The notes under the pieces were generated by a model. The model saw only the letters and a list, made by a program, of their open reading frames with translations, did not search any database and was not told where the DNA came from. Shown piece after piece: positions 1 to 37,203 of a stretch of DNA of 37,203 nucleotides (positions are counted from its first letter, which is position 1; every line of letters begins with the position of its first letter). The translations under genes and the position numbers were made by a program. This DNA is from Nocardioidaceae bacterium (lineage in GTDB: Bacteria > Actinomycetota > Actinomycetes > Propionibacteriales > Nocardioidaceae), in the NCBI GenBank assembly GCA_013696015.1, contig JACCZI010000031.1, positions 1 to 37,203 of the forward strand, written 5' to 3'.

Positions 1-120
1 CAGGATGCCTTTGCATCCCGGCATGTCGTTGACCTGAGGCACGATGTCGGACTTCATCTTCTCAAGGCCTCGGTCGTAGTCCTCGGCGCTGCCTTCGTAG
101 GTGCTTACACGTGCGTACAT
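1..120 (-). CDS. ABM-like small protein, N-terminal part only
   Basis: The first 40 residues of a protein that continues beyond the left edge. It begins MYARVSTYEGSAEDYDRGLE and ends at the edge in PGCKGIL. The start is ATG at 120, with a GGAGA Shine-Dalgarno about 6 nt upstream. The opening (MYARV, then a short spacer and a helix leading to a 'xMPGCKG' turn) resembles small dimeric alpha/beta-barrel proteins related to antibiotic biosynthesis monooxygenases. That is a fold-level resemblance only and does not give a substrate. It lies on the same strand as pyk, downstream of it across a 264-bp gap, so it is probably transcribed separately. Confidence 0.7.
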   Translation of the reverse strand, partial: MYARVSTYEGSAEDYDRGLEKMKSDIVPQVNDMPGCKGIL

Positions 121-384
121 GGCTGTCTCCAACCGTTGTGTTGGTGCCCGAGCCACTTCGGATGCTCCTCCCTTTGTGTCGAGGCGGCAAGGCATCGTGA
201 AGGCCCGGACCGAAGCGGGAGATCACCGCTGCCCCGGGATGATCCCTAACTTCTCGTCGTCGACGGTGAGGGCGGTGTCGGTGACAGCCCCACTCCGCGT
301 CGACTACAGCGATGACCAGCGCTGGAACCAAGCCCAAGGGCGCGGTCGCAGCGGTGGGCAGCTTTGTAGGTCCGAAGACCCAGG

Positions 385-1845
385 TCAGCGCGTTGGGAGC
401 GGCAGCCGACTGTACGCCGGTGCGACCTCATTGATGGCGTCGCCCATGCGGTGGATCCGCATGGCGTTGGTGGACCCGGCGATTCCGGGGGGGCTGCCTG
501 CCACGATCACGACGAGCTCCCCCTCGGCGATGCGGCCGACGTCGAGCAGGGCCCGGTCCACCTGCATCACCATCTCGTCGGTGTGCTCGACGGTGACCGT
601 CTGAAAGGTCTCGATGCCCCACGTCAGCGCCAGCTGAGAGCGGACCGCGGCAGACGGCGTGAATGCCAGCATCGGGACCGCGGAGCGGTAGCGCGCCATG
701 CGCCTGGCCGAGTCACCGGAGGCGGTGAAGGCGACCAGATAACGAGCCCCGACGGCCTCAGCGACCTCGGCCGCCACCCGGCAGATAATGCCGCTGTTGG
801 TCGTGGGATGCCAGTCGATCGCCGCCATCTGGTGCAACCCGTGGTCCTCGGTCGACTCGATGATCCGTGCCATCGTGTGCACCGCCTGGATGGGGTAGCG
901 ACCCACGCTCGTCTCACCGGACAGCATGACCGCGTCGGCACCATCGAGAACGGCGTTCGCCACGTCGGAAGCCTCGGCCCGGGTGGGTCTCGGCACCTGG
1001 ATCATCGACTCCAGCATCTGGGTGGCCACGATCACCGGCTTGGCGTTGCTTCGCGCCACCGCGATGATCCGCTTCTGCACCAAGGGGACTTCTTCGAGGG
1101 GCAGCTCCACCCCGAGGTCGCCCCGGGCCACCATCACCGCGTCGAAGGCGTCCACGATCTGCTCGAGGTTGTCCACAGCCCGTGGCTTCTCGATCTTTGC
1201 GATGACCGGGACGGAGTAGCCCTCTTCGGCCATGACGCGCCGCACGTCCTCCGCATCGGAGGCCAACCGGACGAACGACAGCGCAACCAGGTCGACACTC
1301 AGGTGTAGCGCCCAGCGGAGATCCTCGATGTCCTTCTTCGACAGCGCCGGGACGCTGACCATGACGCCGGGCAGATTGATGCCCTTGTTGTCGCTGACCG
1401 TCCCCGGGACCTCGACCCTGGTCTCGATGTCGGTCTGGCCGACCGCCACGACCCGCAGCCGTACCCTCCCGTCGTCGACCAGGACCACGTCGTCGGTGCT
1501 GACGTCGCCGGTCAGTCCCGGGTACGTCGTCGAGCACAGCGACCGGTCGCCAATCACGTCGCGCGTCGTGATCGTGAACGGGTCGCCCAGCGCGAGGTCG
1601 AACGGCCCGGCGGCGAAGCGGCCGAGTCGGATCTTCGGCCCCTGCAGGTCCGCCAGGATGCCGATGGCCCGGCCACTGGCGTCGGAGGCGTCGCGGACCA
1701 TCTGGTACACGCGTTCGTGCTCGATGTGGCTGCCGTGGGACAGGTTGAGGCGGGCGACGTCCATGCCTGCATCGACCAGCTCACGGATCCGCTCGGGAGT
1801 CGACGTGGCAGGCCCCAGGGTGCACACGATCTTGGCTCTTCGCAC
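385..1845 (-). CDS. pyk: Pyruvate kinase
   Basis: Pyruvate kinase transfers phosphate from phosphoenolpyruvate to ADP, the last step of glycolysis, in the cytosol. The protein is 486 residues, the usual bacterial length. It opens RRAKIVCTLGPAT, the standard N-terminus. It contains NLSHGSH, the K-binding strand ILADLQGPKIR, the active-site segment VMVARGDLGVELP with IEKPRAV before it, and the ATQMLESM and AVMLSGETSVGRYP motifs. The C-terminal effector domain runs to about residue 475. The GTG start at 1843-1845 has no Shine-Dalgarno but lies 6 nt after a TACGCT -10 box, so the mRNA is probably leaderless. It is separated from the VIT-family gene by 49 bp, which suggests its own promoter at the end of the his/trp cluster. 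Confidence 0.98.
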   Translation of the reverse strand: MRRAKIVCTLGPATSTPERIRELVDAGMDVARLNLSHGSHIEHERVYQMVRDASDASGRAIGILADLQGPKIRLGRFAAGPFDLALGDPFTITTRDVIGDRSLCSTTYPGLTGDVSTDDVVLVDDGRVRLRVVAVGQTDIETRVEVPGTVSDNKGINLPGVMVSVPALSKKDIEDLRWALHLSVDLVALSFVRLASDAEDVRRVMAEEGYSVPVIAKIEKPRAVDNLEQIVDAFDAVMVARGDLGVELPLEEVPLVQKRIIAVARSNAKPVIVATQMLESMIQVPRPTRAEASDVANAVLDGADAVMLSGETSVGRYPIQAVHTMARIIESTEDHGLHQMAAIDWHPTTNSGIICRVAAEVAEAVGARYLVAFTASGDSARRMARYRSAVPMLAFTPSAAVRSQLALTWGIETFQTVTVEHTDEMVMQVDRALLDVGRIAEGELVVIVAGSPPGIAGSTNAMRIHRMGDAINEVAPAYSRLPLPTR

Positions 1846-1851
1846 AGGTCA

Positions 1852-1857
1852 AGCGTA
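1852..1857 (-). promoter_or_regulatory. -10 box of a probable leaderless pyk promoter
   Basis: On the minus strand TACGCT fits the actinobacterial TANNNT -10 consensus. It is followed by 6 nt and then the GTG start of pyk, so transcription would begin at or next to the start codon. No convincing -35 is visible. Confidence 0.5.
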
Positions 1858-1894
1858 GGGGGCCGGCGGGCCGGCCGCCGGGACCAACCGACGC

Positions 1895-2644
1895 TCAGCC
1901 GAGACTTGCTCCGGCAGCGGTTCCGACGGCGTAGGTCAGTGCGGCGGCTGCGCCGCCGAGCAACAGCTGCCGCACGCCGCCGTACCACCAGCTGCGGTCG
2001 GTGATGCGTGTGACCATGGCACCGCAGCCGAACAAGCCGACCAACGACAGCACGACCGCTGGCCACAGCTGCGAGGCTCCCAGGAGGTACGGGAGCAGCG
2101 GAAGGATGGCGCCGACGGCGAACGCCAGGAACGACGAGACGGCAGCTACCGCGGGCGAGGCGAGATCATCGGGGTCGATGCCGAACTCCTCGCGGGCGTG
2201 CACCCGGACCGCGTTGTCCACGTTGCGGTGCACCTGCGCAGCGACTTCGCGAGCCACCCCCGGTTCCACGCCCTTGTCCACGTACATCGCCGCCAGCTCG
2301 GCCTGCTCCGCGTCGGAGTTGGCAAGGATCTCTGCGCGCTCGAGACCCACCTGCTGGCGGGCGAACTCCGACTGGCTGGCGACCGAGGTGTACTCCCCCG
2401 CAGCCATCGAGAACGCCCCTGCTGCCATGCCCGCGAAGCCAGCCAGCACCACCGGCTGCGTGGACGACGCAGCCGTGCCGCCCACCACCCCTGCGATCAG
2501 CGCAAAGTTGGAGACCAGCCCGTCCATGGCGCCAAAGACGGCCGGACGTAGCCAGCCGCCGGTCACGTCGGGATGCTCATGACCGATCCCCACGTTGGCC
2601 GCGGGTTCCTCGGGGCGCGTCCTGCCGACGCCGGTGTCCACCAC
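1895..2644 (-). CDS. VIT1/CCC1-family transporter (probable Fe2+/Mn2+)
   Basis: A 249-residue integral membrane protein of the vacuolar iron transporter (VIT1/CCC1, DUF125) family, whose members move Fe2+ or Mn2+ across membranes. Visible family features are the first helix GGWLRPAVFGAMDGLVSN, the second helix AGFAGMAAGAFSMAAGEY followed by TSVASQSE, a charged cytoplasmic helical domain (residues about 95-155, containing REEFGIDPDDL), and three C-terminal hydrophobic helices. I chose the GTG at 2644 because a TAGCCT -10 box lies 7 nt upstream; the adjacent GTG at 2641 is equally possible. A longer reading into lgt is unlikely. The real substrate cannot be told from sequence. Confidence 0.88.
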   Translation of the reverse strand: MVDTGVGRTRPEEPAANVGIGHEHPDVTGGWLRPAVFGAMDGLVSNFALIAGVVGGTAASSTQPVVLAGFAGMAAGAFSMAAGEYTSVASQSEFARQQVGLERAEILANSDAEQAELAAMYVDKGVEPGVAREVAAQVHRNVDNAVRVHAREEFGIDPDDLASPAVAAVSSFLAFAVGAILPLLPYLLGASQLWPAVVLSLVGLFGCGAMVTRITDRSWWYGGVRQLLLGGAAAALTYAVGTAAGASLG

Positions 2645-2651
2645 GTCAGCC

Positions 2652-2657
2652 AGGCTA
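2652..2657 (-). promoter_or_regulatory. -10 box of a probable leaderless promoter for the VIT-family gene
   Basis: Minus-strand TAGCCT is followed by 7 nt and then GTG at 2644. The TAG of this box is also the stop codon of lgt. There is no Shine-Dalgarno before the GTG, which supports a leaderless start. Confidence 0.45.
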
Positions 2658-3554
2658 CGTCGGCGAGGCGTCGGAGTCAGCCAAGGTTTGGCTGTCCTCA
2701 CCATCGTCCGTCGGCGCCTCCTGCACCAACTTCTCGCGACCTCGCGTCCGGCGGCCCACCACCACGAAGTACGCGAGCGCGATGACGAGGAGGACCAGCG
2801 ACGTCCACACGTTCAGCCGGAACGGGCCGAGCTCGTTGGCGTCGTCGATCCGCAGCATCTCGATCCAGGCGCGGCCGGCGGTGTAGGTCACGATGTAGAG
2901 CGCGAAGACCCGGCCATGGCCCAGCTGGAACCGCCGGTCGGCCCACAGCAGCAGCGCGGCGGCCGCCAGGCACCACAGCGACTCGTACAGGAACGTCGGG
3001 TGGAACGTGGCGAACTCCGCGTACTCCGCCGGGCGGTTGCCGGGCTCGATCTCCAGCCCCCAGGGCGCGTCGAGCGGCGAACCGAACAGCTCCTGGTTGA
3101 AGTAGTTGCCCCCGCGCCCGATCGCCTGGGCGATCAGGATCGCCGGGGCCAGTGCGTCGGCCATGGCCGCAAACCGAGCGCCGGCCCGCCGGCAGGCGAT
3201 GTAGCTACCCAGCGCACCCAACGCGACCGCGCCCCAGATCCCGAGGCCGCCCTGCCAGACGTACAGCGCCTGCACCGGGCTCTGCCCGGCCCCGAAGTAC
3301 AGCTCGGGATTGGTGGCGACGTGGTAGATCCGGGCACCGACCAGACCGAACGGAACTCCCCAGACCGCCAGGTCGCTGACCGTGCCGGAGCGACCGCCGC
3401 GGGCCTCCCACCGTCGCTCCCCCAGCCAGATCGCCACGATGACACCGAGGATGATGCATGCGGCGTACGCACGCAGCGGCACAGGCCCGACGTACCAGAT
3501 GCCGTCCGGCGGGCTGGGGATGGTGCCGGGGAGCAGGGAGCCGCCGCTCATCAC
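2655..3554 (-). CDS. lgt: Prolipoprotein diacylglyceryl transferase
   Basis: Lgt transfers diacylglycerol from phosphatidylglycerol to the lipobox cysteine of prelipoproteins, the first step of lipoprotein maturation in the cytoplasmic membrane. The protein is about 299 residues with seven predicted hydrophobic segments. The Lgt signature GRGGNYFNQELFG is present (about residues 145-157), as are the early RAYAACIILG helix and the late segment TYTAGRAWIEMLRIDDAN. The start is GTG at 3554, overlapping the trpA stop as GTGA; ATG at 3551 is the alternative. The C-terminal tail (after about residue 268) is hydrophilic and variable. lspA, the next enzyme of the pathway, is in this window at 25511. 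Confidence 0.96.
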   Translation of the reverse strand: MMSGGSLLPGTIPSPPDGIWYVGPVPLRAYAACIILGVIVAIWLGERRWEARGGRSGTVSDLAVWGVPFGLVGARIYHVATNPELYFGAGQSPVQALYVWQGGLGIWGAVALGALGSYIACRRAGARFAAMADALAPAILIAQAIGRGGNYFNQELFGSPLDAPWGLEIEPGNRPAEYAEFATFHPTFLYESLWCLAAAALLLWADRRFQLGHGRVFALYIVTYTAGRAWIEMLRIDDANELGPFRLNVWTSLVLLVIALAYFVVVGRRTRGREKLVQEAPTDDGEDSQTLADSDASPT

Positions 3555-4375
3555 GAGGCCGCCGCCCGGCGCCGAACTCCGGCGGCGAGGTCGGCGCTCA
3601 ACGCCGAGACCGCTGCCAGACCGGCGGACCGGTCAGGTGCGTCGAGCAAGCAGCGGACGAACGCTGAGCCGACGATGACGGCGTCGGCGTAGTCCGCCAC
3701 CTCGGCCGCCTGGTCCCCGCTGCTCACGCCCAGGCCGACACCCACCGGGAGGTCGCTGACCCGGCGGACGCGCTCCACCAGCACGGGTGCGGCGGTGCTC
3801 GTCTGCGCCCGGGCACCGGTCACGCCCATCACGGAGGTGGCGTAGACGAACCCGCGGCAGGCCGCCGCCGTAGCGGCGAGACGGGCGTCGCTCGACGAGG
3901 GTGCGACGAGAAACACCCGGTCGAGCCCCGCTGCGTCCGCGGCGTCACACCACTCCTGCGCCTCGTCGGGAATCAGGTCCGGCGTGATCAGACCGGCCCC
4001 ACCGGCGGCGGCCAGCGCCTGCGCGAAGGAGGCGACACCGTACCGCTCGACCGGGTTCCAGTAGGTCATCACCAGAGCGGGCGCACCCGTCGCCGACACG
4101 GCTGAAACAACGTCAAGGACCTGCTTGGTCCGGGTCCCACCGGCGAGGGCTCGCTCGGCCGCCCGCTGGATGGTCGGACCGTCCAGGACGGGATCGCTGT
4201 ACGGGAGTCCCACCTCGAGGACATCGACCCCGGCCGCCACCATGGCGACGAACGCCTGGACCGAGGTGTCGAGGTCGGGGAAACCGGCGGGTAGGTAGCC
4301 TATGAGCGCGGCCCGGCCGTCGTCACGGCAGCGTTGCAGCGTCGCTGCGACACCGGGGGCGGTGCCGGGGCTCAC
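3551..4375 (-). CDS. trpA: Tryptophan synthase alpha subunit
   Basis: TrpA cleaves indole-3-glycerol phosphate to indole and glyceraldehyde 3-phosphate and channels indole to TrpB. The 274-residue TIM barrel shows [12 protein letters not shown], then [15 protein letters not shown] with the catalytic Glu and Asp. The phosphate-binding loop lies in [10 protein letters not shown], and [12 protein letters not shown] is also present. The GTG start at 4375 overlaps the trpB stop as GTGA, so the two subunits are translationally coupled. The frame is open far upstream, but that extension reads as arginine-rich shadow of trpB. It ends by overlapping lgt by 4 nt. Confidence 0.97.
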
Positions 4376-5604
4376 CCCGAGTCGTCCGGATCTTGCAGCA
4401 GGTCGAACCAGGCGGCGGCGGTTGGCATGTCCTTGTCCCCCCGGCCGGACAGACTGACCAGGATCAGCGCCTCGGGGCCCAGCTCTGGCACCACGTCGAG
4501 CGCGCCGGCGAGCGCGTGCGCGGACTCGATGGCGGGGATGATCCCTTCGGTGCGGCAACACAGCGCAAAGGCCCGCATGGCTGTTGCGTCGTCCACCGGT
4601 CGGTAGACCGCCCGGCCGATGTCGGCGAGATAGGCGTGCTCCGGACCGACTCCCGGGTAGTCCAGGCCGGCCGAGATCGAGTGCGAGTCGATCGTCTGCC
4701 CGTCGTCGTCTTGGAGCAGGAACGAACGCGCCCCGTGCAGGACCCCGACGTCGCCGGCGCTGATCGTGGCAGCGTGCCGCCCGGTGTCGAACCCGTCTCC
4801 GCCGGCTTCGAATCCGTACAGACGCACCGCTTCGTCGGGGACGAACGCGGTGAAGATGCCGATCGCGTTGGAGCCGCCGCCGACGCAGGCGCACACGGCG
4901 TCGGGGAGCCGCCCGTACCTCTCGAGGCACTGGACCCGCGCCTCGTCACCGATGCCGCGGGCGAAGTCGCGCACCATCGCCGGGAAGGGGTGGGCGCCCG
5001 CCGCCGTCCCGAGCAGGTAGTGGGTGTCGTCGACGGTGGCGACCCAGTCGCGCAGCGCCTCGTTGATCGCGTCCTTGAGGGTGCGTGTCCCGGTGGCCAC
5101 CGGCACGACCTGCGCCCCGAGCATCTTCATCCGCGCCACGTTGAGCTGCTGACGCTCGGTGTCGACCTCGCCCATGTAGACGACGCAGTCGAGGTCGAGG
5201 TAGGCGCATGCGGTCGCTGTGGCCACACCGTGCTGTCCGGCGCCGGTCTCGGCGATGATGCGGCGCTTCCCCATGCGCTTGGCGAGCAGCGCCTGTCCGA
5301 GCACGTTGCGCACCTTGTGGGCCCCGGTGTGGTTGAGGTCCTCGCGCTTGAACAGCACCCGCGCGCCCGCGTGGTCGGAGAACCGGGTGGCGTCGTAGAG
5401 CAGGCTCGGCACGCCCGCGTACTCACGCAGCATCCGGTCCAGCTCGCTCCGGAAGTCGGTATCGGCCATCGCCGCCCGCCACGCCTGCTCCAGCTCCTCC
5501 AGCGGGCCGATCAGCGCCTCGGGCATGAACCGGCCGCCGAAGCGTCCGAAGTGGCCACCGGCGTCGGGGAGGACGCTGGGGGATGCGTCGGACGTGACGG
5601 ACAT
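4372..5604 (-). CDS. trpB: Tryptophan synthase beta subunit
   Basis: TrpB condenses indole with serine using PLP to give tryptophan. The protein is 410 residues, normal for TrpB1. It has the [14 protein letters not shown]-terminus, the PLP-lysine segment [31 protein letters not shown], the PLP-phosphate loop [10 protein letters not shown], and [16 protein letters not shown]. The ATG at 5604 is preferred because GAGGG lies 8 nt upstream. An in-frame GTG at 5619 would overlap the trpC stop as GTGA and would add five residues, which fits the habit of this operon. The intergenic gap to trpC with the ATG start is 11 nt. Confidence 0.97.
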
Positions 5605-5615
5605 GTCGGTGGCCC

Positions 5616-6419
5616 TCACCGGTGCTTGATCGCCGGGTGCGCTCCCGCCGCGACCAGGTCTGCCACCGTGGACCGTGGATTGCTGCCGCTGACCAGGGTC
5701 TCTCCGACCAGCACGACGTCGGCGCCGGCCCGGGCGTAGTCGATGACGTCGTGCGGTCCTCGCACACCGGACTCTGCGACACGTACGGCGGCGTCCGGCA
5801 TCCGCGGTGCGAGCCGGGCAAAGACACCGCGGTCGATCTCGAGCGAGGCCAGATCGCGAGCGTTGACCCCGATCACCATCGCGTCTGCGTCGACCGCACG
5901 GTCGAGCTCGGCTTCGTCGTGCACCTCGACCAGCGGGGTGAGGCCGATCGAGACGGCTCGCTCCACCAGGGCGACCAATGCGTTCTGGTCGAGCGCCGCC
6001 ACGATCAACAGCGCCATGTCGGCGCCGGCCGCCCGGGCCTCCCACAACTGGTAGGAGCTGACGATGAAGTCCTTGCGCAGCAGCGGGACGTCGACGCGGT
6101 CGCGCACGGCACGCAGGTCGTCGAGGCTTCCGCCGAAGTGTCGTTGCTCGGTCACTACGCTGATGGCCGCGGCGCCACCCTCGGCGTAGTCGCTGGCGAG
6201 GGCTGCCGGATCGGGGATGGTCGCCATCGCCCCACGGCTGGGGCTGGACCGCTTCACCTCGGCGATGATGGAGACTCCGCCGGCGCGGAAGACCGGCAGA
6301 GGGTCGAGTGCACACCGTTGTCCCGAGGCGCGCCGCTTGACCTCGTCGAGTGGCACCGCCGATTCACGCTCGGCGAGATCCAGCCGGACCCCGGCGAGAA
6401 TCTCTTCGAGCACCGACAT
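5616..6419 (-). CDS. trpC: Indole-3-glycerol phosphate synthase
   Basis: TrpC makes indole-3-glycerol phosphate from CdRP, the substrate of TrpA. The 267-residue barrel shows [14 protein letters not shown] (catalytic Lys, substrate-binding Ser-Pro-Ser), [27 protein letters not shown] (second catalytic Lys), [21 protein letters not shown] and [12 protein letters not shown]. The ATG at 6419 has a strong GGAGG about 9 nt upstream. It is monofunctional, with no TrpF domain fused. It is separated from the small membrane gene upstream by 93 bp, where a weak TACCCT could serve as an internal -10. Confidence 0.97.
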
Positions 6420-6512
6420 GGAGTCGTCCTCCCCCTCGAGGTGTTACCTCCGGTCAGGGTATCCGCCCTCCCGACCAGTTCTGGGACGAGGGGTAGGCGC
6501 CCGGCAGCCGCT

Positions 6513-6710
6513 CTAGCGGGAGGCCGGGTCTCCCAACCCGGCCACCGACATGACCTTGCCGATGACGACCGAGAGCGGCAGCAGCGCCACTCCGATCCAG
6601 AACAACACCCAGTGTGGCCCCAGGACCAGTGCGATGCCGCCGAGAGTGAACCCGGCTAGCGCGATGAGAACGCCGGTCCACGCCGCGCGGTTCGAGCCGT
6701 GCCCGGCCAT
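6513..6710 (-). CDS. Small HGxxPAAW-type membrane protein of the trp region
   Basis: A 65-residue protein with two hydrophobic helices (residues about 10-31 and 33-55). It begins MAGHGSNRAAWTGV, a variant of the HGxxPAAWT opening seen in a small membrane protein that sits between the Trp-region membrane protein and trpC in many actinobacteria; here the usual proline is Arg. The ATG at 6710 has AGGAAGG about 7 nt upstream. Its function is unknown; its constant place next to trpC suggests a link to tryptophan metabolism or simply operon inheritance. Confidence 0.82.
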   Translation of the reverse strand: MAGHGSNRAAWTGVLIALAGFTLGGIALVLGPHWVLFWIGVALLPLSVVIGKVMSVAGLGDPASR

Positions 6711-6750
6711 CGTTGCGCCTTCCTACCCGCTGTCTCGTATCGGGGTCAGC

Positions 6751-7329
6751 CTAGGCGGTCGGGTCACGGCCGGCGTCGAGGGCGTGCCACGGATCGTCGT
6801 CGTCGTGAGAAGCGCCGGCCGCCGCTGGCGACTCGTAGCGAGTGCCCATCACCGACCAGGTGTGACCCCTCCAGGCAGTCGCCCCACCGACGACAGCAGC
6901 GGCCACTGCCCCCGCAACGTCTACCCATCGCCACCAGCTGAGGCTTGTGCCGGAGGTCGCCGCCGCGCCGCCTAGCGCTGCCGGTGAGGCAGCCACGGCG
7001 TCGGCGAGCGCGCTGCGTACGGCGGCGTCGGCCGTGACCGCCACGACCCCGGCGGTCAGCGCCACCACCGCGATCACGACACCGACCACGCGGCGCGGCC
7101 GCCCCGACGTGGCCAGGATCGCCACCGACCCGGCCAGCACCACCAGCGCCAACGCGCCGGTGAGAGGAACCCCCCCTGAGCCGGTCACGGTCACGGTGTC
7201 CGGTGGCGCTCCTGTCGTCCTCACCGCGAGCGAGGCCCACGGGCGGCTGGCGGACCCCAGCATCACGGCACCGGCAGCAACACCGCCGAGCACGGCGAGG
7301 GTGAGGCCCCGACGCGCCGGTTCAGCCAT
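6751..7329 (-). CDS. Trp-region conserved membrane protein (TIGR02234-like)
   Basis: A 192-residue protein with four predicted membrane helices (about residues 8-26, 50-68, 76-95 and 127-146). It has an extracytoplasmic loop after SASRPWASL, and a C-terminal cytoplasmic tail that ends in the family-typical pattern [14 protein letters not shown]. This matches the 'tryptophan biosynthesis region conserved membrane protein' family of actinobacteria, whose role is unknown. The ATG at 7329 overlaps the hisI stop by 8 nt. In relatives this gene normally follows trpE directly; here trpE is absent and hisI is the upstream partner. Confidence 0.86.
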
Positions 7330-7693
7330 CGCGGACCGGCCGGATCGGCACGACGGCGGCATCGAAACAGCTCACGGCACCGGTGTGGCAGGCCGGTCCG
7401 GCCGCGTCGACTCGGATCAGCAGCGTGTCACCGTCACAGTCGAGGCGAACCTCGCGCACGTGCTGGACGTTGCCGGAGCGCTCTCCCTTCACCCAGTACG
7501 CCTGGCGACTGCGGCTGAAGAAGGTGACGTACCCGCTGCTGAGCGTGCGGTGGAGGGCCTCGTCGTCCATCCAGCCCACCATCAGCACCACGCCGGTGTC
7601 GTGCTGCTGGATGACGGCGGGCACCAGCCCGGCCGGGTCCCGCCTGAGCCGGGCGGCGACCTCCGGGTCGAGGGGGCTGGCGGCGGCTGTCAT
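7322..7693 (-). CDS. hisI: Phosphoribosyl-AMP cyclohydrolase
   Basis: HisI hydrolyses phosphoribosyl-AMP, the third step of histidine synthesis. The 123-residue protein has [35 protein letters not shown], and the metal-binding [10 protein letters not shown] plus [10 protein letters not shown]. It is monofunctional, with no HisE domain. The ATG at 7693 overlaps the stop of the preceding ABC transporter gene as ATGA. Together with the downstream 8-nt overlap, this makes it part of one coupled block linking the his and trp genes. Confidence 0.97.
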
Positions 7694-9543
7694 GGCGCCT
7701 CTGTCCGCTGCCCGGTGACCCTCGAGACGGTGCCGAGGTGTGACTGGGCGACCCAGCTCGCGTGCAGTCGGGTGTAGACGCCACCTGCGGCCACCAGCTC
7801 GCTGTGCGGCCCCCGCTCCACCAGTCGCCCGGCGTCGAACACGAGCACGGTGCCCGCCGCCTCGGCTGTCGAAAGGCGGTGCGCAATGGTGACCGACGTC
7901 CGACCGGCGAGCAGTCGACCGAGCGCGGCGGTCAACCGCACCTCGGTCTGCGGGTCGACGGCACTGGTCGCCTCGTCGAGCACCAGAAGGTCGGGGTCGG
8001 CCAGGTAGGCGCGGACCAGGGCGACGAGCTGGCGTTCACCGGCCGACAGCGACTCGCCGCGCTGCCCGACCGCGGTGCGCAGCCCGTTCGGCAGCGTCGC
8101 GTACCAGTCGCCGAGCCCGAGGTCGCTCAAGGCGGCCTCGAGCTCTGTGTCGGTCGCCTCGGCACGGCCGTAGCGCAGGTTGTCCGCCAGCGAGGCGTCG
8201 AAGAGGAAACCCTCCTGCGGCACCATCACGACGTGGTCCCGAAGCGAGCTGAAGCGCACATTCCGCAGGTCGGTGCCGTCCAGGCAGACCCGGCCCTGCG
8301 TCGGGTCCATCAGCCGACACAGCAGCTTGGCGAAGGTCGTCTTGCCCGAGCCGGTCTCTCCCACGACGGCCACCCGGGACCTGGGAGGGACGGTGACGCT
8401 GACGTCATGGAGCACCAGCCCTCCGCCGGGGTAGCCGAAGTCGACGTGCTCGAAGCTGGCGGTGAGGGCACCGGGGCGCAGGTCGACCCCGGACTCAACG
8501 GGGTCGACGACGTCGGCCGGTGTGTCCAGGACCCCGATGACGCGACGCCAGGATGCGACCGCGTTCTGCGCCTCGGTGAGCACCTGGGTCCCCATCTGCA
8601 CCGGGCCCACGAACAGGGAGACCAGGAAGGCGAACGCGACGACGGTGCCGATCGAGAGGTGACCTGCCACACCGAGCCACACGCCTGCCACCACCACTGC
8701 AGCGTTGGCCAGCCCGCCGGCGATACCGGCCGAGGCGAAGGTAACCGCCACCAACCGCTGGGCAGCGATGTTGGCACGCAGGTTGGTGTCGATCGCGGCG
8801 TCCACTCGCGCCTGAGTGCGGCCCTCGACCGCGTGCGTGCGGACCACCGCAGCTCCGACCACGGGTTCGGCGATCACCGACAGCATGTCGGCCACGGTGC
8901 GGCGGACGGTCCCGTAGGCCGCTGTCATGCGTTTCTGGAAGGCGCGCAGGCTCACCATGAGCGGCACGAAGCACAGCCAGACGACGATGGTCAGCTGCCA
9001 CGAGTACACCGCCATGACCACGGTCGCAATCGCGATCTGCCCCGCGCTGACGAGCAACAGCAACCCGTTGAACTGCAAAAACAGCGACACCTGGTCGACA
9101 TCGGAAGTGACCCGCGAGACCAGGGCGCCGCGGCGCTCGGTGTCCTGCGTGAGGACCGGCAGGTCGTGGACATGACGGAACGCCTTGACCCGCAGCTCGG
9201 ACAGCCCGGTTTCAGAGGCTCGGTAGAGGCGCAGCTTCATCCAGAGCGCCGCGCCAGCCGTCACGACCACCATGACGGCGGCCAGGCCGCTGTAACGCCA
9301 GACGGTGCTGCGGTCTGCCCCGCCCGGTGCCAGCAACCCGCCGTCGATGGTCTTCTGGACAACCACCGGGATGATCGCGCTGCCCATCGTCGACACCACG
9401 GCCAGCAGCACCGTCAGGCCCAACCCGTCGCGGAGCGCCGGCGAGAGCGCGAAGCCGCGTCGCAGCACCTGCAGCGGAGCGGTCTCCTCACCACTCCCGA
9501 CCGAGCTCGTGATGCGGTCGGGAGCAGCCGCGGCGGTGCTCAA
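7690..9543 (-). CDS. ABC exporter half-transporter with consensus ATPase site
   Basis: A 617-residue type IV ABC exporter subunit: a six-helix membrane domain (about residues 35-325) followed by a nucleotide-binding domain. Walker A is GETGSGKT at 395-402, Walker [13 protein letters not shown] has the catalytic Glu at 524, and the H-loop His is at 555 (IAHRLST). The signature is altered to LSAGE (499-503). The TTG start at 9543 overlaps the stop of the partner gene as TTGA. The pattern matches the 'catalytic' half of heterodimeric exporters, which carry drugs, lipids or peptides. No substrate can be assigned. Its place between hisF and hisI is noted under findings. Confidence 0.93.
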
Positions 9544-11330
9544 CGCGTCACCTGCTCAGCGGCTTGCTCCCGCGCCTGGTCATAGGCGTCGACGATGTCG
9601 CGGTAGGGAGCGGAGCGGCCGAGCAGCTCGGCGTGGTGACCTCGGTCAGCGATCCGGCCGTCGGCGAGGAACAAGACGTCGTCCGCCAGCGCGATCGTCG
9701 CCTTGCGGTAGGCCACCACCAGCACAGTCGCGCCACCCTCACCGGAGGTTCGCTGCCGCAACCCCTCGAGAATGCGCCCCTCGACCTCGGCGTCGACGGC
9801 GCTGGTTGCGTCGTCGAGGACCAGCAGCCGCGGCCGGCGCACCAGCGCTCGCGCCAGCGCCAGTCGCTGTCGCTGTCCACCGGACAGGGTCGTCCCGCGC
9901 TCACCCAGCTGCGCGTCCAGGCCGTCGGGGAGGGCCGCCACGAACCGGTCGGCCTGCGCCACGCGCAGCGCCTCGAGCACCGCGTAGTCGCTGACGTCCT
10001 CGCCGAGCGTCACGTTGCCACGCACCGTGTCGTCGAAGATGAAGGTCTGCTGGGGGACGAGCGCAACGCTCGCCGCCAGAGCCTCGTGACTGAGCTCGCG
10101 GACGTCCCGGCCGTTTAGCAGCACCGCGCCGATGTCGGCGTCCATCAACCGGATCAGCAGCGAGGCGAGGGTGCTCTTGCCCGAGCCGGTCAGTCCGACG
10201 ACCGCCACCGTACGACCGGGCTCCACGTCGAACGACACATCGTCGAGGACGCGCGTCGCCGGGTCGTGCCCGAATCGCAGGTTGCGGACCTCCAGGTGCA
10301 CGGGCAGTCGGCCGGGAACGTTGCCGACGCCGTACTCCATTGACCCGGTGGCGTCGAGCACGGCCCGTACCCGTTGCCATCCGACCACGCTGCGCGGCAG
10401 CTCCCCCAGCACCCAGCCAAAGGCCCGCACCGGGAACGCGATCACCGTGAACAGGTAGGCGACCTGCACCACGTCGCCGGGATCGGCGGCGCCGGACAGG
10501 ACGCGCTCGATGCCGAGCACGACGACGAGCAACACGCCGACGCTGGGCAGTGACTCGAGCACTGGGTCGAACACGCTGCGTACCCGGCCGGCGGCGACGT
10601 TGGCATCGCGCAGCTCGGCACTCACCCGCGCGAACCGTGCTGTCTCCTCGGTCTCGCGGCCCAGTGTCTTGATGACCACCGCGCCGTCGAAGGACTCGTG
10701 GGCGACCGCGCTCACCTCGGCGCGCAGCGCCTGGGCACGGCTGATGCGCGGGGACAAGAAGCGCTGGTAGACCACGTTGATGGCGAACAGCAGGGGGAAG
10801 ACGATTAGCCCCACCACCGTCAGGACCACGTCGGCGGTGAGCATCGCGACCACGCCTACCGCCAGCATCGCCACGACCCCGATGGCCATGGGCAGCGGCA
10901 TCATCGCCCCCCAGACCGCCTCGACGTCAGCGTTGGCGTTGGACAGCAGCTGGCCGGTGGGATGTTGCTGGTGCCACTGCAACGGCAGTGCGAGGTAGCG
11001 TCGGGTGACCCGGCGGCGGTAGTCGGCCAGCAACCGGAAGTAGACGGTGCCGCCGATCAGCCGTCGCCCGATAACCCCGAGCGCCCGCAGCACGGCGACG
11101 CCGAGGAACAGCGCCGTGACGGACAGGGCCAGCCCGACTGCCAGCTCGCCGTCGGCGAAGGACGGCGTGATGACGTTGTCGGTGGCCCACCCCAGCACCC
11201 AGGCGTCGGCCACGGTGAGCCCGCCGTAGACAAGGCTGCCCAGCACCGCGATGGAGAACAGCCCGCGCTGCTCTCGCATCCCGATCGCGAGGATCGCCAG
11301 GCCACGACGCGTGGTTGCTGGAGCGGTCAC
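9540..11330 (-). CDS. ABC exporter half-transporter with degenerate ATPase site
   Basis: A 596-residue type IV ABC exporter subunit, partner of the gene that follows it. The membrane domain covers about residues 20-310. The nucleotide-binding domain has Walker A GLTGSGKS with Lys385 and a canonical LSGGQ at 482-486. The Walker B glutamate is replaced by Asp507 ([12 protein letters not shown]), and the H-loop His by Tyr541 (VAYRK). These are the marks of the degenerate site in heterodimeric exporters of the TM287/288 or BmrCD kind. The GTG start at 11330 overlaps the hisF stop as GTGA, so it is co-translated with histidine genes. Confidence 0.93.
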
Positions 11331-12112
11331 CGGACGCGCACCGCGGGCGGGACTCTGACGCAGTGCCCCGCCCGCTGGAGCGCCTGCTTCACCTCACGCA
11401 GCTCGAGGTGACCGTCATGGAAGACGCCCGCCGCTAGCACCGCGTCCGCACCGGCCGCCACTGCAGCCGTGAAGTGATCGGGCAGGCCGGCACCACCGCT
11501 GGCCACCAACGGCACGGGGCACACCGCACGGACCGCCGCGATCATCGGCAGGTCGAAGCCGGTCCCGGTGCCGTCGGCGTCCATCGAGTTGAGCAGCACC
11601 TCCCCAGCTCCTCGGCCACAGACCTCCGCCACCCAGGCCACCGCGTCGCGGCCCGTGGACCGCCGCCCGCCGTGGCTGGTGACCTCGAAACCCGACGCTG
11701 CGGCGGGGTTGCGGCGCGCGTCGACGCTCACCACCAGCACCTGTGAGCCGAACCGTTCGGTCACCTCGCTCACCAGATCGGGGCGCGTCACCGCGCCGGT
11801 CCCGACCGACACCTTGTCGGCTCCGGCGCGCAGCAGCGCGTCGACGTCGCGCACCTCCCGGACGCCGCCCCCCACGGTGAGGGGGATGAAGACCTGCTCC
11901 GCGGTGCGGCAGACGACCTCGTAGGTGGTTTCTCGAGACTGCGCCGAGGCGGTGATGTCGAGGAACGTCAGCTCGTCGGCACCGGCGGCGTCGTAGCCGC
12001 GTGCCAGCTGGACCGGGTCGCCGGCGTCGCGCAGACCCGTGAAGTTGACGCCCTTGACGACCCGGCCGTCCGCCACGTCGAGGCAGGGGATCACCCGGAC
12101 AGCCAGACTCAC
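11327..12112 (-). CDS. hisF: Imidazole glycerol phosphate synthase, cyclase subunit
   Basis: HisF, with the glutaminase HisH, converts PRFAR to imidazole glycerol phosphate and AICAR. The 261-residue half-barrel-duplicated TIM barrel starts [23 protein letters not shown], with the first catalytic Asp in [33 protein letters not shown] and [15 protein letters not shown] (second catalytic Asp) follow, then VASGGAG. The GTG start at 12112 overlaps the priA stop as GTGA; the open frame upstream is shadow. Downstream it overlaps the ABC gene by 4 nt. Confidence 0.97.
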
Positions 12113-12843
12113 GCGCTCGCCCCCGCCAGCGCATCGAGCGCATCGGGCAGTGAAAACGAGCCCGCATACAACGCCTTGCCGACGATGGCCCCCTCGACGC
12201 CGAGTGGTGCCAGGTCGGCAAGGGCCCGCAGGTCGGCCAGGCTGGAGATCCCACCCGAGGCCACCACCGGCCGGGTGGTGGCGGCGCAGACCGAACGCAG
12301 CAGGTCGAGGTTGGGGCCCTGGAGCGTGCCGTCCCGCATCACATCGGTCACGACGTATCGCGCGCAGCCGTCGGCGTCGAGTCGCTCGAGCACCTCGAAC
12401 AGGTCGCCGCTCTCGCGCGTCCAGCCGCGGGCGGTCAGCGACCTGCCCCGCACGTCCAACCCGACGGCGATGCGGTCTGCGTGCTCGGCGACGACCTGGG
12501 CGCACCATTCCGGACGTTCCAGCGCCGCGGTCCCCAGCGTCACCCGCCGGCAGCCGGTGCTGAGCGCGGCGAGCAGCGACGCGTCGTCGCGGATACCGCC
12601 GGAGAGCTCGACCGCGATGTCGAGACGGGCCACGACGCGAGCCAGCAGGCTGGCGTTGCTGCCACGCCCGAAGGCTGCGTCGAGGTCGACCAGGTGGATC
12701 CAGCGGGCGCCCTGGGCCTGCCAGGCGAGGGCGGCCTCGAGCGGGTCACCGTACGTGGTCTGCGTCCCCAGCTCACCACGCACCAGCCGGATGGCCTCGC
12801 CGCCGGCGACGTCGACAGCCGGGAGCAGCTCCAGCGGCGTCAT
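12109..12843 (-). CDS. priA: PriA-type phosphoribosyl isomerase (HisA, probable TrpF activity)
   Basis: A 244-residue TIM barrel that isomerises ProFAR in histidine synthesis. The residues fit actinobacterial PriA, which also does the TrpF reaction on phosphoribosyl anthranilate. Asp11 lies in LPAVDVAGG and Arg19 in [32 protein letters not shown] and GLDVRG are present. Arg139 and Trp141 in ARGWT are the loop residues used for dual-substrate binding in PriA, and Asp171 lies in [10 protein letters not shown]. No trpF gene lies in this window. The dual role is inferred from these residues and the family. The start is ATG at 12843. Confidence 0.93.
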
Positions 12844-12879
12844 GACGGCAACCTTAGGCTGCCGCGAGCAGCCGAGCCG

Positions 12880-13320
12880 TCAGCGGATAGAGCCAGCCGG
12901 CGCCGTGCGCAAGACTGCCTCGAGCAAGGAGGCGACGGCTGGGTCGTTCCGCGTGCCGTCGACGGCGCGCAGCCGCACCGTGTCGCCGTCGCTGTAGGTG
13001 ATGGTGATGTCGTAGCTGAAGAAGTCGCAGCACACCTCGCTCGGCTTGGTGACGACGACGTCGCGCAACCTGCCATTCTCGGCCGCGGCGAACACGTCGT
13101 GGGCACCACGGGTGCCCTCGCGGACCCGCCAGGTCCGCTCACTGCCGGCAATGCCGCCGCTCTGCTGCACGGTCACGCTCGTGACGCCGGTCGACGGCGT
13201 CGTTGTCGACGACGGGCCCGCCTGTGGCGAGTCGTCGCCGGTCGTCTGGCTACCGCAGCCGCCCGTGGCCAGCGCCAGGAGCGTCAGCAGCAGCGCGAGC
13301 GGCCGCGCGAGGGGTGTCAT
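12880..13320 (-). CDS. Putative lipoprotein between hisH and hisA
   Basis: A 146-residue protein of unknown function. The N-terminus is a secretion signal (LARPLALLLTLLALATG) ending in ATGGCGSQ, a plausible although imperfect lipobox with Cys about residue 22. A Ser/Thr/Pro-rich linker follows (PSSTTTPSTG). The mature part, about 100 residues, contains WRVREGTRGAHDVF, PSEVCCDFFSYDITITYSDGDT and a terminal helix, and looks like a small beta-rich extracytoplasmic domain with a CC pair. No Shine-Dalgarno is evident before the ATG. It sits 36 bp from priA and 65 bp from hisH, so it is in the operon but not overlapped like its neighbours. Confidence 0.75.
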   Translation of the reverse strand: MTPLARPLALLLTLLALATGGCGSQTTGDDSPQAGPSSTTTPSTGVTSVTVQQSGGIAGSERTWRVREGTRGAHDVFAAAENGRLRDVVVTKPSEVCCDFFSYDITITYSDGDTVRLRAVDGTRNDPAVASLLEAVLRTAPAGSIR

Positions 13321-13385
13321 ACCCGATGAGACGTGCCGGGGGGCGCGACGGTTCCCTGGGGTGTCAGCACAACTCAGCCCAGCCC

Positions 13386-14024
13386 TCAGCACAGCCCGGC
13401 CACCCAGTTGCGCAGCAGCTGTGCGCCGGCGTCGCCAGACTTCTCCGGGTGGAACTGAGTGGCCCACAGCGGGCCGTTCTCCACGGCCGAGACGAACCTC
13501 TCCTGCCCGTACTGGGTCCAGCTGACCAGCGGCGCTGGAAACGGGGGTGTGGTTGTGAGCTGCCAGGAACGCGCCGCATACGAGTGGACGAAGTAGAAGC
13601 GCTCCCCGACCAGGTTCGCGAACATGCGGCTGCTCGCCGGCGCATCGACGGTGTTCCACCCCATGTGTGGCACGACGGGGGACTGCAGCCGCTCCACGTT
13701 CCCCGGCCACTGTCCGCACCCTGGGGTTCGGACGCCGTGCTCCTCCCCCACGTCGAACATGACCTGCATGCCGACGCAGACGGCCAGCACCGGCCGGCTC
13801 CCCGCCAGCCGGACCCCCAGCGCCCGGTCGCCCTGCACCTTGCGCAGCCCCGCCATGCAGGTGGCGTAGGCGCCGACTCCCGGCACGACCAGTCCGTCGG
13901 CGGCGATGGCGGTCGAGTAGTCCGCGCTCAGCGTCGCCTCTGCCCCCGCGCGGTCCATGGCGCGCAGGACCGAGTGGATGTTCCCCGAGCCGGTGTCGAG
14001 CACGACCACGCTGGGCCGACCCAT
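13386..14024 (-). CDS. hisH: Imidazole glycerol phosphate synthase, glutaminase subunit
   Basis: HisH hydrolyses glutamine and passes ammonia to HisF. It is a 212-residue class I glutamine amidotransferase. The start is VVVLDTGSGNIHSV, the nucleophile elbow is LAVCVGMQ, and VPHMGWNTV, YFVHSYAA and the His-Glu pair in ATQFHPEKSGDAG complete the catalytic set. The ATG at 14024 shares its A with the TGA stop of the 52-residue membrane gene (TGATG). The frame is open upstream into hisB, but that part is shadow. Confidence 0.96.
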   Translation of the reverse strand: MGRPSVVVLDTGSGNIHSVLRAMDRAGAEATLSADYSTAIAADGLVVPGVGAYATCMAGLRKVQGDRALGVRLAGSRPVLAVCVGMQVMFDVGEEHGVRTPGCGQWPGNVERLQSPVVPHMGWNTVDAPASSRMFANLVGERFYFVHSYAARSWQLTTTPPFPAPLVSWTQYGQERFVSAVENGPLWATQFHPEKSGDAGAQLLRNWVAGLC

Positions 14025-14182
14025 CAGCTGCCTCTCACGGTGGCGGCGCCGACGTACAGCAGTCCGAGCGCCACGAGCACCAAGGCCACCGTGAGCCACA
14101 GTGGGCGATGCTGGCGCCGGAGTGCGATCGCACCTCCCATGCAGAAGCCGGCGCCGGCCATCAGCAGCAGGGCCGTCGTCAC
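14024..14182 (-). CDS. 52-residue two-helix membrane protein between hisB and hisH
   Basis: A short gene that size-limited gene callers easily miss. It starts with GTG at 14182, overlapping the hisB stop as GTGA, and stops with TGA at 14024, overlapping the hisH ATG as TGATG. The product has two hydrophobic helices (residues about 3-20 and 28-47) separated by the basic turn LRRQHRP, and ends TVRGS. Support for a real gene is the coupling at both ends, GC-rich third positions and the two-helix pattern. Small membrane ORFs at this place occur in other actinobacterial his operons as far as I recall; the function is unknown. Confidence 0.8.
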
Positions 14183-14778
14183 AGCATGCCCTTGGTGCTC
14201 GGCACAGCGGCCTCGCGCGGGTCGAGTGCCACGGCGTCCCGCAGCGCTCGGGCCAGCGCCTTGTACTGCGCCTCAACGACGTGGTGCGGATCACGTCCGG
14301 CGAGCACCCGTACGTGCAGCGTGATCCCCGCCTGGTGCGCCAGCGTCTCGAGGACGTGTCGGGTCAGCGACCCCATGTAGGCACCTGCGATGATCGCGTA
14401 CTCCTGCCCGGCGGGTTCACCGACGTGGACGCAGTACGGGCGCCCGGAGACGTCGACCGCGCACTGCACGAGGGCCTCGTCCAACGGCACCAGAGCGTCA
14501 CCGAAGCGCCGGATCCCGGATTTGTCGCCGAGTGCCTCCCGCAGCGTCTGCCCGAGGACGATCGCGACGTCCTCGACCGTGTGGTGGGCGTCGACCGCCG
14601 TGTCGCCGAGTGCCTCGATCCGCAGGTCGAGCAGCGCGTGCCGCGCCAGGGCGTCGAGCATGTGGTCGTAGAAGGGAATGCCAGTGCTGACGTGCGCAGA
14701 CCCGGTGCCGTCCAGGTCGAGCTCGACGAGCACCTTCGTCTCGCGGGTCACCCGCTCGGCTCGTGCCTGACGGCTCAT
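14179..14778 (-). CDS. hisB: Imidazoleglycerol-phosphate dehydratase
   Basis: HisB dehydrates imidazole glycerol phosphate to imidazole acetol phosphate. The 199-residue, monofunctional enzyme lacks the phosphatase domain of enterobacterial HisB. The duplicated fold and the two manganese sites are seen in [31 protein letters not shown], and later [13 protein letters not shown] plus [17 protein letters not shown]. The ATG at 14778 overlaps the hisC stop as ATGA. It overlaps the small membrane gene by 4 nt at its end. Confidence 0.97.
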
Positions 14779-15851
14779 CGGGCCACCACCTCCTGCAGCG
14801 CGTCACGGAAGATCACCATCTGCTGCGGGGTCCCGATCGTCACCCGCAGCCACCCCGGGAGCTCAGTTTCTCGGACCAGGACCCCCCGGTCGAGCAGGCC
14901 CTGCCACACCGCCGATGCGTCGGGAAACCGGCCGAACATCACGAAGTTGGCGTCGGAGTCGGCCACCGCGAACCCGCTGGCGCGGAGGGCGGCCACCAAC
15001 GAGTCCCGCTCGTCGCGCAGGGTGTCGAGCTGACCGAGCAGCGCCGCGCTGTGCGACAGGGCGACTCGGGCCACTGCTTGGGTCAGCGACGAGAGGTGGT
15101 AGGGCAGCCGCACCAGCCGCAGCGCGGCGACGACGTCGGCCTCGGCGGCCAGGTAGCCCAGCCGCGCCCCGGCAAGGGCGAAGGCCTTGCTCATCGTCCG
15201 GGTGACCACCAGCCGTGGGTAGCGAGGCAGCAGCTCCAGTGCGCTGGGGACACCGGGTCGGCGGAACTCCGCGTACGCCTCGTCGACGACGACGATCCCG
15301 TCGGTGTGTCGCGCCACGGCCTCCACGGTGCTGAGCGGCAGCGCCGTCCCGGTCGGGTTGTTGGGGGAGGTCAGCAGGACCACGTCAGGTCGCTCGGCGT
15401 CCAAGAGCGCCAGGGCGGTGTCGACGTCGATCCCGAAGTCCGCGTCACGGTCACCGCTGACCCACCGGGTGGCGGTCGAGCGCGCGAACTGGGGATACAT
15501 CGAGTACGTCGGCGCGAACCACGCGGCCGTCCGGCCTGGGCCGCCGAAGGCCTGCATCAGCTGCACCATCACCTCGTTGGAACCGTTGGCAGCCCACACC
15601 TGCGTCACCTCCAGCCCGTGGCCGAGATACGCCGCGAGGTCGCCGCGCAGCGCCGTCGCCTCGCGGTCCGGGTAGCGGTTGAGCGTCGCCGCCGACGCGG
15701 CGACCGCGGCCGTCATGTCGTCGATGACGCACGGCGGCGGCGGGTAGGGGTTCTCGTTGGTGTCTAGCCGAACGGCGACGTCGAGCTGCGGCGCCCCGTA
15801 CGGCACTGCCCCGGCCAGCTCCGGCCGCAGCGGCAGGCCGGTCGCCGTCAC
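14775..15851 (-). CDS. hisC: Histidinol-phosphate aminotransferase
   Basis: HisC transaminates imidazole acetol phosphate with glutamate, using PLP. The 358-residue fold-type I enzyme shows [55 protein letters not shown] and the PLP-lysine segment [17 protein letters not shown], then [10 protein letters not shown]. The GTG at 15851 overlaps the hisD stop as GTGA. All motif residues are present, and the length is typical. Confidence 0.97.
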
Positions 15852-17158
15852 AGTCGCTCCAGGACCGCGGCGGCGTGCGCCGGCAGGTCTTCGGCCTCGG
15901 CCAGGGCAACCACGTGGTGGGCCACCTGGCGCAGCGCCGCCTCGTCGTAGCTGACCACCTGCATCTCGCGCCGGAACGTGCGCACCGACAGGCCGGAGGC
16001 GTAGCGGGCGCAGCCAGCGGTCGGCAGTACGTGGTTGGACCCCGCGCAGTAGTCGCCCAGCGAGACCGGGCTGAACGGCCCGACGAACACAGCGCCCGCG
16101 GAGCGGACCCGTTCGGCCAGCTCAGGGGCGCGGCGCGTTTGGATCGACAGGTGCTCGGCGGCGTACGCGTCGACCAACGCAAGGCCGTGCTCGAGGTCGT
16201 CGACGAGCACGATCGCGGACTGCGGCCCGCTCAGCGAGGCCCGGATCCGCTCGGCATGCTTGGTCGCCGCTACCTGCCGGTCCAGCTCCGTGCCGACCTG
16301 GCGCACCAGCGAGATGCTGTCGGTGACCAGGAGGCTGGCGGCCGCGGGGTCGTGCTCGGACTGGCTGATCAGATCGACCGCCACGTGGGACGCGTCGGCG
16401 CTGTCGTCGGCCAGTATCGCGATCTCGGTGGGACCGGCCTCGGCGTCGACACCGACGTGGCTGGCCAGCAGGCGCTTGGCCGCAGCGACGTACACGTTGC
16501 CTGGCCCAGTGATCAGGTCGACCGGACGGCACTCACCTGCGCCGTAGCCGAACATCGCGATGGCCTGGGCTCCGCCGACGGCGTAGACCTCGGACACGCC
16601 GAGCAGGCCACACGCGGCGAGGATTGTGGGATGCGGCAGCCCGTGGTGCTCGCGCTGAGGGCTGCTGGTGAGCGCAATCTCGTCGACCCCCGCGACCTGG
16701 GCCGGAACCACGTTCATCACCACGCTGCTGACCAGGGGAGCCAGGCCGCCGGGTACGTACAGTCCCACCCGACGTATCGCGACCGAGCGCCTGGTGACGG
16801 TGCCGCCGGGGTGGAGGCGTGTCGTCACGTCGGTGTCACGCTCGGCCTCACAGCTGCGGCGCAGCCGGCGGATCGCCTCTTCGAGGGCGGCCCGCACGTC
16901 GACGTCAACAGTCGCGACCGCACCGGAGATGGCCTCGGCCGGCACCCGCAGCGTCTCTTGCTCCACGCCGTCGAAGCGGCGGGTGGCCGCCGCGACGGCG
17001 GCCAATCCTCGGCGGCGTACGTCCGCGCAGATCGGCGCTACGACCAAGAGCGCCGCCTCGACGTCGAACGAGACGCGCGGCAGCCCTGCCCGGGGGTGCG
17101 CCCGGTAGTCCGGGTGCTCAGCGGGCGCATCCCCTCGCAGGTCGATGGTTCGGATCAC
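15848..17158 (-). CDS. hisD: Histidinol dehydrogenase
   Basis: HisD oxidises histidinol to histidine in two NAD-dependent steps with one zinc. The 436-residue protein has [74 protein letters not shown] and [10 protein letters not shown], with the catalytic Glu-His pair. [17 protein letters not shown] follows. It heads the his/trp superoperon. The GTG start at 17158 lacks a Shine-Dalgarno and lies 7 nt after TAGACT, so the whole operon mRNA may begin leaderless at this codon. Confidence 0.97.
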
Positions 17159-17165
17159 GGGACCG

Positions 17166-17171
17166 AGTCTA
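17166..17171 (-). promoter_or_regulatory. -10 box of the his/trp superoperon promoter
   Basis: Minus-strand TAGACT is followed by 7 nt and GTG of hisD, the spacing of leaderless actinobacterial promoters. A TTGGCG lies 20 bp upstream (17192-17197), a poor but possible -35. The divergent promoter of the LON-domain gene is about 100 bp away. Confidence 0.5.
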
Positions 17172-17272
17172 CGAAGACCTCCCGACCCTCACGCCAATCT
17201 GCACGTCGGGAGATCCAGCCCGACCAGCGGCCGGCACCCCGGTGGCGGAGCAGGATGCCAATGGCCCGGCAG

Positions 17273-17278
17273 TACGGT
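17273..17278 (+). promoter_or_regulatory. -10 box of a probable leaderless promoter for the LON-domain gene
   Basis: Plus-strand TACGGT is followed by exactly 7 nt and then the GTG start at 17286. There is no Shine-Dalgarno near this GTG. It mirrors the hisD promoter on the other strand. Confidence 0.45.
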
Positions 17279-17285
17279 TGCCCTT

Positions 17286-17960
17286 GTGGGCCTCCGCCTC
17301 CCGCTCTTCTGCCTCAGCTCAGTGCTCTTCCCCGGGATGCGGTTGCCGCTGTACGTTTTCGAGGATCGTTACCGGCGGCTGGTGAGCGACACGTTGGCGG
17401 CGCCCGAACCGCAGCAATGTTTCGGAATTGTGGCGATCCGCGAGGGGTACGAGGTCGGCGCCCGAGGGGTCCAGTCGGCGCATCGGATCGGATGCGAGGC
17501 GCAGATCACCGTGTGCGAGGGGTTGCCTGACGGCAGGTTCGACGTCGAGGTGGCTGGTGTACGGCGGTTTCGGGTGACCGCCCTCGACACCACCGGACCG
17601 TACCTGGTCGGCGATGTCGGCTATCTCGACGAGCGGCAAGGCGAGCAGCCAGCAGTAGCGGCCGCCGCTGCGGCAGCCGCCTTCGAGGCGTACCGCCGGG
17701 AACTGTCCCGCCACCGGGGTGGTCGTATCGGCGAGCTCGTCACCGCAGAACTGCCGCACGACCCTGTCCAGCTGTCCTACTTCTTGGCGTCGACCACGTT
17801 GTTGACACTGCCGGAGCGCCAGGCGTTGCTGGAGGCACCCGATGCGGCGACGCGGCTGCGGCGGGTGATTCACGCGCTGCGGATCGAACAGTCCGCGATG
17901 CAGGCGGTCCCGAGCCTGCCCGCCACCGAGGTGGCGCGGACAGCGTGGTCCCCCAACTGA
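17286..17960 (+). CDS. LON substrate-binding domain protein
   Basis: A 224-residue protein made of the N-terminal LON (PUA-like) domain without the ATPase or protease parts. Family hallmarks are LPLFCLSSVLFPGMRLPLYVFEDRYRRLV, then FGIVAIREGYEVG, RIGCEAQIT, DGRFDVEVAGVRRFRV and LVGDVGYLDE. A helical C-terminal half follows (VTAELPHDPVQLSYFLASTTLLTLPERQALLEAP). Stand-alone LON proteins are common next to hisD in actinobacteria; their role is unproven and protein binding is presumed. I used GTG at 17286 because the domain begins there and a -10 box precedes it. The upstream in-frame extension overlaps hisD and is not protein-like. Confidence 0.88.
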   Translation: MGLRLPLFCLSSVLFPGMRLPLYVFEDRYRRLVSDTLAAPEPQQCFGIVAIREGYEVGARGVQSAHRIGCEAQITVCEGLPDGRFDVEVAGVRRFRVTALDTTGPYLVGDVGYLDERQGEQPAVAAAAAAAAFEAYRRELSRHRGGRIGELVTAELPHDPVQLSYFLASTTLLTLPERQALLEAPDAATRLRRVIHALRIEQSAMQAVPSLPATEVARTAWSPN

Positions 17961-18113
17961 CCGACTCTGCCCCTGGTCGTCCCACCGGATCGCAGCCACC
18001 GGCCTTGATGGCCCGCGAGTCACGCAGTCTGGCCGTACCGGCAGCCGCCGTCAGCAGGTGTGCGCCACTCGCGAAGGTGGTGGTCGGTGTGGCCAGGCGC
18101 CGGGGAGCCGTTG

Positions 18114-19829
18114 TCAGTCGAAGGTGAGTCGCAGCGAGCTGGTCGAGTACCCGTCATCGCCCTGCTGGAGGGTCATACCGAAGGCTCGCATCGGCTCCAG
18201 AATGGCCGCCTCGTCCGCCTCGAACGACGTTGCGACGTCCTCGACCTTGTCGAGGTCGACGTAGAGGACACCTTCGGCGCTGTCAGCGTCCGGCGCGGCG
18301 GTCTGGAAGGCCTCGGAGCTCCCCAGGTCACCGCCCTCGGCGAGCGAGTCCGCGTACGCCTGGTTGGTGGCCACCACCAGACCGTCGTCCGTCTCCGTCG
18401 TGGCTAGAGGGAACGGGGTACCCGACTCCTCCAGCTTCGCCTTCACCCGGCCGACCACGTCCTGGAGCGCTGCCGGGTCGTTCAGGAAGCGCACCCCGAC
18501 GCCCACGCCGGCGAGGCCGGCTGGGGACTGCAGGGACTGCGGCGTGAGTCCCGCGCTGTCCAGCGCCATGGTGACGTTGTCACCGAGAACCGTGCTCAAG
18601 TCCTCCGGCAACATCAGACCCGACTCGGCCTCGAACGCGGTGACGGCCCGGTCGAAGGAGCCCGGCTCGGCCGAGTCGAGGAACCCTTGGAACGACTCCC
18701 AGTACTGGTCGACGTACGGACCACCGTTGGAGATCGACAGCGTCGCCAGGGTCGACTCCGGCAGGTCGACGACAGGGTTGTTGTCCTCGGTCTCGACCTC
18801 CATGTCGCTGTCCACCTGCAGGCTGACCTCGAGGTAGTCGCTGCCGGCGCGGAAGGCGCCGGAGTAGGAGTGAAGTCCCTGCAACGCCGCTGCGAACGTC
18901 GCCTCGGAACCGCCGAAGAGCTGCGGCTGCTCGCGCAACGCGTCGATGTCCACCCAGAACGACGCGACACCCGGCGCTCCAAGCGCGTCCATTGCCTCGA
19001 TGAAGTCGGCGTCGTCGGAGAGCGGCGCGGACTCCGCCTCGTCGGCGAAGTCGGCCGCCAGCTGTGCTGTCTGCGCGATCAGCATGTAGTCACCGACGAA
19101 CTCGATCCCTGACTCCGTGCCGGCCTCCCCGGCCCCGAGGCCGGTGCTGTCGTCTCCGGCGGAGGCAAGGCTGCTGCACTCACTCAGCGCGCCAACAGCA
19201 TCCTGTGCCCGGCCCTGATCGGTGACCTGGATGGTGACCACTGGCTGGAACTCGCCGTCGACAGGCACCACCGCGAAGCCGGCCCGGTCACCGACCCACG
19301 GGGCGAAGTCGTCGTCGTACGACAGCTGGTCACACTCGCTGTCGGCAAGGAAACGCTCGACGATGAGCTGGCGCAGGTCTTCTCGGTCACTGCTGATGCC
19401 GGTCTGCTCCTCGAACTCCGGCAGCCGCCGCAGCAGGGAGAGCAGCGCGATCTTCTGGTCGGCCGACGGGTCGATGTCAAGACGCGTGTACCCGATCGCG
19501 TTTCCCGGCAACGCCGCTGCGGGTTGCGTGCCACCACTGTCGAGCAGCTGGTACGCGGCGAACGCCCCGCCGCCGACGAGCAGAGTCAGGGCCGCCGCCA
19601 CGCCCCCGATGACGAGACCGCGTCGGCGTCCGCCACCTGCTCCTCCGGTCGATGCCGAGCCGCTGCTGAGCCACTCGGGCGGCCCGGCGCCATACGGCGG
19701 CGGTTGGCCCGGAGGCACGCTGGGTGGTGTGCCCCATGCCTGACCCGCTGGCTGCGGCGCACCGTACGGCGGGGGTTCGCCGGAAGATTCGCCCGAAGAT
19801 TCGCCCGGAGGTGGCTGGGTGCTGGACAC
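18114..19829 (-). CDS. DUF3352-like single-pass membrane protein
   Basis: A 571-residue protein. Residues 1-65 are a Pro/Gly/Ser-rich cytoplasmic tail with two PPPYG repeats. Residues 71-93 are one membrane helix after GRRRG. The rest is a large outside domain starting PGNAIGYTRLDIDPSADQKIALLSLLRRLPEF, which matches the DUF3352 family of actinobacteria. This domain is acidic and contains a Cys pair, as in DSECDQL and LSECSSL. The function is unknown. The GTG at 19829 has GAGG about 8 nt upstream. It is downstream of dnaE and of a membrane gene in the same direction, and its end faces the LON-domain gene across 153 bp with no clear terminator. Confidence 0.85.
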   Translation of the reverse strand: MSSTQPPPGESSGESSGEPPPYGAPQPAGQAWGTPPSVPPGQPPPYGAGPPEWLSSGSASTGGAGGGRRRGLVIGGVAAALTLLVGGGAFAAYQLLDSGGTQPAAALPGNAIGYTRLDIDPSADQKIALLSLLRRLPEFEEQTGISSDREDLRQLIVERFLADSECDQLSYDDDFAPWVGDRAGFAVVPVDGEFQPVVTIQVTDQGRAQDAVGALSECSSLASAGDDSTGLGAGEAGTESGIEFVGDYMLIAQTAQLAADFADEAESAPLSDDADFIEAMDALGAPGVASFWVDIDALREQPQLFGGSEATFAAALQGLHSYSGAFRAGSDYLEVSLQVDSDMEVETEDNNPVVDLPESTLATLSISNGGPYVDQYWESFQGFLDSAEPGSFDRAVTAFEAESGLMLPEDLSTVLGDNVTMALDSAGLTPQSLQSPAGLAGVGVGVRFLNDPAALQDVVGRVKAKLEESGTPFPLATTETDDGLVVATNQAYADSLAEGGDLGSSEAFQTAAPDADSAEGVLYVDLDKVEDVATSFEADEAAILEPMRAFGMTLQQGDDGYSTSSLRLTFD

Positions 19830-19880
19830 GGTGAGTACCTCGATCCGACGGAGCGGTGATCACTTTCGGCGCATAGAATC

Positions 19881-20489
19881 CTACAGGCTGTGACCGCTGC
19901 GACTGGCCATCTGCCCCGAGTTGGCGGAGATGCTGGCGATCACACCGACCAGCGCCGCAACCGGCCAGAGCAGCAACAGACCGCGGGCGTGGACGTCCAG
20001 CCGCTCGGGCACCAAGTCTCCGGTCGAGGCGTCCTGAAGGGCGGTCGCCGGATCCGGCGGACCGAGCGCGATGCCAAGACGCCAGGCGATGATCGCCGCG
20101 ATGCCCGCTGCCACGGCGGCGAGCACGGGGAGCAGCCACCCGACCCGGCCGTACCGCCACCCGAGCAGGCTGCCAAGGGTCAGCCCGGCCACAACGGTGA
20201 TCGCACTGAAGACCACGTCAGGCCCGAACGAGCGGCCAGCTTCGATTGCCCCCATCACCGCGCCGTTCCTCGTGACGACGAACTGCGGGGGGTCGGCCCA
20301 CACCGACCACAGCCACCCTGCGAGGCACCCGAGCACGGCGAAGAGCGCGAGTGTGACCACAGCGCAGCGGGCGAGGTCGGCTCGGCTGGCCCGTGGCTCG
20401 ACGACCGGCGTCGCCATCTGCTGGGCATACGCCCACGGCAGCGGCTCGGCGGGCGCGGCCGGTTGCCCCCCGGGCTCGATCGTGTGCAC
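19881..20489 (-). CDS. Four-helix membrane protein, unknown function
   Basis: A 202-residue protein with a Pro/Ala-rich N-terminal tail of about 38 residues and four predicted helices (about residues 41-66, 92-112, 118-140 and 168-190). A conserved-looking outer loop DPPQFVVTRNGAVMGAIEAG follows the first helix. It resembles actinobacterial DUF2567-type membrane proteins, but I am not certain of the family. The GTG start at 20489 is 8 nt after a near-perfect TAGAAT -10 box and lacks a Shine-Dalgarno. It lies 25 bp after dnaE. Confidence 0.75.
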   Translation of the reverse strand: MHTIEPGGQPAAPAEPLPWAYAQQMATPVVEPRASRADLARCAVVTLALFAVLGCLAGWLWSVWADPPQFVVTRNGAVMGAIEAGRSFGPDVVFSAITVVAGLTLGSLLGWRYGRVGWLLPVLAAVAAGIAAIIAWRLGIALGPPDPATALQDASTGDLVPERLDVHARGLLLLWPVAALVGVIASISANSGQMASRSGHSL

Positions 20490-20497
20490 GAGGGCCG

Positions 20498-20503
20498 ATT
20501 CTA
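20498..20503 (-). promoter_or_regulatory. -10 box upstream of the four-helix membrane protein
   Basis: Minus-strand TAGAAT, 8 nt before GTG at 20489. A TTGCCT lies 21 bp further upstream (20525-20530), inside the end of dnaE. The spacing suggests a leaderless transcript. Confidence 0.5.
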
Positions 20504-20514
20504 CGTCGGCGGCC

Positions 20515-23500
20515 TCACCGGCTCAGGCAACTTGGGCCCAACAGCGCCTTCAGGTCGGCCATCAGCGACGGCGTCGCGCTGACCCGCATCCGCTCGTCGA
20601 GACGCAGCACCTTGGTCGAGGTCGCCGTTGTCAGCCGCAGCTGCACCTCTGTGACCCCGGGGTGGGTGCCGAGCACCTCCTTCAGGGCATCCACCGTCGG
20701 CGGGGTGCAGCGCGTCGCCGGAAGCGAGATCACCACCGGGCCGAGAGCGGCTCGACCGAGGTCGGGCACCACGACCTCGGTCGCGGTCACTTCTGGCACG
20801 TCGTCGCTGCGACGGAGCCGGCCCTTGACGACCACGATCGCGTCCTCGACGAGCAGCGGTGCCGCCAGCTGGTAGGCCGACGGGAAAAGCATGACGTTGA
20901 CCGCGCCCTCGAGATCCTCCAGCGTCACCACCGCCCAGGTGTCGCCCTTGCGGGTGACCTTGCGCTGGACGGCGGTGATCAGGCCGCCGACGCACACCTG
21001 GGCGTTGTCGGGCCTGGACTCGTCGGCGAGCAGCGTCCCGATCGTGCAGTCGCTAGCCGCCGCCAGCAGGTGCTCGAGGCCCAGCAACGGGTGGCTGGAC
21101 ACGTACAGTCCGAGCATCTCGCGCTCGTAGCCGAGCAGCGTCTGCTTGTCCCACTCGTCCATCTCGGGGATCCGGACCGACACCGCGCCGAAGACGTCGT
21201 CGTCGAGCCCACCGAAGAGCGAGTCCTGACCCATCGCCTCGTTGCGCTTGATGTCGACGTACTGGTCCACCGCGTCCTCGTGGACGGCGACGAGCGCCCG
21301 CCGGCGATGGCCCAACGAGTCGAACGCGCCGGCCTTTGCCAGCGACTCGATGACCCGCTTGTTGCACACGACCGGTGGAACCTTGTCCATGAAGTCGCCG
21401 AAGTCGGTGAACTTGCCCTTGGCGGTGCGGGTGGCCACGACCCCGGCGACGACATTGGCACCGACGTTGCGCACCGCGTTGAGACCGAACCTGACGTCGG
21501 TACCGACAGGGGTGAACGTGGCGTCGGACTCGTTGACGTCGGGCGGCAGCACCGAGATGCCCATCCGCCGGCATTCGCCGAGGTAGATCGCCATCTTGTC
21601 CTTGTCGTCACGGACCGAGGTCAACAACGCGGCCATGTACTCGGCGGGGAAGTTGGCCTTGAGGTAGGCCGTCCAGTACGACACCAGCCCGTAGCCGGCG
21701 GTGTGGGACTTGTTGAAGCCGTAGTCGCAGAAGGGCAACAAAGTGTCCCACAACGCCTTGACAGCCGCCGATGAGTAGCCTCTGTCGGCCATCCCCGAGC
21801 TGAAGCGCTCGTACTCCTTCTCCAGCACGTCGCGCTTCTTCTTGCCCATGGCCCGGCGCAGCAGGTCGGCCTGCCCGAGGGTGTAACCGGCGACCTTGCG
21901 GGCTATGGCCTGTACCTGCTCCTGGTACACGATCAGGCCGAAGGTCTCGTCGAGGATCTCGGCCAGCGGCTCGGCAAGCTCGGGGAAGATAGGGGTGACC
22001 GGCTTGCGGCCGTTCTTGCGGTCGGCGTAGTCGATGTGCGCGTTGGCGGCCATCGGGCCCGGCCGGTAGAGAGCCAGCACTGCTGAGATGTCCTCGAAGG
22101 CGGTCGGCGCCATCAACCGGAGCAACGAGCGCATCGGTGCGCCGTCGAGCTGAAAGACGCCGAGTGTGTCGCCGCGCGCCAGCAGACGGTAGGTCTCGGT
22201 GTCGTCCAGCGCCAACCCGTCGAGGTCGACCACCCGGTCGCGGTTCGCCTTGATGTTGGCCAGCGCATCGTCGATGACGGTGAGGTTGCGCAATCCGAGG
22301 AAGTCCATCTTCAGCAGGCCGAGGGTCTCGCAGGCGCCGTAGTCGAACTGCGTGATGATGGCGCCGTCCTGATCGCGGCGCATGATCGGGATGACGTCGA
22401 CCAGCGGCTCGCTGGACATGATGACCCCGGCCGCGTGGACCCCCCACTGGCGCTTGAGGTTCTCCAGCTGCTTGGCCGTGTCCACGATCGACCGCACGTC
22501 GGCGTCGCTCTCGTACAGGGTGCGGAACCCGCCTGCCTCTCCGTGGCGAGCGGAGCTCTCGTCGAAGATGCCGGACAGGGAGACGTCCTTGCCCATCACG
22601 GCGGGAGGCAGGGCCTTGGTGATCCGCTCGCCCATGGCGAAAGGGAAACCGAGGACGCGCGACGAGTCCTTGATCGCCTGCTTGGCCTTGATCGTGCCGT
22701 ACGTGACGATCTGGGCGACCCGGTCCTCGCCGTACTTCTGCGTGCAGTAACGGATCACCTCGCCACGTCGTCGCTCGTCGAAGTCGATGTCGATGTCGGG
22801 CATCGAGATCCGTTCGGGGTTCAGGAAGCGCTCGAAGAGCAACCCGTGCACCAGCGGGTCGAGCTCGGTGATGCCGAGCGCGTACGCGACGATCGCGCCA
22901 GTCGCCGAGCCGCGACCGGGTCCGACGCGGATGCCTTGTGACCGAGCCCAGTTGATGAAGTCAGCGACAACCAGGAAGTATCCGGGAAAGCCCATCTGCA
23001 GCACCACGCCGACCTCGAAGTCGGCACGCTCCCGGGCCGCCGCGGGGACGCCACCCGAGTAGCGGCGGGCCAGCCCGCGATCGACCTCCGCGACGAACCA
23101 GGTCTCCTCCGTCTCTCCCTCCGGCACCGGGAAGCGCGGCATCAGGTTGCGGCCTTCGGCGAACGCCACGTCGCCGCGCTCGGCGATCAGGAGCGTGTTG
23201 TCGCAGGCCTCGGGCAGGTCGCGCCACACCTCCCGCATCTCCTGCGGCGACTTGAGGTAGAAGTCGTCGGCGTCGAACTTGAAGCGGCTGGGATCGGCCA
23301 GCGTGGTCCCGGACTGGACGCACAACAGTGCGGCGTGACCGGTTGCCTCCTCGGGCCGGGTGTAGTGCAGGTCGTTGGTCGCGACCAGCGGGAGCTGTAG
23401 CTGGCGCGCCAGGCGCAACAGATCGGCACGCACCCGTCGCTCGATGCCCAGCCCATGGTCCATCAGCTCGCAGTAGTAGCTGTCGGCACCGAAGATGTCG

Positions 23501-24033
23501 CGGAGCTCCGCCGCCGCGCGCACCGCCTCGTCGTACTTGCCCAGCCGCAGCAGCGTCTGCACCTCACCCGACGGGCAACCCGTGGTGGCGATGATGCCCG
23601 TTGCATACTCCGAGAGCAGCTCAGCGTCCATGCGGGGCTTATAGAAGTAGCCCTCCAACGAGGCGCGGCTGGCCAGCCGGAACAGGTTGTGCATGCCTGC
23701 CGTGGTCTCCGCGAGCATCGTGATATGCGTGTACGCACCGCCACCGGACACGTCGTCCCCACCACCGTTGCCCCACCGCACCCGGCGCCGCTCGAAGCGG
23801 CTGGTGCCCGGGGTCAGATAGGCCTCGATCCCGATGATCGGTTTGACCCCGTTCGCCTGGGCTGCACGGTAGAACTCGTACGCAGCGAACATCGAGCCGT
23901 GGTCGGTGACGGCCAGCGCAGGCATACCCATGCGCGCCGACTCGATGAACAGGTCCCCGATCCGGGCTGCCCCGTCGAGCATGGAGTACTCGGTGTGGAC
24001 GTGCAGGTGCACGAACGAACCGCTGCTCGACAT
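20515..24033 (-). CDS. dnaE: DNA polymerase III alpha subunit (DnaE1)
   Basis: The replicative polymerase. At 1172 residues it has the usual length for DnaE1. The PHP domain begins [18 protein letters not shown] and keeps the metal-binding His residues (HLHVH at 8-12, VTDHGS near 44), consistent with the PHP proofreading nuclease of actinobacterial DnaE1. The palm has [19 protein letters not shown] and the catalytic aspartates in MPDIDIDF (about 413-417); the third lies further on in the palm. [24 protein letters not shown] is the finger segment. The HhH and OB-fold regions follow (about 880-1080), and the tail lacks a strong clamp motif. The ATG at 24033 has AGGAGA about 10 nt upstream. Confidence 0.98.
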
Positions 24034-24078
24034 CGGTGCTGGGTCTCCTGCTGAGGGGCCGGAGGGGAAGTGCGCGTC

Positions 24079-24084
24079 AGCCTA
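24079..24084 (-). promoter_or_regulatory. Possible -10 box of dnaE
   Basis: Minus-strand TAGGCT in the 92-bp gap between the GNAT gene and dnaE. It would give a 5' leader of about 38 nt containing the Shine-Dalgarno. No -35 is recognisable. Confidence 0.35.
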
Positions 24085-24125
24085 CGCCGACCGATGATGC
24101 CGGCCGGGTCCGACACTCGCGGTCC

Positions 24126-24599
24126 TCACGCGGGCCACCGCAACCGGATGTCGGGAGCCCGTTCCTCGTTGCCGGCGCCCCCCGTGCGCTCCACCTCGAC
24201 CAGTCCCCGCCGCAGGTAGAACCGCAGCGCGGCTGCGTTCGTCTGGAACACCCACAGGTCGAACCCGCCGGGTCGCAGCGCCTTGGCCAGCGACAGCAGC
24301 GTGGAGCCGATCCCCCGCCCGACATGGTCGGGCAGCACGTACAGGTGGTCGAGCCAGGAGTCGGCCAACACCAGCACCGCGACGAGCTGACCGGCTGCCT
24401 CGGCCACCCAGACCTCGCGGCTCACCATGGTCTCCGTGGCGAACCAGTGCGCGACCTCGGCGTCTGCGTGGACCCCAGCCGGGATCGCACCTGCATCCTC
24501 GGCGGCGCGCCGGGAGGCCGACAGCACGGCCGCAGCGGCCGCCCCGTCGCTCGGTTCGGCCGGGCGGGCCAACACCACAGCCGGCGCCTCAGGCGACAC
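24126..24599 (-). CDS. GNAT-family N-acetyltransferase
   Basis: A 157-residue single-domain acetyltransferase. The acetyl-CoA binding turn is [11 protein letters not shown], between strand LDHLYVLPD and helix SLAKAL. The C-terminal [21 protein letters not shown] is the usual motif B. The N-terminal half (residues 1-60) carries [19 protein letters not shown], a typical alpha1 region. The substrate is unknown. I chose GTG at 24599, which overlaps the end of the pseudouridine synthase by 11 nt; the longer open frame upstream is low-complexity shadow. Start confidence is moderate because no Shine-Dalgarno is visible. Confidence 0.85.
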
Positions 24600-25518
24600 G
24601 GCGGACCACGTCGAGGGCGTGGGCCAGGTCGGTCGGGTACGGGGACTCGTACTCCGCCCAGCTGCCCGTGGCCGGGTGGGGGAACCCGAGCCGCACCGCG
24701 TGCAGCCACTGGCGCTCCAGTCCGGTGCGGCGGGCGAGTGTCGGGTCCGCGCCGTACGTGAGGTCGCCGACACAGGGGTGCCTCAGCGCACTCATGTGCA
24801 CCCGGATCTGATGGGTACGCCCCGTTTCCAGCCGGACCTCAAGCAGGCTGCCGTACCGGTGCGCCTCGAGGGTCTCGTAGTGGGTCACGCTCGGCTTCCC
24901 CGACGCCACTACCGCCCACCGGAAGGTGTGCCGGGGATGCCGGCCAATCGGCGCATCGACGGTCCCGGCGAGCGGATCGGGGTGGCCTTGCACCAGCGCG
25001 TGGTACGTCTTGGTGACGGTGCGCGACCGGAAGGCCCGCTTCAGCGTGGCATACGCCGGCTCCGACTTGGCGACCACCATCAGCCCGCTGGTGCCGACAT
25101 CGAGGCGGTGGATGACACCGGCCCGCTCCGCCGCACCGGAGGTGGCGATCCGGAAGCCGGCTGCGGCCAGGTGGCCGACCACGGTCGGCCCCGACCAACC
25201 CAGGCTGGGGTGGGCAGCGACACCGACCGGCTTGTCCACCACCACGAGGTCGTCATCGTCGTACACGACATGCAGGTCTGGCACGACCGCAGGCACCACC
25301 GCAACCGGACCCGGCGGATCGTCCAGCGTGACCTCGAGCCAGGCAGCCGCGGCCAACCGGTCCGACTTAGCCACGACGACACCGTCGATCCTCACGTTGC
25401 CTGACTCGACGAGCTCCGCCGAACGGGTCCGCGACAGACCGAGCAGGCGGGCCACCCCGGCGTCCACCCGTTCGCCGGCCAACCCTTCGGGCACGGGCAG
25501 CGTCCGTTGCTCAGCCAC
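24589..25518 (-). CDS. RluD-type 23S rRNA pseudouridine synthase
   Basis: A 309-residue pseudouridine synthase of the RsuA/RluA superfamily. An S4 RNA-binding domain occupies about residues 1-75 ([32 protein letters not shown]). The catalytic domain contains [13 protein letters not shown] and the catalytic aspartate in [25 protein letters not shown] and [22 protein letters not shown] follow. The order S4-catalytic is that of RluD/RluC, and helix 69 of 23S rRNA is the likely target by analogy. The GTG at 25518 overlaps the lspA stop by 8 nt. Confidence 0.93.
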
Positions 25519-26068
25519 GTCCGGTGACGCCCACCCCGCGTACGGACTGCAGGATGACCAACCCGGCCGCGACCACGATGGCGCTGTCGGCGACGTTGAA
25601 CACCGGCCAGTGCGGCAGCTGGAGGAAGTCGACGACGTGGCCGCGCAACGGCCCGGGCGACCGCAGCAGACGGTCGGTCAGGTTGCCCAGCGCACCACCG
25701 AGCAGCAGCCCGAGCGCGACCGCCCAGCCGCGGTCGCGCAACCGGGCCGCGGTCCGCACCACGACCACGCAGACCGCCGCCGCGACAACGCTCAGCAGGA
25801 CCGTCAGGCCGGTGGCCATGCTGAATGCGGCGCCCGGGTTGCGGGTCAGGTGCAGCTCCAGGACTCCGGGCACCACCTCGACGTCCGGCCGGCCAGTGAG
25901 GAACTCGACGGCGAGGAGCTTGGTCACGACATCAACGACATAAGTCAGGGCCACTACAACGGCGAAGAGCCGGATCCGGCGCGGCGGAGCGGCTTCCTGG
26001 TCGTGCGGCGCAGGGTCGATGTCGGGGTCACCGGAGGCGCTCAGCGACGCTCCTCGCGCTGCTTGCAT
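25511..26068 (-). CDS. lspA: Signal peptidase II (lipoprotein signal peptidase)
   Basis: LspA cuts the signal peptide of diacylglyceryl-modified prolipoproteins in the cytoplasmic membrane. The protein is 185 residues with an N-terminal acidic/proline tail of about 30 residues and four helices. The two catalytic aspartates are in [12 protein letters not shown] and [10 protein letters not shown], and the substrate-side motif is [10 protein letters not shown]. The ATG at 26068 lies inside the DksA-like gene and overlaps it by 28 nt; there is no Shine-Dalgarno, and a GTG at 26077 is an alternative. It acts after Lgt, encoded at 2655. Confidence 0.94.
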
Positions 26069-26598
26069 GTCATGCACAGTGTGGCACGGGGGAAGGCCAT
26101 CAGCCGCTGCTTCCCGATCGGATTGCCGCACGACTCGCAGACCCCGTAGGTGCCATCGTCCAGACGGCCCAGAGCCCGCTGCACCTGGAAGAGCATCTCC
26201 CTGGTGTTGTTGGCCAGGGACATCTCGGCGTCCCGCTCGAGCGTCGTGGACCCCACGTCCGCCTGGTCGTTGCCGGCCCCGTCGCCGGTGTTGCGCAGCA
26301 GGTCCTGCAGATCCTGCTCGACCGACCGGATCTCGAGCCGCAGCCGGCCCTCGTCCGCCTCGAGCTCGCCGCGAACGTCCGCCAGCTCCCGGGCCATCCA
26401 AGGACGCTCGTCGGCCCGGACGACCAGCTTGCGCCCGGTCCGCTTGGCGGGTGCCTTCTTCGCGGGTGCCTTCTTCGCCGCTGTCTTCTTCGCGGGTGCC
26501 TTCTTCGCGGCTACCTGCTTCGGAGCCGGTGCGGCCTTCTTGGCGGGTGCCTTTTTCCGCGGCGACGCCGGCGGCGGTGCCCCCTTCTTGGTCGCCAT
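26041..26598 (-). CDS. DksA/TraR-type zinc-finger protein with lysine-rich N-terminus
   Basis: A 185-residue protein. Residues 1-60 are a Lys/Ala/Pro-rich tail with repeated KKAPA units, like a histone H1 tail. Residues about 65-145 form a coiled coil (DERPWMARELADVRGEL onward), and the C-terminus is a four-Cys zinc finger (Cys154, Cys157, Cys175, Cys178). The family binds RNA polymerase in the secondary channel (DksA) or is of unproven role in actinobacteria. The acidic coiled-coil tip of DksA is not clearly present, so an RNA-polymerase role is only a suggestion. The ATG at 26598 has AGGGGA about 9 nt upstream. Confidence 0.9.
   Translation of the reverse strand: MATKKGAPPPASPRKKAPAKKAAPAPKQVAAKKAPAKKTAAKKAPAKKAPAKRTGRKLVVRADERPWMARELADVRGELEADEGRLRLEIRSVEQDLQDLLRNTGDGAGNDQADVGSTTLERDAEMSLANNTREMLFQVQRALGRLDDGTYGVCESCGNPIGKQRLMAFPRATLCMTCKQREERR
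26447..26521 (-). repeat. Five 15-bp in-frame tandem repeats in the DksA-like gene
   Basis: Units at 26447, 26462, 26477, 26492 and 26507; the first, second and fourth are identical (GCGGGTGCCTTCTTC on the plus strand), the others diverged. Each encodes a five-residue Lys-Lys-Ala-Pro-Ala type unit. Copy number could vary by slippage without breaking the frame. Confidence 0.85.
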
Positions 26599-26655
26599 TC
26601 GCGAGGTCCCCTGACGTCGATGGCGACCCGCGTCGGCGCCGCCTGTTGTGCCGTG

Positions 26656-26684
26656 AGGATAGGGAGCCGGTGGCGCTGCTTCAA
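26656..26684 (-). promoter_or_regulatory. Promoter of the dksA-like/lspA/pseudouridine synthase operon
   Basis: On the minus strand TTGAAG (26679-26684) is separated by 17 bp from TATCCT (26656-26661). This is the best complete sigma-70-type promoter in the window. It gives a leader of about 50 nt before the ATG at 26598. Its -35 overlaps that of the divergent ileS promoter. Confidence 0.6.
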
Positions 26685-26710
26685 CTTCCCCCGCCGCCCC
26701 TGGGTAGACT
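26680..26710 (+). promoter_or_regulatory. Promoter of ileS
   Basis: On the plus strand TTCAAC (26680-26685) lies 19 bp before TAGACT (26705-26710). Transcription would start near 26717, just before the T-box leader. The -35 is weak but shares bases with the opposite -35. Confidence 0.5.
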
Positions 26711-26716
26711 GACCCG

Positions 26717-27000
26717 GCCGCAACAGCAGTGACGGGACGAGTAGCCGCGGACTCTGCACCAGCAGCGACCTGGGGACGGTGGGAGCCCAGGGGTGCGCCG
26801 CAGCGAAGATCACCCCCGAGCCGCTGGCAGAACGGCCGGCGCGTGACCGGCTCACTAGACCCAGCAGCGGCAGCCTCGAGAGGGCAGCGGACGTCGCGAG
26901 CGGCGCCGCGGTCAAGGAGGGTGGTACCGCGGGAGGCGTCACCGGCGCCGAGCGTCCCTCCGCAGCGTGAGCTCCTGAGCCGGAGCGCTGACGGAGGACC
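26717..27000 (+). promoter_or_regulatory. Isoleucine T-box riboswitch (translational type)
   Basis: Leader RNA that senses uncharged tRNA-Ile. The conserved T-box AGGGTGGTACCGCG is at 26918-26931; its TGGT pairs with the free tRNA 3' end. A short Stem I is seen: the hairpin CTGGGGACGGTGGGAGCCCAG region (26770-26790) and the arms GGGGTG/CACCCC (26790-26795, 26811-26816). The specifier ATC (isoleucine) lies at 26809-26811 in GAAGATCACC. No terminator with a U tract follows. Instead GTCCCTCCGCAGC (26954-26966) can pair with GCTGACGGAGGAC (26987-26999), which holds the Shine-Dalgarno of ileS. This indicates control of translation, as in other actinobacterial ileS T-boxes: tRNA binding would free the Shine-Dalgarno. 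Confidence 0.9.
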
Positions 27001-27002
27001 CG

Positions 27003-30000
27003 ATGACCACCGCAGAGACCGCTCCCGGCCAGGGCGTCGGCTACCGGCCGGTACCGCCGCAGATCGACCTGCCCCAGCTCGAGCGCGACATCCTGGCCCT
27101 GTGGGCCGAGCAGGACACCTTCGCCCGCACACTGCAGCAGACCGCCGGTGCTCGCCGCTGGACGTTCTACGAAGGGCCCCCGACCGCCAACGGCGTCCCG
27201 GGCGTCCATCACGTCGAGGCCCGGGTCCTGAAGGACGTGTTCCCGCGTCTCAAGACCATGCAGGGCTACCACGTCGACCGCAAGGCCGGTTGGGACTGCC
27301 AGGGCCTGCACGTCGAGGTCGGCGTCGAGAAGGAGCTCGGCCTGTCCGGCAAGCAGCAGATCGAGGCGTACGGCATCGCTGCGTTCAACGCGCGCTGCCG
27401 TGCGTCGGTCGAGCGGCACGTCGACGCGTTCGAGGAGATGACCGAGCGGATGGCCTACTGGGTCGACATGTCCGCGGCGTACCGGACGATGGACCCCGCC
27501 TACATCGACAGTGTGTGGTGGTCGTTGAAGCAGATCTTCGACAAAGGGCTGCTCGTCGAGGACCAGCGCATCAGCCCGTACTGTCCCCGCTGCGAGACCG
27601 CGCTGTCCGACCATGAGCTCGGCCAGCCGGGTGCGTACGAAACGGTCGCCGATCCGTCGGTCTACGTCCGGCTGCCGCTGACCTCGGGTCCGCTGGCCGG
27701 GCGGGCTGCGCTGCTGGTGTGGACGACGACACCGTGGACACTGGTGTCCAACACCGCCGTGGCGGTGCATCCCGACGTCGAGTACACCGTGGTCACCGAC
27801 GGCTCGCAACGCCTCGTCGTCGCCGAACCCTTGCGTGAGCAGGTGCTGGGCGATCGCTGGGACGTCGAGCAGCGGCTGCGCGGTGTCGACATGGAGCGTT
27901 GGACGTACGAGCGCCCGTTCGACCTGGTCGACATTCCCGCACCCGCCCACTACGTCGTGCTGGCCACCTACGTCACGACCGCGGACGGCACCGGGCTGGT
28001 GCATCAGGCCCCCGCATTCGGGGCCGACGACCTCGCCGTGGCCCGGGCCTACGGGCTGCCCGTGGTCAACCCGGTCCGAGCGGACGGGCACTTCGCGGAC
28101 GAGGTGCCACTGGTCGGCGGGCAGTTCTTCAAACATGCCGACACCGACCTGATCAACGACCTGGACCGTCGCGGTCGGCTGCTGCGACATGAGACCTACG
28201 AGCACTCCTACCCGCATTGCTGGCGATGCCACACGCCGCTGATGTACTACGCCATGCCGTCGTGGTACATCCGGACGACGCAGGTCAAGGATGCGTTGCT
28301 CCGCGAGAACGAACGCACGGCGTGGTACCCGGACACGATCAAGTGGGGTCGTTACGGGGACTGGCTGCACAACAACGTCGACTGGTCGCTGTCACGATCG
28401 CGTTACTGGGGCACGCCGCTGCCGATCTGGCGCTGCCCCGACGGGCATCTGACGTGCGTCGGGTCACGCACCGAGCTCGCAGGCTTGTCGGGGACCATGC
28501 TCGACGACCCCCATCGGCCGTTCGTCGACGAGGTGACGTTTTCGTGCCCGGAGTGCGGCGAGCCGGCGCGACGTGTGCCCGAGCTCATCGATGCGTGGTA
28601 CGACTCCGGCTCGATGCCCTTTGCTCAGTGGGGCTACCCGACCCTCGACGGATCGGAGGACGAGCTGGACCGGGCGTACCCCGCGCAGTTCATCTGCGAG
28701 GCGATCGACCAGACCCGCGGCTGGTTCTACTCGCTGATGGCGATCGGAACGCTGGTGTTCGACCGGTCCGCGTACGAGAACGTCGTCTGCGTCGGCCACA
28801 TCGTCGCGGAGGACGGCCGCAAGATGTCGAAGCACCTCGGCAACATCCTGGAGCCGATGCCGCTGATGGAGCGCCATGGGGCGGACGCGCTGCGGTGGTT
28901 CATGGCCTGTGCCGGGTCCCCGTGGTCATCCCGCCGTGTCGGACACACTGTGTTGCAGGAGATCGTGCGCAAGGTGCTGCTGACGTACTGGAACACGGTG
29001 GCGTTCCACGTTCTCTACGCCCGCACCGCGGGCTGGACGCCCGCCTCCGGTGCAGCACCCCCCGTCGGTCAACGCCCGGTGCTCGATCGCTGGCTGGCCG
29101 GGCGCACCTCGGTGCTCGTGCGCGAGGTGACCGCGGCGATGGAGGGCTTCGACACCCAGCGGGCGGGCAGCCTGCTCGCCGACTTCATCGACGACCTGTC
29201 GAACTGGTACGTGCGTCGGTCGCGACGGCGCTTCTGGAACGGCGACGTCGCCGCACTCGCCACGCTGCACGAGACGGTGGAGGTGCTGACCCGCCTGCTG
29301 GCACCGCTCACGCCGTTCGTGACCGAACGGGTGTGGCAGGACGCGGTGCGTTGTGTGGACCCGGCTGCTGCGGACTCGGTTCACCTGGCGACCTGGCCCG
29401 AGCCGGACGAGACCCTGGTCGACGACGAGCTCGACGCCCAGGTACGGCTGGCCCGTCGCCTGGTCGAGCTCGGACGAGCCGCGCGGGCGGAGGCCAAGGT
29501 GCGCAACCGGCAACCGCTGCGCCGGGCGCTGATCGGCTCCAGCGGGTGGACGGCGCTGTCCCCCGAGCTGCGCGCGGACGTCGCGGCCGAGCTCAACGTC
29601 GGCTCGGTGGAGTCACTGGCCGCGGCCGACGGGGACCTCGTCGAGCACTCCGCCAAAGGCAACTATCGAGCGCTCGGCCGGCGCTTCGGGAAGCAGACGC
29701 CGACGGTCGCTGCCGCCATCGCCGCCGCCGACGCGGGGGCGCTGGCCGCCGGGCTGACCGCCGGCCGGGCGAGCGTCGAGGTCGACGGTCAACAGGTCGC
29801 GCTGATCCCGGAGGAGGTCATCGTCTCCGAGCGTCCGCGCGAGGGCTGGTCGGTGGTGAACGAGCACGGCGAGACCGTGGCCCTCGACCTCGAGATGACT
29901 CCGGATCTGGTCCGTGCCGGCCTCGCTCGCGAAGCGGTCCGGCTGGTCCAGGAGGCCCGCAAGACAAGTGGTTTCGACGTCAGTGACCGGATCGAGCTGT

Positions 30001-30182
30001 GGTGGGAAGCCGACGGCGAGCTGGCGCAGGCACTCACCGAACATGAGCAGCTGCTTGCGGACGAGGTGCTCGCCACCGCGGTCACCGTCGGCCGGCCGAA
30101 CGACGCCTCGTTGCCCGCTCACGGCGACACCGATCTCCACCTCACGTTATGGATTCGTCGCCCGGCCACACCGGCGGAATGA
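27003..30182 (+). CDS. ileS: Isoleucyl-tRNA synthetase (IleRS2 type)
   Basis: Charges tRNA-Ile. The 1059-residue class Ia synthetase is of the long, eukaryote-like IleRS2 type usual in actinobacteria. The first signature, normally HxGH, reads GVHH at residues 67-70 (NGVPGVHHVEAR). The second signature KMSKH is at 607-611. The editing domain is present (about 180-390; VWTTTPWTLVSNTA, DGTGLVHQAPAFGADD). The WYIRTTQ, SRSRYWGTPLPIW and CEAIDQTRGWFYSLM segments and the anticodon-binding domain (FIDDLSNWYVRRSRRRFW) follow. The C-terminal extension ends near RRPATPAE. ATG at 27003 has GGAGG 6 nt upstream, which is sequestered by the T-box leader. The altered signature is discussed under findings. 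Confidence 0.98.
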   Translation: MTTAETAPGQGVGYRPVPPQIDLPQLERDILALWAEQDTFARTLQQTAGARRWTFYEGPPTANGVPGVHHVEARVLKDVFPRLKTMQGYHVDRKAGWDCQGLHVEVGVEKELGLSGKQQIEAYGIAAFNARCRASVERHVDAFEEMTERMAYWVDMSAAYRTMDPAYIDSVWWSLKQIFDKGLLVEDQRISPYCPRCETALSDHELGQPGAYETVADPSVYVRLPLTSGPLAGRAALLVWTTTPWTLVSNTAVAVHPDVEYTVVTDGSQRLVVAEPLREQVLGDRWDVEQRLRGVDMERWTYERPFDLVDIPAPAHYVVLATYVTTADGTGLVHQAPAFGADDLAVARAYGLPVVNPVRADGHFADEVPLVGGQFFKHADTDLINDLDRRGRLLRHETYEHSYPHCWRCHTPLMYYAMPSWYIRTTQVKDALLRENERTAWYPDTIKWGRYGDWLHNNVDWSLSRSRYWGTPLPIWRCPDGHLTCVGSRTELAGLSGTMLDDPHRPFVDEVTFSCPECGEPARRVPELIDAWYDSGSMPFAQWGYPTLDGSEDELDRAYPAQFICEAIDQTRGWFYSLMAIGTLVFDRSAYENVVCVGHIVAEDGRKMSKHLGNILEPMPLMERHGADALRWFMACAGSPWSSRRVGHTVLQEIVRKVLLTYWNTVAFHVLYARTAGWTPASGAAPPVGQRPVLDRWLAGRTSVLVREVTAAMEGFDTQRAGSLLADFIDDLSNWYVRRSRRRFWNGDVAALATLHETVEVLTRLLAPLTPFVTERVWQDAVRCVDPAAADSVHLATWPEPDETLVDDELDAQVRLARRLVELGRAARAEAKVRNRQPLRRALIGSSGWTALSPELRADVAAELNVGSVESLAAADGDLVEHSAKGNYRALGRRFGKQTPTVAAAIAAADAGALAAGLTAGRASVEVDGQQVALIPEEVIVSERPREGWSVVNEHGETVALDLEMTPDLVRAGLAREAVRLVQEARKTSGFDVSDRIELWWEADGELAQALTEHEQLLADEVLATAVTVGRPNDASLPAHGDTDLHLTLWIRRPATPAE

Positions 30183-30424
30183 CGTAGCAAAAGGGCCAGA
30201 TCGAGGGCCGGCGGCGATGAGGTCCGATGCGTACCTCCGTGGGCTCCTCCACCTCCGCAGAGCACGAGTCGCTCCCCCCAGTCGAAGCAGGCGTGCTCGA
30301 GCGAGAAGACGAGCCGCACACCCGACACGAGCGACCCCCATCGCAATGTCGATCGACTCGACCCGCTCCGCGCGGCGGGAGGGGCAATGTCGTCGCCCCG
30401 CCGGCAATCTCATCCGGCGCACGA

Positions 30425-30450
30425 ACGGCCGCCCCCTTCGGGACGGCCGT
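30425..30450 (-). terminator. Hairpin terminator after divIVA
   Basis: A GC-rich inverted repeat: seven base pairs ACGGCCG/CGGCCGT, an inner CCC/GGG stem and a small loop. It starts 19 bp after the divIVA stop. It has no U tract, as is common in actinobacteria. It could also serve ileS read-through from the other side. Confidence 0.6.
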
Positions 30451-30469
30451 CGCGGTTGTCCGGACTGGG

Positions 30470-31219
30470 TCAGCGCTTCTCGTCTTCCCCGAGCAGCGAG
30501 TGGAGGCGGCGCGGGCTGTGCTCGGAGTCGCCTCCGGGCAGCGGAGCGGCAACCGTCTGCTCCCCCTCGAGCTGGGCGAGCTGGCTCTTGAGGTAGCTCT
30601 GCAGCCGGCTGCGGTACTCGCGCTCGAACGAGCGCAGGCGGTCGACCTCTCGGGACAGCCTGTCCCGCTCCTTCTCGAGGTCGCCCAGGAGCTGCTGACG
30701 GCGCTCGGCGGTCTCGGTGTCGAGCTTCTCGGCCCGCATGTGGGCGTCCGACTCGAGCCGGTCAGCCTTGCCGCGGGCTTCGTTCTCGGTGCGCTCGGCG
30801 CCGGTGCGGGCCTCGGCCAAGATCTGGTCGGCCTGGTCCTTGGCCTCGCCCACCAGCTCGTCGGCGTTGCGGGTAGCCAGCTCGAGCAACCGCGCAGCCG
30901 CACCGGACACTTCGCCGATCGTGGCCGGGGCCGCGACGGCGGCCGGTGCGGCGACGGTTTCGGGCGCCGGGGGCGGGGTGGCCTCGACTACCGCAGCCGG
31001 ACGAGGCTGCTCGACCGGGCGCTGCGGGGCGGCAGGGGCGGAGCTCGTCGACGACGCCGCGGTCAGCTTGGAGCGCAAGTCGTCGTTCTCGGCGGCGAGC
31101 CGCTCCAACTCCGTCTCGACCTCGTCGAGGAACTGGTCCACCTCTCCCATGTCGTAACCCTCACGAAGACGAACGGGAGTGAAACGCTTGTTGCGCACGG
31201 CCTCCGGCGTCAGTGGCAT
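30470..31219 (-). CDS. divIVA: DivIVA/Wag31 polar growth protein
   Basis: A 249-residue coiled-coil protein that marks curved membrane at poles and directs apical growth in actinobacteria. The conserved N-terminal lipid-binding domain is PLTPEAVRNKRFTPVRLREGYDMGEVDQFLDEVE (about 1-60), then a first coiled coil (LERLAAENDDLRSKL). A Pro/Ala linker (about 77-105) is followed by a long second coiled coil with heptad Glu/Arg/Ala patterns (about 112-225), and a short acidic tail ends GEDEKR. The ATG at 31219 has GAGGTGAT 3-10 nt upstream. It is the last gene of the division cluster; a 92-bp gap to yggT leaves room for its own promoter. Confidence 0.96.
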   Translation of the reverse strand: MPLTPEAVRNKRFTPVRLREGYDMGEVDQFLDEVETELERLAAENDDLRSKLTAASSTSSAPAAPQRPVEQPRPAAVVEATPPPAPETVAAPAAVAAPATIGEVSGAAARLLELATRNADELVGEAKDQADQILAEARTGAERTENEARGKADRLESDAHMRAEKLDTETAERRQQLLGDLEKERDRLSREVDRLRSFEREYRSRLQSYLKSQLAQLEGEQTVAAPLPGGDSEHSPRRLHSLLGEDEKR

Positions 31220-31311
31220 CAGATCACCTCAGAATCGAGTGCGGGCAGTATCCGAGTCGGCCCCACGTTATCGCTACCGGTACCCCGTCCGGCAACCGGC
31301 AAATCGACCTG

Positions 31312-31605
31312 TCACCCGAAGAAGACCAGCCCGTTCAGGATCTGTAGAAGGTAGATGGCGACGAACAGCACGACCGGGGAAAGGTCCAGGGCGACCATGC
31401 CGAGCCGCAACGGGGGCAGTACCCGGCGGACCGCCCGAAGCGGAGGGTCGGTGACGGAGTAGATGGCCACACACAGGACGAGAATGGGGCCCCTGGGCCG
31501 CCAGGACCGCGACAGCATCTGCACCCAGTCGAGCACGATGCGGGCGATCAGGATCAACAGGCAAGCCCACAGGACGAAGCCGATGACTTCGCCGGCAAGA
31601 CGCAT
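31312..31605 (-). CDS. YggT-family membrane protein
   Basis: A 97-residue protein of the YggT (YlmG) family: two hydrophobic helices (about 6-26 and 77-95) flanking a basic loop with SVTDPPLRAVRRVLPPLRLG, the family hallmark. It is found beside sepF in Gram-positive bacteria and cyanobacteria, with a suspected role in division or membrane organisation. The ATG at 31605 is 3 nt after the sepF stop. Confidence 0.93.
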   Translation of the reverse strand: MRLAGEVIGFVLWACLLILIARIVLDWVQMLSRSWRPRGPILVLCVAIYSVTDPPLRAVRRVLPPLRLGMVALDLSPVVLFVAIYLLQILNGLVFFG

Positions 31606-31608
31606 ATG

Positions 31609-32088
31609 TCAACTCTGGTTGAAGAAGCCGCCTTCGGCGATGCGCTGCTTGTCCTCGGCAGCGACCGAGACGTTAGGTGGGGACAGCAAGAACACCTTGT
31701 TGGTGACGCGCTCAATCGTACCGTGCACCGCGAAGACCAGGCCGGCGGCGAAGTCGACGAGCCGCTTGGCGTCGTTGTCGTCCATCTCCGAGAGGTTCAT
31801 GATCACCGGGATGCCCTCCCGGAACTGCTCTCCGATCGTCCGGGCCTCGTTGTAGGTCCGCGGGTGCAGCGTCGTGATCCGCGACAACTCGGCGGAGCGG
31901 ACCGGTGTCGGCGCCGTACGCCGGCGCTCCGCCAGCTGCGTCACCGACGAGCCGGAGGCGACATGCGCCTCGCGCACCGGACGGGTCTCACGAGCGGCGG
32001 TGTCGTGGGCGTCGTAGTCATCATCGAAGCGTTCGGTGTCCTCGAGCAGCCCTAGGTACACACCAACCTTGCGCATCGCGCCAGCCAT
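31609..32088 (-). CDS. sepF: Cell division protein SepF
   Basis: SepF anchors FtsZ to the membrane and bundles it. The 159-residue protein starts with an amphipathic membrane-binding segment [17 protein letters not shown], then an acidic and variable linker. The conserved beta-alpha domain is [47 protein letters not shown], followed by the beta strand with [12 protein letters not shown]. The ATG at 32088 has GGAGG about 10 nt upstream; the open frame 21 codons longer is not conserved in character. Confidence 0.96.
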
Positions 32089-32150
32089 GGGCTCTCGACC
32101 TCCGGTTGCCTCATTGCCGCGCAGGGCGGTTGCTCTGCGCGACCCTGACA

Positions 32151-32852
32151 TTACCTGTTCGGAGGCCGCTCACCGAGGATCGCGCGGCCTATCCGTACGT
32201 GTGTCGCACCTACTGCTACGGCCGCCTCGAGGTCGCCGCTCATGCCGGCCGAGACGGCCAGCGCGGTGGGGTGGGCGGCCTGGACCGAGGCGGCGACCTC
32301 GGCTAGCCGGGCGTAGGCCCGTGCCGGGTCAGCGGCCAGCGGCGCGACTGCCATGACGCCGCGCAGTCGCAACGCCTCGGCCGCCGCGATTTGGTCGGTC
32401 AGCGCGGGCACCTCGTCGACCTTCGCCCCGGAGCGGCTGTCGGCTGCCCCAGGCGGATCGAGGCTGACCTGCACCAGGCAGTCGAGGTGTCGGCCGGCCC
32501 GGGAGGCACCGTCTGCCAGAGCGTCGACCAGCCGCTCCCGGTCGACCGAGTGCACCAGGTCGGCGTAGCCGGCAACGGCCCGCGCCTTGTTGGTCTGCAG
32601 CCCTCCGACGAAGTGCCAGGTCAGCGGCGCCGCCACCGCCGCCGCCTTGTCACGCGCCTCGGGGTGGCGGTTCTCACCGACGTCGGTCACCCCGAGCTCG
32701 GCCAGCAGCTGCACGTCGGCTGCCGGAAACGTCTTCGTGACCACCACCAGTGTGATCGAGGTGGGGCTCCGCCCGGCCGCCTGCGCGGCTGCCTCGATAC
32801 GGCGTCCGACGCTGGCCAGGCCCGCTGCCAGCTGGTCGCGCCGGGTGCTCAC
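32151..32852 (-). CDS. YggS-type PLP homeostasis protein
   Basis: A PLP-binding protein (YggS/YlmE/PROSC family) that keeps free PLP low and affects amino-acid balance. At 233 residues it has the family length. The PLP-lysine is in [50 protein letters not shown] and [28 protein letters not shown] are all family motifs. The GTG at 32852 overlaps the pgeF stop as GTGA. The upstream open frame is shadow of pgeF. Confidence 0.95.
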
Positions 32853-33580
32853 GAGCGGAGCTGCGCCGTGCCGCCGAGCCGGCCGGAGCGCTTCCCCTGC
32901 CGTCGGTAGGAGAAGAGGTCGACATTCTCGTACGTGCACGTCGCGACCTGCGCTGCGACGTCGATGACGTCGATGCCCTCTGCGGCCAGCTGTGCCGCGA
33001 CACCGGCGCCGATGTCGAGACCGGGAGTCCCTCGTCCGGTCGTCGCCCATGCTTGCGGGACCACGCGCGCCACCTCGTCCCGCATTGCGTGCGGCACCTC
33101 GTAGCAGCGACCGCAGATGCGCGGGCCGAGCCAGGCCGTGATGAGGCTTGCTCCCTCCCGGCGCATCGCCGCAGCGGTGGCGGCGACAATGCCGGCCACC
33201 ATTCCCTGGCGGCCGGCGTGGGCGACCGCTACGACCTCTGCCAGCGGGTCGGCGAGAACCAGCGGGACGCAGTCGGCTGCCCGGACCAGCAGCGTGAGCT
33301 CGGGCGTGCTCGTCACCAGCGCGTCCGCAACCGGAATGTCGTCGGGCACGGCGTTCAGCACAGCAACGTCGGCGCCTTTGACCTGGCTCATCCGAACGGT
33401 GCGTTCGGGCCGGGCATCGAGACCCCCGGCGAGTGCTGCGAAGTTGGACCTGACCCGCGCCGGGTCGTCGCCGTTGCTGGTGCCGAGGTTCAACGAGGAC
33501 CAGGGGCCCTCGCTGACACCTCCGTGACGGTCGGTGAACGAGATCTCGACGACACCCATGGAGTCGCGAAAGGCGAACAC
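32849..33580 (-). CDS. pgeF: PgeF/YfiH-type purine nucleoside phosphorylase or peptidoglycan editing factor
   Basis: A 243-residue protein of the YfiH/YlmD (DUF152) family, reported to act as a purine nucleoside phosphorylase or to correct peptidoglycan composition. Family motifs are SSLNLGTSNGDDP, ADCVPLVLADP with metal-binding Cys104, AVAHAGRQG with His121, and LGPRICGRCYEVP. The third expected ligand, the His of QVHG, is Lys68 here (MSQVKGADV). The GTG start at 33580 is directly after the ftsZ stop with no gap. It overlaps the yggS-like gene by 4 nt. Confidence 0.93.
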   Translation of the reverse strand: MFAFRDSMGVVEISFTDRHGGVSEGPWSSLNLGTSNGDDPARVRSNFAALAGGLDARPERTVRMSQVKGADVAVLNAVPDDIPVADALVTSTPELTLLVRAADCVPLVLADPLAEVVAVAHAGRQGMVAGIVAATAAAMRREGASLITAWLGPRICGRCYEVPHAMRDEVARVVPQAWATTGRGTPGLDIGAGVAAQLAAEGIDVIDVAAQVATCTYENVDLFSYRRQGKRSGRLGGTAQLRS

Positions 33581-34855
33581 CTACTTCAAGAAGTCCGGGA
33601 CATCGAGCTCGTCGTCGTCGAAGCGGACCGGACGTGGCTGGCGCGCCGGCTGCTGGGGCGCCTGCTGGGCCGGCGCCGAGACCGGCCCGGAACCCGGAGC
33701 GTTCCCAGGTGCCGGCGCGTTTGCACCGACCGGCACCGGCTGGGCCGGCATCCGAGGGCGAACGGGGTCCGGTTGCGGCGCCGGCGGGATCCGCTCCGGC
33801 TCCTGCCGCGCTGGCCTGGCCGCGCTCGCACCCTGAGGGCTCCCGGTCGGACGTTGTGGCGGACCTGAGTCCCGACGCAGCGCCGGCTGCCCGATGTCAC
33901 GCCGCTTGGGAGTCCCACCGTCGAAGCCTGCGGCGATCACCGTCACCCGGACCTCGTCGCCAAGGGCGTCGTCGATCACCGCGCCGAAGATGATGTTGGC
34001 CTCGGCGTGCGCGGCCTGGCTGACCAGAGCAGCCGCCTCGTTGATCTCGAAGAGGCCGAGGTCGGAGCCGCCGGCGATCGACAGCAGCACACCGTGCGCG
34101 CCGTCGATGGACGCCTCGAGCAGCGGGCTCGACACCGCCATCTCAGCCGCGGCCACGGCGCGCTCCTCACCGCGAGCGGAGCCGATGCCCATCAGCGCCG
34201 AACCAGCGTCGGACATCACCGACTTAACGTCGGCGAAGTCGAGGTTGATCAGGCCCGGCGTCGTGATCAGATCGGTGATCCCCGAGACGCCTTGCAGCAG
34301 CACCTGGTCGGCCTGCTTGAAGGCGTCCAGCACACTGACGCTGCGGTCGCTGATCGAGAGCAGCCGGTCGTTGGGGATGACGATGAGGGTGTCGACTTCC
34401 TCGCGCAGCGAGGCGATGCCGTCCTCCGCCTGGTTGGCCCGGCGACGTCCCTCGAACGAGAACGGTCGGGTGACCACACCGATCGTCAGGGCGCCGATCG
34501 AGCGGGCGATCCGGGCGACCACCGGCGCGCCGCCGGTGCCGGTCCCGCCGCCCTCGCCGGCGGTGACGAACACCATGTCGGCGCCCTTGATCACCTCTTC
34601 GATGTCATCGGCGTGATCCTCGGCAGCCCGGCTGCCGACGTCGGGGTTGGCCCCGGCACCCAGCCCTCGGGTCAGCTCGCGACCGATGTCGAGCTTGACG
34701 TCGGCGTCGCTCATCAGCAGCGCCTGCGCGTCGGTGTTGATGGCGATGAACTCCACGCCACGCAATCCGACCTCGATCATCCGGTTTACCGCGTTGACGC
34801 CGCCGCCACCGATGCCGACGACCTTGATAACCGCCAGATAGTTCTGCGCTGCCAC
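33581..34855 (-). CDS. ftsZ: Cell division protein FtsZ
   Basis: The tubulin-like GTPase that forms the Z-ring. The 424-residue protein begins [27 protein letters not shown]. The tubulin signature [12 protein letters not shown] is near residue 100, the T7 catalytic loop NLDFADVK near 203, and the second domain runs to about residue 312. A long Pro/Gln-rich linker (about 315-410) leads to the C-terminal FtsA/SepF-binding peptide [12 protein letters not shown]. SepF is encoded downstream. I chose GTG at 34855, because GGAAGG is about 9 nt upstream and the product starts like other FtsZ; the open frame 17 codons longer is not needed. Confidence 0.98.
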
Positions 34856-35197
34856 GGCGCGCACCTTCCGTTTGATGTGGTGGCCGGCCCCTGGTGGGAG
34901 CGGCATCTGGACTCGGCTGTGCGGGGAAGGTCGTCGGTCTCCGTTTCCTCACCCTCAACTTGAGGGTTATAGTTATGTCAACCTAGCGACTGTGCAGCAA
35001 CGTAGGTCGGGAGCTCGCGAGGTTCAACGAGCGCGCGGGCGTGTCGCGCGCCGCATCTAAATAGTCAGGGCATGGCCGACCTTGTCAGCACGGCCCGCGC
35101 GCCGCCACCGGCGACCCTCACCTACGCCGTTCGGTGGTCGGCCAAGGCGTCGAGGTTTTGACGATTCCGATGTTGAGCTGGGGCCATGAGCGCGGCG
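34856..35197. other. 342-bp ftsZ upstream region, no gene
   Basis: The largest non-coding stretch without an obvious RNA in the window. It holds the ftsZ Shine-Dalgarno, the palindrome at 34951-34967, a TTGACA (minus, 34978-34983), and a possible 9-10 bp stem CCGCCACCG/CGGTGGTCGG (35102-35141) with a 21-nt loop that may end the ftsQ transcript. A 30-codon plus-strand frame at 35071 shows no recognisable protein. Local AT content is higher than in the flanks. Confidence 0.6.
34951..34967. promoter_or_regulatory. 17-bp perfect palindrome upstream of ftsZ
   Basis: ACCCTCAA-C-TTGAGGGT, eight perfect base pairs around one central base, about 100 bp before the ftsZ start, in an AT-rich patch. On the minus strand it is followed upstream by TTGACATAACTATAAC (34968-34983); on the plus strand it abuts TATAGT (34968-34973). 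Its form is typical of a MerR-family operator. A link to FtsR, a MerR-type activator of ftsZ in Corynebacterium, is inference from memory. Confidence 0.6.
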
Positions 35198-35935
35198 TCA
35201 GGACCGCGTGGTCGGCTGCTCGGGGACGCTCACGTCGTAGACGCGAGCCTCGATGTCCAGCAGCGCTGCGAGGACGTCGGCCTTGCGGGGCGAGGCATCT
35301 GCGCTCCCCCAGAGCACCTCGTCGCCGTCGCGCAAGGCGAGCACGATGGAGTCGATGCTGGACAGCTCGACGTGGTCGACCCGGCGGGCGATGCCCGGTT
35401 CCAGCGAGCTCACCACCTCGGCGACCTCCGCGAGGGCGGCGTCTCGACCTTCCGGGGCGAGGTTTTCCACGCGGACGAGCGGTAGCCGGTGTGGCGCCGA
35501 ACGCAGCCGGCGGAAGAGCACGCCCTCGTCGTCGATCGCGGTGTAGGTGTCGCCCTCGACCACCACCGCGACCGCGGTGCTCTCCACCACCTCGATCCGC
35601 ACCCCATGCGGCCAGGCACGCCTGACGGTGGCCTCGGCGATACCGGGCACCTGCTCAAGCCGCTGCTCAGCCGCTGCGGTGTCGACCCGCGCCAGCGGTG
35701 TGTCGGGTGCGATCGCGGCCGCCTGCTCGACCTGTGCGCTACTGACGTGCTGCACCCCGCTGATGCGGACGTCGCGCACCCCGAGCCAGGTGGAGACGAG
35801 CATGACCCAGGTCGCGAACGCCACCAGGGCGAGCCCGGCCACGGCTCCGAGCAGCCAGCGCATGGCATGCAGCCGGCTCACCAGCCGCCGCCGGAGGAAG
35901 TGGTCACGCGACGTCTCAGGCCGGATCTCAGGCAT
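35198..35935 (-). CDS. ftsQ: Cell division protein FtsQ
   Basis: A bitopic divisome protein that links early and late division proteins. The 245-residue protein has a basic cytoplasmic N-terminus (1-25), one membrane helix (about 26-49; WLLGAVAGLALVAFATWVML), then the POTRA domain starting WLGVRDVRISGVQHVSSAQVEQ and the FtsQ beta domain (EQVPGIAEATVRRAWPHGVRIEVVE). The tail ends in a VYDVSVPEQP strand. ATG at 35935 overlaps the murC stop by 8 nt. Confidence 0.96.
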   Translation of the reverse strand: MPEIRPETSRDHFLRRRLVSRLHAMRWLLGAVAGLALVAFATWVMLVSTWLGVRDVRISGVQHVSSAQVEQAAAIAPDTPLARVDTAAAEQRLEQVPGIAEATVRRAWPHGVRIEVVESTAVAVVVEGDTYTAIDDEGVLFRRLRSAPHRLPLVRVENLAPEGRDAALAEVAEVVSSLEPGIARRVDHVELSSIDSIVLALRDGDEVLWGSADASPRKADVLAALLDIEARVYDVSVPEQPTTRS

Positions 35936-37203
35936 GTCCGGGCTCCCGGACCTTGGCGGCCAGCAGCTCCAGCAGCCGTGGTCCGACGGTGGTCACGTCA
36001 CCGGCTCCGAGCGTCAGCACCAGGTCACCAGGTGCGGCAGTTCGGGCGAGCACCGCGGGTACGGCTCGCAGGTCCGGCTCATAGTGGACCACCCCGTCCG
36101 GCAGCGTCACCGCGTCCGCGACGAGCTCCCCGGTGACGGATGGATCGGGCTCCTCGCGAGCGACGTAGACGTCGGTCACGACCACGGCGTCGGCCGCCGA
36201 GAGGGCCGCGCCCATCGCCGCGGCGAAGATGCGCGTGCGTGACACCAGATGAGGCTGGAAGCACACCACCAGCCGGCCGCTGCCGGTCAGCGTCCGGGCG
36301 GCGGCGATATCGCCGGCGATCTCCGTCGGATGGTGGGCGTAGGAGTCGTAGACCTCAACGCCGGCAGATTCGCCCTTGTGCTCCATGCGACGCTTCGTCC
36401 CCTCGTGGCTCGCCATGCCACGAGCCAGCGCATCGAAGTCGAAGTCCAGCTGCAGCCCGGTCGCCAGGGCAAGGGCCGCATCCAGCACGTAGTGGCGGCC
36501 GGGGATCTGCAGGTCGACCCGGCCGAGGACCGCGCCGTCGCGCACCGCCGAGAACGCCGACCCGTCACGCCCCAGGCGTACGTCGATGACCCGGACGTCC
36601 GCCTCAAGACCGGTGCCCACCCGGATCGTGGTCAGCCCGCGCCCGGCGGCCTCGCCGGCCAACGTGGCGGCACCGGGGTCGTCGCTGCTCGCGACCAGGA
36701 AGCCACCGAGGACGATGCGGTCGAGGAAGGCCGAGAAGGCCTCGCGGTACGCGTCCTCGGTGCCGTAGCTGTCGAGGTGGTCGGCCTCGATGTTGGTCAC
36801 GACCGCCCCGGTCGGGCTGTAGGTCAAGAAGGCGCCGTCGCTCTCATCCGCCTCGGCCACGAAGAGGTCGCCGCCTCCTAGATGGGCGTTGTGGCCGGTG
36901 CCGGTGAGGTCGGCGCCGATGGCGTACGACGGGTCTGCGCCGGCTGCCTGCAGCGCCACGGCCAGCAGTGAGGTGGTGGTGGTCTTGCCGTGGGTGCCCG
37001 TGACCGCGAGCAGCGTCCTCCCGGCCATCACCGACACCATCGCGGCCGACCGCGGCCAGACCCGCAGGCCGCGACGCCGTGCCGCCACTACCTCGAGGTT
37101 GTCGTCGCGGATCGCTGTCGACACCACGACGGTGTCGGCTCCCGCGACGTGTGCGGCGTCGTGGCCGACGAAGCAAAGCGCACCGAGACCGCGCAGGGCG
37201 TCC
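35928..37203 (-). CDS. murC: UDP-N-acetylmuramate-L-alanine ligase, N-terminus beyond the window
   Basis: MurC adds L-alanine to UDP-MurNAc in peptidoglycan precursor synthesis. 424 residues are visible; the first 40 or so of the usual length lie beyond the right edge. The frame is open to the last base with ALRGLGALCFVGHDAAHVAGAD, part of the N-terminal Rossmann domain. The ATP loop is VTGTHGKTTTTSL; EADESDGAFL, TNIEADHLDSYGT, and the C-terminal domain with YDSYAHHPTEI and CFQPHLVSRT follow. It overlaps ftsQ by 8 nt. Confidence 0.97.
   Translation of the reverse strand, partial: DALRGLGALCFVGHDAAHVAGADTVVVSTAIRDDNLEVVAARRRGLRVWPRSAAMVSVMAGRTLLAVTGTHGKTTTTSLLAVALQAAGADPSYAIGADLTGTGHNAHLGGGDLFVAEADESDGAFLTYSPTGAVVTNIEADHLDSYGTEDAYREAFSAFLDRIVLGGFLVASSDDPGAATLAGEAAGRGLTTIRVGTGLEADVRVIDVRLGRDGSAFSAVRDGAVLGRVDLQIPGRHYVLDAALALATGLQLDFDFDALARGMASHEGTKRRMEHKGESAGVEVYDSYAHHPTEIAGDIAAARTLTGSGRLVVCFQPHLVSRTRIFAAAMGAALSAADAVVVTDVYVAREEPDPSVTGELVADAVTLPDGVVHYEPDLRAVPAVLARTAAPGDLVLTLGAGDVTTVGPRLLELLAAKVREPGHA

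Follow-up and report, generated by a model that had tools for sequence, protein, structure and literature searches.

The ileS gene of this Nocardioidaceae genome raises the question of whether an isoleucyl-tRNA synthetase (IleRS) that carries GVHH where class I enzymes have their HxGH signature is the working enzyme of the cell, and what such a signature would mean for mupirocin. We followed up a sequence-only reading of the window, here the whole analysed stretch of DNA with a length of 37,203 nucleotides, and compared the enzyme and its gene with those of relatives.

The window enzyme and its GVHH signature

The open reading frame at 27003-30182 on the forward strand is stop-free and encodes an intact protein of 1059 amino acids, identified as type 2 IleRS by TIGR00392, PDB, Pfam and AlphaFold/Foldseek. 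It matches TIGR00392 with 855.8 bits against a cut-off of 621.4. Its top PDB matches are T. thermophilus IleRS (1ile) and P. megaterium IleRS2, and bacterial IleRS2 chains score 824-858 bits vs at most 321 bits for IleRS1. The Pfam domains are tRNA-synt_1, Anticodon_1 and DUF5915, the last of which (residues 860-1046) is the C-terminal domain of the IleRS2 type. The AlphaFold model (pLDDT 88.8) has the IleRS2 structures 8c8v and 8c8w as top Foldseek matches and aligns over 1055 columns to full-length 8c8v. Full length, nearer to IleRS2 than to IleRS1 and with an IleRS2-type C-terminal domain, the window enzyme is an IleRS2.

The sequence-only reading had claimed that GVHH replaces the class I HxGH signature at residues 67-70, and both the translation and a gapless alignment to IleRS2 confirmed it. 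The codons are GGC GTC CAT CAC at 27201-27212 on the forward strand, inside the segment 27195-27230 to which that reading had drawn attention, and the translation around them is EGPPTANGVPGVHHVEARV. The alignment with IleRS2 that it had proposed as a check (8c8w, 1ile) placed GVHH opposite the HVGH of both the T. thermophilus and P. megaterium enzymes, with letters identical to those of the engineered GVHH mutant 8c8w. With Gly in the first place, His in the third and His70 in the fourth, the sequence falls into the G/AXHH class.

The 80 nearest relatives in genome_contigs, which include Nocardioidaceae MAGs, Kribbella, Aeromicrobium and Streptomyces, all read GXHH at the same place, and chance or a base-call or assembly error is therefore excluded. 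A strict DNA pattern further found GXHH in at least 188 of the 397 genomes sampled across the phylum. On these two counts the motif is ordinary in this branch, and GXHH appears to be the usual state of actinobacterial IleRS2 around this genome. The second class I signature, the KMSKS loop, reads KMSKH (28821-28835, forward strand), as in all actinobacterial GXHH relatives whose read reaches the site.

Some genomes of the same family and order carry a second kind of IleRS at about 40% identity, which has HYGH and in most cases KMSKS (L123-L135, in G007, G008, G014, G017, G020, G025, G027, G030, G032, G033, G035, G036 and G038). In some of these genomes it takes the place of the GXHH type, in others both kinds occur, so that family membership alone does not predict the motif.

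The GWDCQGLH motif and the fourth signature histidine

The neighbouring motif at residues 96-103 (27288-27311, forward strand) reads GWDCQGLH in the window enzyme and GWDCHGLP in nearly all relatives. By DNA pattern, GWDCQGLH is present in the window's genome and 12 others, which makes 13 of the 346 family genomes and seven genera; among the 397 phylum genomes it was found only in the window's own. The window enzyme thus appears, as judged from these patterns, to belong to a small uncultured lineage with a changed neighbouring motif.

Moreover, the fourth signature His is gone in five of the 13 QGLH genomes, which read GVHS (G013, G492 and G002), GTHS (G490) or GTHT (G003). None of the 105 rows with WDCHGLPV shows such a loss, and in none of the 397 phylum genomes does a non-His codon starting with A, G or T follow GxH. 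Two GxH(S/T) matches of an order-wide pattern search were rejected as not IleRS. The Ser (AGC) and Thr (ACC) codons at the fourth place are each two base changes from His, on which ground we rejected sequencing or assembly error. The ileS genes without the fourth His are full length and intact and retain the flanking genes and the T-box; no second ileS passes the cut-off in these genomes (completeness 97% for G013 and 92% for G003). Other class I synthetases also vary the fourth place, such as TrpRS with TIGN and some TyrRS with Asn; the loss is therefore unusual for IleRS, and not without parallel in the class. We found no description of QGLH with loss of the fourth His in the literature searched, and a literature search on the HGLP motif gave nothing relevant. 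The combination is real in the sequences and appears to be new here, and it is the unusual part of this locus, which the sequence-only reading had missed.

A further position varies in the same set. His599 (28797-28799, forward strand) aligns with His582 of P. megaterium IleRS2, whose counterpart in IleRS1, Phe586, stacks on the adenine (PMC10485003). Position 599 is Leu in 10 of 12 QGLH rows, while the window enzyme and its congener keep His.

We built a careful ileS tree without the motif columns. On it the loss of the fourth His takes three changes, all within the QGLH set; grouping all enzymes that lack this His into one clade fits poorly (AU p 0.03), and one clade for all QGLH enzymes stays acceptable (p 0.23). 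This tree replaced a quick one, which had missed better trees and gave another answer on the clade test. Since the quick tree proved unreliable, the number of losses is taken as moderate evidence only. The HGLP enzyme L167 (G016) groups with the QGLH pair that includes the window enzyme at 96/95 support, and a reversion, a second gain of QGLH or a transfer is therefore possible.

Alignment to the yeast enzyme indicates where the changed motif lies. Residue 103 of the window enzyme aligns with yeast Pro90 at an offset of 13, the same offset that puts residue 67 on yeast His54 of HIGH, and residues 102-103 correspond to yeast Val89-Pro90. Val89 and Pro90 bind reveromycin A in the pocket of the tRNA CCA end above the adenylate, and the P90A change weakened this binding more than 10-fold (PMC7955072). 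With residue 103 at the wall of the tRNA CCA end, the change thus lies in the active-site cavity.

Three explanations of the QGLH change were weighed. First, it may be compensatory, in that His103, together with Gln100, would make the fourth signature His dispensable and lineages could then lose it. We regard this as possible, though somewhat short of probable. The loss is confined to QGLH rows, occurs three times on the motif-free tree with a single clade disfavoured, and requires two base changes for Ser as well as for Thr. The enzymes concerned have full length, conserved synteny and a T-box leader, with no other IleRS found in their genomes; residue 103 also lies, by its match to yeast Pro90, in a cavity lined by HIGH and KMSKS (PMC7955072). 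However, the AU value of 0.03 is weak and varies with the tree search, the group was chosen after the pattern had been seen, and thirteen related genomes are few. The loss of His599 tracks the QGLH set as well and could be the true partner. A fuller version, in which the fourth His is replaced in function by His103 at the wall of the tRNA CCA end, the single-His GxHS and GxHT enzymes serve as the cell's only IleRS and the window enzyme is an intermediate with both, is more tentative still.

Second, QGLH could be a separate adaptation of the CCA-end pocket, either to a reveromycin-type inhibitor of the tRNA site or for better transfer, with the loss of the fourth His as a side effect. Residues 102-103 do correspond to the reveromycin A site of yeast, and in LeuRS the counterpart of residue 102 binds the phosphate of A76 (PMC7955072), but bacterial IleRS is reported to be insensitive to reveromycin A already and neither a producer nor exposure is known for these MAGs, which leaves this explanation doubtful. 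Third, QGLH and GxHS/GxHT may be neutral drift at a site where the GXHH swap had already lowered the constraint, which we also think unlikely. Swapped signatures are tolerated in GXHH lineages, and His599 is also lost in the HGLP rows L108 and L110, and L099, another HGLP row, has Met there. Against drift, all 13 genomes, from seven genera, share an identical QGLH, and with very few exceptions the other GXHH enzymes retain both HGLP and the fourth His.

Should the QGLH set hold, it would offer natural class I enzymes that still work although their signature, commonly taught to be essential, is worn to one His. Which signature residues a class I enzyme needs, and compensation by a second motif, would then become directly testable.

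Gene context and the T-box leader

To one side of the window ileS lie lspA, rluD and dnaE, to the other divIVA, sepF, ftsZ, ftsQ and a Mur ligase gene, and the order ftsZ-sepF-divIVA-ileS-lspA is the conserved order of the division cluster. The arrangement divIVA-ileS-lspA with a T-box before ileS recurs in those relatives whose stretch is long enough, including S. griseus. The sequence-only reading had regarded the gene as the only ileS in view and likely the housekeeping copy. The search for a second ileS that it had proposed was run on the MAG and on G001, a 95%-complete congener, with one ileS in each. In the whole MAG there is one match above the TIGR00392 cut-off, although a second ileS could have been missed at its completeness of 84.6%; the other matches are below the cut-off and consistent with other class I enzymes, LeuRS and ValRS for example. 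Because of the conserved gene order, the Ile T-box leader and the single ileS in both the MAG and its congener, the gene is, as far as sequence can tell, the housekeeping copy, and both statements of that reading stand.

The T-box that it had ascribed to ileS was located on the forward strand. Stem I, with an AUC (Ile) specifier at 26809-26811, lies at 26720-26827 and matches RF00230 with 32.4 bits (E 1.5e-5), found by an E-value threshold and below the gathering score of 93; at the gathering threshold, Rfam matches in the window include no T-box. The low score is perhaps due to a model centred on the Firmicutes form. The T-box element or anti-sequestrator, AGGGUGGUACCGCG / AAGGAGGGUGGUACCGCG, is placed at 26914-26959 and is also present upstream of ileS in relatives. 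A predicted hairpin at 26957-26999, with a z of only -0.79, pairs the Shine-Dalgarno GGAGG (26993-26997), from which the T-box would be translational. A mechanism of this kind, with a hairpin hiding the Shine-Dalgarno sequence, was described for actinobacterial ileS in 2005 (PMC1262725). The window leader resembles that form in having an Ile specifier and a T-box element followed by the sequestering hairpin, without notable difference (PMC1262725). With stem I in addition, it appears to fit a translational ileS T-box. The same genome has a further T-box-like leader (G000:C151:14626-14809; L087, L140; 38 bits, below gathering), which precedes a class II synthetase gene of the Asp/Lys/Asn kind.

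It is highly improbable that the window ileS was acquired as a resistance gene of the MupA/MupB type or is a decaying paralogue: the gene does match NF000257 (MupA, 718 bits) and NF000258 (MupB, 690 bits), but the cut-offs of 1900 lie far above these scores, which together with the gene context rule out an acquired gene, and the reading frame has no stops and is the sole ileS, in housekeeping order behind a T-box.

Mupirocin and comparison with known enzymes

The explanation we prefer, and consider very probable, is that of a single T-box-regulated housekeeping IleRS2 in which the signature His stands third instead of first, in an organism resistant at the target and with a site further rebuilt in its lineage. 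Gene identity, motif and context are shown by the sequence, and the mechanism of the swap is carried over from published work on relatives. The catalytic His of HxGH would have moved to the third place (GVHH), where it would do the job of the first, with the tip of the signature shifted, as in the IleRS2 of P. megaterium, T. thermophilus and D. radiodurans. The side chain of this third His would clash with mupirocin, and the organism should therefore resist at the target level. The lineage would have further rebuilt the site from HGLP to QGLH at residues 100-103, and sister genera would have lost the fourth signature His and the adenine-side His599.

The swap itself is already known. The link to very high mupirocin resistance in a subset of IleRS2, which the sequence-only reading had mentioned, is published as the GXHH motif (PMC10485003). 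In the work of Brkic et al. 2023, 86 of 163 bacterial IleRS2 had G/AXHH and no IleRS1 did, and the motif was linked to mupirocin Ki values in the mM range (PMC10485003). Swaps in both directions altered the Ki about 175- to 823-fold, a shift of 2-3 orders of magnitude at modest catalytic cost (PMC10485003). The Ki was 1.08 µM with HVGH vs 460 µM swapped in P. megaterium IleRS2, 0.20 vs 35 µM in T. thermophilus IleRS2, and 6600 µM with ALHH vs 8.1 µM with HVGH in D. radiodurans IleRS2 (PMC10485003). Likewise, S. griseus IleRS2 has a Ki of 10 mM, and E. coli with this enzyme grows on 100 µM mupirocin (PMC4861432).

By analogy with these enzymes, we infer that target-level resistance is the best prediction for this organism. 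The Ki depends on the background, the T. thermophilus GVHH mutant reaching only 35 µM, and the QGLH change in the active-site cavity could shift mupirocin binding either way. The claim that the strain is intrinsically resistant thus stands as an expectation from the target. It does not stand as a feature of the strain: since the housekeeping ileS carries a GXHH motif general to the clade, resistance would be a clade property and the ordinary actinobacterial state, S. griseus included. Such resistance would come with the cell's own housekeeping IleRS, and it would be wrong to count it as acquired. Residues 566-567 correspond to a site at which S. aureus IleRS1 contacts mupirocin through a Gly; the window enzyme has EA there, as S. 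griseus does, and EA or EG is scattered in L159 (G491), L099 and L119.

Among the known enzymes, S. griseus IleRS2 (SgIleRS, L068) shares with the window enzyme the clade, 67% identity, GXHH, KMSKH, the gene order with T-box and the housekeeping role, but it has GWDCHGLP instead of GWDCQGLH and GAHH, with Ala instead of Val as second residue. The GVHH mutants of P. megaterium and T. thermophilus IleRS2, whose Ki rose about 430- and 175-fold (PMC10485003), have the same four letters; however, they are engineered in a natural background of HVGH, HGLP and KMSKS, whereas GVHH in the window is natural. D. radiodurans IleRS2 (ALHH, Ki 6.6 mM; PMC10485003) is also a natural enzyme with a non-canonical motif and His in the third place, but its first residue is Ala rather than Gly and it comes from another phylum.
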